Below are positions 1 through 64,000 of a stretch of DNA of 64,000 bases, piece after piece. Position 1 is the first letter of the stretch; each line of letters begins with the position of its first letter. Made by a program: the position numbers and the translations under genes. The stretch lies in the NCBI RefSeq assembly GCF_963665355.1, contig NZ_OY762229.1:2790001-2854000 (forward strand), in the 5' to 3' direction. The DNA comes from an uncultured Desulfobacter sp. Its GTDB lineage: Bacteria > Desulfobacterota > Desulfobacteria > Desulfobacterales > Desulfobacteraceae. The notes below the pieces were generated by a model. The model saw nothing but the letters and a program-made list of their open reading frames with translations, was not told the origin of the DNA and searched no databases.

Positions 1-1931
1 CCCAGGTCCAGGAAAGAAACCCTGCTGCTGCCGTAAAGACACTGAATAAAGCCATTGAACTGGCCCCTGATAATCCCCATCTATACTTTTTCCTCGGCTT
101 TTTAGAATATTATCAAAACAAGAATTTCCAAAACGCCGAAGCCGCTTATTTAAAAGGTATCTCCATTGACAACACCCTTCTTGAGGGATACCAGGAGCTG
201 TCCGAGATCTATATTCGGGAAAAACAGCTCGATAAGGCCGAAAACCTGCTGATTGATTTAACAAAGCTGGAAAAAAACAGGGTCCCCCATCTTGCCGTTC
301 TTGCCGAATACTATGAAAATCGGAACCAGCTTGACAAGGCCGAAAAAGTATATCTGGCGATCATTGACGCTTCGGACCCCGGTGATTACCGCCCTGTTTA
401 TAACCTGGCCGTATTTCATGCCCAGCATAAGAATTTTGACGCTGCCGTGACCTGCTTGAAACAGGCCATGGCATTGAGTGATGCCATGGTAATCCACGAA
501 GCGTTGGCAAAAACATACCTGGAACTGAAGAAGTTTAATGATGCAAAAGAGCAGGCAGGCTGGATTTTAGAAAAAGAGTCCGGTAATTCCACCGGCAGGC
601 TGGTGATCATTCAAATACAGATGGCTGACCAGGACTATGGCAAAGCCTTTGAGAACCTTGAAGAGCTCATCTCCATCGACAAGGACAACGCATTTGCTTA
701 TTACCTGCAGGCGGTCTGTCTGATGGAAAAAAAGCTCAAGAAACTGCCGGCCCAGGAAATCAAGATGGCTGCAAGCGGGGATGCCAGTGTCCGGGTTTGG
801 CGGCGCAACCTTGCCATTGAAAGCCTTAAAACCGCAATCAATATTTCCCCGGATTTTGCCATAGCCCGGCTGATGCTAGCAGATATTTATCTGCAAAACC
901 AGGAGACGAACCTGGCGGATAAGCAGATCGATTATATTCTAGACCACGTACCAACCGATTTCAGGGCGTTTCTGATGCGGGGCAAAATAAAAATGATGCA
1001 GGAACAATGGGGGGCTGCCAAGCAGGTTTTTCAAACCATTACCCAAAGAGTCCCGGCCTATTCCCCGGCCTATGTCCAGCTGGGCATCATTTACAACGCA
1101 CAAAACCGTACCGAACAAGCCATCAAGGAATTCCAAACAGCCTTGAGCTGTGACCCCCTGAACATGGACGCTATGCGATATCTTGTAAATACCTACATGA
1201 GCCATGGCAGAAAAGAGGAGGCCTTAACCCTTTTGAAGAGACATTTTGACCGCCCGGAACTGACCTCCTTTGAACGCGGATTTATCAAATTTTTATTGGG
1301 GAAAATCGCGCTGGGTGATAATGATGTTGACCTGGCAAAAAAATATTTCAACTCTTCCATTCAAATCCATAAAGAAACAACCCCAACCTATGAAGCCCTG
1401 GCAAAGATATCGGAAGTACACAAAGACTGGGATGACGCCATAAAATATAATGAAACCATCCTCTCCTATAATCCGGAATACATCCCTGCGTTCATGAATC
1501 TGAACCGTATTTACCAGCTTAAAAAAGAGACGGAAAAAGCAAGGGACGTTCTGAAAAAAGTGCTTGAAATCAAGGAGGACCATGCCATCGCGGCCAATGA
1601 ACTGGCCTATATCCTGGCCAACGAGGGAGGTCAGATGCAAAGGGCTCTGTCCCTTGCCAGGATCGCAGAGGCAAAATACCCTGACAACCCCTATGTTCTG
1701 GATACCTTGGGATGGGTCTATTACAAACAGAAAGCCTATGACCTGGCAATAAATAAATTAGAGGAAAGTCTGAAAATGGCCCCGGACAATCCCATAACCA
1801 ATTATCATCTTGGATGGGCCTATTACGATACGGGAAGGTATGAACAGGCAAGGCAATGCATGAAAAAGGCCTTGAAGCTCAATCCAGACTTTGAAGGTGC
1901 CCGTAGGGCCAGAGAAATTATCGGGGAATAA
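1..1931 (+). CDS. TPR-repeat protein, 5' end outside window
   Basis: The reading frame is open from base 3 to the stop at 1929-1931, about 642 residues, so the ATG at 447 is internal and the true start lies upstream of the window. Nearly the whole product is tetratricopeptide repeats with the usual pattern (LGxxYxxxGxxxxAxxxxxxALxxxPxN), for example LGIIYNAQNRTEQAIKEF and LGWVYYKQKAYDLAINKLEE. TPR arrays are protein-binding scaffolds. The next gene is a PEP-CTERM protein, and long TPR proteins (PrsT type) occur in PEP-CTERM/exosortase loci, so a role in that export system is possible. No exosortase gene is visible, so this is inference. The signal peptide or lipobox that would settle localisation is off the edge. 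Confidence 0.85.
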   Translation, partial: QVQERNPAAAVKTLNKAIELAPDNPHLYFFLGFLEYYQNKNFQNAEAAYLKGISIDNTLLEGYQELSEIYIREKQLDKAENLLIDLTKLEKNRVPHLAVLAEYYENRNQLDKAEKVYLAIIDASDPGDYRPVYNLAVFHAQHKNFDAAVTCLKQAMALSDAMVIHEALAKTYLELKKFNDAKEQAGWILEKESGNSTGRLVIIQIQMADQDYGKAFENLEELISIDKDNAFAYYLQAVCLMEKKLKKLPAQEIKMAASGDASVRVWRRNLAIESLKTAINISPDFAIARLMLADIYLQNQETNLADKQIDYILDHVPTDFRAFLMRGKIKMMQEQWGAAKQVFQTITQRVPAYSPAYVQLGIIYNAQNRTEQAIKEFQTALSCDPLNMDAMRYLVNTYMSHGRKEEALTLLKRHFDRPELTSFERGFIKFLLGKIALGDNDVDLAKKYFNSSIQIHKETTPTYEALAKISEVHKDWDDAIKYNETILSYNPEYIPAFMNLNRIYQLKKETEKARDVLKKVLEIKEDHAIAANELAYILANEGGQMQRALSLARIAEAKYPDNPYVLDTLGWVYYKQKAYDLAINKLEESLKMAPDNPITNYHLGWAYYDTGRYEQARQCMKKALKLNPDFEGARRAREIIGE

Positions 1932-2073
1932 TGGGTTGGTTCTGCCGGAGCCCTGACGAGCAAGAAAAACAATGTCGATTCACAGGCAATAAACCTTAAA
2001 ACCGGCGGCAAATTATAAATTTAATAAATGAGCATCCCTGCCCCCTGAGAAAAAAAATTCTCAGACACTGAGG

Positions 2074-2105
2074 AAAATAGTTCCTAATATATAAAAAATA
2101 GTTCC
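2074..2105 (+). repeat. Direct repeat AAAATAGTTCC, two copies two helical turns apart
   Basis: The 11-mer AAAATAGTTCC occurs at 2074-2084 and 2095-2105. The 21-bp centre spacing puts both copies on the same DNA face. It lies about 190 bp upstream of the sigma-54-like promoter, a usual distance for an activator site. Binding by an activator is inference. Confidence 0.4.
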
Positions 2106-2293
2106 CTGTACTGTTTGATTGAGCTGTTTATTGTCAATATGCAGTGCGTCCCAATGCTGGTTAGTTTATTTAAAAATGGCAAATTTGATGGATAATTTTG
2201 AACTTGCCCGGGCCGTGAAAGCATTGAAAAACTATACTGGCGTTGGCATTCACAGGATTTGGATGAAAACAGAAACGCCGGACCGGCATTATT

Positions 2294-2309
2294 TGGGACA
2301 GAATCTGCA
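2294..2309 (+). promoter_or_regulatory. Candidate sigma-54 (-24/-12) promoter of the PEP-CTERM gene
   Basis: The 16-mer TGGGACAGAATCTGCA fits the sigma-54 consensus TGGCACRNNNNTTGCW with two mismatches. The invariant GG (2295-2296) and GC (2307-2308) are separated by exactly 10 bases. Transcription would start near 2320, about 98 bases before the ATG at 2418. PEP-CTERM genes under RpoN with PrsK/PrsR are known in other proteobacteria, which fits this placement. Confidence 0.55.
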
Positions 2310-2340
2310 TTGAACTTTTACTGCGGCAATCATGCGGCGC

Positions 2341-2366
2341 GTTTATTGCAGTAGTTTATTGCAATA
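2341..2366 (+). repeat. Tandem 13-bp repeat in leader
   Basis: GTTTATTGCAGTA (2341-2353) is followed immediately by GTTTATTGCAATA (2354-2366), with one difference. It sits between the presumed transcription start and the ribosome-binding site of the PEP-CTERM gene. Its function is unknown. Confidence 0.5.
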
Positions 2367-2417
2367 GATGATTGATATTGAAATTAATTTATTGGAGCAA
2401 AAATTTAAGGAGCGAAA

Positions 2418-3245
2418 ATGAAAATGGGAAAATCAAAACTGAAACTTTTTTTAACAAGTATCAGTATGGTAGCTTTATATGCATTTTTATTGGTTTCTAC
2501 CGGCTATGCAGCAAGTGTTGTGAGTAGTGAAGATAATACCAATCCTTACCACGGCAGTTATGGTGCCAATTATGACTATACGACAACCATCAAGCATAGC
2601 ACCACTGAATGGCAGGCGCTGGGGACTTCTGCCGGTATCAAGAATTACGGCGTTACATGGTCGATGGATGGTGTCAATTATGAAAATGAGGATCTTTATG
2701 TCTCTGTTGGCCAGACAGTTACATTTAAATTCGCGATGTATTCTGCCAATGAAGGATATAACCATATGGCCAACGTGTTAAAAAGTTGGGCCAGCTATGA
2801 TGATGGCATCTACGAAAGTGACGAAGTGTTAATTAAGGCGTCTAATCTTGTTAGAGAAACACGCAGTTCGGATGTGTCTGACGACTATAAACAACAAAAT
2901 TATTATGAAGCTGAGATTGAGATTACTCAAGAGATGATAGATGCGGCAACAATCTATCTTAGAGCCCGGGTGACATGTACGGAATCCATAGCTGATGCGA
3001 CATGGCGTTATTATGATCCATGGTATAATTCTTATCTCTCAACAGATGGTAAATTATCCCAGTATCTTAACGCATTCGATGCTTACGCCTACTACTGGCA
3101 GGGTGAAATCGAGGAATGGAAGATTAATGTCTATGGACCTGAAAACCCGATTGGAAGTGTTCCCGAACCCGCAACATTCGCCTTGTTTGGAATCGGCCTC
3201 TTAGGGCTTGCAGGTACCTATAGAAAGAAATCAAAACAGAAATAG
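2418..3245 (+). CDS. PEP-CTERM sorting domain protein
   Basis: A 275-residue exported protein. The N-terminus has a basic stretch and hydrophobic core ending GYA-A, a signal peptide of about 31 residues. The C-terminus (about residues 250-275) has the PEP-CTERM signal: VPEPAT, then a hydrophobic helix (FALFGIGLLGLAG), then the basic tail YRKKSKQK. Such proteins are cut by an exosortase and associate with the extracellular matrix or outer surface. The body is rich in Tyr, Ser, Asn and Asp with no recognised enzymatic domain and no cysteine pattern. The start at 2418 has a good Shine-Dalgarno (AAGGAG, 2407-2412); a second in-frame ATG lies at 2424. A sigma-54-like promoter lies upstream and a strong terminator directly after the stop, so it is probably monocistronic. 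Confidence 0.88.
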   Translation: MKMGKSKLKLFLTSISMVALYAFLLVSTGYAASVVSSEDNTNPYHGSYGANYDYTTTIKHSTTEWQALGTSAGIKNYGVTWSMDGVNYENEDLYVSVGQTVTFKFAMYSANEGYNHMANVLKSWASYDDGIYESDEVLIKASNLVRETRSSDVSDDYKQQNYYEAEIEITQEMIDAATIYLRARVTCTESIADATWRYYDPWYNSYLSTDGKLSQYLNAFDAYAYYWQGEIEEWKINVYGPENPIGSVPEPATFALFGIGLLGLAGTYRKKSKQK

Positions 3246-3261
3246 ATAAATAAAACGCGAT

Positions 3262-3299
3262 AAAAAAGCTGGGTCGAAAAATTTGACCCAGCTTTTTTT
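3262..3299 (+). terminator. Rho-independent terminator of the PEP-CTERM gene
   Basis: A 14-base arm (AAAAAAGCTGGGTC, 3262-3275) pairs with GACCCAGCTT plus a T run (3285-3299) across a 9-base loop. With A-tract and T-tract on either side it could also work in reverse. It starts 17 bases after the stop codon. Confidence 0.9.
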
Positions 3300-3350
3300 G
3301 TTTCCAGGCCCTTCCAATATCAACAAAACAACTGTCAAAGGGCGTGAGGC

Positions 3351-3510
3351 GTGGTAATTGTTCCAAAATACCGTAGGAAGAAATTCTTCGGGAACTATTC
3401 AGGCAAAAGGGGGGGTGAGTTGCTGGATAGCTTTTTGATGCCCGATCACATCCGCATGTGCCTAAGTGTTTCGCCCAAATTTAGTTTGGTGTTTGTTATC
3501 GGTTTTCTAC
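3351..3510 (+). pseudogene. IS200/IS605-type TnpA transposase remnant
   Basis: The frame encodes VVIVPKYRRKKFFG and then FLMPDHIRMCLSVSPKFS and VIGFL, recognisable parts of the small HUH (Y1) transposase. The usual HUH-flanking text is PDHxHMC; here the second catalytic histidine is arginine (DHIRMC). About 15-20 residues are missing between the two blocks and the protein stops matching after VIGFL near 3509. The tyrosine-bearing C-terminal half is absent. It is clearly dead. It runs straight into an IS256-type fragment at about 3511, indicating a deletion or insertion junction. Confidence 0.7.
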
Positions 3511-3919
3511 CGGAACGGTTATCTGCCGGAACGTGATATCCAGACAGGAGTCTGGCCGGTCTGGGTCAAGGCTCCCAGGGCGTGTGATAAAAACAAATCT
3601 CCCGAAGGGGGGGGGGCAAAATTAAATTCACTTCAGCCATATTTCCCGCTTACCTTTGCAAAATTAAAACAATGGAACACTGCCTCTCCCCCCCTGGCTT
3701 TATTTAAAAGGCATCTCTACCGGTGACTTTTCTGCGGCGTTGTCTGCCCTGTCAGGTCCGGATGCCCCCGGACTGTCCGCCACCACCATAATCCGGTTAA
3801 AAACTGTATGGGAAAACGAGTATAAGGAGTGGCAAGACAAAGATCTGTCCAGGAAAAAATATATCTATATCTGGGCTGATGGGGGTTATTGCAATGTCAG
3901 AATGGATGATAAGGGATGA
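3511..3919 (+). pseudogene. IS256-family transposase remnant, frameshifted
   Basis: Two frames together spell part of a Mutator/IS256-type transposase. From about 3514 the text GYLPERDIQTG, VKAPRACD and PYFPLTFAK matches the region before the catalytic core. From about 3692 a second frame continues with PWLYLKGISTGDFS, ALSALSGPDAPGLS and YIYIWADGGYC, ending at TGA 3917-3919. The frame change is near 3690, beside a C run. The WADG segment carries the first catalytic Asp, but everything downstream is missing and so is the N-terminus. Nonfunctional. Confidence 0.75.
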
Positions 3920-3989
3920 AAATTAAATAACATAGACTCAATTGCGTTTCAGCGGTTGTACCCTGTAATTCCATTTTCCCAAATATTCA

Positions 3990-4510
3990 TCAAAAATAAT
4001 TGTCGTTGATCAAGTGACGACATGAGTTACTGCCGCCTCCATCAGCCAGCATAAGAATTGATGTGCAATTTGGGTATTGAAACTGACCATAAGATTCCCA
4101 CCATAACTGCAGTGAATCACAGGCAAACTCGCTTGTGTCTTTGCTGATGCCAATATTGACATAGGCCTTGTTGCATTTTATATCATAAACGGTGTGAGGG
4201 ATTATTACCCCATCAGCAAGATATGGAAAATCATGGTCATACACGTCTATCACCCCAGTACTATAAATATGACCATCCCGATATAAATTGCCTAAAAATT
4301 CTTTTTTTTGTATCCACACTGATGATCGGATTACCATCCATCAGATATTGTTCTCTTAATCTTGCGATATTTTCAAACTACTCATTTCGGTCTTCAGAAG
4401 AGCCAATAGCAATCGTCTTGGCCGCTTTACGTTTAACAAAATTATGTTTTTTTAACATCTTTTTAACGACGGAAACACTGATGGAGATTCCGTCCTCTTT
4501 CATTTATTTT
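3990..4510 (-). pseudogene. ISAzo13-family transposase remnant
   Basis: Reading leftward from about 4510, the conceptual product contains KKMLKKHNFVKRKAAKT, an in-frame stop (TAG near 4380) where the family has a residue of the RNEQFE segment, and then REQYLMDGNPIISV, KKEFLGNLYRDG, VYDIK, WWESYGQFQYP and LADGGGSNS. These are ordered blocks of the ISAzo13 transposase core, including the ADGGGSNS block. The frame ends at TGA 3990-3992, far short of the family C-terminus, and the N-terminus is missing. Together with the two preceding fragments it marks an insertion hotspot. Only the part after the internal stop (4337 to 3990) remains an open frame. Confidence 0.72.
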
Positions 4511-4617
4511 GATGCTTCACAGTGCCTCGTTTTTTGTATATTGAACGTCACTGTTACCATCTCATATTATAAATGAAAAGCATATATTTTTTATAACATG
4601 CTGTTATTATATGCTAT

Positions 4618-4890
4618 TTAGTCTGTAGAATTGAATTCTTGTCCCTTGGCATCATTATCTTCAAAGATCAGATTCCTTAATCCACTTTGGCCTGAGTATT
4701 GATACTTGGAAATACCAATGATAACGGCCCAATTTTTTCCAATTGGTTTCGTAACGTCTGATTTTCTAATTTCTGGATTCTTAACGCCCACCTCATTTTT
4801 TTTCGCTATTGTACAGGTAAGTGCAACCATTACTTGAACGGATACTTTCAATTTTTTTAACTCATCTCTCATACATATGTATTGAACCAT
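4618..4890 (-). pseudogene. Truncated caspase-like (peptidase C14) fragment
   Basis: A 90-residue frame directly downstream of the hybrid kinase (start 6 bases after its stop). Residues about 50-82 read KNWAVIIGISKYQYSG and LIFEDNDAKG, which is the first strand and helix of caspase-like p20 domains (WAVIIGISxY ... ADNDAK). The domain is cut shortly after, before the catalytic His and Cys, so it cannot be a protease. The ISAzo13 remnant begins about 100 bases further on, which suggests the rest was lost with that insertion. Alternatively it may be a short ORF with chance similarity. The lack of a strong ribosome-binding site also argues for a relic. Confidence 0.5.
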
Positions 4891-4896
4891 TTTTTT

Positions 4897-7800
4897 TCAG
4901 TTTTTTTCAGGCTCGATTGTTCTACCTGTAGGTATAATCGCATTATGAATCACCCTTGCAAGCTCCGATAAAACAAACGGTTTCCTTAAAAGACCGTTGA
5001 CTCCGAGGTCCTGGGCTTTTTTTTCGGTTATCAGAGAACTGAATCCTGTACTGATGATAATGGGGATCTCTTTACGGATTGAAAGGATTTCCCTGGCCAG
5101 TATTTCTCCGGTCATTCTGGGCATTGTCATATCCGTCAGGACAAGGTCAAATTTCTCCGGGGTGGATTTAAATGCCTCCAGGGCTTCAATCCCGCTGGTT
5201 CTTGCTGTGACACTGTACCCCAGCTCTTCCAGGAGCATCTCTCCAATCTCAACGATCGCCAGTTCGTCGTCAACAAAAAGAATATTTCCGCAGCCTTTGG
5301 CAAGGGCGCACTCTTTCGGCTCCTCGGCTGATTCCATGTCCTGCACAACAGGAAGATAAACACTAAAGGAACTTCCCTTACCCGGAGCGCTTTCAATGAC
5401 AACATCTCCTTTCATGCTTTTCACGATACCGTGGACAACCGCAAGGCCCATACCTGTACCTTCACCCTGGGCTTTTGTTGTAAAAAACGGTTCAAACAAG
5501 CGCTCGATCAACTCCTGGGCAATGCCGTGGCCCGTGTCTTTTACATCTATTTTTACATAATCCCCGACGGATAAATCTGGAACCTTTGCCGTTACATCCA
5601 ACCCAATTGACTGGTCCGTCAGGCTTATATGCAATATCCCGCCATTTTCCTGCATGGCATGGCCTGCGTTGGTACAAAGGTTCAAAATAACCTGGTGGAT
5701 CTGGGTCCGGTCTCCCATGATGAGAGCATCACTATTTATATCTGTCTGGATTTCAATGGTCGAAGGTAGCGAAGCCCTGATCAGTTTAAGCACTTCTTTT
5801 ATGATTGGTTCCACTTTCAGAGGTTTGATTTCCTGCTCTGTCTGCCGGCTGAATGTCAATATCTGGTGAACAAGGTCTTTTGCACGATCTGACGCCGTTA
5901 GAACTCTATCCAGATGTTTTTCTATTTTAGCACTATCCGCCTTGTCAATTTTCGCAAGTTCGGTGAACCCTATTATCGCGCTGAGAATGTTGTTGAAATC
6001 GTGGGCGATGCCGCCGGCCAGTGAACCCATGGCCTCCATTTTTTGTGCCTGTGCCAGTTTCTTATGCAGTTTTTCGTTCTCTGTCTCTGCAAGCTTGCGC
6101 TCGGTAATGTCAGTCAGCGAAGCGATTCGATCCTTTCCAACTAAGCTGATGTTAATGATGACTGTTTTAATCTCACCGGATTTGCTAATAAAGCCCGCTT
6201 CGTATTGTGACGGGGGAGAACCGGTTCCTTTGGATCGTTGCTCATGGTATTGTTGAAGCCTTTCAAGGTCTTTTTTTGCAACTAAATCAGACCATTTCAT
6301 CTTATTGACAACATCGGATTTTGCATGCCCACTGAGTTCTTCAAATGTCGGATTACATTCTCGAATAATCCCGTCTTCTCCAAAAAGACATGTAGCTGTC
6401 CCTTTGTTGTCAAATATACTCCTGAATTTTGATTCACTCTCTTTTAAGGCACATTCCGTCTGTTTACGTTCTGATATATCACGTGTGATACCGATAATTC
6501 CGGTGGGAGAGCCGGAATCATCCTTTAAAGTAGAGGCGCTTATCTCAATGGGAATGGTTTTACCGGACTTGTGGTAAATATCAAGTTCCAGAACAGCGGA
6601 TTCGTCTATGAGAACCGGTGCAGCATCATCCCAGCGGTTTTTTCTGAAAAAAATTTCAATCATCTTTTGGTAGGAATCAGGTGGAAATGATTGTTCAAGT
6701 GAGATTTTTATCATCTCTTCCGGGGTGTAACCGTTTATTTTTTCAACGGAAGGGCTTACATAATTATAGCGCAGATCCATATTCACGGACCAGATCACAT
6801 CGGTTACATTGTTGGCCAGCAGCCGATATTTTTTCTCACTTTCCTTCAGGGCTTTTTCCGCCTTTTTTCGCGCCGAGATGTCCTCCAGGGTCTCCACCGC
6901 GCCAATGATCTGTCCGGCACTGTTGAGCAAAGGTACGGCCGTTGAAAAGAGCCATCGTCCATGTGCATTCATATCAGGGAAAAAATCTTCTGCTTCGTAT
7001 GCATTTTCAACACTTTTAGACTTTTTATATTTGCCGGTATAATATTCCGATATATTTTTTTCAGATACCTGATCGACAATCAGGTCTGCCAAGACCGGTC
7101 TCTCCTTTGAATAGAAGGGCATCCACTGTTTTTTTGTTCCCACAACCTGACTTCCCGAAATGCCACTGATTCTTTCGAGGGCTGCATTCCAATGGGTTAT
7201 AATATGGTGATTATCGATGACAAACGTAGGGACCGGACTTCCCATAATGATGTGTGAAAGTCTTGTTTCACTTTCACTCAGCGCAATTTCAGTCAGTCTA
7301 TGTGCTGAAATGATTTTTTCCAGTTCACCAGCGGTTCGTTTCCTTTCGTTTATCTCCTCTTCCAGGTGCCGGGTTTGCTCTTTGACCTTTTCACTGAATT
7401 CATCCGAACGTAACAGCAGCCTGTTTGTCAAAGGTTTCATTAAAAACCAGAACCCTGCAAGAAACACAAGATATGCCAAAATTCCAGTCATACCCCAGTA
7501 GATCAGTCTTGTATTCAAGGCCGTGTACAATTCCGCTTTGTTCTTTCGAATAACAAGTCCAAAGTTTTGAATATCCAGTCTGTGATATGCGGCAACGAAA
7601 ACAGGAGAGTCTTCATTCATACCGCTTTCGCCCTTGAGCGCTTTTTTCAGCAGATCGTTGATCTCTCCACTATCTGTGTTTTTTATATCGGTGAATGTTT
7701 TAAAAACAGCACTGTTGGATGTATATCCTAAAACCGTTTCATAAATTTGTCCCGAATCCGTCCGGCTTTGGATAATATTTTTTAACTGATGAAGATCAAT

Positions 7801-8361
7801 CAGCACCAGATCCGCACCGACATACTGCTTTGACCGGTTTATGATGGGGGCGCTGACAATTATTGCGCGGTGCCCGTTTTGAATCACTGGTGTTGATATC
7901 CAGGTGTCAAATGGAGTGGAATAAGCCACGGGATCTATTGATTCTGAAATAATTGCACCGCATTGGGCAACGATTTTTCCCGAACTGTCTAACCGGGTGA
8001 TGCCTAGGATTTCCCGGGACATATTCATGGCATCTGATAATTTAGGTTCTGTAAATTCTTTAAGCTGTGTTAGGGATATTTCTTTGTTATTGTATTTTTC
8101 AAGTTCCTGCCTGATGCGTGTTCGGCTTGTGATTTGAATGGCTATATCCATGACACGCCTGCTCCATTCATTCACAGCCATGGCCGTTCGCTCTGCATCA
8201 TAATAGACATTGTTGTTTTCTGCTTTTTTTAATCGTTCGTATATGGGCTGTGCGATGGTCAGAATTAAAAATAGGGAAAAGATGAACAGGATTGCCGCCA
8301 AATAAAAAAACAGAGCTCTTCGCAAATTATCAGGAGATATTTGGCTGTAAGTTTTCTTCAA
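4897..8361 (-). CDS. Membrane hybrid histidine kinase with three PAS domains
   Basis: 1154 residues. TM1 lies at about 15-38 and TM2 at about 285-308, enclosing a periplasmic sensor of roughly 245 residues (Cache-like by size and layout, not proven). Cytoplasmic order: coiled linker, PAS (about 363-490), PAS (500-620), PAS (630-745), HisKA with the phosphoacceptor His787 in GGIAHDFNN, HATPase with DTGHGI and GTGMGLAVVHG, and a C-terminal receiver with the acceptor Asp1077 in LTDMTMP. The kinase can phosphorylate its own receiver; the output partner is not encoded beside it. The start is TTG at 8361, supported by a near-perfect Shine-Dalgarno (AAAGGAGG) 8 bases upstream, and no ATG is near. 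A caspase-like relic follows in the same direction. Confidence 0.9.
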   Translation of the reverse strand: MKKTYSQISPDNLRRALFFYLAAILFIFSLFLILTIAQPIYERLKKAENNNVYYDAERTAMAVNEWSRRVMDIAIQITSRTRIRQELEKYNNKEISLTQLKEFTEPKLSDAMNMSREILGITRLDSSGKIVAQCGAIISESIDPVAYSTPFDTWISTPVIQNGHRAIIVSAPIINRSKQYVGADLVLIDLHQLKNIIQSRTDSGQIYETVLGYTSNSAVFKTFTDIKNTDSGEINDLLKKALKGESGMNEDSPVFVAAYHRLDIQNFGLVIRKNKAELYTALNTRLIYWGMTGILAYLVFLAGFWFLMKPLTNRLLLRSDEFSEKVKEQTRHLEEEINERKRTAGELEKIISAHRLTEIALSESETRLSHIIMGSPVPTFVIDNHHIITHWNAALERISGISGSQVVGTKKQWMPFYSKERPVLADLIVDQVSEKNISEYYTGKYKKSKSVENAYEAEDFFPDMNAHGRWLFSTAVPLLNSAGQIIGAVETLEDISARKKAEKALKESEKKYRLLANNVTDVIWSVNMDLRYNYVSPSVEKINGYTPEEMIKISLEQSFPPDSYQKMIEIFFRKNRWDDAAPVLIDESAVLELDIYHKSGKTIPIEISASTLKDDSGSPTGIIGITRDISERKQTECALKESESKFRSIFDNKGTATCLFGEDGIIRECNPTFEELSGHAKSDVVNKMKWSDLVAKKDLERLQQYHEQRSKGTGSPPSQYEAGFISKSGEIKTVIINISLVGKDRIASLTDITERKLAETENEKLHKKLAQAQKMEAMGSLAGGIAHDFNNILSAIIGFTELAKIDKADSAKIEKHLDRVLTASDRAKDLVHQILTFSRQTEQEIKPLKVEPIIKEVLKLIRASLPSTIEIQTDINSDALIMGDRTQIHQVILNLCTNAGHAMQENGGILHISLTDQSIGLDVTAKVPDLSVGDYVKIDVKDTGHGIAQELIERLFEPFFTTKAQGEGTGMGLAVVHGIVKSMKGDVVIESAPGKGSSFSVYLPVVQDMESAEEPKECALAKGCGNILFVDDELAIVEIGEMLLEELGYSVTARTSGIEALEAFKSTPEKFDLVLTDMTMPRMTGEILAREILSIRKEIPIIISTGFSSLITEKKAQDLGVNGLLRKPFVLSELARVIHNAIIPTGRTIEPEKN

Positions 8362-8363
8362 GG

Positions 8364-8733
8364 TGCCTTCCTCCTTTAAAAAACTTTTACTAATTGTGTC
8401 AAGTGTGGCTAAGTGTATTTCGGTTCTGATGAAACGGCCAAAACAAGCTCAAAATAATATATATCATCCTTTGGGGGTAAATATTTCAGGTGGGTATGTC
8501 CTGTCAGTGTCAGATGCAAGACGAATATCGTCTCTGTGTTGGGATCTGATTAACGAATTATGAGAAAAAGGCAAATAAAATGCAAGGATTATTTTTTCCT
8601 GCCTTATATCCTGTTGAGTGTGTCGGCATACTCATACTATACCTGCGGCGTGTGTAAGTGTGTATGAGAATTTGTTAATGATTCTATTTTTGTTATGTAT
8701 TAGTGAAGGGCGGTGGTGGGTATTTTGAATGCC
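8364..8733. other. Intergenic region between two leftward genes
   Basis: 370 bases without a credible gene. An open frame at 8363-8563 (+) has no ribosome-binding site and no recognisable content. A weak inverted repeat (CTCATAC 8631-8637, GTATGAG 8662-8668) lies toward the end of tex. The part next to 8361 contains the kinase ribosome-binding site and presumably its promoter. I see no clear -35/-10 or -24/-12 pair. Confidence 0.5.
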
Positions 8734-10872
8734 TTATCTTGTTTGCCCTTTTTTCATGGAAAGTGAAATGCGCTTCCTCGGGATATCCACCTCCAGGACC
8801 CTAACCGTAACCTGCTGCCTGACTTTGACGATTTCGTTGGGGTCTTTAACAAAGCGATCGGCCAGCTGGCTGATGTGAATCAATCCATCCTGGTGGACGC
8901 CGATATCCACAAAGGCGCCAAATGCCGTGACATTGGTCACAATGCCGGGTACGACCATGTCTGGCGCCAAGTCGTTGATTTCATGGATATTTTTGTCAAA
9001 TGAGAATGTCTGGAACGGCTGCCTCGGGTCCCGCCCCGGAGCTGCCAGTTCGGCCACAATGTCCTTGAGTGTGGGAAGGCCTGTGGTTGCCGTCACATAA
9101 GGTGTCAGGTCCATGGACTGCACCGGGCCTTTTGCCGCCATCATCTCTTCCACGCCGCATCCAAGATCCTTTGCCATCTGTTTGACCACGGGATAGGATT
9201 CGGGATGAATACCGCTGCGGTCCAAAGGATTTTTTCCGTTCCGGATTCTCAGGAATCCTGCCGCCTGTTCAAATGCTTTTTTGCCGAGACGGGGTACTTT
9301 GAGAAAATCGCTTCGGGATGCAAAGGCTCCGTTTTCATCCCTGTATTTGACCATGTTGGCGGCAATGCCTGCATTCAGGCCGGATACCCTGGAAAGAAGC
9401 TGTTTTGATGCGGTGTTGGCTTCCACGCCCACCTGGTTGACGCAGGAGACCACCACATCATCCAGGGCGGTCTGGAGCATATTCTGGTCTACATCGTGCT
9501 GGTACTGGCCCACCCCGATGGATTTAGGTTCCACTTTGACCAGTTCTGCCAGGGGGTCCATGAGCCGCCTGCCGATGGATACAGCGCCCCTGACCGTAAT
9601 GTCATGGTCGGGAAACTCTTCCCGGGCCGCTTCAGACGCCGAATAGATCGATGCTCCGCTTTCATCCACCATGATCACATCCACATCTTCGGGCAGCCCA
9701 AGCTCTTTGATGAAGCTTTCGGTTTCCCGTCCTGCCGTGCCGTTGCCCACGGCGATGGCCTGGATCTTATATTGCTTGACAAGTTTGGGGACAAGCTGTG
9801 CCGCGGATGCCTTGCCGTTTGGGGTGTGGGGATGGATGATGTCATGGTGGACAAGCTTTCCCGTGGCATCCAGGCAGGCTATTTTGCACCCGGTGCGGAA
9901 CCCCGGATCAACCGCCATTACGGACCTGCCGCCCAGGGGAGGGGAGAGAAGCACCTGCCTTAAATTGTCCGAAAAAACTGCCACTGCCGTTTCATCGGCA
10001 TTTTGTTTGAGGATTCTCAAAGCCTCGTTTTCGATGGATTTGGAGAGCAGGCGCTTGTATGCATCCTGGGCGGCTGCAACGATCTGTTCCCGGCTTTGGG
10101 AATCCACCTTCTTTTTGCCCGGATAAACAGCCTGGATGATGGCCAGGGCTTTGTCTTCGTCGGGCTGTACATGGACCCGCAACATTTTTTCACCCGCGCC
10201 CCTGAGCATGGCAAGAATACGATGGGACGGGGCTTTAAATGCCGGTTCCTTCCAGTCAAAATAGTCCTTGAATTTTGCCGCGTCCTGCTCCTTGCCCTTG
10301 ATGACCGTTGCCTGGATCAAGGATGTATTAATGAAAAAATCCCTGATTGTTGACCGGATGGCGGCATCTTCGTTAATGATTTCAGCAATGATATCCCTGG
10401 CTCCGGCCAAGGCCTGTTCAATGTCCGGCACCTCAGGGCCCATGAATCGGGCAGCCTCTTTGTGGAGACCAAAGCCTGCCGGGGGCTCAAGAATCATCAG
10501 TGCCAGGGGTTCCAGTCCCTTTTCCCGGGCAATGGTCGCACGGGTCCGTTTTTTGGGCCGGTACTTTTCGTACACATCCTCCAGGCGGGCCATGGAGTCA
10601 GCTTTTTCAATCTGCTGCGCTAAATCTTTGGTGTAAAGCTGCCTCTCCTCCAGGGATTTTATAATGGCCTGCTTTCTGGCTTCCAGCTCGTTTAATGCCT
10701 TTGCTCTGTCCCGGATATGGGATATGGCCACCTCGTCCAGGCTGCCGGTGCGCTCTTTTCTGTATCTTGCGATAAACGGCACTGTGGATCCCTGTTCCAG
10801 AAGATCCAGAACCGCAGCCACCTGATGTTCCCTAAGACCGGTTTCCCGGCTGATGATTATTATCATATTCAT
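8734..10872 (-). CDS. tex: Tex family S1 RNA-binding transcription accessory protein
   Basis: 712 residues, close to the length usual for Tex. The N-terminus carries the family signature with TVPFIARYRKERTG (about residues 31-44), then the helical core, a YqgF/RuvX-like fold (VMAVDPGFRTGCKIA), helix-hairpin-helix segments (SGLNAGIAANMVKYR and VPRLGKKAFEQAAG), and a C-terminal S1 domain (GIVTNVTAFGAFVDIGVHQDGL ... ISLSMKK, about 635-705). Tex binds nucleic acids and affects transcription and ribosome-associated processes; its exact function is unsettled. The start at 10872 is the longest in-frame ATG and matches family alignments, though the Shine-Dalgarno is weak. It is transcribed divergently from yhbY. 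Confidence 0.95.
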   Translation of the reverse strand: MNMIIIISRETGLREHQVAAVLDLLEQGSTVPFIARYRKERTGSLDEVAISHIRDRAKALNELEARKQAIIKSLEERQLYTKDLAQQIEKADSMARLEDVYEKYRPKKRTRATIAREKGLEPLALMILEPPAGFGLHKEAARFMGPEVPDIEQALAGARDIIAEIINEDAAIRSTIRDFFINTSLIQATVIKGKEQDAAKFKDYFDWKEPAFKAPSHRILAMLRGAGEKMLRVHVQPDEDKALAIIQAVYPGKKKVDSQSREQIVAAAQDAYKRLLSKSIENEALRILKQNADETAVAVFSDNLRQVLLSPPLGGRSVMAVDPGFRTGCKIACLDATGKLVHHDIIHPHTPNGKASAAQLVPKLVKQYKIQAIAVGNGTAGRETESFIKELGLPEDVDVIMVDESGASIYSASEAAREEFPDHDITVRGAVSIGRRLMDPLAELVKVEPKSIGVGQYQHDVDQNMLQTALDDVVVSCVNQVGVEANTASKQLLSRVSGLNAGIAANMVKYRDENGAFASRSDFLKVPRLGKKAFEQAAGFLRIRNGKNPLDRSGIHPESYPVVKQMAKDLGCGVEEMMAAKGPVQSMDLTPYVTATTGLPTLKDIVAELAAPGRDPRQPFQTFSFDKNIHEINDLAPDMVVPGIVTNVTAFGAFVDIGVHQDGLIHISQLADRFVKDPNEIVKVRQQVTVRVLEVDIPRKRISLSMKKGQTR

Positions 10873-11004
10873 GCCGATTTAATACAGCGCACCACGGCAA
10901 AATGTCAATGGCTTCCATAAGCCTGAACCCGGGTATATCCACAATCCGAGGTTTATGATAATATCTGTGATTTGAATGATGAACTTTAAATTTAAGGATG
11001 TGAC

Positions 11005-11310
11005 GTGACACAACTTACCGGCGCCCAGCGCAAATATTTAAGGGGCCTTGCCCATAATTTAAACCCTTCGGCCCTTGTGGGCTCAAAGGGTGTGACAACA
11101 GCCCTGATCCAGGAGATGGACAACGCTTTGAATGCATCCGAGCTGATCAAGATAAAATTTATTGATCACAAGGAAAAGGAGATCAAATCGGCTCTGCTTG
11201 ACGAGATTGCAGCTCAGCTTAAATGCCATGTTGCCGGCATCATCGGCCATGTGGCTGTTCTTTACCGCTGTCATCCAGACCCGGAAAAGCGTAAAATCAA
11301 TTTGGCTTGA
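11005..11310 (+). CDS. yhbY: YhbY-type CRM-domain RNA-binding protein
   Basis: 101 residues made of one CRS1/YhbY (CRM) domain: TGAQRKYLRGLAHNLNP, then the GxxG loop in LVGSKGVT, then ELIKIKF, HVAGIIGHVAVLYR. YhbY associates with the pre-50S ribosomal particle. The start is GTG at 11005 with AAGGA six bases upstream. The stop overlaps the frame of the next gene, so yhbY and the MBL hydrolase are probably cotranscribed. Confidence 0.92.
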   Translation: MTQLTGAQRKYLRGLAHNLNPSALVGSKGVTTALIQEMDNALNASELIKIKFIDHKEKEIKSALLDEIAAQLKCHVAGIIGHVAVLYRCHPDPEKRKINLA

Positions 11311-11342
11311 ACTTCGTCGATTACCCAAAGGACGTCAAAGTT

Positions 11343-12215
11343 ATGCAGAAAACTTCATTTATTGTTATTCGGGGTAACAGTATGCGCCTGGAGGGCGGAT
11401 GCATGTTCGGAAACGCCCCTTCCACCCTGTGGAAGAAGTGGGTTAAAGCAGATGAGAAAGAGATGATTGATATTTCTTCAAACTGCCTTCTGGTCAGAAC
11501 CGAAAACCACAATATATTGTTTGAGACCGGATGCGGCGCATATCTTTCCCCGGATATGAGAGAGCGCTTTGCCGTTAACGAGGAAACGCATCTGTTGTTG
11601 CAGGCCCTGGAAGAGCAGGGCTTGAGTGATTCAGGCATCAGCCATGTGATTCTGTCCCACATGCATTTTGACCATGTGGGCGGGCTTTTAAGCGCCTGGG
11701 AGCCGGATCGGGAATCTGACCTGCTGTTTCCCCATGCCCTTTTTGTGGTGGGCGAAGAGAACTTCAAGCGCTCCAAATCACCTCATATGCGTGACCGGGC
11801 CTCATTTATTCCCAAGCTTTCTGATAAACTGCAGTCCACGGGGCGTCTGGTGCTCAAAAGGGGAGGGGATCGTTTGGAGGTGGACAGCTTGGTCATTGAA
11901 TTTTTTCAAAGTGACGGCCACACGCCTGGAATGCTGGTCTCTCGGATTCAGGCCCCGGGGGGTACCGTGATTTTCACCGGAGATCTGATGCCGGGACTGC
12001 CCTGGGTAAACCTGCCCATCACCATGGGATATGACCGTTTTGCCGAAAAGCTGGTTGACGAGAAAAAACAGATACTGGACCGGGCCCTCGCCGAAGACGC
12101 CCTGCTGGTCTTTCCCCACGACGCCGTTCATGCCGCTGCCCGGGTTGAACTGGATCCCGTGAAAAAAAGAGTGATGCCGTCCAAAATTTTTAAAACTTTA
12201 AATATAACACTGTAA
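11343..12215 (+). CDS. Metallo-beta-lactamase fold hydrolase
   Basis: 290 residues from the ATG at 11343; an in-frame TTG at 11307 overlapping the yhbY stop would add 12 residues but has no ribosome-binding site, whereas AAAGGA precedes 11343 by 10 bases. The metal-binding motif HxHxDH is present as SHMHFDHVGG (about residues 108-117), and further metal ligands are suggested by DGHTPGML, FTGDLMPG and FPHDAV. The fold and arrangement match the lactonase/thiolesterase-like branch of the superfamily (quorum-quenching lactonases are relatives), but the substrate cannot be predicted. No signal peptide, so cytoplasmic. Confidence 0.85.
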   Translation: MQKTSFIVIRGNSMRLEGGCMFGNAPSTLWKKWVKADEKEMIDISSNCLLVRTENHNILFETGCGAYLSPDMRERFAVNEETHLLLQALEEQGLSDSGISHVILSHMHFDHVGGLLSAWEPDRESDLLFPHALFVVGEENFKRSKSPHMRDRASFIPKLSDKLQSTGRLVLKRGGDRLEVDSLVIEFFQSDGHTPGMLVSRIQAPGGTVIFTGDLMPGLPWVNLPITMGYDRFAEKLVDEKKQILDRALAEDALLVFPHDAVHAAARVELDPVKKRVMPSKIFKTLNITL

Positions 12216-12242
12216 GATTTACCAAGAGGATAAACATAAAAC

Positions 12243-13313
12243 ATGAAGGTAGGCATTATCGGACTTCCCCAGACAGGGAAGAAAACATTGTTTCAGATTC
12301 TGACCGGAAACGAAATTACGGATCCGGCCAAGGCGTTTAAGCCGGTGCCGGGCACCGCCGATATCCTGGATTCCAGGTTTGACAGGCTGGTGCAGATGTA
12401 TACCCCGAAAAAAGAGGTCAAGGCGCGTCTTGATCTGGTGCTGCTGCCCAAAATGGAGGCCGAGACCATCTCCAAAGGCGATATATTTAAGGATATATCG
12501 GATATGGATGCCATCTGCCATGTGATCCGGGCTTTTGAAGATGAGTCTGTTTACCATGCCCAGGGCAGTGTGAATGCCCTGCGGGATTTTGACATGGTCA
12601 ACTCCGAGCTTGTGATGCACGATCAGATTTTTGTGGAAAAACGAATTGAACGGCTCTCGGCCATGGTCAAGAAAATCAAGGATGAAGACCAGAAAAAAGA
12701 GCTGGTGCTCATGGAGAAGATGCTGGCCCATCTGGAGCAGGAGCTGCCGCTGAGACTGTTTGAACTGTCCGAGGATGAGGAGAAGCTGATCCGCTCTTAT
12801 CCCTTTATCACGTTGAAGAAACTGGTGGTCGCGGTGAATGTGGCCGAAGATGATCTTGGCAATACAGGTATCCTGGATCAATTTAAAGACAGTTGCGATG
12901 CCCTGGCCATAAAGGCCATGCTGGTGTCGGCCAAGGTGGAAGCCGAGATCGCCATGCTGGACAGCGTCGAGGAAAAACAGGAGTTCCTTGAAGATCTGGG
13001 CATTACTGCCACGGCCCTGGAAACGTTGACAGCTCTGTGTCTGGAATCCTTGAACCTGATTTCGTTTTTCACCGTTGGCAAGGATGAGGTCCGGCAGTGG
13101 CTGGTGAGAAAAGAGGCAAAGGCCCCCACCGCCGCAGGCGTCATCCACTCCGACCTTGAACGGGGGTTTATCCGGGCCGAGGTGTTCAAGTATGATGAAC
13201 TCATGGATCTTGGCTCCGAAGCAGAACTGAAAAAGAACGGCAAGTTCTACGTGGAAGGCAAAGAGTACGTGGTCCAGGACGGGGATATTCTTAATATCCG
13301 TTTTTCGGTGTAA
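12243..13313 (+). CDS. Divergent YchF-like P-loop NTPase with TGS-type C-terminus
   Basis: 356 residues. The N-terminus has a P-loop in an unusual form, GLPQTGKKT (residues 7-15), where YchF has a NVGKST core. The segment MVNSELVMHDQIFVEKRIERL corresponds to the DxxxxNxEL helix of YchF, and VAVNVAEDDL to its NxxE nucleotide-specificity motif. The C-terminus (HSDLERGFIRAEVFKYDELMD ... YVVQDGDILNIRFSV) is the typical TGS/DUF933 tail. YchF is an Obg-family ATPase linked to ribosomes and stress. The usual switch II DxxG motif is not obvious, so this is a paralogous, divergent branch, and nucleotide use is uncertain. It follows the MBL gene by 27 bases. Confidence 0.8.
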   Translation: MKVGIIGLPQTGKKTLFQILTGNEITDPAKAFKPVPGTADILDSRFDRLVQMYTPKKEVKARLDLVLLPKMEAETISKGDIFKDISDMDAICHVIRAFEDESVYHAQGSVNALRDFDMVNSELVMHDQIFVEKRIERLSAMVKKIKDEDQKKELVLMEKMLAHLEQELPLRLFELSEDEEKLIRSYPFITLKKLVVAVNVAEDDLGNTGILDQFKDSCDALAIKAMLVSAKVEAEIAMLDSVEEKQEFLEDLGITATALETLTALCLESLNLISFFTVGKDEVRQWLVRKEAKAPTAAGVIHSDLERGFIRAEVFKYDELMDLGSEAELKKNGKFYVEGKEYVVQDGDILNIRFSV

Positions 13314-13338
13314 CCCGTTTCCTTGGCAATTTTGTATC

Positions 13339-13381
13339 GCAATGATAATTTTGCAGCAAGATGCCACAGAATTATCATTGC
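13339..13381 (+). repeat. Perfect 12-bp inverted repeat downstream of YchF-like gene
   Basis: GCAATGATAATT (13339-13350) is exactly complementary to AATTATCATTGC (13370-13381) across a 19-base loop. It starts 26 bases after the stop codon. No T run follows, so it is a weak terminator candidate; it may instead stabilise the mRNA end or bind a protein. Confidence 0.6.
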
Positions 13382-13476
13382 AGACTATCAGAAAGTAGAT
13401 GGAGGTTGTTCTGGTCTATATCCATTTGATTGATCCGGGTTTGAACAAAGCCCGGATTCATTGAAGATTCCCCAAA

Positions 13477-13643
13477 ACCGATCATCTCGAAATCGAAATC
13501 GTTATCGAAATCGAACTCGAACTCGGACATATAAAATGCAAACCATGATATATTCATGCTCATTACGTTGGGCGGCTGTTCATTCAATGTGCGAGACGTA
13601 ACTCGCAGAAGTCGATTTCGATTTCGATCGCGATTTCGACTGT
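13477..13643 (-). repeat. TCGAAA-hexamer palindromic element, copy 1
   Basis: The left arm (13487-13514) is a run of TCGAAA hexamers with one variant hexamer (TCGTTA). The right arm (13612-13639) is its inverted counterpart, made of TCGATTTCGATTTCG-like units with variant TCGCGA. Between them lies a core of about 97 bp. On the minus strand it aligns along its whole length with the plus strand of copy 2: the same ACAGTCGAAATCG edge, shared TTGCATTTTA in the core, and the same far edge with CGATTTCGATTTCGAG followed by RTGAT. This is a decayed repeat family, non-coding, of unknown mobility. Confidence 0.75.
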
Positions 13644-13842
13644 CAGGGGGGCATGATGCGGGACCATCGAAAAACCACTTGAAATAAAGCGGTTATTTGG
13701 ATTTGTCCGTCTGTATTAATCAATAGATTTAAATTACAACACGGTGTCATCGTAACCGCAGGTTTTTGAGGAAAATTGCAAAAGGTGGGTTCGTTGAAAA
13801 ACAGAACAGTTCCGGCAATAATCGTAAGGTGTAAATCTAAAC

Positions 13843-14289
13843 GGGGATGACCAGCCTGTGGTATATGTCTCATGGGATGATGCCAAAGCCTTTGTTTTAT
13901 GGCTGAATAAAAAAACGGGCAGGACTTTTTCTTTGCCCACCGAAGCCCAGTGGGAATATGCCTGCCGGGCCGGAACCTCTACGGCCAGGTATTGGGGAGA
14001 TGATGAGAGCCGGGCTTGTGCTTATGGCAATGGCAATGTGCATGATTTAACGTCATAGCGGGTAAATAAATTTTCATGGCAGAATTTTAATTGCGATGAC
14101 GGTTATTCTGCAACATCCCCTGTGGGACGGTTTCAACCCAATAACTTTGGCCTGTATGATATGCTGGGCAATGTATGGGAGTGGTGCGAGGATGGGTATG
14201 ATGAGAATGCTTATTCAAAGCATGGAAGGAAGAATCCTCTTGTTACTGATGGCTCCCTTCGCGTGGACCGTGGCGGCAGTTGGTTCTAA
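13843..14289 (+). pseudogene. Broken formylglycine-generating-enzyme-like (SUMF1/FGE) gene
   Basis: One frame carries clear FGE-sulfatase domain text: [43 protein letters not shown], then TAG (14056-14058), then KFSWQNFN, GRFQPNNFGLYDMLGNVWEWCEDGY and DRGGSWF before TAA (14287-14289). The domain's N-terminal part (before VxVSWxDA) and the final arginine-rich part are missing, so it is a fragment regardless of the amber codon. Such domains convert cysteine to formylglycine or do related oxidations. A different frame stays open to 14472 (AVLYVAGNRGYKFFKI at its end) and I do not recognise it. No start codon or ribosome-binding site upstream was convincing. Confidence 0.75.
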
Positions 14290-14536
14290 ATATGCACCAG
14301 CCCGAACAAAAGAAGCGGATAAAATCCTATCTCTCAGCGCCCCGCTCAAAGCAGATGCGGATAAGGTTCTGGGCTATAAAAAGGATGCCCTGCAGACCTT
14401 TCCTCACTTTTCCATTGATACGGCTGTCCTCTATGTGGCCGGCAACAGGGGATATAAATTTTTTAAAATTTAAGATAAACTAAGGAGTTGCGTGGTAACA
14501 CTTATTCCGTTCATAACTGATTTGGAAAGAGAGGCT

Positions 14537-14661
14537 GTGTTTGAGCAAAAAGTTGCCCAGATGCAAGGCCCAGAAAAATTTAAAACCGGAGCATACTTAA
14601 GTATGTGAGGATTTTGAATTTTTCTGCAACGCCGCAGATGGGTGACTTTTTGCCCAAACAC
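14537..14661 (-). repeat. 125-bp hairpin element, copy A
   Basis: Terminal inverted repeats GTGTTTGAGCAAAAAG and CTTTTTGCCCAAACAC frame a sequence that folds back almost end to end. The apical stem is CATAC-TTAA-GTATG (14592-14605) and an inner AT-rich stem pairs AGAAAAATTTAAAA with TTTTGAATTTTTCT. Copy B has the same length and fold with compensatory changes. The right end lies 3 bases from the stop codon of the leftward gene ending at 14665, so it would be transcribed as that gene's 3' hairpin, probably acting as a terminator. Confidence 0.85.
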
Positions 14662-14664
14662 TGG

Positions 14665-15069
14665 TTATTCGGGGGCGCTGGCGTGTGCTTCTGACAGCCG
14701 TTCCTTCAGATACGCCACTTCCTGCTCATCATATTCATACATGTCAAAGCAGTAACCGTCTTCCCCCAGAAGTCCTTCGGGCACAAGGTCGCCGGCCTCC
14801 TGGGGATCGGTAACCAGTTCCCCGTAAAAACAGACGGAGAGCCAGCGTTCATCCGGGTCATCGTCAATGACATCCACCATGGCAAACAGCGGGCGCTGGG
14901 CCTGGGCCGCATGCCGGGGACGAAGGGAGTAGCTCACCCCGGGCCGGCTGACAAATTCAAGGGATGTGTCGGCAAGGGTTTTCAAGTGGTCCACTAACTC
15001 GGAAAATGCCCTGCGGGTCTGGCTGTCATTATCTTTCCAGTCGGCTAATAATGCGTTGAGTTCTTCCAT
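14665..15069 (-). CDS. Conserved-looking hypothetical acidic protein
   Basis: 134 residues, not recognised. It is soluble, acidic and without signal peptide or membrane segment. It has a helical N-terminus (ELNALLADWKD ... LVDHLKTLA), a central part with SRPGVSYSLRPR and FAMVDVIDDDPDERWLSVCFYGELV, and an acidic tail (DMYEYDEQEVAYLKERL). The start at 15069 is 3 bases after the moaB stop, so it belongs to the pyrR-moaB transcript. The RPGVSYSLR and WLSVCFY segments vaguely recall proteins that check small substrates, but I assign no function. The 125-bp hairpin element follows its stop directly. Confidence 0.75.
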   Translation of the reverse strand: MEELNALLADWKDNDSQTRRAFSELVDHLKTLADTSLEFVSRPGVSYSLRPRHAAQAQRPLFAMVDVIDDDPDERWLSVCFYGELVTDPQEAGDLVPEGLLGEDGYCFDMYEYDEQEVAYLKERLSEAHASAPE

Positions 15070-15072
15070 AGT

Positions 15073-15576
15073 CTATTCCTTTGCGTGTTTGATTAAATGT
15101 CCAAGTTCCGGGAAAATCAGATTGCTGCAGGCCAGTTTGCAGGCGTTAAGCGTGTCGGGTATACAAAATATAACCGTGCCTTTTATAAAGCCTGCCGTGG
15201 CCCGGGATAAAATGGCGGCAGAGTCGATCTGTTCAAAGTTGAGTTGGGCGAATATCGGTCCGAAAGATGTCAGTTCCTTGTCAAACAAAGGCTGTACCGT
15301 TTCCAGGGTGACATCCCGGGGGCTGATGCCGGTTCCCCCGATTATGATGACGGCATGGGGGGAGATCCGTTCGATAATATGTTCAAGGGCTTCTGTGATG
15401 GCATGGGCATCGTTGGGAATCAATTGGTGAAGAACAACTTCATGTCCCTCTTTTTTCCCCTGTTTTTTTATCCACAAACCGTTTTTGTCATTGTCAAAGG
15501 TCCGGGCTGCGGATATGGACAGTATGGCAATTTTGAGGTGTCCGGGCAAAGATGTCCGGTGGAGATGGGCGTTCAT
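15073..15576 (-). CDS. moaB: MoaB/Mog-family molybdenum cofactor biosynthesis protein
   Basis: 167 residues from ATG 15576; a TTG at 15600 would add 8 residues, but a purine-rich AGAAAGG lies 5 bases before the ATG. The MoCF-binding fold is clear: KIAILSISAARTFDND at the start of the domain, VIIIGGTGISPRDVTLETVQPLF (the GGTGxxxRDxT motif) and a C-terminal GxVIFCIPDTLNACKLAC with PELGHLIKHA. Mog adenylylates molybdopterin; MoaB is the close relative of the same fold and its role is less certain. Sulfate reducers use Mo/W-pterin formate dehydrogenases, which fits. It lies in an apparent operon after pyrR. Confidence 0.85.
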   Translation of the reverse strand: MNAHLHRTSLPGHLKIAILSISAARTFDNDKNGLWIKKQGKKEGHEVVLHQLIPNDAHAITEALEHIIERISPHAVIIIGGTGISPRDVTLETVQPLFDKELTSFGPIFAQLNFEQIDSAAILSRATAGFIKGTVIFCIPDTLNACKLACSNLIFPELGHLIKHAKE

Positions 15577-15618
15577 GAAAACCTTTCTTTCAGCTAGCAA
15601 AACAGCATTAGCGACGGT

Positions 15619-16155
15619 TTATTTCAATTCTCTATAAACGCAGTCTTCATTATCCTGTTCAAGCACATGGACATGGATCATGTCATCGGGTTCCGTGTCT
15701 GCAAAAATACCCTGGTAATCGGCCTGGATGGGCAGTTCCCTGTGGCCTCTGTCCACAAGGATGGCAAGCTCTATGCGGGCGGGTCTGCCAAAATCCATCA
15801 ACGCTTCCATGGCGGCCCGGATGGTCCTTCCGGTGAAAAGTACGTCATCAACAAGGATAATTTCTTTGTCATCCACGGCAAAGGGAATGTTGGACGGCCT
15901 TACCGTGGGCTGATGGCTGATTTTGGTCCAGTCGTCCCGGTACATGTTGATGTCCATGGAGCCCACGGGAGGTGCTGTGCCTTCAATGGCGGCGATCTGT
16001 TCCGCCAGGCGTTTGGCAAGAAAATCCCCCCGGGTCTGGATTCCCACCAGGGCCAGGTTTTTTACTCCTTTGTGTTTTTCAATGATTTCGTAGGCAATGC
16101 GGGTGATGATCCGTTTGTAGTCCTGGTCATTGAGAATGCTCTTCTTTTTTGTCAT
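15619..16155 (-). CDS. pyrR: PyrR: pyrimidine regulator / uracil phosphoribosyltransferase
   Basis: 178 residues, the usual PyrR length. The PRPP-binding motif is ILVDDVLFTGRTIRAAMEAL (about residues 97-116), preceded by LALVGIQTRGDFLAKRLAEQI and followed by RIELAILVDRGHRELPIQADY, the PyrR-specific segment. In Gram-positive bacteria PyrR attenuates pyr mRNA; in many proteobacteria only the UPRTase role is clear. No pyr biosynthetic gene and no obvious attenuator hairpin are present in this window, so salvage is the safer reading. First gene of a leftward set with moaB and a hypothetical. Confidence 0.93.
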   Translation of the reverse strand: MTKKKSILNDQDYKRIITRIAYEIIEKHKGVKNLALVGIQTRGDFLAKRLAEQIAAIEGTAPPVGSMDINMYRDDWTKISHQPTVRPSNIPFAVDDKEIILVDDVLFTGRTIRAAMEALMDFGRPARIELAILVDRGHRELPIQADYQGIFADTEPDDMIHVHVLEQDNEDCVYRELK

Positions 16156-16227
16156 AGTATGCCTTCTTAAGTGTCTGGGATGACCTAAAAGTTTTTTCTA
16201 CCATCTTTTTTTTAGCTGGGCAACACC

Positions 16228-16254
16228 TTGATTTCTAATTCGGGTTACTATAAT
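16228..16254 (+). promoter_or_regulatory. Possible sigma-70 promoter of rmuC
   Basis: TATAAT at 16249-16254 with TTGATT at 16228-16233. The -10 is a perfect match but the spacing of 15 bases is short. It lies about 80 bases before the rmuC start, in the spacer divergent from pyrR. Confidence 0.35.
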
Positions 16255-16336
16255 CAACAAATAGTCAAAATGCTCAAGCCGAAAAGGGGCAGGCAGATTC
16301 CGCCCGCCCAAGGCTTGGATCCCGGCAACCGGATTT

Positions 16337-17539
16337 ATGATCGATTTTGCCCATATGGTTATCAACACGGACAATCTGACTTTTTTAGGGGTGGGGTTTA
16401 CCCTGGGCCTGTTAACGGCCCTGGTTCTTGTTAAATTGGTTATCCATTTTTTTTCAGGACGGTTCAGGGCGTTGTCCGACAAGGCGCTTTATGAAAATTC
16501 CAGGCAGTTCATGGACATGGCCCAGTCCCATTTCAGCAGTTATGTCCGGGAAGCCCGTCAGGATTTCAGCGTGAAAGAGGATGCCTTCACCCGGGCCGTG
16601 GACCCGGTGCATCGCATGCTGGACCGCTATGAGCAGCGCCTTGGCACCATGGAAAAGGACCGAAGCCAGGCCTTTGGCGCCATCAGCCAGTATTTGTCGG
16701 ATATGGCAAAAACCCAGCACCAGCTTGCCAAGGAGACAGATAACCTGGTCAAGGCGCTGCGGGTGCCCCATGTCCGGGGCCGATGGGGAGAGGTGACCCT
16801 GAAACGGGCTGTGGAGCTGGCCGGTATGGTCGACCATTGCGACTTCATTGAACAGGGTGTACAGGGGACAGGGAAGGGGGCTTTGCGGCCTGATATGGTG
16901 GTGCAGCTGCCCGGCAACCGCCAGGTGGTGGTGGATGCCAAGGTGCCGCTCATGGCCTATCTGGATGCCCTGGAAACCGTAAATGAACAGGAGCAGAAAG
17001 CCAGGCTGGATGATCATGCCCGCCAGGTCATGTCCCACATTGTCCAGCTGGGAGCAAAAAATTATGCCGCCGCCTTCAGTCCTAGTCCTGAATTTGTGGT
17101 CCTGTTTATCCCCGGAGAAAATTTTTTTTCAGCCGCCCTGGCCGCCCGGCCTGATCTCATTGAAAAAGGGGTGGCCCACGGCGTGATCCTGGCCACGCCC
17201 ACCACTCTGATCGCCCTGCTTAAAACAGTGTCCTATGTGTGGCTGCAGCAGGCCGGCTATGAAAACGCCCGGGCCATCCGGGAACTTGGTCTGGAGCTTT
17301 TTGAACGGCTGTCCACCATGGCCGGACACATGAACCGCCTGGGAACGGATATTGAGCGCACCGCCGCCACCTTTAACCGCACCCTGGGTGCCATGGAAAA
17401 ACGGGTTCTGGCTTCGGCCCGGAAATTTGAGAATTTAGGCGTTTCCAGTACCGGCCTGCCCCATTGCGAGCCTGTGTCTGAATCTGTTTTAACCCTTAAC
17501 CGCATGAAGGAAAGGAGCCCGGAAGATGACACGGATTAA
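16337..17539 (+). CDS. rmuC: RmuC-family protein
   Basis: 400 residues. An N-terminal membrane anchor (about residues 13-34, TFLGVGFTLGLLTALVLVKLV) is followed by a coiled-coil stretch and the RmuC core: VRGRWGEVTLKRAVELAGM, RPDMVVQLPGNRQVVVDAKVPL, VLFIPGENFFSAAL and ILATPTTLIALLKTVSYVWLQQ. The RmuC domain is related to nuclease folds, and the protein limits inversions at short repeats in E. coli. The start at 16337 keeps the anchor; ATG 16355 is an alternative, and neither has a strong ribosome-binding site. The 3' end overlaps mltA by 14 bases. Confidence 0.92.
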   Translation: MIDFAHMVINTDNLTFLGVGFTLGLLTALVLVKLVIHFFSGRFRALSDKALYENSRQFMDMAQSHFSSYVREARQDFSVKEDAFTRAVDPVHRMLDRYEQRLGTMEKDRSQAFGAISQYLSDMAKTQHQLAKETDNLVKALRVPHVRGRWGEVTLKRAVELAGMVDHCDFIEQGVQGTGKGALRPDMVVQLPGNRQVVVDAKVPLMAYLDALETVNEQEQKARLDDHARQVMSHIVQLGAKNYAAAFSPSPEFVVLFIPGENFFSAALAARPDLIEKGVAHGVILATPTTLIALLKTVSYVWLQQAGYENARAIRELGLELFERLSTMAGHMNRLGTDIERTAATFNRTLGAMEKRVLASARKFENLGVSSTGLPHCEPVSESVLTLNRMKERSPEDDTD

Positions 17540-18770
17540 AGGTCCTGTCCGGTTTTATCTGTATCGGCGATGCTTATCTACTGTACTTTACTGGCTGATG
17601 ATACTTATTCTTGCCGGGATACTGGGGTGCCGGGATCAGAAAAAAATAGAACAGCCCTGGAACGAACCCTTGAAAAAGGTGGCCAAAGAAGACCTGCCGG
17701 AATTTACCGACACGTTGTCCCTGCAAGACATTGGGGCCTCCATCGACCAGAGCCTTGTCTATTTCAGACGGGTGCCGCAAACCCGGACCTATGATTATGG
17801 CGGGGATCTGTACAATGCGTCACATATGATAGTTTCCCTTGAAACCTTTAAGGCTTTTCTGGAAACCGGACCCACTGTAAAGGAGTTGAGCCGGTTTATC
17901 CGGGAAAAGTATACAGTGTACCAAAGTGTGGGTGGCCCCAGCAGTGACGTGCTTTTTACCGGTTATTTTGAACCCACCTATCCGGGCAGCCGTACACAGA
18001 GTCCGGACTATCCCTGGCCGGTCTATTCCATGCCCGAAGATCTGTTTCAAATTGATCTGTCGCAGTTTTCCGATGCATATAAGGGGCACAAACGACTCAT
18101 GGCGCGTCTTGACGCAAGCTCCCGCAGAGTCCTTCCCTACTACACCCGGGAAGAGATCAACAGACAGTCGGATTTTGCACAAAAGGCCCGGCCGGTGGTC
18201 TGGCTGGCCAGCCGTATTGACCGGTTCTTTCTGGAGATTCAGGGATCGGGCAGGGTGATGCTGCCTGACAAGGAGATTGTCCGCCTGCATTACGCCGGGG
18301 CCAATGGCCGTAAATACAGTGCTGTGGGAAAATATCTCATTGAGAACAACGAGGTGACAAAGGAGCAGATGTCCATGCAGGCCATTCGCCGGTGGCTCTC
18401 CATCCACCCGGAGCGTATGGACGAAGTATTGTTCACCAACGACAGCTTTGTGTTTTTCAACGAGGGCCAGGGCGGGCCCTTTGGCTGCATCGGTGTCGCC
18501 GTAACCCCTGTGCGCTCCATTGCCACGGACACCGCGCTTTTTCCCAAAGGCGGACTGGCCTTTATCCAGGCCGCACTGCCTGCGGCCATGGGGCAGCCCA
18601 AGGAACAGTGGCCCAGCGCGTCGCTGTTTGTGCTGAATCAGGACACCGGTGGTGCCATCAAGGGGCCGGGCCGGGTGGATCTGTTCTGCGGCGCAGGTGA
18701 CTGGGCCGATTTCACCGCTGGTCATATGGTGGCCCGGGGTCAGCTCTATTTTCTGGTGCTTTCGCCATAA
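17526..18770 (+). CDS. mltA: MltA-type lytic murein transglycosylase
   Basis: 414 residues. A hydrophobic N-terminus ending AGILGC gives a plausible lipobox with the lipidated Cys near residue 35, so the enzyme would sit on the inner face of the outer membrane. The MltA domain follows (VLFTGYFEPTYPGSR, ARPVVWLASRIDRFFLEIQGSGRV, YAGANGRKYSAVGKYLI), then the C-terminal 3D domain (PKGGLAFIQ, FVLNQDTGGAIKGPGRVDLFCGAG with its conserved Asp residues). It cleaves glycan strands to 1,6-anhydromuramyl ends. AAAGGAG precedes the ATG by about 8 bases; it overlaps rmuC and is probably cotranscribed. Confidence 0.93.
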   Translation: MTRIKGPVRFYLYRRCLSTVLYWLMILILAGILGCRDQKKIEQPWNEPLKKVAKEDLPEFTDTLSLQDIGASIDQSLVYFRRVPQTRTYDYGGDLYNASHMIVSLETFKAFLETGPTVKELSRFIREKYTVYQSVGGPSSDVLFTGYFEPTYPGSRTQSPDYPWPVYSMPEDLFQIDLSQFSDAYKGHKRLMARLDASSRRVLPYYTREEINRQSDFAQKARPVVWLASRIDRFFLEIQGSGRVMLPDKEIVRLHYAGANGRKYSAVGKYLIENNEVTKEQMSMQAIRRWLSIHPERMDEVLFTNDSFVFFNEGQGGPFGCIGVAVTPVRSIATDTALFPKGGLAFIQAALPAAMGQPKEQWPSASLFVLNQDTGGAIKGPGRVDLFCGAGDWADFTAGHMVARGQLYFLVLSP

Positions 18771-18857
18771 CGGCAGGGCAATCCCATTGAACGCGGCGAC
18801 ACTTCAAGGTCAAATTTGAGTACTTCACGCCGAGGGGGGGCGTATTTTCCTCCTCCA

Positions 18858-19010
18858 ACAGTCGAAATCGAAATCGTGATCGAAATCGATTTCTGACGCT
18901 GATATTTCGCAAATTCAATGAATATGAACCCAATCTACCGAAAATAAATATAAATGCGTTGCATTTTAAATTCCGATTTCGATAGCGATTTCGATTTCGA
19001 GGTGATGGGT
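18858..19010 (+). repeat. TCGAAA-hexamer palindromic element, copy 2
   Basis: The left arm (18862-18889) is TCGAAATCGAAATCG, TGA, TCGAAATCGA, differing by one base from the 13487-13514 arm of copy 1. The right arm (18973-19000) is its inverted complement with 3 mismatches in 28. The core is about 83 bp. The element lies 88 bases after the mltA stop and is inverted relative to copy 1. The plus-strand frame reads NSDFDSDFDFEVMGYE, which mirrors the peptide read from copy 1, but I do not regard either as coding. Confidence 0.75.
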
Positions 19011-19065
19011 TATGAGACGTTCAATTGGAGATTCACCATTTTAATTTTCCGGGATGGTCCGGCCA

Positions 19066-19314
19066 TTAACGGTCTTTTAAAAACAGGCTGTGATATTCGC
19101 TTTCGGAAATGTATTTTTTTAAATATCCGTGGACCCATTCATAGATCTCCTCAAGTTCCCGGTCGGAAAGCCTTGGTATCAGTGCTTTCATAAAGGTATC
19201 CTCACTGAATTTCTGAAGATAGAACATGACGGTTTCCTCATCGCTTTCCCTGTCCATGCCAAAGGCGGCAATGCCCTTGTATTCCTGGATAAACTGGTGG
19301 GTGTTTTTTTTCAT
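19066..19314 (-). CDS. Small hypothetical protein coupled to a hybrid kinase
   Basis: 82 residues, soluble, charged and predicted mostly helical (EETVMFYLQKFSEDTFMKALIPRLSDRELEEIYEWVHGYLKKYI). Its start codon overlaps the stop of the upstream kinase gene by 4 bases (ATGA), so the two are translationally coupled. No known domain is recognised. Coupling with a PocR-domain kinase suggests a partner or regulator of it, which is inference. Confidence 0.75.
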   Translation of the reverse strand: MKKNTHQFIQEYKGIAAFGMDRESDEETVMFYLQKFSEDTFMKALIPRLSDRELEEIYEWVHGYLKKYISESEYHSLFLKDR

Positions 19315-21512
19315 AGGCTTGGGTCTCTTTTATGGTCTGTTAACTGTTTGGAATTATCCTTGCCCAGGGCTTCTTTGATTTTGGCCCCGAGCTCCACGCG
19401 TTGAAACGGTTTCTGGATAAAATTAACCCCTTCATCCAAAACGCCGTGATGGGCAATGACATTGGCTGTGTACCCGGACATAAACAGGCATTTAAGGTTT
19501 GGATAAATCTTTCGAAGATGCCGCGCAAGATCTTTGCCGTTCATCTCGGGCAGAACCACGTCCGTCAGGAGCAGATCAATCTTGCCATGATGCTGTTTAA
19601 CCCTGCGAATGGCTTCGCTGGGCGTACCGGCTACCACCACGTTATACCCAAAACTTTGAAGCATCAGTGTGGCCATTTCAAGGATAATTGATTCATCTTC
19701 CACGATCAGGATCGTTTCCTGGCCGAATTCAAGCGCTATTTCCGGACTGTTGTCCGGTTCTATCTGCATGGTTTCACAATGCCGTGGAAGGTATATTTTG
19801 AATGTCGTGCCGAAACCCACTTCGCTGTAAACATTAATAAACCCGTTGTTTTGCTTCACAATCCCGTAAACCGTTGATAAACCAAGACCGGTCCCCTTGG
19901 TTGCCTCTTTGGTTGTAAAGAATGGCTCAAAGATATTTTTCAAGGTCTCATGGTCCATGCCGCATCCGTTGTCGCTGACAGCCAGAAGCACAAAATCGCC
20001 AGGCAAAAAATAGTAGTGATGGTTACAATAGGTTTCGTCAATGATAACATTGGCGGTTTCAATGGTTATTTTTCCGATATCTTCAATGGCATCCCGGGCA
20101 TTGACACATAAATTGACCATAATCTGATCCAATTGCCCCGGATCCATCTTCACCGGCCAGACAGTTTGGTCGGCCTGCCATACCAGATCGATATCCTCTC
20201 CTATGAAACGGCTCAACATATGAGTCATTCCTTTAACAGTACTGTTTATATCAAGCACTATGGGTGAAACGGTCTGTTTTCTGGCAAACGCCAGCAATTG
20301 ACGGGTGATGTCGGCGGATCGTTTGGCTGCCGTCATGATCTGCTGCAGGGCATGATGAAGTTGAGACCCTTCGATGGTCTGGACAAGGCCAAGTTCACTA
20401 AAGCCGATGATCACACCAAGCATGTTGTTGAAATCGTGGGCAACGCCACCGGCAAGGCGCCCGACAGATTCCATTTTCTGGGCCTGCTGGAGCTGATTTC
20501 TCAGTTCCGTCTTTTCATCGTCAGCCTTTTTACGCTCGGTAATGTTCCGGGCAATGCCCAGAACACCGATGCATCTGCCCTGTTCATCAATCATGGGGGT
20601 TTTCACGGTTTCCAGCAGCACCTTCTCGCCGGTGTCGGCCAGGGTCACACACTCCTCATTGCTGCTGGGTTTGCCCGCCGCCATGGCCTTGCGGTCATGT
20701 TCCCGGAACTGGTCGGCGATAATTTTATCCACAAAATCGTAATCGGTTTTGCCGAGAATCTGCTCCTCTTTGGCGTTAAGAATGCGCTCAAACATTGCGT
20801 TGCAGGATAGGAAAACGCCATTTTGATCTTTCAACCAGATAAAATCGGGGATGGTCTGAAGCAAAGCCCGCTGGAATCTTTCGCTCTCCCTTAAAGAATG
20901 TTCCATCCGTTTTTGCTCCTGGATCACTTTATCCAGTTTCTTTTTTGCATAACTGATGTTTGATATATATGAGGTTAATTTAACAAGAAACTGCATCAGA
21001 TGTTTTATTTTTTCCCTGCTGTATCTTGGAATGCGGTTTAAAGCCGCCATGTACTCGTCTTTGTCGAATCCATATTTTTGGGCCTGTTGAATAAAGCGGG
21101 TCTGGTCAACTATATCGTCATCATAAAAAAATTGTCCGGTGTAAATATTGCCCATATGTTTATTTTCGATATACAGCGGGGTGACCACATCCCACAGCCC
21201 GTTTTGGCACTGGTATTCCCTGTATTCACCCGGCTTGATATCCTGAACCAGGCGGAAATCACTTTCAGCGCATTTTTTAGCGGTTTCCGGATGAATCCTG
21301 TGGAATTTCGCACAGATGTCCTGCCACCCGGTTGCTTCAACGATGTTTCCTTTCATGTCGAGAATGGCCGTTGTCATGCCTGTCAGTTGATGGAAATCGT
21401 TCATTATCGACTGAAGAGTCTCAACATCGATAAGGGTGCTGAGGCTGTCCTCATCGTTGCTGTACCGGTCTTTCGTATTAAGGATATCCTGCTGTGTGGG
21501 TTTTAAAGGCAT
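19311..21512 (-). CDS. PocR-domain hybrid histidine kinase
   Basis: 733 residues, no membrane segment, so a cytoplasmic sensor. A PocR ligand-binding domain at about 30-185 ([45 protein letters not shown]) is followed by a coiled coil and one PAS domain (about 210-335), then HisKA with His359 in [12 protein letters not shown], HATPase ([30 protein letters not shown]) and a C-terminal receiver with the acceptor Asp in [12 protein letters not shown]. PocR domains bind small organic molecules such as hydrocarbon derivatives or propanediol-type ligands; the ligand here is unknown. A small coupled protein follows. It is divergent from the MCP gene. Confidence 0.9.
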
Positions 21513-21853
21513 CGTCTTTTCTCTTGGTCAAATTCTGTACAAATCTAAATGTCTATATTAACTATTTTAACTCAGTTACAGACCAAAGGTATACTTCATT
21601 TTTTTAAATGGAAATAAATAAATTTCTTGTAAATAAGAATGCCAATGGTTCTCGTTTCCAAGAATACACACTTATATATGTGGTTCGAAAAGATTATGAA
21701 AAATTATAACATTTTGTTTTGTAACGAAAAAGTGTAGTTATTGAGGCGGCGGCACACCTTTTGCTAATTTATTTCTAACTGATTGCTAATAAAAATAATG
21801 GCTGCATACATCTGAAATTCTAAAAACAAGATGGATTAATAAGAGAGGAGAGA
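21513..21853. other. AT-rich divergent spacer
   Basis: 341 bases between the PocR kinase (left) and the MCP gene (right). It contains the MCP sigma-54 promoter (21750-21765) and a repeated TTGCTAAT (21761-21768 and 21783-21790, 22 bp apart). The promoter of the leftward kinase is not evident. No gene is seen. Confidence 0.6.
21750..21765 (+). promoter_or_regulatory. Sigma-54 (-24/-12) promoter of the MCP gene
   Basis: CGGCACACCTTTTGCT matches TGGCACRNNNNTTGCW at 15 of 16 positions; only the first base differs. GG (21751-21752) and GC (21763-21764) are 10 apart. Transcription would start near 21776, leaving a leader of about 78 bases before ATG 21854. Confidence 0.75.
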
Positions 21854-23857
21854 ATGATGAAAAAAATGACATTAAAAGCAAAATTAATCGTTGGCGGCGT
21901 GGCGGCGGCAATTCTTCCCCTGGTGGTCGTGGGATTGTTTTCGATAACCAAATCATCCACGGCACTGGTCGGCATTGCCCGGGGACAGGCCGCGCTCACA
22001 GCAAAGAATCTTGCAACCATGGTGGACCTTGCCATGAGACTGGAAGTCGAGAAAGCTGAAACCATGGCCGCGGAAACTTCTATTGAGGACCTGGCCAAAA
22101 ATTGGGTAAAGAAGGAAGATAGTCAGAACACTGGTTCTGACGTGGCCGCTGCGGAAACATATCTGGCCGAAGCCTATGAAAAGACAGGTGAAAATTATGA
22201 GTTCTTTTTTGTAACGGATTCATCCGGGCTGGTTATCGCTGACAATGCACATGGCAAATACAGGCAGCAAAACCTGAATCTTGGGAGCCGCGACTATTTC
22301 CAGGCCGCAAAATCAGGGCAAAGTGTCATCGGGACACCTGTTCTTTCAAAAGCCAGCGGGCTGCCCATCGTTGTTATTGCCGTTCCTTTGCAGGGAAGTT
22401 CCGGCACATTCTCAGGTGTCCTGGGCATCTCCTTAAAGCTGACAGCTCTGTCTGAAGAGATCACCCAGGTAAAAATCGGGGAAACCGGCTATCCTTTTAT
22501 GGTGGGCACGGACGGACTTTTTCTCGCCCATCCCGTGAAAGATTATATTTTTAAACTTAACATGTCCACCCTTCAAGGCATGGAGGATATTTCCAGAAGA
22601 TCCATCGCCCGGGAAGCAGGTGTTGAGAAATATCGTTTCAAAGGGACTGACAAAATTGCCGGTTTCGCGCCCGTACATGCCACAGGGTGGAGCGTTGTGG
22701 TCACCCAGAACGAGTCGGAGTTTTTGGCCCCTGTGGTATCCATTCGTAATATAGTACTGGCCGCCGGCGGTATCTTCCTGGTTCTCACCGTCCTGGCTGT
22801 ACTGTGGTTTGTTAAAGGTATTATGGCGCTTCTGGGCCATGATCCGTCTGAAATTGCCAACGTTGCCAATCTGATCGCAGCAGGAGACCTGACCTACAAG
22901 TTCGCAACCACCGGCAAACCGCTCACCGGGGTATATGCCAGCATGCAGCAGATGACGGACAATTTGAAGCACATGTTTCAGGATATTGCCCAGGGGATTG
23001 AGACATTGACCGCTTCTTCCACCGAGCTGTCAGCGGTGTCCAATCAGATGACGTCCGGGGCCGAGAATTCATCCCAGAAGGCAAATAACGTCTCTTCGGC
23101 TGCCGAAGAGATGGCAACGGCCATGAACAGTGTCGCCGCTGCCACAGAACAAACCAGTGCCAACCTGCAGATGATTGTGGCCGCCGCAGAAGAGATGACG
23201 GCAACGATTAACGAGATTGCATCAAATACAGCCAAGGGAAGCCAGACCACGACCCAGGCGGTTGAAAAAGCTGAACATATTTCCAGGAAAGTGGATGCGT
23301 TGGGCCGGGCTGCGGCTGAGATAAGCAAAGTGACGGAAGCCATCTCCGATATTTCCGAACAGACCAATCTTCTGGCACTGAATGCCACCATTGAGGCCGC
23401 AAGAGCCGGAGAGGCGGGCAAGGGCTTTGCCGTGGTGGCCGGTGAAATCAAGGAACTTGCAAAGCAGACCGCCCAGGCCACTGAAGAGATTGGCGTGAAA
23501 ATAGGTGAAGTACAGTCCACAACCACCGAATCCGTGGATGCAATAAAAGCAATTGTTGAAATTATAGATGATATTAATTCCATTGTGTCATCGGTTGCCA
23601 CAGCCATTGAAGAGCAGTCTGCCACGACCCAGGAAATTTCAAATAATGTCAGCCAGGCCGCCATCGGTGTCCAGGAGGTCAATGAAAACGTCAACCAGAC
23701 ATCCACAGTGGCCGCGGATGTCACCGCGGATGTTCACCAGGTCAGCCAAGCTGCTGACGAAATCTCGGCCGGAAGCGTACATATCAACGAAAGTGCTTTG
23801 GAATTATCAAAACTTGCGGAAAATCTTAACGAACTGGTCAGCCGGTTCAAAATGTAA
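21854..23857 (+). CDS. Methyl-accepting chemotaxis protein, Cache-type
   Basis: 667 residues. TM1 at about 11-31, then a periplasmic double-Cache-like sensor ([63 protein letters not shown]), TM2 at about 299-320, a HAMP-like linker ([13 protein letters not shown]), and a long signalling domain whose hairpin tip is present ([39 protein letters not shown]). Alanine/glutamate methylation-type helices flank it; no CheR-tethering pentapeptide ends the protein. Cache sensors usually bind amino acids or organic acids. ATG 21854 has GAGGAG 4 bases upstream. The next two genes run in the same direction and look like its dedicated partners. Confidence 0.93.
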
Positions 23858-23950
23858 AAAATTGGCACGGGTCTGCCTGTTTGGGATGGGCAGGCCTTAT
23901 TTATGCCGGTCCACAGGAAGTGCCAACCAGGCAAAAGCAGGAGATAGAGC

Positions 23951-25576
23951 ATGGAAAAAACGTTTATGAATAACAATTCTTCAGTCCAGGTTAACCGCAG
24001 GATTCTGGAAACATTAATATCGCTTGCCGGGGAACTTGTGCTGGGTCGAAATCAGCTTATCCAGGGAATCAGTACTGCTGATATGGGGGTAATCGAAACA
24101 TCCGGGCAGAGCATTGATCTGATTACATCCGAGATCCAGGATGCCATCATGCAAACACGGATGCAGTCCGTTAACACTCTTTTAAAAAAAATTTGTCAAA
24201 AATTCGGGGACCGGGTGGTCCTTGATAAGACAGGTAAGGATGTAGCGCTTGACAGAAGCATTCTTGAATCCATTCAGGAATCATTGGATGCCCTTGTTGA
24301 TACGCTCATGACCCCATCTTTTTTAAACGGCAAACAAATTGAAAAATCAAATACTAATGTACTGCTGAAGACCTTTCAGGATGCAGGACAGGTCAATATT
24401 CTCATTTCTTCCCATGGTATTTCCCTGTCACCAACGGATATCCCCGCAAAAATAACCTCCTGCATTGAAGAGGTCGGCGGTGCTCTTGAAGTTGATACAA
24501 TGGAGGATAAAGGGTGCGCTGTTCTCATAAGATTGCCGTTAACCCTGGAGATTATTCCTATCCAGATAATCTGCGTTGGAGAGGAAACCTTTGCCGTTCC
24601 CCAGGCGAATTTGAGTGAACTTCTGAGAATTTCGGCGGAAGATACGAAAAATAAAATTGCAAAAGTCGGGGACACTGATGTTGTAAGTCTTCGGGGCGAA
24701 CTTATGCCATTGCTTAATCTTTCTGAATTATTGAAGATCGAAAAGAGTTATGTGTGCCCTGAAAGTGGCGAACGCAACCCTGATCGAAGAAAAAATCTGG
24801 CTGATCGCCGTTGCTCAAAATACCGCGCCGACGGCAGTATCATTGATGTCGAGAAAACAGATGAGCTCCAGGAAAGAGATAAAACCGACAGGCGAAGGAG
24901 TCGCTTCGGCGTTCTGAATATTGCAATCGTTTTTGCAGGAAATTATAAGTACGGGCTTGTTGTGGACCGGTTTTATGATTCCGAAGAGATTGTTGTCAAA
25001 TCCGTTGGTCGTCATTTGAAAAGATATAAGGCATATGCCGGCGCAACCGTTATGGGAGACGGCAGGGTGTGCCTGATTCTGGATATCCTGAATCTTGCGC
25101 AACTGTCAGGCTTGTCTGTCACATCTGAATCTGGCCAGGTTTCAGCAAACTTGAAGCAGCAGGGCGTTGTTGAGGGCGTTAAAGAATCAATCGTCATGTT
25201 TAAAAATGCGGAAACAGAATATTTCGCTGCCTGTTTTGAACATGTCGTCAGGATTGAGCGGTTTGAAACAAAAAATATTGAAAGAATCAAAAATCAAAAA
25301 GTTATTCAATATCGGGGAAAAGTGCTTGAACTTTATGACATCGCACAAATTGCTGATGTGCAGACTCTTCCCGAAAAAGAGTTCCGGGAAGTCATTGTTT
25401 TTGAAGTAAACCAAAGGCAGTTTGGATTAATGGTATCCCCGCCGGTGGATATCCTTGAAGTGAACTTCGACGTTGATCAGAGCAGTTTTAAAAAGCCAGG
25501 AATTAAGGGAACAATGACTGTCAAAGGCCACACAACCCTTATAATAGATATCCCGGAAGCGGCGCAGTTACTTTAA
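23951..25576 (+). CDS. CheA-like protein without Hpt or ATP site, two CheW-like domains
   Basis: 541 residues. It begins directly with a CheA dimerisation (P3) domain: RRILETLISLAGELVLGRNQL ... EIQDAIMQTRMQSV. There is no P1/Hpt domain. The P4 region is recognisable at its edges (VALDRSILESIQESLDALVDTL and GGALEVDTMEDKGCAVLIRLPLTLEIIP), but the N-box (LVRNAVDHGIE in active CheA) is lost, the D-box aspartate is replaced (SSHGISLS), and the G-box/lid segment is deleted. It should bind no ATP. Two CheW/P5-like domains follow, the first split by an Arg/Asp-rich insert of about 60 residues (ERNPDRRKNLADRR ...), the second at about 400-541. I read it as a structural scaffold under the MCP. AGGAG lies 7 bases before the ATG. 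Confidence 0.82.
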   Translation: MEKTFMNNNSSVQVNRRILETLISLAGELVLGRNQLIQGISTADMGVIETSGQSIDLITSEIQDAIMQTRMQSVNTLLKKICQKFGDRVVLDKTGKDVALDRSILESIQESLDALVDTLMTPSFLNGKQIEKSNTNVLLKTFQDAGQVNILISSHGISLSPTDIPAKITSCIEEVGGALEVDTMEDKGCAVLIRLPLTLEIIPIQIICVGEETFAVPQANLSELLRISAEDTKNKIAKVGDTDVVSLRGELMPLLNLSELLKIEKSYVCPESGERNPDRRKNLADRRCSKYRADGSIIDVEKTDELQERDKTDRRRSRFGVLNIAIVFAGNYKYGLVVDRFYDSEEIVVKSVGRHLKRYKAYAGATVMGDGRVCLILDILNLAQLSGLSVTSESGQVSANLKQQGVVEGVKESIVMFKNAETEYFAACFEHVVRIERFETKNIERIKNQKVIQYRGKVLELYDIAQIADVQTLPEKEFREVIVFEVNQRQFGLMVSPPVDILEVNFDVDQSSFKKPGIKGTMTVKGHTTLIIDIPEAAQLL

Positions 25577-25590
25577 AGGAATCGTTAAAA

Positions 25591-25980
25591 ATGAAAATAT
25601 TATTGCATGGCGCTGAAAACCATGAGCTCAAAGGCCGCTTAAAGACCCAAATTCAAGATGTGTTCCCCCAAGGTGAACTTGTTTTGACACACGCCCCTGG
25701 GGACCTGACTGATGCTTTGTGCAGGCCATTGCACAACATTTCAGTCTTGATTGCCTTTATAACCGATTCCAAAAGTATTGACATGTTGTTTCCCCTGAAA
25801 CCTTTATTGGAAAACGTAAAGTTGATTTTGATTTTTTGCCAACAAGTGGAAGACGTCCAGAAATCTGTGCTCCGGCTGGAGCCGTTGTATGCCGGCTGTT
25901 TTGAGGATGATTTTCAGGATATCATTTCAGTCCTGCAGCGCATAGAACATAAACGAATGGCGGCCCGTCAATCGGTTTAA
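25591..25980 (+). CDS. Small protein resembling a receiver domain without phosphoacceptor
   Basis: 129 residues, starting 14 bases after the CheA-like gene. Length and pattern (MKILLHGAENHELKGRLKTQI at the first strand and helix, ISVLIAFITDS at the third strand, NVKLILIFCQQ at the fourth, then AGCFEDDFQDIISVLQRI) are like a CheY-type alpha/beta fold. The acidic pair after strand 1 is replaced by GAEN, strand 3 ends in TDS rather than D, and the conserved lysine is missing. It could be a pseudoreceiver or another small alpha/beta protein; the assignment rests on pattern only. Context argues for a role with the MCP and the CheA-like scaffold. Confidence 0.55.
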   Translation: MKILLHGAENHELKGRLKTQIQDVFPQGELVLTHAPGDLTDALCRPLHNISVLIAFITDSKSIDMLFPLKPLLENVKLILIFCQQVEDVQKSVLRLEPLYAGCFEDDFQDIISVLQRIEHKRMAARQSV

Positions 25981-26111
25981 CACCGGATAAATACCACTGC
26001 TAATCTCTGGTGTTATTCTTCTGCAGATAGTTTTGATTTTTTACGATGCATTGTATATATTTTTAGAACATCAGGTAATATTCAAAGAAAATTTGTAATC
26101 AGAGGCGATTT

Positions 26112-26887
26112 ATGACCAGAGGTATTGATTTGTTTTTCACCTTATTCAACAATCTGGCGATATTCATCGCCCTGGTTACCTTTTACAACTATTTGATCCA
26201 CAAATATTACAAATCGTTTTGGATAACTGGAGCTGGCCATGACCGGTGCAAACGACGGCTATTGGGATTGGGATCTGAAAACGGGCACCGTATACTTCTC
26301 CCCCCACTATAAGGAACTCCTCGGTTACACTGACAAGGCGTTTCCGGATAATTTGGCACCGGCCAGGGCAGCCTTACAAAAACTCATCAGTGGCGACCAG
26401 GAACATGTAGAACATGAATTCCGCATGCGCCACAAAGACGGTTCGTTACGTTGGATTTTAAGCCGGGGCACCGGGCAATTTGCGTCTGTTTGAGATAGAA
26501 AATACAGCCATTGCACTGGAGCGGGAATCGCGACAAGGCAATATTTCTGCAGCCTTGGTTAATGAACTTAAAAAGGCGCTGAAAACGTTCCTCGGTACCG
26601 TCAAGTCCCTTGGGGAACCTGAACGAACAGATGAAACCGGAAATATTGACCAGCATGCAGCCAATCAATACATGGACAAAATCAAGGCGCTTATAAACAG
26701 TAGCGATTTTGTGGAAAAGAACCTTGTTTTCGGTTTGGAGCGCGCCCTTGGTGGACGGGTTGACCGGATTGTTTTGAACAAGCTTAAAAACAGCCTGCAG
26801 GATTTTGACTATCAGGGGGCCGATGAAGCCCTCGGAGAAGTTCGTTTCCGGATGGACATTCAATTGGCTGAGAAAAAAGGTGTATGA
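26112..26887 (+). pseudogene. Collapsed duplicate of a multi-PAS hybrid kinase
   Basis: Three pieces in three frames. Bases 26112-26225 encode a membrane start (IDLFFTLFNNLAIFIALVTFYNYLI), like the first segment of five-TM sensor domains. Bases about 26227-26493 encode a shortened PAS domain (LAMTGANDGYWDWDLKTG, EHEFRMRHKDGSLRWILSRG). Bases about 26475-26887 encode the distal part of an Hpt-containing C-terminus (LRLFEIENTAIALERES, ALGGRVDRIVLNKLKNS, DFDYQGAD) that is closely similar to the last 140 residues of the large kinase at 27965-34408. Kinase core and receivers are gone. It is a deletion derivative of a paralogous kinase. Confidence 0.8.
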
Positions 26888-26905
26888 CCCAGTTGTGGTT
26901 CTCCC

Positions 26906-26923
26906 TTTAAAAGACACCGAACT
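26906..26923 (+). repeat. 18-bp direct repeat, first copy
   Basis: TTTAAAAGACACCGAACT here is identical to 27914-27931, where it encodes part of the C-terminus (LKDTEL) of the binding protein. The copy here is preceded by codons reading VVVLP, so it appears to be the last bit of a lost second binding-protein gene. Confidence 0.7.
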
Positions 26924-26945
26924 GATGAATACAAAAGGAGTGATC

Positions 26946-27950
26946 ATGAACATAAAAAAAGTGCATGTCGTTATGGTTGCCCTGGCCCTGCTGGTGTTGT
27001 CGACGGGGCATGCCCGGGCAGAGGCCAAGGCCAGGTACAAAGTGTTGGCGGTCATAAGCTACGCGCCGGATTATGAGTTTGCCCGGGAAGAGCAGGAGGG
27101 GATCGCATCGGTGCTGTCCGATACCTGCCGGATCAAGTACGTGTACCTGAACACCAAAAAAGATATCGCCGCAGGTCCGCAAAAAGCCAAAGAAGCCTAT
27201 GAATTATATAAAACATTTTGTCCCGACGGTGTGATTGCCGCCGATGATGATGCCCAGTCCATGTTTGTGGTGCCCTATCTGAAAGACAAGGTAAAAACGC
27301 CGGTGATGTTCTGCGGGGTGAATGCCGCCCCTGAGAAATACGGGTACCCGGCCTCAAATGTGTCCGGCATTCTGGAGCGTCACCAAGTCAGCCAGACCCT
27401 GGCGTTTGCAAAACAGTTAATTCCTTCCATCAGAACCTTCGGATTCATGGCCTACGACAGTCTGTCGGGAAGGTCTATTCTGGTAAATTTTCACCAGGAG
27501 GAAAAAAGCTTCCCCCTGAAACTTGTGGAGGCTCATTTTCCCAAAACCCTTGATGAAGCCGAAAACATTGTAAAAAAACTGCGACCGTTGTGTGACATTC
27601 TGTATATGCCCACCATGCAGGGCCTCAAGGATGACAAAGGCAACGCCCTGTCAGAAAAAGACATTATCCCCGCAATGGCACGGATTTTCACCAAGCCCAT
27701 TGTCAGCGGAAACCACTATAACATTAGATACGGGATACTTTGCGGGGTTGTGAAAACAGGCCAGGAACAGGGGGCCACCGCGGCTGAAATGCTGCTCAAG
27801 GCCATGGAGGGGACCCCGGTTTCCCAGATCCCCATCACCCGAAACCGGCTGGGCAAGGCAATCATCAACGTAACAGTGATGAAAGCGTTGGGCATCAAAC
27901 CGAAATCCATTGTTTTAAAAGACACCGAACTAGTACGTACAGAGCCCTGA
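26946..27950 (+). CDS. ABC-type periplasmic substrate-binding protein
   Basis: 334 residues. ATG 26946 has AAAGGAG about 6 bases upstream, and the protein starts with a clean signal peptide (MNIKKVHVVMVALALLVLS, cut after ARA at about 24). The mature part looks like the ABC_sub_bind (DUF534/TrpX-like) fold: YKVLAVISYAPDYEFAREEQEGI, DGVIAADDDAQSMFVVPYL, VMFCGVNAAPEKYGYP, ISGILERH-like segment, and VSGNHYNIRYGILCGVVKTGQEQG. No permease or ATPase genes are adjacent. It is followed 14 bases later by the giant hybrid kinase, so it may serve as that kinase's ligand-binding partner, as in other binding-protein-dependent sensors (inference). Confidence 0.85.
   Translation: MNIKKVHVVMVALALLVLSTGHARAEAKARYKVLAVISYAPDYEFAREEQEGIASVLSDTCRIKYVYLNTKKDIAAGPQKAKEAYELYKTFCPDGVIAADDDAQSMFVVPYLKDKVKTPVMFCGVNAAPEKYGYPASNVSGILERHQVSQTLAFAKQLIPSIRTFGFMAYDSLSGRSILVNFHQEEKSFPLKLVEAHFPKTLDEAENIVKKLRPLCDILYMPTMQGLKDDKGNALSEKDIIPAMARIFTKPIVSGNHYNIRYGILCGVVKTGQEQGATAAEMLLKAMEGTPVSQIPITRNRLGKAIINVTVMKALGIKPKSIVLKDTELVRTEP
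27914..27931 (+). repeat. 18-bp direct repeat, second copy
   Basis: Identical to 26906-26923. It lies inside the 3' end of the binding-protein gene. The two copies bracket exactly the binding-protein gene and mark an ancestral tandem duplication or recombination seam. Confidence 0.7.
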
Positions 27951-27964
27951 AAGGCCCCTGATTT

Positions 27965-30900
27965 ATGAGCAATCCAACAATCGAAAAATCCGGAAAGCAC
28001 TTACTATTCAAGTTTTCCAATACGCGTATCCGCACCAAGCTGCTGGCCATGATTGCCATGATTGTTACTGTTTTTCTAATGATTGTTCTGACGGTGGTTG
28101 CCTCTTTCCATCGGATTGAAACCGTGCTGGGCGACGTGATCAGCCATGACATGAACAATGTCATGACAAATGCGCTGACCGAACGTGAGCTGTCATCCAT
28201 TGTTGCCGATCTCAATCTTTTGTTGAACACATTTTTCGAAAGTGACGGTGATCGACTGCTTGCGTCCACCCGGGTTTTGACCCGGGGGGTTAAAGGCAGT
28301 GAACTGGAAAGGCCGCTCGGGTTATTTGTTCGTCAGGTGGAATTCTTACTGGAGCAGTGCCGGGAGGTTAACACTGCGTTACGCCGTGTGAGTGACGCCG
28401 ATGTACAAATTTTATCCGATCTGGACCGTCTGGATGAAATTATTGCTGACAATATGATCAACGCCACCCTTATCGGGGACGACGTCAGCATCCTGCAGCA
28501 GCTTTCGGTACTAATCGTGGGATACCGGCAAAGCCTGCTGGAAATCGGCAAGCTGCACGCCCAGCGTTGGCCAAAGACCTATTATGCGCCCTTTGATATG
28601 GAGGGCGATCCCATGATAGGCGCCATTGATGAACTTGATTTTCGTTTGCGCACTCTAATTGCCGGAGACTCACACATCTCTGATTTCGGGCGGGCCGTTA
28701 TCAGGGAGCTTCAGGCCTATAAAGACAGACTTTTAGCCCTGAACACCGTCATGGTTGAACTCAAGAGGCGTATGCTTGATGTGGAGGCCACCAAACACCA
28801 GGCCACCGAAATACTTAAAAAACTGGACAGGGATGTGGTGCATGCGGTGAAAACGGCCAATGCCAAGGTCATGCGCACCTTCCGGATTACCGAAATTTTT
28901 CTGATCGTGGTCTGCCTGGTGCTTATCGCCGCCTTGACTATGCTGACTTCGGTTTTTTTTAGACGTATGATTAAAAAGCCAATGTACGATATTTGCGATG
29001 GCATTTCGGCACTTCGGCGTGGCAATCTTGAGGCACGTATAGATCTTGGTCGAAGGGATGAGTGGTACCTTATCCAGGACGCGTTGAACAGCATGGCCGC
29101 GGCGCTGTCTTCTTCCTACGCGGATCTTAAAGAGGCGCAAAGCTTTGTCTCCAACATCATTGATTCCATGCCTTCGGTATTGGTGGGGGTGGATGAGAAT
29201 GGGGCGGTCACTCAATGGAACCTTCGGGCCGAGCAGATGACCGGGATCTCTTCTGAAAAAGCCCGTTTCCAATACCTGGGAACTGTGTTTCCGGATCTGG
29301 CAGATGAGATGGATCGTATCAAGTCTTCCATACGGGAGCAGCGGATACTGAAGAATGCGAATGTGCTCCGCAAGGATCGCAAGGCGGCCTGCTACGAGGA
29401 TGTGACCATCTATCCGTTGGTTGCCGACGGTGTTACGGGCGCGGTTATCCGCATAGATGATGTGACCGAACGGATGCTGGCCCAAGCAAAGCTGACCCAA
29501 AGCGAAAAACAATACCGCCTGCTCATCGAGCATGCTGTCTCCGGGATCGCGGTGTTTGAAATCGTATTCGATCAGCTTGGACAACCGGTGGACTATGTGT
29601 TCTTGAGTGTCAACCCGGCATTCGAAATCCATACAGGCTTGAAGACGGCGGATGTGTTGGGCCGTGGGGCCTATAGTGTGTTGCCCGGTACCGAGAAAAC
29701 AGGGCTGTATAAGATGTTCGACCAGGTGGCGTTTTCCGGGGAACCGGCATCGCTGGACCGTTTTTTCAAGCCCCTGGGCCGGTATTTCATGGCGGCTGTC
29801 TATAAAGTTGATGAAAACCACATCGCAACCGTATTCACGGACGTCAGTAAACAAAAGCTCATGGAATTGGCTCTCAAACAGGAACGTGACCTGTTCAGAG
29901 CCGGACCGGTCTTTATACTTTCTACCCAGCCCCAGGATTTTGGAAAGCTGATCTTTGTTTCAGAAAACGTTCACAAGATTTTAGGTTTTACTCCGGAGGA
30001 GATGACTGCGGATTCATTCCGCTTCTCTGAGCTGATTCATCCCGGGGAACGATCCCGGGTTGTTGAGGAGGCTATCGGGTATATTGAGAGCGACGCCGTT
30101 AATTATGAACTCAATTTTCGACTCCGTAACCGTTCCGGAGAATACCGCTGGTTTTATGATCATACCCAGCTGGTTCGTGATGAGACCGGTAAAATTATCA
30201 GACTCAACAGCTACCTGTTTGATCAGACAGATCAAAAACAGATGGAAGAGGCCCTGCGCATAAGCGAGCAAAAGGCGCGGGCCATCCTGGATACGAGTTT
30301 TCAGCTGTTCGGGATGCTGGACCTTGACGGTACCCTGATTGACCTCAATCAGACAGTCCTGGACCTTAACGGTCTGCCCAAATCAGAGGTTCTGGGCAAA
30401 CCGCTTTGGGAAGCCCCCTCATGGTCCTATTCCATTGAACTTCAGGATCGTCTCCGGGCAGCCGTAAAGACTGCCGCTGCAGGAAAGTCTGTGCAGTTCG
30501 AAGTTACACATCCCACACCCGATGGCAACCTGGAGTACGTTGAGTTTTCGCTCAGACCGGTGAAGGATGATGATGGCAAGGTGCTCTTCCTGATCCCGGA
30601 GGGGCATTTCATCACGGCCCGAAAAAAAGCTGAAAATAGGCTGACAGACGAACAACGTCGTCTTTCTACCATCATTGACGGCACGAATGTCGGCACATGG
30701 GAATGGAACGTGCAAACCGGGCAGACAGTGTTCAACGACATCTGGGCCCGGATTGTCGGGTACACCCTGGAGGAACTGGCACCGGTCAGTATCGAAACAT
30801 GGAACCGTCTGGCCCATCCCGAGGACTTGCAGAGATCCAGGGAACAGCTTAAAAAACATTTTAACGGGGAGCTTTCCTATTACGAGATAGAATGCCGTAT

Positions 30901-33900
30901 GAAGCACAAAGACGGCAGATGGATCTGGGTTTATGACAGGGGACGGGTTATGACCCGGGATGCCGACGGTGCCCCTTTGTTGATGTTCGGTACACACCAG
31001 GACATCACCGAACGAAAGCGGCAGAAGAAAAAACTCAAGGAGAGCGAGCTGCGGTTTCATGCCGTCATTGATGCCTCACCCGTGCCTATTATCCTGGAAA
31101 ACGATTCCGGTAAGATTATCTATACGAACCCGGCCTTCACTGACACCTTCGGCTATGCCCTGGATGACATTCCCCACATAGACGACTGGTGGTCTGCCGC
31201 TTATCCCGACCCGGCCTACAGGGAAGAAATCAAAAGCATTGTGTTACAGCGGCTTGCCCTGGCCGAAGAGAAGAAGCAAACGGTCCTGCCCGCCATGGAA
31301 GTTCGTATCTGCTGCAAGGACCGCTCGTTCCGTACGGTTTCCGTCTCCAGGGCAATATTGGGCGGCACTGCCCAGAAGATACGCCTGGGCATTCTCTTTG
31401 ACGTGACGTTGATCCGGCGTATTTCCGAACGGCTGCAGACGATTCTGGCCAATACCAGCGACGGCATGCACGTCCTGGACGAACAGGGAAACCTCGTTGA
31501 ATTCAGTAACTCCTTTTCACACATGCTCGGCTATACTATGGAAGAGACAGCTCAACTGAACTTGACCGACTGGGACAAGTTCACCCCCATACAAAGTATT
31601 TCCCACAGGATTGAAAAGAGCATGACAGGCCCCACCACCCTTGAAACCCGATACCTGCGCAAAAACGGAGAGATGTTTGACGTAGAGATCAACGCAAAAG
31701 GGATTGTGCTGGACGGGCAGCGGTTGCTCTATGCCTCCAGCCGCGACATCTCGGCGCGCAAGAGGGCCGAGAATCAACTCAAACAGGCGTTGCTGGAGCA
31801 AAGCGCTGTCCTGGAAAACGCAAACGTCGGCATCACCCATGTCAAAGATCGTATTCAAGTAAAGAGCAACAAAAAAATGGCTGAAATATTCGGCTATGAA
31901 TTGGAGGAGATGGTTAATAAAAGAACTCGCATATTCTATCCCTCCCAAAAAGAATTTGAAGAAGTCGGCCAAGAATCCGGGCCGGTTCTCTGGAGCGGCA
32001 ATATTTACACCACCCAGCGTCAGATGTCACGCAAAGACGGCTCTCTTGTGTGGGTGCGGATTTCCGGTACGGCCATAGATATTAACGAGCCTGAATCCGG
32101 CAGTATCTGGGTATTTGAGGACATCAGCGAAGCCAAGGCCAGGGAACAGGAACTGCAGGAAGCAAAGGCTGAAGCTGAGCAGGCAAGCAAGTTGAAATCC
32201 GAATTTTTGGCCAACATGAGCCACGAGATTCGCACGCCCATGAACGGCGTCATCGGCATGGCCGACCTGCTTATAGATACCCATCTTTCCACGGAGCAAT
32301 GGCACTATGCCAATGCCATTCGCTCCAGCGGGGAGCTTCTTCTCGGGCTGATCAACGACATTCTTGATTTTTCTAAGATAGAAGCCGGGAAATTGGAGAT
32401 GGAAACCATTGAATTTGATCTTTTCAGTCTGCTGGATGACTTTATGGACAGTATGGCCGCCAGGGCCCACGATAAAAATTTGGAATTGCTTTGCTCCGTA
32501 GATCCGGGGACGCCAAGCCGCCTTCAGGGAGATCCGGGACGATTACGCCAGGTGTTGAACAATCTGACCGGCAATGCCATTAAATTTACCGAAACCGGAG
32601 AAGTTGTGATCAAGGTCTCTGTGATCGAAGAGGACCCGGATGAGTGCCTGGTCCGTTTTGCTGTCATGGACACCGGCATCGGCATCCCTGCGGATAAACT
32701 TTCACTGCTGTTTGATAAATTCAGCCAGGTCGATGCCTCCACCACACGCAGGTATGGGGGGACCGGACTGGGTCTGGCCATTTCCAAACAACTGGCTGAA
32801 CTGATGAACGGAGAAATAGGCGTTTCCAGCCGGGAAGGGCATGGATCCGAGTTCTGGTTTACCTCCAGGTTTAAGAAATTTAAAGGTGCGCAGTCTTTGC
32901 GACCCCCTGTACCGGTGGACCTGCAAGGCATCCGTGTCCTGATCGTTGATGATAATGCAACTAATCGTGAAATACTTACCACCCAGCTTTCGGCCTGGGG
33001 CATGCGGCCCCATGAATCCTCCAATGGTCCTCAGGCCCTGGTGGAACTTAAGAAGGCCGCTGATGTAAACGATCCCTACAAAATTGCCGTCATCGATATG
33101 CAGATGCCTGATATGGACGGAAAAACGCTGGGCCGGGCTATAAAAAAGGATCCAAGTCTTGCGCCAATGCGTATGATTATGCTTACGTCTTTGGGCAGGC
33201 GCGGTGATGCCCGTCTATTTGAGGCGGCGGGTTTCGACGCCTATGCCAACAAGCCCATCCGCCACAGGGACTTTCTTTCCATTATAACCAGGGTGATGTC
33301 TGGTGAATCAGCCGCCGGAAGCCATACCTTGGTAACCCGCTACTCAACCCGGGAAGAGATGCGCCCCTTTGGCACAGACCTACATGTCCTTGTTGTTGAG
33401 GATAACGACATCAACCGGCAGGTGGCGGTGGGGGCCCTCATGAAGATAGGCGTGCGCGCAGATGCCGCAGCTGATGGTGTTGAGGCGATCAATGCCCTTA
33501 AGAGCATCCCTTATGATCTTGTGCTTATGGACATCCAGATGCCCGGTATGGACGGTTACCAGGCCACCCGCCGCATTCGTGATCCTGAAACAGGCGTTCT
33601 TGACAGCAACATTCCCATCATAGCCATGACTGCCTACGCCATGCAGGGGGACAGGGAAAAGTGCCTGTCAAACGGGATGAATGATTACATATCCAAGCCC
33701 ATTGACAGAGACGCGCTGGTCAAAGTGTTGAAAAACAGACTGCCTGCGTTTGCTGTCCCTCCTTCTGCTGCAGGCCCAAAATCATGGTCCCCGGGAGATG
33801 ATTTTCCCGCATTGGCCGGGATCGCGGTTCAGGAGGCGCTCAACGCCCTGGATATGGATTTTCAATCATACAAAGGGTATTTGCTGGCCTTTTGCAAAGA

Positions 33901-34408
33901 CGCGGAAAGTGCCCTGGGTGAACTTCCGGCACTTGTCCGGCGCAACATCCCCGCTGACATCTCTGCCTTGGCCCACAAGCTTGCAGGAGCCGCCGGGAAT
34001 CTACGGGCGTTTCAGATAAAAGCCGCCGCCGTCGCACTGGAGCAAGCAACACTGCAGGGTCAGATTCCCGGGGCCCTGGTCAATGAACTGGAAAAGGCGC
34101 TGCAAACCCTTATTGATTGTGTCAAGCCCCTTGCGGAAACTGGACAAACCGATGAAACCGGAAAAATTGAACTGCTCTCCGCCTATACATACCTGGACAG
34201 AATCGAGACGCTTATCGCCAGCAGCGATTTTGTTCCCCAGGATCTTGTTGCCGGTCTGGCGCGTGCACTCGGGGGACGCCTTGACCATATTGTTTTAAAC
34301 AGACTTAAAAACAGTCTGCTAAATTTCGATTATCAGGGTGCGGATGATGCGGCCAAGGCAATCCGTGCCGGAATGGATACCCAATCTTCCAAGGAGACAG
34401 GTGCATGA
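27965..34408 (+). CDS. Giant hybrid histidine kinase: eight PAS, HisKA, HATPase, two REC, Hpt
   Basis: 2147 residues. TM1 about 27-49, a helical periplasmic sensor of about 255 residues, TM2 about 308-330, HAMP about 332-385. Eight PAS-type domains follow between about 393 and 1400, some with PAC tails. Next come HisKA with His1420 ([13 protein letters not shown]), HATPase ([30 protein letters not shown]), REC1 with Asp1711 ([10 protein letters not shown]), REC2 with Asp1856 ([11 protein letters not shown]), and an Hpt domain with His2004 ([15 protein letters not shown]). This is a complete BarA/ArcB-like His-Asp-His relay. A C-terminal extension after Hpt is shared with the pseudogene at 26112. 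AAAGG lies upstream of ATG 27965. The stop overlaps the next gene by 4 bases. Confidence 0.93.
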
Positions 34409-35331
34409 GCCACGTAATGAAAGCCGGATCGGTCCTTATTGTGGATGACACTCCGATTAATATCCAGGTGCTGGTTAATGCGTTGAAGGATACCTACCGC
34501 GTCCGGATTGCCAATGAAGGTCGTAAGGCGTTGTCTGTTGCCGCGTCTGAAGATCCTCCCGACATCATCCTCCTTGATGTCATGATGCCCGAAATGGACG
34601 GCTATGAGGTCTGCCGCTGCTTAAAGCAGAACCCCAAGACGATGCAGATCCCCGTCATCTTTGTTACAACCAGACGAAGCAGCGAAGATGAGGCCTTTGG
34701 CCTGAATCTGGGGGCTGTGGATTATATTTCAAAACCCTTCAGCATACCTGTTGTTAAAGCCCGCGTGCGGACACATCTGCAGTTGAAACTGCGTACGGAT
34801 AAATTGGAGGCCCTGGCAATGGTGGACGGCCTGACCGGCATCGCAAATCGCCGCAGCTTTGATCAGACCCTTGACCTGGATTGGCGCAGAGCCCAGCGCA
34901 TGGGCAGTCATCTCAGCCTGATTATGATCGATATCGATGAATTTAAGGCGTACAACGACAATTACGGTCATGGCGCAGGCGACGAGTGTCTACGTGTGGT
35001 TGCTGAGGCCATTGAGTCTATTATGCGCCGTCCTGGTGACTTTGTTGGCCGATACGGCGGTGAAGAGTTTGTTGTTCTCCTCCCGGAGAGTGATCTGAAG
35101 GGGACGTTGGCAATGGCGGAAAAAATTCGTCTTGCCGTCAAGGCGTTGAAAATCCCCCATGCCTTCTCCGGGACAGCAGACCATGTTACCATCAGTCTTG
35201 GCTGCCACGCCATGCTCTGTGAATCGAAAACATCAAGCAGGCAATTGCTGCAAGAGGCGGATCAGGCGCTATATTTTGCAAAGCAAAAAGGGCGGGACAG
35301 GGTTGTTGCTTCAAATGCCTCCCAGGCGTGA
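34405..35331 (+). CDS. Response regulator diguanylate cyclase (REC-GGDEF)
   Basis: 308 residues. The receiver (residues about 9-125) has acceptor Asp58 (ILLDVMMPEMDG) and Lys in ISKPFS. The GGDEF domain (about 135-305) has the catalytic GGEEF at 218-222 and an upstream RPGD that fits the RxxD inhibitory site, five residues before it, so product feedback is expected. It makes c-di-GMP from GTP. The start overlaps the stop of the giant kinase (ATGA), so the two are translationally coupled, and the Hpt of that kinase is the likely phosphodonor. Confidence 0.93.
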   Translation: MSHVMKAGSVLIVDDTPINIQVLVNALKDTYRVRIANEGRKALSVAASEDPPDIILLDVMMPEMDGYEVCRCLKQNPKTMQIPVIFVTTRRSSEDEAFGLNLGAVDYISKPFSIPVVKARVRTHLQLKLRTDKLEALAMVDGLTGIANRRSFDQTLDLDWRRAQRMGSHLSLIMIDIDEFKAYNDNYGHGAGDECLRVVAEAIESIMRRPGDFVGRYGGEEFVVLLPESDLKGTLAMAEKIRLAVKALKIPHAFSGTADHVTISLGCHAMLCESKTSSRQLLQEADQALYFAKQKGRDRVVASNASQA

Positions 35332-35345
35332 TGACCCCGCCTGGG
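35321..35345 (+). repeat. Stem-loop over the stop codon of the cyclase gene
   Basis: CCCAGGCG (35321-35328) pairs with CGCCTGGG (35338-35345) around a 9-base loop that contains the TGA stop. No T tract follows. It could attenuate or stabilise the transcript between the cyclase and the downstream Hpt gene. Confidence 0.4.
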
Positions 35346-35583
35346 GGGGAATCCGTTACCGCATTTTACCGGAAAGCCTATTGTGAGGCTGGGGACATTC
35401 TGGGATTTTACCTCGGCCATGCCGGATATTCTTGGAACGCCGTGGAAAATCATGATATGAAAGTTTCAATAACAACCCACGGCTGTTATTCGTTAACTGT
35501 TTACAAGGATACTTATATCTCTTATAAAAATAGTCTATTTTAGGTGCCATCTCCTGATAGATAATCTAATTACAGGTAGGTTT

Positions 35584-35904
35584 ATGGATTTTCGTGATAT
35601 TGAGTCCTTTCTGGGTGTTGATAAGAATGAGGCCGAAGAGTTGGGCCGCCTTCTGGCCGATACCCTGTCATCTGATCTGAAAAAGATCCGTCAAAGCATC
35701 CGAAACAATGATGTGAAAGCCGTTTGTTTCGTGGCACATTCCATGAAAGGAACCACCGGGAACCTGGGATTTTCACGATTCAGTAACATCGCCGAAATTA
35801 TGGAAACCCGCGCCCGGGGCGGTAGTCTTGATGATTTTCCAGATTTGCTTTTGGAAATGCAGACTCTTCTGGAAGAACTCGAAGGCAGTTTGCCGGGCAA
35901 ATGA
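35584..35904 (+). CDS. Stand-alone Hpt phosphotransfer protein
   Basis: 106 residues. One Hpt domain: the phosphoacceptor is His52 in VCFVAHSMKGTTGNLGFSRF, with the usual helical text after it (IAEIMETRARGG). Such proteins shuttle phosphate from a hybrid kinase receiver to a response regulator. It is followed 1 base later by the REC-PP2C gene, its most likely acceptor. The donor may be the giant kinase upstream. Confidence 0.9.
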   Translation: MDFRDIESFLGVDKNEAEELGRLLADTLSSDLKKIRQSIRNNDVKAVCFVAHSMKGTTGNLGFSRFSNIAEIMETRARGGSLDDFPDLLLEMQTLLEELEGSLPGK

Positions 35905-35905
35905 T

Positions 35906-37021
35906 ATGAGCGAAGCATATTCCATTCTTGTGGTTGATGACAACCACCTCAATCTTAAGGTTATTGAAAAAGTGCTGACCAAGGAGGGCTATATTGCCCT
36001 TCTGGCGGACAATGGGCCCGATGCCCGGCGTATGGCTGCGGAAAAACATCCGGATCTTATTCTGCTGGATATTGAAATGCCCGGTGAAGATGGGTTTGAC
36101 GTTATTCAGAAACTTAAAAGTGATGCGGCCACCGTCACCATCCCCGTTCTTTTTCTAACGGGTGTATCCAAGGTGGATGTTAAACTCAGAGGGTTTGAGC
36201 TCGGGGCTGTGGATTATATCCTCAAGCCTTTTCATCCCCAGGAGGTCCTGGCCCGGGTGCGCATTCATCTCAAACTTTCCATTGCCACCAACTGCCTGGT
36301 CCAGGATCAGGCCAGAAAACTTCGTCAGGTGAGCCGGGCCCAGAGCGCCATGCTGCCCCGGCCCGAAGACTTTCCCGATGCCAGATTTAGTGTTTTCTAC
36401 CGTCCCCTGGAGGAGGCCGGCGGTGATTTTTATGATATTTTAAATATTTCAAACCATATCACCGGATATTTCTTGGCGGACTCTTCGGGGCATGACATTG
36501 AAACCTCGTACACCACCGCATCCGTCAAGGCCCTTCTGGCCCAGAACTGCACCCCTGTATATTCTCCCAGGGAGAGTATGAAAATGATCAATGACGTGCT
36601 TGTGGAAATTCTGCCCGAAGAAAAATATTTCACCGCATGCTACATGCACCTGAATCGCAGCACAAAAATCATGACCTTGGTCAATGCAGGGCATCCCCCT
36701 GTGGTTTATATGCCCAGAGGAAATAAACCTTTTTTTATCAAAGCCCAGGGTGACATTCTGGGGATGTTTGCCGATGCCACCTTTGGCATAGACAGAATTG
36801 CCGTGAATGAAGGGGACCGGTTTTTCGTCTATTCCGATGGCCTGGTGGAATCCACAAAAAAGAAAATATCATGGGCCGCAGGCGTACAGGACCTTTTAGC
36901 CACCTTTGACGGGGTGGAAGATGCTGCCCTTGCCGGTGTTCCGAACATGCTGGTTTCCCGTCTTTTTAACGGAGATCCCATGCCCGAGGATGATATCGTT
37001 CTTCTATGCATTGAGGTGTGA
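35906..37021 (+). CDS. Response regulator phosphatase (REC-PP2C/SpoIIE)
   Basis: 371 residues from ATG 35906, which sits 1 base after the Hpt stop; the longer frame upstream is only overlap. The receiver (about 5-125) has Asp55 (ILLDIEMPGEDG) and Lys in LKPFHP. A coiled linker (ARKLRQVSRAQSAMLPRP) leads to a PP2C-type domain: EEAGGDFYD, FLADSSGHDIETSY, VNAGHPPVVY, GDRFFVYSDGLVES and EDDIVLL give the metal-binding aspartates. This is the RsbU-like class that dephosphorylates an anti-sigma-factor antagonist. The overlapping next gene encodes the matching RsbW-like kinase. Confidence 0.93.
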   Translation: MSEAYSILVVDDNHLNLKVIEKVLTKEGYIALLADNGPDARRMAAEKHPDLILLDIEMPGEDGFDVIQKLKSDAATVTIPVLFLTGVSKVDVKLRGFELGAVDYILKPFHPQEVLARVRIHLKLSIATNCLVQDQARKLRQVSRAQSAMLPRPEDFPDARFSVFYRPLEEAGGDFYDILNISNHITGYFLADSSGHDIETSYTTASVKALLAQNCTPVYSPRESMKMINDVLVEILPEEKYFTACYMHLNRSTKIMTLVNAGHPPVVYMPRGNKPFFIKAQGDILGMFADATFGIDRIAVNEGDRFFVYSDGLVESTKKKISWAAGVQDLLATFDGVEDAALAGVPNMLVSRLFNGDPMPEDDIVLLCIEV

Positions 37022-37464
37022 TGATGTCGCAGTCCCTGGATCTATATGAAATCAAAGAGGAAAAAGACCATGTTTTTATACGGTTTTCTTCCACCATGGA
37101 CCATATCGATGACGCCTGCGCGGCGGTGCTTCTTTTTCTCAGATCCAGGGGATCAAAATTTTTTCCCTACCTGTTTGCCGTGAATTTAGGCATGCGTGAA
37201 GCCATGGCAAATGCCGTGCGCCATGGAAATAAATACGATCAAAGCAAACTGGTGACCATGGAGCTGGACATCAGCCGGGATCCGTGGCTTTGTATGAAGA
37301 TTTCCGATCAGGGTCCGGGTTTTGAATGGACGCAAGTCCAGGACCGGGTGGCACCGGATGAGGCTGACCACGGCCGGGGCATGAGTATCATGCGGACCTA
37401 TTTTGATCGGTTCACATATAATGACAAGGGTAATATACTTTACCTTGAGAAACGAATCTTGTGA
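37021..37464 (+). CDS. RsbW-like serine kinase / anti-sigma factor
   Basis: 147 residues. The ATPase of the GHKL/HATPase_c_2 type is shown by VNLGMREAMANAVRHGNKYD (N-box), ISDQGPGFEW (G1) and GRGMSIMRTYFDRFTYND (G2). Three start codons compete: GTG 37018 and ATG 37021 and 37024; the Shine-Dalgarno-like GAGG at 37013-37016 favours 37024, and I give 37021. Its family phosphorylates a STAS antagonist and sequesters a sigma factor. No STAS or sigma gene lies in the window, so partners are elsewhere. Confidence 0.88.
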   Translation: MMSQSLDLYEIKEEKDHVFIRFSSTMDHIDDACAAVLLFLRSRGSKFFPYLFAVNLGMREAMANAVRHGNKYDQSKLVTMELDISRDPWLCMKISDQGPGFEWTQVQDRVAPDEADHGRGMSIMRTYFDRFTYNDKGNILYLEKRIL

Positions 37465-37491
37465 GAAAATTAATTCCGGCCTAATATGATC

Positions 37492-37530
37492 CTAACCTTT
37501 ATCTAACGATTTCAGGGTAAAAAACTAACA
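37492..37530 (+). promoter_or_regulatory. Phased CTAAC repeat, possible Pho box
   Basis: CTAACC at 37492, CTAACG at 37503 and CTAACA at 37525 start 11 and 22 bases apart, the period seen in E. coli Pho boxes. They lie about 40-80 bases upstream of phoU-phoB-phoR, where PhoB autoregulation would be expected. Confidence 0.4.
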
Positions 37531-37570
37531 TTGCTTATCTTTGGAATTTTAGAAAATATAAAGGACGTTT

Positions 37571-38218
37571 ATGACCACCCATCTGACCCGGGCCATGCAC
37601 AAGATAAAAAAGGAGATTCTGTCCCTTGGTGCCATGGTGGAGGACCGATTTAAAAAATCCATATATGCCATCAAGTCAAACGATTTTGATCTGGCCATTC
37701 AAATCATTGAAACCGATTATCTGGTAGATGCCCAGGAGATTGAGGTCGAAGAGGAATGTCTGAAAACCCTTGCCCTGTGCCACCCTGTGGCAACGGATCT
37801 CAGACTGATCACAGCTGTGATCAAGATCAACAATGACTTGGAACGAATTGCCGATTATGCCGTGAACATTGCCCGCCGGTTTCAGGCCGGCGGCCAGGGT
37901 TCCAATCCCTTCAAATATGACTACACGGCCATGGCCGAGCAGGCGGCCAAAATGCTTAAACTCAGTCTGGACGCCCTTGTCAGTCTGGATGGAAACCTGG
38001 CGTATAAAGTCAGGGAGATGGATGAAGATGTCAATGCCATGCGCAATGACGCCTATAGGGTCATGACGGATGCCATTCGCAAGAATCCGGAAAATGTTGA
38101 GGAAATTATCAATATGTATCTTATTTCACGGCATATCGAACGGGTGGGGGATCATACCAAGAACATTGCAGAGGAAGTTATTTACCTCATTGACGGCGAA
38201 ATTATACGCCATACTTGA
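37571..38218 (+). CDS. phoU: PhoU phosphate signalling protein
   Basis: 215 residues, the usual PhoU length. The two-lobed helical bundle carries LGAMVEDRFKKSIYAI, AQEIEVEEECLKTLALCHPVATDLR (metal-binding E/D motif), IKINNDLERIADYAVNIARR in lobe 1, and ISRHIERVGDHTKNIAEEVIY in lobe 2. It modulates PhoR-PstB signalling. AAAGGA lies before the ATG. It heads a phoU-phoB-phoR set (26 bases to phoB), and no pst transporter genes are in view. Confidence 0.95.
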   Translation: MTTHLTRAMHKIKKEILSLGAMVEDRFKKSIYAIKSNDFDLAIQIIETDYLVDAQEIEVEEECLKTLALCHPVATDLRLITAVIKINNDLERIADYAVNIARRFQAGGQGSNPFKYDYTAMAEQAAKMLKLSLDALVSLDGNLAYKVREMDEDVNAMRNDAYRVMTDAIRKNPENVEEIINMYLISRHIERVGDHTKNIAEEVIYLIDGEIIRHT

Positions 38219-38244
38219 TTTTAATATTAAAAGCGGAAATAAAA

Positions 38245-38934
38245 ATGTCCAAAGAGACCATATTGATTGTCGATGACGAAGAAGACATTCTTGAACTCAT
38301 AAAATTCAATCTCAAGGGTGAGGGCTACAATATCCTCCAGGCCATGACCGGGGAGGAGGCCATTAAAATTACCAGGCAGTCCGGTCCTGATCTTATCGTT
38401 CTGGATCTCATGCTGCCCGGAATTGACGGCCTTGAAGTCACACGACATCTGAAAAATAACGATGCCACTGCTGATGTCCCCATTGTCATGCTTACGGCAA
38501 AAGGCGAGGAGTCCGACATTGTCACAGGTCTGGAGCTTGGGGCCAATGATTATATGTCCAAACCCTTCAGTCCACGGGAGCTTACTGCACGGATCCGGGC
38601 CATCCTGCGTCGGCGTCAGAAAAACGCCACCGACGAGCCGGTTCGGGTTCGCCAGGAAGGGGATATGGTCATTGACCGGGCCAAACACCGGGTCACCATT
38701 GAAGGCAAAATGGTTGATCTGACCTTGTCCGAATTCGAACTGCTCTCTTTTCTGGCTGAGAAAAAGGGCTGGGTCTTTACCCGGGGGCAGATCGTGGATG
38801 CCATTCACGGTGAAAATTATGCCGTGACCGAACGCAGCATTGATGTTATCATTGTCGGACTTCGCAAAAAACTGGGTGCTTATTCATCCTGTATTGAGAC
38901 TGTTCGGGGCGTTGGATACCGTTTTAAGGAATAG
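38245..38934 (+). CDS. phoB: PhoB-type response regulator
   Basis: 229 residues starting at ATG 38245 (the 10 codons before it are leader). The receiver has the acidic pair DDEED, acceptor Asp54 (IVLDLMLPGIDG) and Lys in MSKPFSPRE. The C-terminal OmpR-type winged helix ends with VGLRKKLGAYSSCIETVRGVGYRFKE. It would be phosphorylated by PhoR and bind Pho boxes. Encoded between phoU and phoR in the usual module. Confidence 0.93.
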   Translation: MSKETILIVDDEEDILELIKFNLKGEGYNILQAMTGEEAIKITRQSGPDLIVLDLMLPGIDGLEVTRHLKNNDATADVPIVMLTAKGEESDIVTGLELGANDYMSKPFSPRELTARIRAILRRRQKNATDEPVRVRQEGDMVIDRAKHRVTIEGKMVDLTLSEFELLSFLAEKKGWVFTRGQIVDAIHGENYAVTERSIDVIIVGLRKKLGAYSSCIETVRGVGYRFKE

Positions 38935-38995
38935 GCTGACTCCCATGTCCTGCCCTTTAAACATATAAACAACAATCCCGGGGCAACGAACCTCC

Positions 38996-40813
38996 ATGCA
39001 TTTAAAAAAAACAAAGCTGATCTGGCGGATTTTTCCCTCATTTCTTATTATTATCCTTTTGTCCCTGACTGTGGAAGCCTGGTATTCCACCAGTTTTTTC
39101 AAAAGTTTTTTTCTTGAAACCACCGAGCGTGAACTCATGGTCAGGGCGTTGCTGATGCAGGATCGTTTTGCCCGTGCCCTGTATGTGGACGGCTTGTCGC
39201 CCCACCAGATTGATGCCCTGTGCAAAGATCTGGGAGAAAAAGCCCGGACCCGCATTACGGTTATTGAAAATTCAGGTGAGGTAATCGGAGACTCCTTTGC
39301 CCGGGTGGAGACCATGGAAAATCACCGGAAGCGGCCTGAAATCATGAACGCATTTGCCGGTGCCAAGAGTATGGCCGTACGTTACAGCCCCACCCTTGAC
39401 AAGAACATGATGTATATAGCCCTCCCCCTTGGAGACAGCCGGCCTGCTCCCGCTGTGATCCGGACGGCTGTCTCCATTTCCTATATTGACGCCAAGATCG
39501 AGGGCATGCGCAATTCAATTTCCGTGGTTCTGCTTTTGACCACCCTGGCGGCAGCCCTGGCAAGCCTGTATGTGTCACAGCGCATCACCAGGCCCGTGGA
39601 GCAGATGCGCAAAGGAGCCCAGGAATTTTCCAAGGGCAATCTGACCAACCGTCTGCCCTCGCCGGACACCGCGGAACTGTCCCAGCTGGCAGAGTCCATG
39701 AATTTTATGGCTGAGGAACTCAATAAAAAGATCATGGATGTCAAAAACCGCAGCCGGGAGCTTGAAGCCGTTCACACCAGTATGCAGGAGGGGGTCATCG
39801 CCATTAACGGCCAGGAGCAGATCATCACCATCAATAAGGCTGCCGCCGGAATATTTGATTTCTCTCCGGAAACTTTGAAAACCAAGCATGTGCTTGAGGT
39901 GGCCAGAAATTATGATCTTCAGGTATTCATTAAAAAAGCTCTGGCCACCAGTGAACCTGTGGAAGATGATCTTGTGATGGACAGAGATGAGCGCATGGTG
40001 CTCAATATTCACTCCTCAGCCTTGTATGACGCCAATGACAACCGCATGGGCACCCTGATCATCTTCCATGACATCACCCGGATGCGGTTGCTTGAATCCA
40101 TGCACAAGGAATTTGCGGCCAATGTTTCCCATGAACTGAAAACCCCTTTGACCACCATCAAAGGGTTCGTTGAAACCCTTATACAGATGATGGCGGACAG
40201 CGCCGCCGGTCCGCCGGTCCAGGATGCAGCGGCCCAGTACACCCGATTTCTGGGCATCATTGAAAAAAATGTCAACCGCATGGTCAACCTGATTGATGAT
40301 CTTCTGGCCCTGGCACGGCTGGAGCGCCTCAAAGGGACAGATATCCAGTTTGAGTCCCAGCTTCTGGCCGGCCTGATCAGCAAAGCCGTGGGGTTTTGCG
40401 CTGACAAGGCCAAAGATCGGGGGATCACCGTGGATGTCAACTGTCCGGATACCATTGCCGGCATGGTGGATCCCACACTCATGGAACAGGCGTTGTTGAA
40501 TTTGGTGGACAATGCCATAAAGTACAGCGGTGACGGGACGTGCGTGACCATTAATGCGGAATTAATGAACGGCGACATAGTCATTGAGGTCAAAGATACG
40601 GGGCAGGGCATTGATAAGGAACATCTGCCCAAAATATTCAACCGGTTTTACCGGGTGGATAAGGGCAGAAGCCGGGACCAGGGCGGCACAGGGCTGGGGC
40701 TGGCCATTGTCAAGCATATTGTCAAATACCACAACGGCCGCATTGAGGTGGATAGCCGGCGAGGGCAGGGGACCTGCTTTACCATTACCCTTCCCGCAGC
40801 CCCGGTATCATAA
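38996..40813 (+). CDS. phoR: PhoR-type sensor histidine kinase
   Basis: 605 residues. TM1 about 9-31, a periplasmic loop of about 140 residues, TM2 about 175-198, HAMP (RPVEQMRKGAQEFSKGNL), a PAS-like domain (MQEGVIAINGQEQIITINKAA), HisKA with His379 (FAANVSHELKTPLTTIKGF), HATPase ([33 protein letters not shown]). The large periplasmic loop is longer than in E. coli PhoR and resembles the Gram-positive/deltaproteobacterial type. Context with phoU and phoB supports the assignment. Confidence 0.92.
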   Translation: MHLKKTKLIWRIFPSFLIIILLSLTVEAWYSTSFFKSFFLETTERELMVRALLMQDRFARALYVDGLSPHQIDALCKDLGEKARTRITVIENSGEVIGDSFARVETMENHRKRPEIMNAFAGAKSMAVRYSPTLDKNMMYIALPLGDSRPAPAVIRTAVSISYIDAKIEGMRNSISVVLLLTTLAAALASLYVSQRITRPVEQMRKGAQEFSKGNLTNRLPSPDTAELSQLAESMNFMAEELNKKIMDVKNRSRELEAVHTSMQEGVIAINGQEQIITINKAAAGIFDFSPETLKTKHVLEVARNYDLQVFIKKALATSEPVEDDLVMDRDERMVLNIHSSALYDANDNRMGTLIIFHDITRMRLLESMHKEFAANVSHELKTPLTTIKGFVETLIQMMADSAAGPPVQDAAAQYTRFLGIIEKNVNRMVNLIDDLLALARLERLKGTDIQFESQLLAGLISKAVGFCADKAKDRGITVDVNCPDTIAGMVDPTLMEQALLNLVDNAIKYSGDGTCVTINAELMNGDIVIEVKDTGQGIDKEHLPKIFNRFYRVDKGRSRDQGGTGLGLAIVKHIVKYHNGRIEVDSRRGQGTCFTITLPAAPVS

Positions 40814-40821
40814 CCATAGTC

Positions 40822-41667
40822 TCATAAATCCGGGTAAAGCGCCCGGGCATTTTCTCCAAGCACCATGCGTTTCTGATCTGACGTCAGCTGGGACTGGTCA
40901 ATATCCCGGTAATACCTGTCGTGGGTGGTCAGGGGATAATCCGTGCCAAACAGAACCTTTTCCAATACCCCGGCCCTGAGCGCCATGTCGTAAATTCCCG
41001 GGTCATAAAGGAATACGGACGCAGCCGTGTCATACCAGATGTTTTTAAGGCGCTCTTTCATCTGTTTTTTCATGATGTGGTAAAAAAAGATTCCGCCACC
41101 CCAGTGGGCAAGGATGATTTTATTGTCTGGAAAGGACCCTGCCAGATTATCAATCTGCTCAAGGGTTATAGGGGTTTTTCCCGGGTAGGGATGTCCCAGA
41201 GGCTCATTGGTATGGATCATACAGGGTAGATTCCCCTTGTTCTTGAGCAGCTCCATCACAGGTTCCATAAGCCGGATAGCCCCGGCATCAATGCCGGACA
41301 GGTAAAAGGCCAGTTCTCCCACGCCGGACAGTCCGGCATCAATACAGCGTTCAGCCTCCTTTGCCGCACCTTCCCAGGAAAGATTAAAACAGGCCAGTCC
41401 CCGCAGCCGTTTGGGGTGGGTGGTAACGGCCTCAATCACTGCATCGTTGTTTCTTCGGGCGTATTCCGGGTTGCGCCATGGAAATCCTGACAGGATGGAG
41501 ATGTCCACGCCATGGTGATCCATGGCGGCAATCATGTCAGATACCTTTACAATTTTTGATTTTTGGGAGTTATATAGAAGTTTGAATTCAGGTTCGGTGT
41601 CAAAGAACGGGGTCCTGTCATCAGCAACGGCCTGGAAAAAAAGATGGGTATGGGAATCTATGATCAC
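40822..41667 (-). CDS. Amidohydrolase-family metal-dependent hydrolase
   Basis: 281 residues from GTG 41667, preceded by AAGGG; a TTG at 41712 would add 15 residues without a ribosome-binding site. The TIM-barrel amidohydrolase_2 type is shown by MIIDSHTHLFFQ (metal HxH), LRGLACFNLSW, GVGELAFYLSG, PCMIHTNEPLGH, KIILAHWGGG and LFGTDYPLTTHDRYY (the late metal Asp). Relatives include decarboxylases of the ACMSD group and uncharacterised hydrolases; the substrate is not predictable. The 3' end converges with phoR, and the start is divergent from the siroheme synthase gene. Confidence 0.85.
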   Translation of the reverse strand: MIIDSHTHLFFQAVADDRTPFFDTEPEFKLLYNSQKSKIVKVSDMIAAMDHHGVDISILSGFPWRNPEYARRNNDAVIEAVTTHPKRLRGLACFNLSWEGAAKEAERCIDAGLSGVGELAFYLSGIDAGAIRLMEPVMELLKNKGNLPCMIHTNEPLGHPYPGKTPITLEQIDNLAGSFPDNKIILAHWGGGIFFYHIMKKQMKERLKNIWYDTAASVFLYDPGIYDMALRAGVLEKVLFGTDYPLTTHDRYYRDIDQSQLTSDQKRMVLGENARALYPDL

Positions 41668-41760
41668 GGCATTGCCCTTAAATGATAAAGATTGAAAAAA
41701 GCTACCAGGCAATATATATTAAGTTCCCGGCTCACACAAGGGCGGATGGGGGATGAGGTG

Positions 41761-42435
41761 ATGGATTACTATCCGATTTTTTTAGATGTTAAAGACCGAT
41801 GCTGCCTTGTGGTGGGCGGTGGGGCAGTGGGCACAAGAAAGGCGTTTGGCCTTGCCCGGGCAAAAGCCCGGGTCACTGTGGTCAGCCTTGACTTTTCCGA
41901 GGAATTGTCCAATACACCCCCTGGGGCCATCACCTTAAAGAGAAAAGAATTTGACGATTCGGATCTGGACGGTATGAGCCTGGTTTTTGCCGCCACAGAC
42001 AATATGCAGTTAAATGCCGGGATACGGCAGGCCGCCCAAAAGAAAAATATATTGTGCAACATTGCCGACGGCCGGGATAAAGGGGATTTTATCCTGCCGG
42101 CAGTGGTGGACAGGGGCGATCTTTTGTTTGCCGTATCCACCTGCGGGGCAAGTCCGGCCCTCTCAAGGTACCTGCGCATGGCACTTGAGACTTGTTTCGG
42201 TCCCGAGTACGGTGAGCTTGCAACCCTTTTGGGCCGCATTAGAGCGATCCTGCTGGAACAAGGGCATGATCCCAAAGGGCACCGCAAAATATTTAGAGCC
42301 CTGATTGATGCCGATCTGCCTGGAAAGATTGCTGAAGGGCAAACCGAACAGATTGATGCCGTGCTTGCCGATGTCTTAGGTGACGGCTTCAGCCTGGAAA
42401 GGCTTATGCCTGAAATTAGTATCCGAAAGTTGTGA
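41761..42435 (+). CDS. Siroheme synthase, precorrin-2 dehydrogenase/ferrochelatase type
   Basis: 224 residues, only the CysG N-terminal half (Met8-like), without the methyltransferase domain. Rossmann motif: CLVVGGGAVGTRKAFGLARAKARVTV (split as LVVGGGAVGTRKA and following), then LVFAATDNMQLNAGI, NIADGRDKGDFILPAVVDRGDLLFAVSTCGASPALSRYLR. It oxidises precorrin-2 and inserts iron to give siroheme, needed for dissimilatory sulfite reductase. Start ATG 41761 matches the family (xxYPIFLDLK); ATG 41746 is possible. Overlaps the next gene. Confidence 0.9.
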   Translation: MDYYPIFLDVKDRCCLVVGGGAVGTRKAFGLARAKARVTVVSLDFSEELSNTPPGAITLKRKEFDDSDLDGMSLVFAATDNMQLNAGIRQAAQKKNILCNIADGRDKGDFILPAVVDRGDLLFAVSTCGASPALSRYLRMALETCFGPEYGELATLLGRIRAILLEQGHDPKGHRKIFRALIDADLPGKIAEGQTEQIDAVLADVLGDGFSLERLMPEISIRKL

Positions 42436-43268
42436 TGTCTATGAATATTCCTTTTATCCTTTTGCAGTGTGCAACCCTTTTTTACCTGATCAGTACGGCC
42501 GGGTATTTTTGTTATCTGTTTCACCAGAAAAACCGGATCCAACAGACCGCTTTAGGCGCTGTGGGTATCGGGGCCATGATTCATCTTTTTGCCATTGTTC
42601 TGCAAAGTGCGGTACTTGGGGGACTGCCCATCTATACCCTTGGCCAGAGCCTGTCCATGGCAGGTCTGTCCCTTGCCGCCATGTTTATCTATTCCCAGTA
42701 CCGGTTTCATTTAAAAATTCTCGGGGTGTATGCCACAGCCATGGTCAGTGTCCTCATGCTTGCAGCCATCCTGCTGCCCGAGGCCGCCAAAGCCCCGGAT
42801 AAGATCTATAAGGGCATTTTCTTTTTCGGGCATATCATCCTTATCTTTACCGGGGAGTCCATGCTGGCCCTGGCCTGCGGAGCAGGTATCCTTTATCTGC
42901 TTCAGGAACAGGGTATCAAAGGTAAAAATCCGGGTTTCTTTTTTAAACGCCTGCCCTCTTTGGATTTTCTGGATGCCGTGTCCTATACTTGTATTTCCAC
43001 GGGGTTTGCATTGCTGACCTTCGGGCTTGTCACCGGATTTATTTATGCCAGATCCGTATGGGGCAGTTTCTGGCGATGGGATATAAAAGAGGTGTTCTCC
43101 CTGGGGGCCTGGTTGGTGTATGCGGCCCTGCTGCATCTGCGGCTGTATTCGGGGTGGCGGGGGCGCAATTCCGCTATTATGTCTTTGATTGCATTTATTA
43201 TACTAATTTTTACCTTCCTGGGGGTGAACTTCTTCCTTGGCGGGCATCACCAGGGATTCACCCAATAA
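42435..43268 (+). CDS. CcsA/HemX-like cytochrome c assembly membrane protein
   Basis: 277 residues, about eight membrane segments. The heme-handling signature of this family appears as VWGSFWRWDIKEVFSL followed by WLVYAALLHLRLYSGWRGR, and the C-terminus ends FLGVNFFLGGHHQGF. CcsA proteins deliver heme to apocytochrome c in system II; HemX variants sit beside hemA, as here, and affect glutamyl-tRNA reductase. I cannot separate the two from sequence alone. Start ATG 42435 overlaps the siroheme-synthase stop. hemA follows after 24 bases. Confidence 0.85.
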   Translation: MSMNIPFILLQCATLFYLISTAGYFCYLFHQKNRIQQTALGAVGIGAMIHLFAIVLQSAVLGGLPIYTLGQSLSMAGLSLAAMFIYSQYRFHLKILGVYATAMVSVLMLAAILLPEAAKAPDKIYKGIFFFGHIILIFTGESMLALACGAGILYLLQEQGIKGKNPGFFFKRLPSLDFLDAVSYTCISTGFALLTFGLVTGFIYARSVWGSFWRWDIKEVFSLGAWLVYAALLHLRLYSGWRGRNSAIMSLIAFIILIFTFLGVNFFLGGHHQGFTQ

Positions 43269-43292
43269 GAACAGGACGCAGATTAACCGATT

Positions 43293-44588
43293 ATGCCAAA
43301 GATTATTCTGATTGGCGCCAACCATAAGACCGCGCCTGTGGAGCTAAGGGAAAAACTGTCTTTTTCCCAGGAACAGATTGAAACAGCCCTGCAATTTATA
43401 AAACAGGATCCGGGTATCAGGGAAGGCCTGGTTTTTTCCACCTGCAACCGTCTGGAATTTCTTTATGTGCCGGATAGCGGGGACTCAGGAAATAACGATG
43501 CCATTGATACTGTTATTCAGTTTATTTCTGAACTCAAAACATTACCCGTATCTGAATTCAAACCCGCCCTGTACATCCACGCCGACAATGAGGCTGTCCG
43601 CCATCTGTTTTGCGTGGCGGCAAGCCTTGACTCCATGGTGGTGGGCGAACCCCAGATTTTGGGACAGGTGAAAAAGGCCTATAAAACCGCTGTAAAGAAC
43701 GGTACCACGGGGGTTCTGCTCAACCGCCTGATGCATAAAGCGTTTTCTGTGGCAAAACGTGTAAGAAAACAGACCGGCATTGGTGATAATGCTGTCTCCA
43801 TTTCCTATGCCGCCATCGAGCTTGCCCATAAAATTTTTGCGGATCTTGCCACTAAAAGCGTCATGCTCATCGGAGCCGGGGAAATGGCGGAACTGGCTGT
43901 TGAACATCTCATGGCCCACCAGGTGAAAAAAATCGTGGTGGCCAACCGTACATTTAAAAATGCCCTGGAACTGGCCCGCAAGTTCAAGGGCCAGGCTGTC
44001 CAGTATGAGGAACGCGAATCTGCACTGGCAGATGTGGATATTATCATCAGTTCCACCGGGGCCACGGAATATGTGTTAACCCGTGACCAAGTCAAGAACG
44101 TTATGAAAAAAAGACAGAACAAGACCTTGTTTTTCATTGATATTGCCGTACCCAGGGATATTGACCCCCGGATCAATAAAATATCCAATGCCTATGTGTA
44201 TGATATTGACGATCTCAAAAATATTGTTGAAACAAATATCAGCCAGCGGGAGCAGGAAACCATAAAAGCCATGCGGTTTGTGGAAGAAGCCCTGCTGTCG
44301 TTCTGCCGGTGGCTTGATGAACTGGCCGTGGTTCCCACCATCAAGGCCATCAACCGGAAAATGACTGCCATTGTGAACCTGGAATGCGAGAAAACCCTGG
44401 CCGGCCTGCCCCATCTTTCAGACGAGGATGCCGAATCCATCCGCAGGATGACCAGGGCCATTGCCTCCCGTGCCATCCATGATCCCATTTTGTTTTTGCG
44501 TAATACCGGTGATCACCGGGATGATTCCGTGTATTTGAATGTGACCCGGCATCTGTTTAATCTGGACATCCCGGACCACAATTCGTGA
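43293..44588 (+). CDS. hemA: Glutamyl-tRNA reductase
   Basis: 431 residues. The catalytic Cys51 is in FSTCNRLEF; the NADPH-binding site is VMLIGAGEMAELAVEHL; other family blocks are GANHKTAPVELREKL, VGEPQILGQVKKAY, VFxxAxxVRxxT-type FSVAKRVRKQTGIG, and FFIDIAVPRDIDP. It reduces glutamyl-tRNA to glutamate-1-semialdehyde, the first step of C5 tetrapyrrole synthesis. The grouping with siroheme synthase and a CcsA-like protein is a heme/siroheme gene set. Confidence 0.96.
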   Translation: MPKIILIGANHKTAPVELREKLSFSQEQIETALQFIKQDPGIREGLVFSTCNRLEFLYVPDSGDSGNNDAIDTVIQFISELKTLPVSEFKPALYIHADNEAVRHLFCVAASLDSMVVGEPQILGQVKKAYKTAVKNGTTGVLLNRLMHKAFSVAKRVRKQTGIGDNAVSISYAAIELAHKIFADLATKSVMLIGAGEMAELAVEHLMAHQVKKIVVANRTFKNALELARKFKGQAVQYEERESALADVDIIISSTGATEYVLTRDQVKNVMKKRQNKTLFFIDIAVPRDIDPRINKISNAYVYDIDDLKNIVETNISQREQETIKAMRFVEEALLSFCRWLDELAVVPTIKAINRKMTAIVNLECEKTLAGLPHLSDEDAESIRRMTRAIASRAIHDPILFLRNTGDHRDDSVYLNVTRHLFNLDIPDHNS

Positions 44589-44607
44589 TGCATGGAAGGT
44601 GGCCTAA

Positions 44608-46959
44608 ATGAAACTGTTGAGACGGCTGGTCATTTTTTTATTGTTATGCACATGCGCTGCTCTCTTTGGCTATGGTTACCTGGTCAACTACCAGGTGACC
44701 CGGCGGTTTAAAGACCGGCTGTGGGATGTACCCGCCAAAGTATATGCACGCCCCATGGTCCTTTATCCGGGGCTGCAGCTGTCCGCCAAATCCCTTGAAC
44801 AGGAATTGAATCTGCTAGGATACCGCAAGGTCGCAACCCAGGCACAACTGACGTCCCCGGGTACCTATACCCTTTACCAGAACCGGGTTATCCTCAATTG
44901 CCGGCCCTTTGATTTTGGCGATCAGCAACGGCCTGTGCGTCGTACGGAGCTGACCATATCCGATGGCCGCATCAGCGAGCTTAAAACCTTGGGCAGCCCC
45001 GCCGACATGGAGCAGCTGGACCCTGTGTTGATCGGGCAGTTCTATCCATCTTCCATGGAAGACCGCATCCTTCTTGCCCCCCAGGATATTCCCGGGTTTC
45101 TTAAAAAGGCAATCGTGGCCGTGGAGGACAGAAATTTTTATTCCCACCACGGGATTGATTTCAAATCAGTTTTCCGGGCCGTTGTGGTGAATGTCCGCCA
45201 GGGCCGGTTTACCCAGGGCGCCAGCACCCTGACCCAGCAACTGGCAAAAAATTTTTTCCTCTCCTCTGAAAAAACGCTGAAACGAAAGCTCAGTGAAGTC
45301 TTTGTTTCCATCGCCATTGAGCGTCAGTTCACCAAGGATGAGATCCTGGACGCCTATATCAATGAAGTTTACATGGGCCAGGATGGTTCCAGGGCCATAC
45401 ACGGGTTTGGCCTGGGGGCTCAGTTTTACTTCGGCAAGTCACCTGAGCTGCTCTCCCTGGAGGAAACGGCACTTCTGGTGGGCATGCTCAAAGGACCGTC
45501 CTATTTTAATCCCAGGGCTCATCCGGATCGGGCACTGTCCCGGCGGAACACGGTGCTTGGCCTTATGGCGGATCAAGGACTGATTTCACCCGCCCAGCTT
45601 GCAAAATCCATTGCCCGTCCCTTAACCGCTATTCCGGTCCCTCGGCAATGGCGATTCCCCTTTTACCTGGATCTGGTTAAGCGCAATTTGCTTAAAGAGT
45701 ACCGTGAAGAAGATTTAAAAACCATGGGGTTGCGTATCTTCACGCCATTTGATCCCCTGGTGCAGCTGGCGGCGGAAAAGGGGGTGGCCGATTTCATGGC
45801 GGGTCAAAATGCAAATCTCCAGGCCGGTGTGGTGGTGACAGCCTGTGCCACCAATGAAATCCAGGCCCTGGTGGGGGGAAGGCAGTCTAATGGCAAAGGA
45901 TTTAATCGCGCCCTGGATGCAAAGCGGGCCATCGGCTCCCTGGTGAAGCCGGCCGTATACCTCTCGGCCCTGGAACAGCCTGAACATTACACCCTTGTGA
46001 CCCTGATTGATGACGGACCTGTTGAATTGGAAAGCGGCGGCCTTCTTTGGAAACCCATGAATTTTGACGAAAAATTTCACGGGAACCTGCCTTTGTACCA
46101 GGCCCTGGTTCATTCATACAACACGTCCACGGTCAGGCTTGGCATGGGGCTTGGCCTGGATACTGTTTTTTCAACCATGGAGCAGTTGGGGTTCAAGCCC
46201 GCGGCCCCCTTTGTCCCGGCCATGCTTCTGGGCAGTTTTGAGATGTCCCCGGTGCAGGTTGCCCAGGTCTACCACACCCTGGCCTCGGGGGGGTTCTACA
46301 CCCCGGCCCGGGTCATAAAATCTGTGTATACCCCTGACGGGGAAACACTCCAGCGCTATCCCCTGCGTATTGAGCAGCACCTGGATCCCGGCGCAGTATT
46401 CCTGGTGGACAAAACCCTTCAGGCCGTGGTCAGGGACGGTACCGGAAGATCGTTGTCCAAATGGCTCTCCCTGGATCTGGGCATTGCCGGAAAAACCGGT
46501 ACCACCAATGATCTGCGGGATACCTGGTTTGCCGGATTTTCCGGAAATCGACTGGCCGTGGTCTGGGTGGGCAGGGATGACAACAAATCCACAGGGCTCA
46601 CCGGGGCATCCGGAGCCATGCAGGTCTTTGGCCGGATCATGGCACAGATCCCCAACACGCCTCTGGTATTGACACCGCCCCAGAATATTGAGTGGGCGGT
46701 TATTGATCCCGGGACCGGACTTGCCACGGATAACAACTCACCTGGTGCCCTTGCTGTGCCTTTTATTCTCGGGTCATCCCCTGTTGAGTCTGATTCTGCT
46801 GTTTCTGATCCCAGTGGAATTTCTGTTGGCGACCCTGTTGGAAACCCTGGTACTGAAGTGGAATCTTTCCCCCTGGATGATTCCCTGCCCGATAAGCAAC
46901 CCGGGCAGAAAAAAAAACCGCGATACCTCATTGACTGGATTAAGGACGTATTCAAATGA
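44608..46959 (+). CDS. mrcB: Bifunctional penicillin-binding protein 1B
   Basis: 783 residues. N-terminal anchor at about 6-27, then a UB2H-like region (DRLWDVPAKVYARPM, ELNLLGYR), the GT51 transglycosylase with the catalytic Glu in VAVEDRNFYSHHGID and GASTLTQQLAKNFF, and the transpeptidase with SxxK (GSLVKPAVYL, about 444), SYN (VHSYNTSTVR) and KTGT (AGKTGTTNDLRDTWFAG). It polymerises and crosslinks peptidoglycan. AAGGTGG precedes the ATG. The stop overlaps the next gene by 4 bases. Confidence 0.95.
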   Translation: MKLLRRLVIFLLLCTCAALFGYGYLVNYQVTRRFKDRLWDVPAKVYARPMVLYPGLQLSAKSLEQELNLLGYRKVATQAQLTSPGTYTLYQNRVILNCRPFDFGDQQRPVRRTELTISDGRISELKTLGSPADMEQLDPVLIGQFYPSSMEDRILLAPQDIPGFLKKAIVAVEDRNFYSHHGIDFKSVFRAVVVNVRQGRFTQGASTLTQQLAKNFFLSSEKTLKRKLSEVFVSIAIERQFTKDEILDAYINEVYMGQDGSRAIHGFGLGAQFYFGKSPELLSLEETALLVGMLKGPSYFNPRAHPDRALSRRNTVLGLMADQGLISPAQLAKSIARPLTAIPVPRQWRFPFYLDLVKRNLLKEYREEDLKTMGLRIFTPFDPLVQLAAEKGVADFMAGQNANLQAGVVVTACATNEIQALVGGRQSNGKGFNRALDAKRAIGSLVKPAVYLSALEQPEHYTLVTLIDDGPVELESGGLLWKPMNFDEKFHGNLPLYQALVHSYNTSTVRLGMGLGLDTVFSTMEQLGFKPAAPFVPAMLLGSFEMSPVQVAQVYHTLASGGFYTPARVIKSVYTPDGETLQRYPLRIEQHLDPGAVFLVDKTLQAVVRDGTGRSLSKWLSLDLGIAGKTGTTNDLRDTWFAGFSGNRLAVVWVGRDDNKSTGLTGASGAMQVFGRIMAQIPNTPLVLTPPQNIEWAVIDPGTGLATDNNSPGALAVPFILGSSPVESDSAVSDPSGISVGDPVGNPGTEVESFPLDDSLPDKQPGQKKKPRYLIDWIKDVFK

Positions 46960-47471
46960 AAAAATATTGTTTTTATCTACTTGCCATGGCCCTTATTGTT
47001 TTACCCGCCTGCGCGCCTAAAAAAGTAATACCAGTACCCCAGTCCCAACTGCCTCCTAAATCCGTGCCCGAGATCGGCGGGCCTGTTCCAGTTCAACGCA
47101 CAGAGCCGCATGATGCGGTCGTGGCGGGCAAAACCCAGGATCAAAATCAGGACAAGAATTCATTGTTGTCCGCTGTCCGCCCTGTTCAGCGTCCCAGGCC
47201 CCAGGCCCTGAACCGGATGATCGAACAGGCCGAAAATCAGCTGAAAAATAAGAAACCCCAGCTTGCCTTCTCCATCCTGGAACAGGCGCTGTTCATTGAT
47301 GGCCAGGACCCACTGGTCTGGCATCTGATGGCAAGGGCCCAGTTTGACCAGGGAAATCTTGTCCAGGCGGTTTCCCTGGCAAAAAAATCCGACAGCCTTG
47401 CTGCCGCATACCCCCAAGTAAAGGAAAAAAACGCTGCCCTCCTTGCCCAAATCCAGGGCAGCGCGAATTAG
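46956..47471 (+). CDS. TPR-containing lipoprotein
   Basis: 171 residues. The signal peptide ends in the lipobox LPAC (Cys19), so the mature protein is lipidated. A proline-rich linker (about 25-75) leads to a helical TPR-like pair (NQLKNKKPQLAFSILEQALFI ... DPLVWHLMARAQFDQGNLVQAVSLAKKS). Coupled by a 4-base overlap to PBP1b, like LpoB-type activators of PBP1b in E. coli; unlike LpoB it has TPRs, so an activator role is only a hypothesis. Confidence 0.8.
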   Translation: MKKYCFYLLAMALIVLPACAPKKVIPVPQSQLPPKSVPEIGGPVPVQRTEPHDAVVAGKTQDQNQDKNSLLSAVRPVQRPRPQALNRMIEQAENQLKNKKPQLAFSILEQALFIDGQDPLVWHLMARAQFDQGNLVQAVSLAKKSDSLAAAYPQVKEKNAALLAQIQGSAN

Positions 47472-47479
47472 AATAAAAC

Positions 47480-48763
47480 ATGTCCCCAGCATTTGGTATA
47501 GATTTCGGTACCTCCAACTCGGCCCTGGCCGCAAGTGTAGATAACCAGGTTAAACTTCTGGATATTGACCCGGGCAATCCCCTTTCCAATTCTTTGAAAT
47601 CCATTCTCTATTTTATAAAGGAGGATGGGCGAACCCACTCCTTTGTGGGCTATGAAGGGGTCAGGCAGTATATTGACAACGGTGCTGAAGGCCGGTACAT
47701 GCAGTCCATTAAATCCTTTCTAAGTGACTTGTCCTTTCAGAAAACCAATATCTACGGTAAAAACTATACCCTGGAAGAGCTGATCGCCCATCTTCTTCGG
47801 GTCATGAAAACCCGGGGGGAGAAGATCATTGGACAGGAGGTGGACACGGTTGTCCTTGGCCGTCCGGTTGTTTTTTCAACGGATGCGGAACGGGAAAATA
47901 CCGCAACCCGCCGGCTGATAAACGCGGCTCAACTTGCCGGGTTCAAGGAGATTTCCCTTCAAATGGAACCCGTGGCCGCTGCAAGGGCTTATGAGAACAG
48001 CCTGCCCTGCAACCGGGAACAGATTGTGCTGGTGGGCGACTTTGGTGCCGGCAGTTCTGATTTTACGGTGCTTAAAGTAGGCAATTCGCACCACCGCGTG
48101 AGCAGAGCGCAAGGCATTCTTTCCGTTGGCGGGCTTTATATCGGAGGCGACAATTTTGATTCCCTGATCATGCGCCACAAGGTGGCAAGATATTACGGCA
48201 CAGATGTTCAGGTCAAATCCATGTTCAGTGATAATCTTACGGGGTTGTCCCCCCTGGTTTTAAGCCATCTGATGCAATGGCACCGTATCCCCTGGCTTCG
48301 GCGTCCGCAAACCCTTGGGAATATAAAGGAGCTTAAGGTCGGTGCCGGACTCAGAGACCGGCGTCTGCTGGAAAATCTGGAACGTCTGATCAGCGATAAC
48401 TATGGTTATCTACTGTTCCAGTCCATTGAAACAGCCAAGTGCCGCCTCTCCGACCATGGGGATGCAACCGTAAATTTCAAGGATTATGGCATCGCCATTG
48501 AAGAGCCAGTCACACGAATCGAATTTGAAGATATGATCCGGGACCTGGTTCTGCAGATAGACGCCTGTGTGACACAGACCCTTGCCGATGCCGGCATTGC
48601 ACCCGAACAGGTCAACGCCGTATTTCTCACCGGCGGCTCTTCCTATATCCCGCTGATCCGGGCCATATTTGAATTCCGGGTGGGGGCAGACAAAATTAAA
48701 ACCGCCGATGCTTTCACCAGCGTCGCCTACGGGCTTGGCCTTGAAGCCGGCCTGCTGGCCTAG
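47480..48763 (+). CDS. Hsp70-like ATPase (YegD type)
   Basis: 427 residues. Actin/Hsp70 nucleotide motifs: phosphate-1 GIDFGTSNSALA (residues 6-17), phosphate-2 VLVGDFGAGSSDFTVLK, adenosine VFLTGGSSYIPLIRAIF. It lacks the substrate-binding domain of DnaK, as YegD-type proteins do, so it is an ATPase-only chaperone relative. It sits 8 bases after the lipoprotein gene and probably in the same transcript as PBP1b. Function unknown; YegD itself has no settled role. Confidence 0.88.
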   Translation: MSPAFGIDFGTSNSALAASVDNQVKLLDIDPGNPLSNSLKSILYFIKEDGRTHSFVGYEGVRQYIDNGAEGRYMQSIKSFLSDLSFQKTNIYGKNYTLEELIAHLLRVMKTRGEKIIGQEVDTVVLGRPVVFSTDAERENTATRRLINAAQLAGFKEISLQMEPVAAARAYENSLPCNREQIVLVGDFGAGSSDFTVLKVGNSHHRVSRAQGILSVGGLYIGGDNFDSLIMRHKVARYYGTDVQVKSMFSDNLTGLSPLVLSHLMQWHRIPWLRRPQTLGNIKELKVGAGLRDRRLLENLERLISDNYGYLLFQSIETAKCRLSDHGDATVNFKDYGIAIEEPVTRIEFEDMIRDLVLQIDACVTQTLADAGIAPEQVNAVFLTGGSSYIPLIRAIFEFRVGADKIKTADAFTSVAYGLGLEAGLLA

Positions 48764-49036
48764 TGAGCAGTGAGAGTAGATCGGAAAATCACAGTAGATA
48801 CAGCCCGCGACAACCCGGTGAAAAGAAAAAGAAAGGGAATTGTCCCTTAAATTGATGCGTTGCTTTTTTTGTTTTCTTCGTTGCCATTCCATTTAAATCC
48901 TGGCAGAATTAACCACTTCGTTATGCAGACCTTTAAAAAAAATTCTAAGGGCAGGGGCGCATACCTGCAGGATCGAACAGCGGTATCGCTAATATATAGG
49001 AATCGCATATTGACGATTCCCTGACAGGGAGACGCT

Positions 49037-51997
49037 ATGTCAAAACGATCGTTTAGTATCCGAACCAAGCTGATTGTCATTTTTGTGCTGATAAAAGTTC
49101 TTCCACTGGTGGCGTTGGCCTGGTTTTCCCGCAGTGTTATTTTTGACCTGGCAGATACATTGAAAAAACAGGCCCAGAAGGTGGCCCAGAATACCAATGT
49201 GCTGGTTGGCGGTATCGCGGATATGGCGACAAATAACTCCATCAAAGCGCTGGATGACCGCTCCCGGGAGGCCATTGAGCGTCTGACCACAGATACGGCA
49301 TGGCATGTGGCCAATTTTTTATATGACCGTGATGTGGATATCCGCCTGGCCGCCCAGATCACACCGGGGAAAAAAGCCTACCAGGGCTTTTTATGCGGAC
49401 ATATCCGTAAAGTGGTCGTGGATGACGGCAAATGGAAAATGAACGAAGACGGGACAAAATGGATTCCTGTAGATCCTGCTCCGGAGCCGCATCAGGAGGT
49501 CACCGCAAGAATCGAAGATAATAGCAATCAGTTTCATTATCGTCCCCAGGACACCCCGGGCGTGATTGTGGACCGTCCCCTCTATGTTGAAATGACCTAT
49601 GTGGATCTGTCAGGTATGGAAAAAATTAAGGTTTCCCAGGGCTGGCGGACATCTGAAACACTGCTGGATGTGTCAAAAAAGGAAAATACCTTCTGTAAGG
49701 CGGAAACCTATTTTGAATCATTGAAAAAATTAAAACCAGGTCAGATTTATGTCTCCGATGTTATTGGGGCCTATGTCAAAGGATTTTTGCCCGGCGGGGT
49801 TTACAACAGGGTGCGGGCTGAAAAAGCCGGCATTGCGTTTGAACCCCAGAATTCCGGTTATGCCGGGTTTGAAAATCCCCTGGGAATTCGCTTCAAAGGC
49901 CTGGTCCGATGGGCCACTCCCGTTGTGGTCAAAGGCGAAATAACCGGGTATGTTACATTGGCTTTGGATCATACCCATATCATGGAATTCACCGACCATG
50001 TTGTCCCCACCGATGCCCGGTACTGCATTACACCCGATGCCGGTACCGGCAATTATGCGTTCATGTGGGATTATAAAGGTAGAAATATTTCCCATCCCAG
50101 GGACTATTTTATTGTGGGATATGATCCTGAAACCGGCCAGCAGGCCGTTCCATGGCTGGAGGCATCTCTTTACCCCACATGGCTTTTATGCAATGGCTCC
50201 ATGTCGGAATTCGAAGCAAAGGTGCCCTGGTTTGATGCCCAGTCTTTAAAGAAAAAACCTGCCCAGGAGCTGACACAGCAGGGCTTTGTGGGGCTGGACG
50301 GACGTTTTCTTAATTTTGCCCCCCAGTGCACCGGCTGGCATACCTTAACCCAGTATGGCGGTTCCGGATCGTTTCTTATTTTTTGGAGCAAGCTGTGGAA
50401 GTTGACCACCGCAGGGGCCATTCCGTATTACACCGGCCAGTACGGAGAGCATCCCCGGGGATTCGGGTATGTCACCATCGGGGCCAATGTGGATGAGTTT
50501 CATAAACCTGCGGTTCAAACTGCGGCCAGTATCACGTCCATCCGAAAGAATTTTGAAGAAAACCTTACTACGCAAAAAGAATACAACCAGGCTTATCTGC
50601 GCAGAACTTTGCATGATACCTCCTTGAAAATGATTTTATCCACTGCGGCCATGATTCTGGTGGTCATTCTCATTGCCCTGTGGATGGCAGCCGTCCTGAC
50701 CGGAAAAATAACCCGAATGATTCGCGGTATCAATCATTTCCAGGACGGGGATATGGACTTTCGCCTTGAAGAGACATCCAATGATGAAATCGGTCAGCTG
50801 GCCTCTTCATTTAATAACATGGCAGACAGCATTCAGCAAAACCTCATGGAAATAGAAAAAAACCAAAAAGCCACGGAACGGGCCAATGATCTTTTAAAGC
50901 AGGAGGTCATAGAGAGAAAGGCTGCCCAGGTGGAGTTGTCCTTGCACCGTGATCATCTTGAGGTGATGGTTGAAAAAAGAACAGCACAGCTTGAAGCCCA
51001 GATTCAAGAACGTGAACGGGCTGAAAAAGAGTTGATTCAATCCGAGAAAATGGCGATCTTAGGGCAGCTTATCGCCGGGATCGCCCATGAGATCAACACG
51101 CCCATGGGGGCCATCAAGTCTTCGGGGAGCAATATTTCAGATTTCCTTGAAAAATTTCAAAAAGATATGCCGGGTCTGGTCGAAAAACTGGGTAATCAGT
51201 ATCTGCCGCTGTTTTTCACCTTATTGGAGCAGGCCCTTCAGAAAAAAACTGTATTCAGAACCAGCCGGGAGGAACGTAAAATGATCCGCACCCTTAATGA
51301 TATGCTCAATGAGGCCGGCATTGACGGGGGAAGACAGATGGCATTTTTCCTGGTGCAGATGAATGTATATGACCAGTGGGAAAGGTTCAAACCGATATTG
51401 CTTCATCCGGAATCCGAATTTATCCTTGAAACGGCTTACAGTATTCATTCCATTACCAGTAATACCACAAATATTATCCAGGCCGTGGACAGAGTCAGCA
51501 AAATTATCTATGCGCTGAAATCGTATATTCGCCAGGGTGAAGCCAATGAAAAGGTAAAGACCGATATCATCGAAAGCATTGAAACCGTATTGACCATTTA
51601 CCACAATCAGATCAAACAAAATATCGAACTTGTCCGGGAATATGAGACCATTGAATCCATACCCGGTTATACGGACGAGCTGGGTCAGGTCTGGACAAAT
51701 CTGATATACAATGCCCTCCAGGCCATGGCGTATAAAGGCACCTTAACCATTCAGGTGAAAAACAAGGATGACCATGTGTGTATCAGTGTTTCAGATACCG
51801 GTTGCGGTATACCCGAAGAGAACAGAGAAAAGATCTTTCAGCCTTTTTTCACCACCAAGAAAAGAGGCGAGGGCAGTGGATTAGGCCTTGACATTGTAGC
51901 AAGAATTATAAAAAAACATGACGGACAGATTAACCTGGAATCGGAAGTGGGAAAAGGAACAACCTTCACAGTTTTACTACCGCGAAATGGGGATTGA
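49037..51997 (+). CDS. Membrane sensor histidine kinase
   Basis: 986 residues. TM1 about 13-32, a large periplasmic region (about 480 residues), TM2 about 531-552, HAMP (ITRMIRGINHFQDGDMDFRL, about 553-607), coiled coil, HisKA with His684 (GIAHEINTPMGAIKSSG), a long helical insert of about 150 residues (FLEKFQKDMPGLVEKLG to YALKSYIRQGE), and HATPase (NLIYNALQAMAYKG, DTGCGI, GSGLGLDIVARI). There is no receiver; the two next genes supply receivers. AGGGAG precedes the ATG. The stop overlaps the TTG-initiated alternative of the next gene; ATG 52000 is two bases beyond. Confidence 0.9.
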   Translation: MSKRSFSIRTKLIVIFVLIKVLPLVALAWFSRSVIFDLADTLKKQAQKVAQNTNVLVGGIADMATNNSIKALDDRSREAIERLTTDTAWHVANFLYDRDVDIRLAAQITPGKKAYQGFLCGHIRKVVVDDGKWKMNEDGTKWIPVDPAPEPHQEVTARIEDNSNQFHYRPQDTPGVIVDRPLYVEMTYVDLSGMEKIKVSQGWRTSETLLDVSKKENTFCKAETYFESLKKLKPGQIYVSDVIGAYVKGFLPGGVYNRVRAEKAGIAFEPQNSGYAGFENPLGIRFKGLVRWATPVVVKGEITGYVTLALDHTHIMEFTDHVVPTDARYCITPDAGTGNYAFMWDYKGRNISHPRDYFIVGYDPETGQQAVPWLEASLYPTWLLCNGSMSEFEAKVPWFDAQSLKKKPAQELTQQGFVGLDGRFLNFAPQCTGWHTLTQYGGSGSFLIFWSKLWKLTTAGAIPYYTGQYGEHPRGFGYVTIGANVDEFHKPAVQTAASITSIRKNFEENLTTQKEYNQAYLRRTLHDTSLKMILSTAAMILVVILIALWMAAVLTGKITRMIRGINHFQDGDMDFRLEETSNDEIGQLASSFNNMADSIQQNLMEIEKNQKATERANDLLKQEVIERKAAQVELSLHRDHLEVMVEKRTAQLEAQIQERERAEKELIQSEKMAILGQLIAGIAHEINTPMGAIKSSGSNISDFLEKFQKDMPGLVEKLGNQYLPLFFTLLEQALQKKTVFRTSREERKMIRTLNDMLNEAGIDGGRQMAFFLVQMNVYDQWERFKPILLHPESEFILETAYSIHSITSNTTNIIQAVDRVSKIIYALKSYIRQGEANEKVKTDIIESIETVLTIYHNQIKQNIELVREYETIESIPGYTDELGQVWTNLIYNALQAMAYKGTLTIQVKNKDDHVCISVSDTGCGIPEENREKIFQPFFTTKKRGEGSGLGLDIVARIIKKHDGQINLESEVGKGTTFTVLLPRNGD

Positions 51998-51999
51998 CC

Positions 52000-52425
52000 A
52001 TGATGGATAAGAACAAGGGCCTTTTTTTGTGTGTTGACGATGAACGGATTGTGCTGCACTCACTCAGAGACCAGCTATACAAACATTATGGCAAAACATA
52101 TGTAATTGAAATTGCCGAAAGCGCCGAAGAAGGCCTTGAAATTTTAGATGAATTCTCCCAGGATGGTTATATACCCTTGATTATTATTTCCGATTGGCTG
52201 ATGCCGGGAATGAAGGGGGATCAATTCTTCATCGAGGCCCATCGCAGGTTCCCCCACGTGATAAAAGTCATGTTGTCCGGTCAGGTTGATTCCACTGCGC
52301 TACAGCGCGCCAGAGATGAAGCGGACATGTTTGACGTCATCAGCAAGCCATGGGATGCCAAGGAGCTGATTCGCTCCATTGATGAGGGCCTTTTGCATTT
52401 CAATAGTACAGCATCAGGTAAATGA
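52000..52425 (+). CDS. Single-domain response regulator
   Basis: 141 residues. One receiver domain: CVDDERIVLHSLRDQL, acceptor Asp65 in IISDWLMPGMKGDQF, T/S switch in KVMLSGQVDS, Lys in VISKPWDAKELI. The KPWD pattern is of the HupR/RpfG-type receivers. No output domain, so it may be a phosphate shuttle from the upstream kinase. Two tandem ATGs (52000, 52003) are possible. Stops one base before the start of the REC-GGDEF gene. Confidence 0.9.
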   Translation: MMDKNKGLFLCVDDERIVLHSLRDQLYKHYGKTYVIEIAESAEEGLEILDEFSQDGYIPLIIISDWLMPGMKGDQFFIEAHRRFPHVIKVMLSGQVDSTALQRARDEADMFDVISKPWDAKELIRSIDEGLLHFNSTASGK

Positions 52426-52426
52426 T

Positions 52427-53446
52427 ATGAAGAGAAACAGGGCCACAGATACAGCCATTTTATGTGTGGATGATGAACCCATGGTCACCGAAAGCCTTCG
52501 GTCTTTATTTTACAAGTCTTTACAAGGTGTTGATGTGATTGAAATCGCCCACAGTGCCGAAGAGGCCATGGAGGTCATTGACGAATTTATGGATGACGGC
52601 ATTGAACTTCAGGTAGTTATTTCCGATTATATTATGCCCGGGATCAAGGGGGATGAACTGCTGATCAACATCCACGACAAACTTCCCAGGGTTAAAAAGA
52701 TCATGCTCACCGGTCAAAGTGATATTGAAGGGGTCCGACATGCCATTAACAAAGCCCAGCTCTATCGTTTCCTTGAAAAACCATGGATCAATGACGATAT
52801 GATTTTAACCATCAAAAGTGCCCTGACCGCCTATGAGCAGGAAACCCTTCTGGAAAAGCAGAACCGCCAGTTAATGAAACTTAACCAGGAACTTGAGGCC
52901 AAGGTGCAGGAGAGAACCCGGGAGCTGGAACAAAAAAACCGGGAATTGGAGCGTCTGGTGACCCTGGATCGCCTCACAGGATTGGTCAACCGGGCTAAGC
53001 TTGACGAGGTGCTTGCCGCTGAATTAACCCGGTCCAACCGGTATGGCAACTCCTTCGGACTGATCCTGGCGGATATTGATCATTTCAAAGCAGTCAATGA
53101 TACCCATGGTCACCAGGTTGGAGATCAGGTGCTTCAATTATTTGCCGAGCAGCTTAAAAACGGGGTGCGTGATGTGGATGTCCCCGGGCGCTGGGGCGGA
53201 GAAGAGTTTTTAATCATTTGTCCGGAATCAGATCAGCAGGGTGTGGTAACATTGGCCCAATTTCTGCACAAGCATGTACAGCGTCGTGAAATCGAGGGCG
53301 TGGGTAAAAAAACCGCCAGTTTCGGGGTCACTGTATTTGAGAAGAAAGATACGGTTAAAACCATTCTCGGCAGAGCGGACAAGGCATTATACAGGGCCAA
53401 GGAGGCCGGGCGAAACCGGGTGGAATGCGTGATGCCCGGCGATTGA
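52427..53446 (+). CDS. Response regulator diguanylate cyclase (REC-GGDEF)
   Basis: 339 residues from ATG 52427. The receiver has acceptor Asp67 (VISDYIMPGIKGDEL) and Lys in LEKPWIND and resembles the preceding gene's receiver, suggesting duplication. A coiled linker (about 140-175) leads to GGDEF with DRLTGLVNRAKLDEV, GGEEF at 257-261 and RDVD five residues before it (RxxD I-site). It makes c-di-GMP, probably under control of the kinase at 49037. The hairpin element copy B follows 38 bases after the stop. Confidence 0.92.
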   Translation: MKRNRATDTAILCVDDEPMVTESLRSLFYKSLQGVDVIEIAHSAEEAMEVIDEFMDDGIELQVVISDYIMPGIKGDELLINIHDKLPRVKKIMLTGQSDIEGVRHAINKAQLYRFLEKPWINDDMILTIKSALTAYEQETLLEKQNRQLMKLNQELEAKVQERTRELEQKNRELERLVTLDRLTGLVNRAKLDEVLAAELTRSNRYGNSFGLILADIDHFKAVNDTHGHQVGDQVLQLFAEQLKNGVRDVDVPGRWGGEEFLIICPESDQQGVVTLAQFLHKHVQRREIEGVGKKTASFGVTVFEKKDTVKTILGRADKALYRAKEAGRNRVECVMPGD

Positions 53447-53484
53447 GTTCAATCAGGCCATGATGAGTACCTGAACGGAAAGCC

Positions 53485-53609
53485 GTGTTTGGACGAAAAG
53501 TTGCCCAGATGCAAGGCGCGGAAAAATTTGAAACCGGAGCAACCTCTTGGTTGTGAGGATTTTAAATTTTTCCGCAACGCCGCAGATGGGTGGCTTTTCG
53601 TCCAAACAC
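53485..53609 (-). repeat. 125-bp hairpin element, copy B
   Basis: The terminal inverted repeats GTGTTTGGACGAAAAG (53485-53500) and CTTTTCGTCCAAACAC (53594-53609) are perfect over 16 bp. The apical stem is CAACC-TCTT-GGTTG (53540-53553). The right end is 7 bases from the stop codon of thiQ (53617). Located between the convergent 3' ends of the REC-GGDEF gene and thiQ, so it may act as a bidirectional terminator. Confidence 0.88.
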
Positions 53610-53616
53610 TAATAAA

Positions 53617-54330
53617 TCAGGCCATGAATGATTTGACCCAGTCATTAACCGGATGATGAATAAGATTGTCCGGGCTGCCCTGCTGAACAATGCTGCCCTG
53701 GTTCATCAGGATAATCTGGGTGCCTGCGGCAAATGCTTCCTCGTGATCATGGGTGACAAAGATGGTGGTGATGTGCAGCCGGGATAGAATCTGGGTGAGC
53801 TGATTCAGCAGTCTTTTTCTTAAAACCCGGTCCAGTGCGCTTAAGGGTTCGTCCAGCATGAGCAGTCTTGGCCCGGGGGCAAGGGTTCTTGCCAGGGCCA
53901 CCCTTTGGCGTTCGCCTCCGGACAGTTCATCCACTTTTCGATTTTCAAATCCTTCAAGATCGGTCAGTGTCAGCATCTTGGCCACAATCGGTGCCTGTTT
54001 CTGCCTGGGCATACCTTTCATTTTCAGACCAAATGCAATGTTGTGAAACACATCAAGATGGGGAAACAGGGCATAGTCCTGGAACATCATGCCAAAGTTG
54101 CGTTTGTGCGGGGGCAGATCCAGGATGGAGGTGCCGTTGAACCTGATATCGCCGGAGTCCGGCATATCAAGCCCGGCTATCATGCGTAACAGCGTTGTTT
54201 TTCCGCTGCCCGAAGGACCGAGCACAGACAGGCGGCTGCCCCGGGGCAGGGCAAGGCTGACGTTGTCCAGAAAACAGACGCCGGTTGCGCCGGTTTTGCT
54301 TAAGTTTTGTATGATAAGTTCATTTTCCAT
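53617..54330 (-). CDS. thiQ: ThiQ-like ABC transporter ATPase
   Basis: 237 residues. Walker A GPSGSGKTT, signature LSGGERQRVALARTLA, Walker B LLMLDEPLSALD, and H-loop VTHDHEEA are all intact. It powers the permease encoded directly upstream. The spacing and order ThiB-ThiP-ThiQ (minus strand) match the thiamine transporter of enterobacteria, and the start at 54330 is shared with the permease stop. An iron or polyamine role cannot be fully excluded from the ATPase alone. Confidence 0.85.
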   Translation of the reverse strand: MENELIIQNLSKTGATGVCFLDNVSLALPRGSRLSVLGPSGSGKTTLLRMIAGLDMPDSGDIRFNGTSILDLPPHKRNFGMMFQDYALFPHLDVFHNIAFGLKMKGMPRQKQAPIVAKMLTLTDLEGFENRKVDELSGGERQRVALARTLAPGPRLLMLDEPLSALDRVLRKRLLNQLTQILSRLHITTIFVTHDHEEAFAAGTQIILMNQGSIVQQGSPDNLIHHPVNDWVKSFMA

Positions 54331-56024
54331 TAAAATTGCTGTATTCCTTTGGAACTGATCGTTTCAATGAGGATAAATCCGGCTGCGGTGACCGCCATGA
54401 GAAGGGTGGCGATGGCCATGGCCTGGCCGTAGTTCATGGCCCCGGGCTGGCCTAAAAATCGGTAAATGGCCAGGGGGATGGTGGGCGTGCGCGGGCTTGC
54501 CGTAAAAATGGTGGCACCGAATTCCCCCATGCTGATGGTAAAGGCAAATACGGCTCCTGCGGTCAATGCGCCGGATATTAACGGCAGGTCAATGCATCTG
54601 AATATTTTCCCCGGGGAGGCACCTAACATGGCGGCAGCTTCCCTGATGTCATTGGGAATGCTTTTCAGGGCAGGAAGAACCGCCCGAAGTACAAAGGGGA
54701 ATCCCACAAGGGCGTGGACCAGAGGGACAAGCAGAATTGAAGATCTCAAATTCAGCGGCGGACGGTCCAGGGTGATGATGATGCCGAAGCCTAAAGTAAC
54801 AGCCGAAGTGGACAGGGGCAGCATAAACAACGGGTCAAAAAAGGCGGCCAGGCTTTTTACGTTTATCCGGTCCAGGTGGTTCAGACACAGGGCTGCGCAC
54901 AGCCCCGTGACAAGGGCGATAATCAGTGCCGTTCCCGCAAAGATAAAAGAGAATTTAATCGCCGTAAAAGGCGGGACGTGGAAAATGGAAGTTAACGGAT
55001 TGTCAAAAATGGCCTGGTAATAAATCAGGGACAATTGTCCCTCATGGATCAGGGATTTACCCGCAAGTGCGGCCAGGGGGAAAAGGCACAGCAGGATGAT
55101 AAAACAGGCACTGCCTGTAACCGCTGCCTTATCCCGGAACCTTTCCGGATATTTATAATCGGCGTGGCCGGCCTTGGGCACAAAGCGGACCGCTTTTCTG
55201 GAAAAGGCGGTGTAAAGGCTCATGAGCACCAGGGTAAACCCGATTTGAAGCAGGCTGAGAAAAGATGCCAGGGGCAGGTTGAACATATGGGCCGCCTGGC
55301 GGTAGATCTCAGCCTCTATGGTGGAGTAGGCCGGTCCGCCAAGAATCAGAATAATGCCAAAACTTGAAAAACAGAAGATGAACACCAGAAAGGATGCCGC
55401 CCATATGGCAGGCATCAGAAGCGGGAGGGTAATATGGATGAATGTAAGGAACGGTCCTGCACCGAGCATGGCTGCCGCTTCCTGGAAATTTGCCCGCAAC
55501 CCTGTCCAGAAGGTGGTCAAAATTCTGAGCATGACGGAAAAATTGTAAAATACATGGGCCATGAAAATCAGAACCAGGGGATGGCGGATATTTAACATGC
55601 CCAACCATCCGTTTTTACCAAAACTTGCATCAAGGGCGGCGGCCACAACCACGGCAGGAAGGACAAAAGGGATGGATGCACACAGGGTTAAAAATTTTTT
55701 CCCCCTGAACTGGTAGTGGGACATGACAAAGGCGCACGGAAAGGCAAACACCAGGGTCAGCCCCGTGGATACGGCAGCCTGCCAGAATGTGAACCGGATG
55801 ATATGGTGCAGGCGCTGTGATCCTGTCACCTGGTCCCAAAAAGAGAGATCAATGTGGAGATTTAAGGGAAAATCCGGTACAAAGCTTCTGAGGAAAATAC
55901 CTGCCAGGGGGTAAAAGTAAAACGCAAGAAAAAAAACAAGGGGAACAAGCCCGGCCAGCACATAGGGGTGGGTATATATCCTTGCTTTCACTGCAGCAGT
56001 TTTTCTGTCCATTCCCGGATCCAT
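54330..56024 (-). CDS. thiP: ThiP-like two-domain ABC permease
   Basis: 564 residues, about 12 membrane segments in two binding-protein-dependent permease domains, each with an EAA loop (EAAAMLGAGPFLTFIHITLPLLMP, and EAAAMLGASPGKIFRCIDLPLIS). That fused arrangement is shared by ThiP and FbpB-type importers. Its start is uncertain: ATG 56024, ATG 56012 or GTG 55991 all overlap the end of thiB, and none has a clear ribosome-binding site, so translational coupling is likely. Confidence 0.87.
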   Translation of the reverse strand: MDPGMDRKTAAVKARIYTHPYVLAGLVPLVFFLAFYFYPLAGIFLRSFVPDFPLNLHIDLSFWDQVTGSQRLHHIIRFTFWQAAVSTGLTLVFAFPCAFVMSHYQFRGKKFLTLCASIPFVLPAVVVAAALDASFGKNGWLGMLNIRHPLVLIFMAHVFYNFSVMLRILTTFWTGLRANFQEAAAMLGAGPFLTFIHITLPLLMPAIWAASFLVFIFCFSSFGIILILGGPAYSTIEAEIYRQAAHMFNLPLASFLSLLQIGFTLVLMSLYTAFSRKAVRFVPKAGHADYKYPERFRDKAAVTGSACFIILLCLFPLAALAGKSLIHEGQLSLIYYQAIFDNPLTSIFHVPPFTAIKFSFIFAGTALIIALVTGLCAALCLNHLDRINVKSLAAFFDPLFMLPLSTSAVTLGFGIIITLDRPPLNLRSSILLVPLVHALVGFPFVLRAVLPALKSIPNDIREAAAMLGASPGKIFRCIDLPLISGALTAGAVFAFTISMGEFGATIFTASPRTPTIPLAIYRFLGQPGAMNYGQAMAIATLLMAVTAAGFILIETISSKGIQQF

Positions 56025-57034
56025 TTATCCCGGTTCCGGTTGATGGCGTCTGCCGGTAAAGAGGCAGGCGCATCCGTGATTTTGGCATGTTTCAGGAATA
56101 CTTCTGGCAGCTTGGCCTTGGTGTTGGCCGGAAACACAAACATCTGCAGGGGTATGTCTTCCTGGAATTGTTGACTTAAAAGAAAGTCCATGGCTTTCTG
56201 GGCAAGATCCGTGTTGGCGCTGTTTTTCAGAATGCCTGCAAATTCAATCTGGCGAAAGGCGGAACCATTCCCGATGACAACACCTGTGGGCGCTTTTTCC
56301 GGTTTCTGTTCGGCATAAAACACTTCTGCCGCAGGACTTGAGGCATAGGAGACCACAATGGGGCGGTCCCCTTTTGAGGCGGCCGTAAACTGCCCCCAGT
56401 AAGCATCCTGCCAGCCGTTTACCACCATGACCCCGTTGGCCTTCAGCTGCCTCCAGAAAGAGATGTATGAATTTTGCCCGAAACGGCTGATGGTCGCCAG
56501 AAGAAAGGCAAGGCCCGGGGATGAGGTGGCAGGATTCTGGACAACGGTGAGGTCTTTGTATTCCGGGCGTATCAGATCTTCAAGACCGGCCGGAGGGGCA
56601 AGTTTTTTCGCCTTGAACCATTTGATATCATAATTAAGACATACATCTCCGAAATCCACGGGAATCAGACGATTCTGCTTATCCAGCAAAAGAGACGTGT
56701 CAATATTTTCAAATCCTTTGGGGGTATAGGCAATGAACATATCATTGTCCAGGGCTCTGCCTATAAAGGTGTTGTCCACCCCGAAAAACAGGTCGGCCAT
56801 GGGGTTGTTTTTGGACAGAATCGCCTTGTTCAGGGCCTGGCCGGCATCACCGGAGCGCAGGATCGTGATGTCGGCCCCCACGGCTTTTTTAAATTCTTCA
56901 AGTACAGATTCAGACATGCTGAAGCTGTCATGGGTCATGATGGTCAACTCCCGGCCCAGGGCACGGCCCGTGAGCATGGGCAGGGTTAAAAATAAACAGA
57001 CAATGACCGTGACAACCGCAGCATGTATTTTCAT
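55988..57034 (-). CDS. thiB: ThiB-like thiamine/iron-type periplasmic binding protein
   Basis: 348 residues. A signal peptide of about 27 residues ends GRALG. The mature part begins ELTIMTHDSFSMSESVLEEFKKAVGADITILRSGDAGQALNKAILSK, which matches the start of ThiB/TbpA-type proteins (motif YDSFxxx ... GDAG). Further blocks: FGVDNTFIGRAL, FGDVCLNYD, VVQNPATSSPGLAFLL and VVSYASSPAAEVFYAE. Substrate thiamine or its phosphates is likely. No TPP riboswitch sequence is visible in the 36-base gap upstream. Confidence 0.85.
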   Translation of the reverse strand: MKIHAAVVTVIVCLFLTLPMLTGRALGRELTIMTHDSFSMSESVLEEFKKAVGADITILRSGDAGQALNKAILSKNNPMADLFFGVDNTFIGRALDNDMFIAYTPKGFENIDTSLLLDKQNRLIPVDFGDVCLNYDIKWFKAKKLAPPAGLEDLIRPEYKDLTVVQNPATSSPGLAFLLATISRFGQNSYISFWRQLKANGVMVVNGWQDAYWGQFTAASKGDRPIVVSYASSPAAEVFYAEQKPEKAPTGVVIGNGSAFRQIEFAGILKNSANTDLAQKAMDFLLSQQFQEDIPLQMFVFPANTKAKLPEVFLKHAKITDAPASLPADAINRNRDKWIREWTEKLLQ

Positions 57035-57069
57035 TTTTTATCTTTAATATATTAGTTTTTAGACTAAAG

Positions 57070-58722
57070 CTAACGTCTTTCCGGCCAAATTTCTTCAGAC
57101 ATCTCCGTCAATTTGTATTTCTGAATCTTGCCCGAGGCAGTCATGGGATATTGTTTAATAAAATGGACATACCTGGGGATTTTGTAACGGCTGATTTTTC
57201 CCCGGCAAAAATCCTGGATATCGCTGGGCTCAAGATTCGCTCCCTCTTTCAGAATTACAAAGGCACCAACCTCTTCACCGTATTTCGGGCTGGGAACAGC
57301 AGCGACCTGTACATCCCGGATCCCATCCATGCGGTATAAGAATTCTTCGATTTCCCTGGGATAGACATTTTCCCCGCCCCGGATAATCATGTCCTTGTGC
57401 CGGCCTGTGATGGACAGGTTGCCCGCCTCGTCCATGACCCCCAGATCTCCGGAATGCAGCCAGCCGTCCTCTTCAATGGCCTTGGCTGTGGCTTCGGGGT
57501 TTTTGTAGTATCCTTTCATGACGCTGTATCCCCTGACACACACTTCACCCTGTTGTCCCCGGGGCAGTTCGTCTCCTGTGCCTATATCAATGACTTTTAC
57601 CTCAAGGTGGGGAAGCGCCCGGCCTACAGTCTCAGTCCTGATCCGGATGTCGTCGTGCAGCCGGGTCTGGGTGATGACCGGAGAGGCCTCGGTCAGGCCG
57701 TAGCAGATGGTGATCTCCTTCATGTTCATTTTATTCATGACACTTTCCATGGTATGGATGGGACAGTTGGATCCCGCCATGATGCCGGTGCGCAGGGATG
57801 AAAAATCAAATTTTTTGAAAAGGGGATGTTCCAGCACGGCAATGAACATGGTGGGCACCCCGTAAAGGCCGGTGCATTTTTCCTGTTCCACCGAGGCCAT
57901 GATTAAAAGCGGATCAAATCCTTCCAGGATTACCATGCAGGAGCCGTGGTTTACAAAGGCAAGCACCCCAAGTACACAGCCAAAGCAGTGGAACAAAGGC
58001 ACGGGCAGGCAGATGCGGTCATTGGGGCCCAGGTCCTGGTTGGCTCCGATCCAGAAACCGTTATTGCCGATATTGTAATGGGTGAGCATAACGCCTTTGG
58101 GAAAACCCGTGGTCCCTGACGTATACTGCATATTCACCACATCATGGGGGTCCAGGCTGTCCTGGCGGGCCTGGTACTCTTCGTCGGAAACCATTGCGGA
58201 CAGTGCCCGGATCTCGGGGATGGTATACATGCCCCTGTGTTTTTCAGGCCCCAGGAAGGCCACCCGTTTAAGATGGGGGAATTTTTCAGATTTCAGGTGT
58301 CCGCGCTGGCAGGTTTTCAGTTCCGGAACCAGTTCATATATGGTGGCTATGTAATCGGTGTCCTGGTATCCGTCGATGAGAAAAAGGTTTTCACAGTCGG
58401 ACTGGGAGAGCAGGTATTCTAATTCTGCTGTTTTATAGTTGGTGTTCACTGTGAGCAGCACAGCTCCGATTTTGGCCGTGGCAAACTGCAGAGTGACCCA
58501 GTACGGTATATTGGTGGCCCATATACCCACCTTTTCCCCTTTTTTCATGCCCAGGGCCATCAGGCCCTTGGCCGTTTCATCTACATAGGTGGCAAACTGA
58601 CTGTACGTCAGGCGAAAATCCCTGTCCACATATACAATGGCCGGGTTGTCGGGATATTTTTCAACAGTTCGGTCAAGGATCTGGCCTAATGTCATGTTTT
58701 GCAGCGGCAAAGTTTCGTCCAT
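57070..58722 (-). CDS. AMP-dependent acyl-CoA synthetase/ligase
   Basis: 550 residues. AMP-binding signature MQYTSGTTGFPKGVMLTHYN, then CYGLTEASPV, GYSVMKGYYKNPEATAKAI, WLHSGDLGVMDEAGNL, GRHKDMIIRGGENVYP and PMTASGKIQKYKL (catalytic Lys). This is the acyl-CoA synthetase group; the acyl chain length is not predictable. It is transcribed after an XRE-cupin regulator gene (58746-59315), a pairing common in sulfate reducers, suggesting that the regulator senses the ligase's substrate or product. Confidence 0.93.
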   Translation of the reverse strand: MDETLPLQNMTLGQILDRTVEKYPDNPAIVYVDRDFRLTYSQFATYVDETAKGLMALGMKKGEKVGIWATNIPYWVTLQFATAKIGAVLLTVNTNYKTAELEYLLSQSDCENLFLIDGYQDTDYIATIYELVPELKTCQRGHLKSEKFPHLKRVAFLGPEKHRGMYTIPEIRALSAMVSDEEYQARQDSLDPHDVVNMQYTSGTTGFPKGVMLTHYNIGNNGFWIGANQDLGPNDRICLPVPLFHCFGCVLGVLAFVNHGSCMVILEGFDPLLIMASVEQEKCTGLYGVPTMFIAVLEHPLFKKFDFSSLRTGIMAGSNCPIHTMESVMNKMNMKEITICYGLTEASPVITQTRLHDDIRIRTETVGRALPHLEVKVIDIGTGDELPRGQQGEVCVRGYSVMKGYYKNPEATAKAIEEDGWLHSGDLGVMDEAGNLSITGRHKDMIIRGGENVYPREIEEFLYRMDGIRDVQVAAVPSPKYGEEVGAFVILKEGANLEPSDIQDFCRGKISRYKIPRYVHFIKQYPMTASGKIQKYKLTEMSEEIWPERR

Positions 58723-58745
58723 ATTATATGCTCTCTTTCTATATT

Positions 58746-59315
58746 TTATTCTGGGATATAAATGACTGCGTGGATTTCAGCCTTTTCTTTGCCTATGCAG
58801 GAGACATAATGGGGAACAACCGAGTTGTAATAGATGGAATCTCCAGGTTTCAGTTCATAGACCTTAGTGCCGTAAATGACCTCCACATGACCTGAAACGA
58901 CAACAATAAACTCTTCGCCTTCATGGGAAGACAATGTTTTTTGCTTTGCGGATTCCGGCATAATTTCAACAAAGAACGGCTCCATGTGGCGGTCTGACTT
59001 GCCTTTGCCCAGGGCATAGAAATTTAAGGCAGGGGCTTTATTGGTGCTGTCAAGAACGGAAAAGCTGTCTGCCCGTTCCGCGTTGCGGACTATATAAGGA
59101 TCGCTGCTGTCCTGGTCATCAAGAAAGGTGCCTAAACGTACACCTAAGGCCCGGGCAATTTTCATCAAAGGACCTAGGGGGGGGTAGGCGTTTTCTTCAA
59201 GCATGGTGGTGATAAATTTGGGGTCAAGGCCGGCTGCCTCGGACAATGCCGCGATATCCATGCCCCGTTTCTCCATGAATGATAAAATACGCTGGTTAAC
59301 TTTTCCTGTTTCCAT
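58746..59315 (-). CDS. XRE-type regulator with C-terminal cupin
   Basis: 189 residues. The N-terminal helix-turn-helix (residues 9-65: RILSFMEKRGMDIAALSEAAG, PPLGPLMKIARALGVRLGTFL) is followed by a cupin_2 sensor (EPFFVEIMPESAKQKTLSSHEGEEFIVVVSGHVEVIYGTKVYELKPGDSIYYNS). These proteins bind small metabolites in the cupin. GGGAGG precedes the ATG, and a good sigma-70 promoter lies at 59353-59381, probably autoregulated. The next gene, an acyl-CoA synthetase, is likely its target. Confidence 0.92.
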   Translation of the reverse strand: METGKVNQRILSFMEKRGMDIAALSEAAGLDPKFITTMLEENAYPPLGPLMKIARALGVRLGTFLDDQDSSDPYIVRNAERADSFSVLDSTNKAPALNFYALGKGKSDRHMEPFFVEIMPESAKQKTLSSHEGEEFIVVVSGHVEVIYGTKVYELKPGDSIYYNSVVPHYVSCIGKEKAEIHAVIYIPE

Positions 59316-59352
59316 CTATCCTCCCAAGTTATAAATTATAAAAAATTACATT

Positions 59353-59381
59353 GATATAATATATAGAAAATTCTTTGTCAA
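59353..59381 (-). promoter_or_regulatory. Sigma-70 promoter of the XRE-cupin gene
   Basis: On the minus strand TTGACA (59381-59376) is followed at 17-bp spacing by TATATC (59358-59353). The -35 is a perfect match. The leader to ATG 59315 would be about 30 bases. The surroundings are AT-rich and could hold the operator. Confidence 0.7.
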
Positions 59382-59494
59382 AAAAATCATTACGCCCTGG
59401 GGCCAAAAATCCGGCCCTGGCTGTAGTATGCCCTTGCCATGGGATTGCAGGGTTGGTAAATATCAAAGGTATATTCTGTTCTAAGGGAGGAAAT

Positions 59495-60610
59495 ATGATT
59501 GTCGGAATACCAAGGGAGATCAAGCCCGAGGAAAACCGGGTGTGCATGACCCCGGCGGGCGCAGAGGTCATGGTCAGGAACGGGCACCAGGTGCTGGTGG
59601 AGCACAGCGCCGGGGCAGGCAGCGGTTTTACTGACGACGCTTACATCCGGGCCGGTGCCCGGATCGTCGATACGCCCCAACAACTCTTTGCTGCGGCTGA
59701 CATGATCATGCACGTTAAAGAGCCCCTGCCGCCGGAGTACGACCTGATCCGGGACGGGCAGATTATTTTCACCTACCTGCACCTGGCGGCTGATGAGCCC
59801 CAGACCCGGGCCTTGATCAAGAGCAAGGCCGTTTGCATCGCTTATGAAACCATCCAGAAGGCTGACGGCAGCCTGCCGCTGTTGACCCCCATGAGCGAGG
59901 TGGCCGGACGCATGGCCATCCAGGAAGGCGCCAAGTATCTGGAGATGGCCCAGGGCGGCCACGGTATTCTTCTGGGCGGAGTGCCCGGGGTGGAGCCGGC
60001 CACGGTGGTGGTCATCGGCGGCGGCGTGGTGGGCTCCAACGCGGCCAAAATGGCATGCGGCCTGGGTGCCAAGGTCTATCTTTTGGATATGAACCTGGAC
60101 CGGTTGCGTTATCTCAGTGATGTGATGCCTGCCAACTGCTTCACCCTGATGTCCAGTCCGGCAACGATACGCAAACTGGTTCAAAAGGCCGATGTGGTGA
60201 TCGGGGCTGTGCTGATTCCCGGTGCCCGGGCGCCCAAGCTGGTGACCCGGGACATGCTCAAGACCATGAAAAAGGGTTCGGTGCTGGTGGATGTGGCCAT
60301 TGACCAGGGCGGATGTTTTGAAACCTCCAAAGCCACCACCCACGGCAATCCCACCTTTGTCATCGACGGCGTGGTACATTACTGCGTGGCCAACATGCCC
60401 GGAGCCGTGGCCAAGACCTCGACGCTGGCACTGACCAACGCCACATTGCCCTACGCGCTGCAGCTTGCCAACCAGGGGTGGAAGCGGGCCATGCAGGCCA
60501 GCCAGGAGATCAGACTCGGGGCCAACATCATCCACGGCAAGGTGACCTACAAGGCCGTGGCCGAGGCCTTTGGACTGGTCCATACGCCCGTTGATGATAT
60601 GCTCAGTTGA
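59495..60610 (+). CDS. ald: Alanine dehydrogenase
   Basis: 371 residues from ATG 59495, preceded by GGGAGG; the frame upstream (from 59375) is leader. Family blocks: IGIPRE-type [35 protein letters not shown], the Rossmann loop [20 protein letters not shown], and [23 protein letters not shown]. It interconverts alanine and pyruvate with NAD. Codon use is strongly GC-ending compared with the neighbours, a possible sign of high expression. The next gene, a thioesterase, starts 110 bases on. Confidence 0.95.
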
Positions 60611-60719
60611 ATTGGAAGTTAAATGCCGGAAGGCGAATAAAAACCAAAACAATCGCGTACACCCGACCCTCCGGGCCACTGTCCGGGCGCTTCAGGGTGT
60701 TTATGCCCAGGAGGTAAAC

Positions 60720-61148
60720 ATGAAAGACAGTCTGAAGCCAGGTATAGAACATAGCTTTTCATTCACAATTACCAAGTCTGTTCTGGTTCCCGCCCTTTAT
60801 CCGGAAGCGGATGAATTCCAGCTCATGCCCGATGTGTTTGCCACCGGATATATGGTTGGACTTCTTGAGTGGACTTGTATCCAGGCCGTCAACCCGCATC
60901 TGGACTGGCCGGTGGAACAAACTGTCGGCACCCATATCGACGTCAGTCATCTTGCGGCAACACCGGCGGGACTAACTGTTACTGTAAATGTAAAGCTTGT
61001 GGAGGTTGACGGCAAACGGCTGGTATTCGATGTTGAGGCCCGTGATGACATGGATACCATTACCCGGGGCAGGCACGAGCGATTTATCATCAACAAGGAA
61101 AAATTTGATGGCAGAATAGGTAACAAACGGAAAAAAGCTGGCCTATGA
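60720..61148 (+). CDS. Hotdog-fold thioesterase (FlK-like)
   Basis: 142 residues from ATG 60720, preceded by AGGAGG. The hotdog family text: EHSFSFTITKSVLVPAL, VFATGYMVGLLEWTCI, GTHIDVSHLAATPAGLTVTVNVKLVEVDGKRLVFDVEARD (central strand and helix), then the C-terminal RHERFIINKEKF. This is the thioesterase/FlK-like group acting on acyl-CoA esters. The substrate is unknown. The alanine dehydrogenase upstream is probably cotranscribed or independent; no terminator was found between them. Confidence 0.88.
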   Translation: MKDSLKPGIEHSFSFTITKSVLVPALYPEADEFQLMPDVFATGYMVGLLEWTCIQAVNPHLDWPVEQTVGTHIDVSHLAATPAGLTVTVNVKLVEVDGKRLVFDVEARDDMDTITRGRHERFIINKEKFDGRIGNKRKKAGL

Positions 61149-61559
61149 TGATGAATCATGGATATCCCCTTTGGGGACGTGACGTTTGTGTTTGTTGTTT
61201 CTTTGCTGGTTTCTTGGAAAAATGGTTTAAAATACAAAGATAATAGTATAGTTAGATACATATGCTCAATCGGCAGGTGTATCTTTTGCTCAATTGTGAT
61301 TACAAAGAAGAAAAAGTGGATATTTGCTGTACTAACGGCAATGGGCTGACCTGACATATCAGCTGCCAGGCCCAACCCATAACAAACCATGAAAGTAACT
61401 CAGGAACTTATTGGTACTTTCATAATAAACCTGTGACCGCCCGTCAACGGCTTTTTTTGTTCCGATTTTAAGTCTGATTTTATATTCTGATTTTTAATAT
61501 AGTTCAATAAAGTTAGATGGTTGGGCCAACACGAATGTATGAATCTTTGTGAGAAGAAA
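61149..61559 (+). other. Intergenic region upstream of the RND efflux genes
   Basis: 411 AT-rich bases without a credible gene. A 9-bp inverted repeat (ATGAAAGTA 61389-61397, TACTTTCAT 61415-61423) could be an operator or hairpin about 140 bases before the membrane-fusion gene. A short frame at 61158-61349 has no ribosome-binding site and hydrophobic low-content text and is not called. Confidence 0.5.
61389..61423 (+). repeat. 9-bp inverted repeat, possible operator
   Basis: ATGAAAGTA (61389-61397) and TACTTTCAT (61415-61423) are exact inverted complements separated by 17 bases. It lies upstream of an efflux gene pair that often has a local repressor, but no repressor gene is adjacent here. 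Confidence 0.4.
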
Positions 61560-62729
61560 ATGAGAGCTAAATTTACCGTTGTACTCCTGGTACTCGTATC
61601 ACTGGTCTGGACCCAGGCCTGTAAAGAAGGCGAACAGAAAACAGCCAAGGCCATTCCACCTGTAAATGTAAACGTCTATAAAACTTTTTCTCAGGATGTC
61701 CCCATTTACCATACCTTTGTGGGCCAGATTTACGGCGCCAAGGACATTGTCATAAGGGCCCGGGTGGAAGGTTTTTTAAAGGGGATTCATTTCAAGGAGG
61801 GGTCAGTGGTCAAGGCCGGTGATTTGCTTTACACCATTGAAAGCCAGCCCTTTGAGGCCCAGGTTGCCTCCATGAAAGGGCTTCTTGCCGAGGCCGAAAC
61901 AAAGATGGTCAAGGCCAAACGGGATCTGGACAGATACCGGCCCCTGGCCAAGATGAATGCGGTCTCCCAAAGTGATCTCGACGGCGCTGTGGCTGCGTAT
62001 GATGCGGCCAAGGCCGGTGTGGAGGCCGCCCAGGCCAATGTCGATGCCGCCCGGATTCAGATGGGATATACAAAGGTCTATTCCCCCATTGACGGTATCA
62101 TTGGAAAAACAAAGGCTAAGGTTGGAGATTTTGTGGGCCGGGACCCCAATCCGATCATTTTAAATACTGTTTCCAACACCAATTCCGTTCTGGCCGAGTT
62201 TTTTCTGACAGAATCCCAATACCTCGGGATGGCCCGTCACGTTCTGGCCTCGGGACAGGACGGCATGGACAGGGAAAAAACATCCAACACCGATATCCAG
62301 CTGATCCTGGCCGACGGATCGGTTTACCCCCACAAGGGAACCCCAAACTTTCTGGACCGGCAGATTGATCCCACCACCGGTGCCATTCTTGTCCAGGTCT
62401 CCTTTCCCAACCCGGACGGCCTGATGCGCCCCGGCCAGTTCGGCAAGATCAAAGCCATGATAGACAGCGTCAAGGGCGGGGTCCTTGTTCCCCAGCGCTG
62501 CATCACCGACCTGCAGGGACTTAAAAAAGTGTTTCTGGTGGACGAAAGGGACACAATCAAGGAACAGGATGTGACTCTTGGGCCGGATGTGGACAATTTC
62601 GTTCTGATCAGAAAAGGCCTTTCCGGGGGCGAGTCCGTGGTGTACGAAGGTTTGCAGAAGGTGGCTGACGGCACCAGGGTGGCGGCCAAAGAGGTGAAGG
62701 TGGACCGTATAGCACAGGAAGAGGGATAA
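61560..62729 (+). CDS. RND efflux membrane-fusion protein
   Basis: 389 residues from ATG 61560; in-frame TTG 61521 and ATG 61539 would lengthen the N-terminus. A hydrophobic start (KFTVVLLVLVSLVWTQAC) ends in a non-standard lipobox (TQAC), so lipidation is likely but not certain. HlyD-type text follows: VEGFLKGIHFKEGSVVKAGDLLYTIESQPFEAQ, coiled hairpin, VYSPIDGIIGKTKAKVGDFVG, and PGQFGKIKAMIDSVKGGVLVPQRC. AcrA-like periplasmic adaptor. The stop overlaps the pump start. Confidence 0.9.
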   Translation: MRAKFTVVLLVLVSLVWTQACKEGEQKTAKAIPPVNVNVYKTFSQDVPIYHTFVGQIYGAKDIVIRARVEGFLKGIHFKEGSVVKAGDLLYTIESQPFEAQVASMKGLLAEAETKMVKAKRDLDRYRPLAKMNAVSQSDLDGAVAAYDAAKAGVEAAQANVDAARIQMGYTKVYSPIDGIIGKTKAKVGDFVGRDPNPIILNTVSNTNSVLAEFFLTESQYLGMARHVLASGQDGMDREKTSNTDIQLILADGSVYPHKGTPNFLDRQIDPTTGAILVQVSFPNPDGLMRPGQFGKIKAMIDSVKGGVLVPQRCITDLQGLKKVFLVDERDTIKEQDVTLGPDVDNFVLIRKGLSGGESVVYEGLQKVADGTRVAAKEVKVDRIAQEEG

Positions 62730-64000
62730 TGGGTGCTTTTTTTGTCCGGCGACCCATTGTCGCCATGGTTATTGCGATTGTTACGGTAATCCTGGGTGTT
62801 CTGGCCGCAATGCAGCTGCCCATGGAGCAGTATCCCAATATTACCCCGCCCATTGTCCAGGTGCGGGCCAGTTACACCGGTGCCAATGCCGCCAATGTGG
62901 AGGCCTCGGTGGCCACACCTTTGGAGCAGCAGATCAACGGCGTTGACAATATGCTTTATATGAAGTCGGTGAATGCCAATGACGGCACCATGACCATCAA
63001 CGTCTCCTTTGAGATCGGCACGGATCCGGACATGAACACAGTATTTGTGCAGAACCGTGTGTCCGCCGCCACGGCCAAATTGCCCGAGGAGGTAAAACGG
63101 CTGGGGGTCTCCACGGAAAAATCGCTGCCCAACATTCTGATGCTGGTGGCTCTCACCGACCCGTCCGACAAATACAACCAGAGTTTTTTAAACAACTATG
63201 CCCTGATCAATATCAAGGATTCCCTGGCCCGCCTGAAAGGTATCGGCCGGGTGGATGTTCTGGGCGGGTCAGACTATTCCATGCGCATCTGGATCAAGCC
63301 GGACCGCCTGGCCCAGCTGGACATGACCGTGTCTGAAATCACCAATGCCATCAAGGCCCAGAACATCATTGTTCCGGGCGGAAAGTTCGGGGCCGAACCC
63401 GCACCAAAGGGAACGGAATTCACCTATACCGTGCGGCTGCCCGACCGGCTGGCATCCGAGGAGGCCTTTGGCGATATCGTAATTCGCTCCACGGAAACCG
63501 GAGCCCAGGTTAAAATCAGGGATGTGGCCCGGGTGGAACTGGGTGTGGAGTCCTACAACGTGTTCTCCCGTATGGACGGCAAACCCTGTTCCATCATCGC
63601 CTTGTACCAGGCACCGGGGTCCAATGCCGTGAACCTGGCCGAAGAGATCCGGTCGGTGATGGAACGGCTGTCAAAATCCTTTCCCAGGGGCATGCGGTAT
63701 GATGTATCCCTGGATGCCACCCTTCCCATCACCAAGGGCATTGATGAAATCATTGAGACGCTTGTGATTGCCCTGGCCCTGGTTATTTTTGTGGTTTTTA
63801 TTTTTATCCAGGACTGGCGGGCCACCCTGATCCCCACCATCGCTATTCCCGTCTCCCTGCTTGGCGCCTTTGTGGCGTTTCCGCTTCTGGGGTTCACGGT
63901 GAATAACCTGTCTCTTCTGGGGCTGGTGCTGGCCATCGGCATCGTGGTGGATGACGCCATCGTGGTGGTGGAGGCGGTCCAGGTCAATATTGCCAACGGC
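62729..64000 (+). CDS. RND multidrug efflux pump, 3' end outside window
   Basis: 424 residues visible, frame open to the window edge, start ATG 62729 overlapping the adaptor stop (4 bases). AcrB/HAE1 blocks: FFVRRPIVAMVIAIVTVILG, MEQYPNITPPIVQVRASYTGA, SVATPLEQQINGVDNMLYMKS, and a membrane block starting TLVIALALVIFVVFIFIQDWRATLIPTIAIP plus NNLSLLGLVLAIGIVVDDAIVVVE (TM4 with the proton-relay DD). A proton-driven efflux transporter; substrates unknown. Partial. Confidence 0.95.
   Translation, partial: MGAFFVRRPIVAMVIAIVTVILGVLAAMQLPMEQYPNITPPIVQVRASYTGANAANVEASVATPLEQQINGVDNMLYMKSVNANDGTMTINVSFEIGTDPDMNTVFVQNRVSAATAKLPEEVKRLGVSTEKSLPNILMLVALTDPSDKYNQSFLNNYALINIKDSLARLKGIGRVDVLGGSDYSMRIWIKPDRLAQLDMTVSEITNAIKAQNIIVPGGKFGAEPAPKGTEFTYTVRLPDRLASEEAFGDIVIRSTETGAQVKIRDVARVELGVESYNVFSRMDGKPCSIIALYQAPGSNAVNLAEEIRSVMERLSKSFPRGMRYDVSLDATLPITKGIDEIIETLVIALALVIFVVFIFIQDWRATLIPTIAIPVSLLGAFVAFPLLGFTVNNLSLLGLVLAIGIVVDDAIVVVEAVQVNIANG

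Follow-up and report, generated by a model that had tools for sequence, protein, structure and literature searches.

A MITE-like hairpin repeat of Desulfobacter whose right end often lies at stop codons

Copies A and B and their repeat family

The window analysed here, a 64,000 nt stretch of DNA from an uncultured Desulfobacter sp., contains two copies of a hairpin element, designated A and B. The features at the two loci are as follows.

14519..14536, + strand: outer left arm of copy A, degenerate (consensus GTGCCTGAACGGAAACCC)
14537..14661, + strand: hairpin of copy A, 125 nt, read so that the G.U pairs are on the + strand
14584..14613, + strand: apical module of copy A, AACCGGAG..TGAGGATT
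14662..14667, no strand: right flank of copy A, TGGTTA, the target position, holding the stop codon of the leftward gene
14665..15069, - strand: gene of 134 aa without a Pfam match, its 3' end toward the right end of copy A
53467..53484, + strand: outer left arm of copy B, GTACCTGAACGGAAAGCC
53485..53609, + strand: hairpin of copy B, 125 nt
53532..53561, + strand: apical module of copy B
53610..53615, no strand: right flank of copy B, TAATAA, the target position; its left counterpart is TGATGA
53617..54330, - strand: ABC-transporter ATPase gene, its 3' end toward the right end of copy B

The initial annotation had described A and B as 125 bp copies alike over their full length, and had placed the right end of A 3 nt, and that of B 7 nt, from a leftward gene's stop codon. 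Coordinates and distances were confirmed, and the copies share 86% identity. Two points were absent from that annotation: both copies lie in convergent gene gaps, and the repeated unit reaches 18 nt beyond the left hairpin end. An 18 nt core, with up to three mismatches allowed, occurs in the window only at A and B (0.08 expected). To the left of copy A is a YchF-type GTPase gene, which ends 1.2 kb away, with an uncertain 125 aa ORF between; copy B is situated between a GGDEF response regulator gene on the left and the ABC ATPase gene on the right. Rfam yielded no matches at gathering threshold in the window, and none at E<=1 in seven loci. Degenerate TCGAAATCGAAATCG-type repeats, both direct and inverted, were observed at window positions 13487-13530, 18862-18905 and 18974-19014.

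Both copies fold end to end, with free energies of -63.4 kcal/mol for copy A (z -10.8) and -77.9 kcal/mol for copy B (z -12.9), and none of 200 shuffles was as stable in either case. The proposal that at least five base pairs differ in a compensatory manner was borne out, as five pairs are changed on both sides and still paired. Two are in the base of the hairpin (9/117, G-C in one copy and A-T in the other; 11/115, A-T and G-C), and higher up are an inner pair (A-T and G-C) and two apical pairs (CATAC/GTATG and CAACC/GGTTG). Uncompensated differences in copy A are an A.C at 8/118 and an unpaired C at hairpin position 34.

Searches of the genome and its relatives, as the initial annotation had recommended, identified A and B as members of a large repeat family. 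In the genome of origin, BLAST with copy B gave 73 matches at E<=10 and covariance model R1, built on 18 copies, gave 87 at E<=1, with both strands counted in each case. Merging of overlaps in the fetched loci (E<=0.01) left 56 places, 21 of them long (>107 bits) and the remainder short, truncated or weak; the weak places may include some hairpins of other kinds. Matches (E<=0.01) were present in every one of the 18 same-genus genomes searched, ranging from at least 4 to at least 78 per genome. An 18 nt core occurred in 117 stretches from named genomes, and most of the 80 listed belong to Desulfobacter or Desulfobacterales; some others of the 80 are unrelated and presumably chance matches. Equal coordinates link G003 to D. 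vibrioformis (L053) and G007 to D. postgatei SZUA-453 (L033), which points to Desulfobacter as the genus. The copies in the genome of origin are old, with a nearest-neighbour identity of 0.66-0.94.

The full element is about 143 bp, consisting of the 125 nt hairpin and the 18 nt outer left arm. Three 15 nt end boxes can be distinguished: an outer left box (GTGCCTGAACGGAAA), an inner left box (GTGTTTGGACGAAAA) and the inverted form of the latter at the right end, which pairs with the inner left box to make the hairpin base. In the + orientation the outer left box GTGCCTGAACGGAAACCC is followed by the hairpin GTGTTTGGACGAAAAGTTGCCC...GGGTGACTTTTCGTTCAAACAC. Short forms have lost the middle and kept both ends, and one subfamily (L217, L218, L220 and relatives) has an additional small hairpin inside the left arm. 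Elements of 36-37 nt, scarcely more than both ends, were seen in relatives within the genus (L414, L419, L423, L427), and one long copy of the genome of origin (L222, near C2:891128) has its left arm split by an insertion of ~85 nt.

Insertion sites and the search for a mover

Target site duplication was assessed in a sample of the best long matches (21 of 84 rows of A3, 72 of 150 of A4 and 31 of 83 of A5), comprising 120 copies after removal of 4 duplicates, of which 82 had clear ends. Copies from relatives were mostly found via the exact left-arm core, so the sample is non-random. Flanks on either side read TANNTA, and the duplication motif is TAWWTA. The flanking 6-mers were equal in 12 of 82 copies (1.5 expected; maximum 6), the 4-mers at offsets 2/0 in 23 (4.4; maximum 12) and the central NN in 38 (9.4; maximum 19), where each comparison is with 300 shuffles and uses the most favourable among many offsets. 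For most copies the duplication is imperfect, the 6-mers being unequal in 70 of 82, and at A and B it is partial or absent. Lengths of 4 and 6 bp cannot be surely separated because the outer TA is so common; however, 6 bp is favoured by a 37 nt end-only form with TAAATA on both sides (L423) and by a related element from another family of the same order with TAATTA on both sides (L386).

The copy A site differs between related genomes. In 17 loci compared at the copy A gene (G008, G009 and G013 lay outside the comparison, and the alignment of L339 stopped short of the gene end), the element is present at the same stop codon in G003, G015 and G016, and as a short form in G006; full and short forms thus occur at one same site. 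Eleven loci lack it. Six of these carry, by eye, a terminator-like hairpin instead (G005, G017, G018, G002, G004, G010), and the other five are G001, G007 (L346), G012, G011 and G014. G015 and G016 carry both the element and a terminator-like hairpin, and G003 and G006 the element only, again by eye. In the genome of origin the right end lies 3 nt farther out than in the relatives, so its copy A may represent a separate insertion. The copy B gene was matched in 13 relatives, each only from query position 708-779 onward. The element occupies 568-710, and copy B therefore looks specific to this genome when compared with the 13.

Taken together, the multiple copies, the TAWWTA duplications, the filled and unfilled sites, the short forms and the covarying arms (see below) argue for a MITE-like element. 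It has terminal inverted repeats (GTGTTTGGACGAAAA inverted, plus the outer left GTGCCTGAACGGAAA), a target site duplication that is statistical and imperfect in most copies, a small size with many copies (about 143 bp at 56 places in the genome of origin) and presence or absence between relatives at the copy A site. We consider it probable that A and B belong to a non-autonomous repeat of the MITE type in this genus, moved in trans by a putative DDE-type transposase. Counting against this reading are the imperfect duplications, the age of the copies in the genome of origin and the failure of the search described below to find an autonomous element. Such a transposase would cut at the end boxes and insert the element at a palindromic, AT-rich site; the hairpin would be kept because movement needs the folded strand, because it serves as the 3'-end structure of the neighbouring gene, or both.

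Known bacterial MITEs such as ERIC/IRU, NEMIS/Correia, RUP and YPAL are about 100-200 bp long (ERIC, 127 bp), with paired terminal repeats, target duplication, stable transcripts and intergenic location (PMC2229807). Compared by description with that source, the Desulfobacter element resembles them in size, terminal repeats, duplication and intergenic position, but differs in sequence and hosts, in its 6 bp TAWWTA target, in the extra unpaired outer left box, and in the link, with one orientation, between its right end and stop codons. Within the literature searched, no paper combined Desulfobacter with miniature inverted-repeat transposable elements, and the excerpts of one paper on Desulfobacter and palindromic sequences describe no such repeat.

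No autonomous element with these ends was found among the IS1634, multicopy PF01609 and IS200 elements or in 1.6 Mb of loci; families such as IS3, IS21, IS30, IS66, IS110, IS256 and IS630 fell outside this search. The IS1634-type loci and the multicopy PF01609 elements (30 matches; borders compared where a second copy existed) were rejected as partners, as their ends differ. An end pair 2,423 bp apart in L214, with TAAGTA on both sides, spans glnS-like and other housekeeping genes and was attributed to chance. Two further loci, L411 and L428, are alike over 1.3 kb and encode a ferredoxin-type protein; no transposase was seen in them. Close to a GTGCCTGACCGGAAA site on C3 there is also a 457 aa transposase gene (L296), for which no clear ends were recognised. 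Separately, we observed six near-identical insertion sequence copies in the genome of origin (L310-L315; 99.8-100%), with a 534 aa transposase frame and unrelated ends.

The right end, stop codons and conservation of the fold

Genes next to the element were called by a simple codon-usage script trained on the window, and neighbours on both sides were obtained for 112 of the 120 copies. In 81 of these 112, the right end has a gene oriented toward it. In 36 copies the stop codon at the right end is in register -1 (31 TAG, 4 TAA, 1 TGA), that is, made of two flank bases and the first base of the element; 13 stops are at +3 and 6 at -8, inside the end. At the left end, into which 56 genes point, the corresponding numbers are 6, 4 and 2. 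Of the 30 convergent gaps, 24 have the right end in register and 4 the left. Five of the 112 copies lie between divergent genes, and 26 are in tandem arrangements with the right end toward a gene start. Copies A and B are near the stop (+3 and +7 by the count of the initial annotation) and not in register -1.

In total, the right end is in stop register in 49 of 112 copies and the left end in 10, compared with a background of 19 of 346 harmless TANNTA sites overlapping a stop in either register or orientation, about 3% per end; this control is rough and is inflated by missed genes. Of 24 flanks, 16 suggest a TAA before insertion. At the 21 copies away from stops the palindromic target is the same but lacks polarity, and the orientation is therefore not accounted for by target sequence alone. 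The preference for gene ends that had been suggested for a mobile element was thus substantiated, and lies with the right end, often at the stop codon to the base. Replication strand was rejected as a cause of orientation, with no bias among 41 own copies (minus/plus 21/10 where GC skew is positive and 7/3 where it is negative, the skew being taken from the sampled loci only). Beside a short copy behind a cysS-like gene (L214:2986-3013) we observed a short tandem duplication, TCGAATAAGTAGTGA, of the stop codon and element border.

Stop codons provided by repeats have been described before. The termini of REPs (20-40 bp, with a GTAG or CGTC tag) often give TAG stops (PMC3733652), and in pneumococci 36 of 58 CDSs that overlap a BOX take their stop codon from it, while SPRITE is terminator-like and over-represented at the 3' ends of genes (PMC3049150). 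The structures of BOX, RUP and SPRITE as described there are unrelated to the present element, which differs in the fixed register of one of its ends. That feature, the one-sided orientation and an apex shared by different arms were not met in the portions of the REP and BOX papers compared. The family provides a clear case of a mobile repeat that abuts stop codons in a single register and, for the most part, a single orientation, with related species differing at a site. It makes testable whether targeting by transposition machinery or later selection is responsible, and whether domesticated hairpin repeats replace ordinary terminators.

For covariation, the 67 of 120 copies that are exactly 125 nt were aligned without gaps. 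Standard pairs make up 95.2% of 3,551 cells, against 89.8% in shuffles (maximum 90.5%). Double-changed cells number 163 (shuffle mean 52, maximum 67), and 23 of 53 pairs have double changes (mean 9.8, maximum 15), with shuffles that ignore the relatedness of copies. At four pairs, a G.U wobble on the + strand is the commonest type (41, 61, 61 and 62 of 67); elsewhere in the hairpin there are 89 G.U and 36 A.C. Divergence from the consensus is 33% in the unpaired outer left box, 7% in the outer arms, 9-11% in the inner stem, 22% in the apical stem and loop, and 4% at the listed loop positions (asymmetric internal loops), which vary least among the parts listed. That the hairpin diverges less supports constraint after insertion without proving it, and is partly a selection artefact because copies were found by hairpin sequence. 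Same-site copies across genomes gave at least 17 pairs among 196 places; both flanks match in 5, and one pair repeats another. In 10 aligned same-site groups most arms are still complementary, although the apex of L139 is damaged and L089 has one uncompensated pair.

The claim that the fold has been under selection is consistent with covariation well above shuffles, but meets a rival in gene conversion between copies or template switching between arms, by which complementarity would arise without selection on the fold. This explanation, which we consider unlikely, is favoured by apical types that switch as a block at one site, AACC/GGTT against ATAC/GTAT (L186/L130, L091/L090, L067/L188). The double changes in 23 of 53 pairs count against it, as do the conserved asymmetric loops (4%) and four G.U wobble pairs, both of which template switching would erase, and which argue against this rival as a full account. 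Movement of a REP/REPIN by a RAYT (REP-associated tyrosine transposase) is highly improbable. The element is palindromic, intergenic and multicopy, chiefly in tandem or convergent gaps close to gene 3' ends, like REPs, and GTAG REPs likewise supply TAG stops (PMC3733652), but in contrast to the REPs described there it has a 125 nt hairpin, a target duplication and ends reading GTG...CAC without a GTAG or CGTC tag. RAYT matches exceed the cut-off in 8 of 19 genus genomes, with others just below it (79.0 against 80 bits in G018), so the rejection does not rest on absence of RAYTs from the genus. The best match in the genome of origin is 31.6 bits, below the cut-off, and its two intact Y1 transposases are IS200-type; no element copy was found at any of its 5 Y1 loci, or within 1.5 kb of 4 strong RAYT loci of relatives, one of which adjoins a different short inverted repeat. 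Target duplication is not a known product of single-strand HUH transposition.

To the stop and orientation preference being survivorship alone, with random insertion over TAWWTA and loss of other copies, we assign a little less than an even chance. Stops are TA-rich, a change from TAA to TAG by insertion would be harmless (hence the relevance of the 16 of 24 flanks), and the 21 copies away from stops lack polarity on the same target. One possible reason is that the preferred orientation places the - strand, which has two adjacent A.C mismatches ~18 bp up the stem, in the upstream transcript, where RNase III may cut it less well. Against survivorship stands the excess over the rough background (49 right and 10 left ends of 112, versus 19 of 346); moreover, the preferred orientation starts the hairpin at the stop and might be expected to be the worse one, because ribosome stalling has been reported for REP hairpins near stops (PMC12306157, citing an earlier study). 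We are more doubtful that the element is chiefly a host-used 3'-end element, a bidirectional terminator or mRNA 3' hairpin selected at gene ends, with mobility as its history, but this is a possibility to be taken seriously. It accords with the 81 of 112 copies with gene 3' ends toward the right end, with the arms diverging by 7% and the unpaired outer left arm by 33%, and with the terminator-like hairpin, element or both at the copy A site depending on the relative, a swap that fits a terminator role without proving it. However, low hairpin divergence results in part from how the copies were found, and the copies include 5 flanked by divergent genes and 26 in tandem whose right end is toward a gene start. 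The terminator scan, for a G+C-rich hairpin followed by a T run, was negative on copy A and gave one weak match of 5 pairs within copy B, so that neither was recognised as an intrinsic terminator. Of the two possibilities first raised, a transferable terminator or a mobile element, the latter was upheld, and the former was not shown, there being no consistent U-tract.

The apical module outside the genus

The apical pattern AACCGGAG N8-18 TGAGGATT was present in 22 of 395 genomes of the phylum and in 17 of 246 genera, including the genus of origin, with 1 match to the reversed control. Thirty phylum loci were folded, of which 7 look like chance (L376-L378, L382-L384, L388) and 2 are own copies. 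In the majority of the 21 that remain, the motif caps a long hairpin whose arms differ. A crude ORF search of 21 loci outside the genus placed several hairpins near gene ends, the hairpin limits being uncertain. An apical module on unrelated arms suggests a protein partner. We speculate, at low confidence, that there is a phylum-wide superfamily of mobile long hairpins with varying arms and one apical module, AACCGGAG..TGAGGATT, whose folded strand would be read by an as yet unfound protein, which would attach right ends to stop codons with a fixed orientation. If true, this would be a stop-codon-homing element, which leaves the protein intact and places a hairpin exactly where translation terminates.

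A second hairpin family with the same apical motif was observed in the genome of origin at L271, L276 and L283 (near C2:2723570, 424902 and 3658233). Its ends, GTGTCTGACCGAAAACC / GTGCCCGAC.., are related to those of the copy A/B family, and L276 has TATTTA on both sides. At L379, L380, L397 and other phylum loci, the same apex is carried by very long hairpins, to about -120 kcal/mol. A published multicopy intergenic repeat has a central palindrome, GRCGTAGCGCTGCTACGCC, and similar sequences were reported in Desulfotalea psychrophila; compared by description with the part of that source available, the palindrome resembles the GGCGTAG..CTACGG apex of L379, L380 and L397, and provides a lead. 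The internal loops of hairpins of the L379, L380 and L397 type are regularly spaced.
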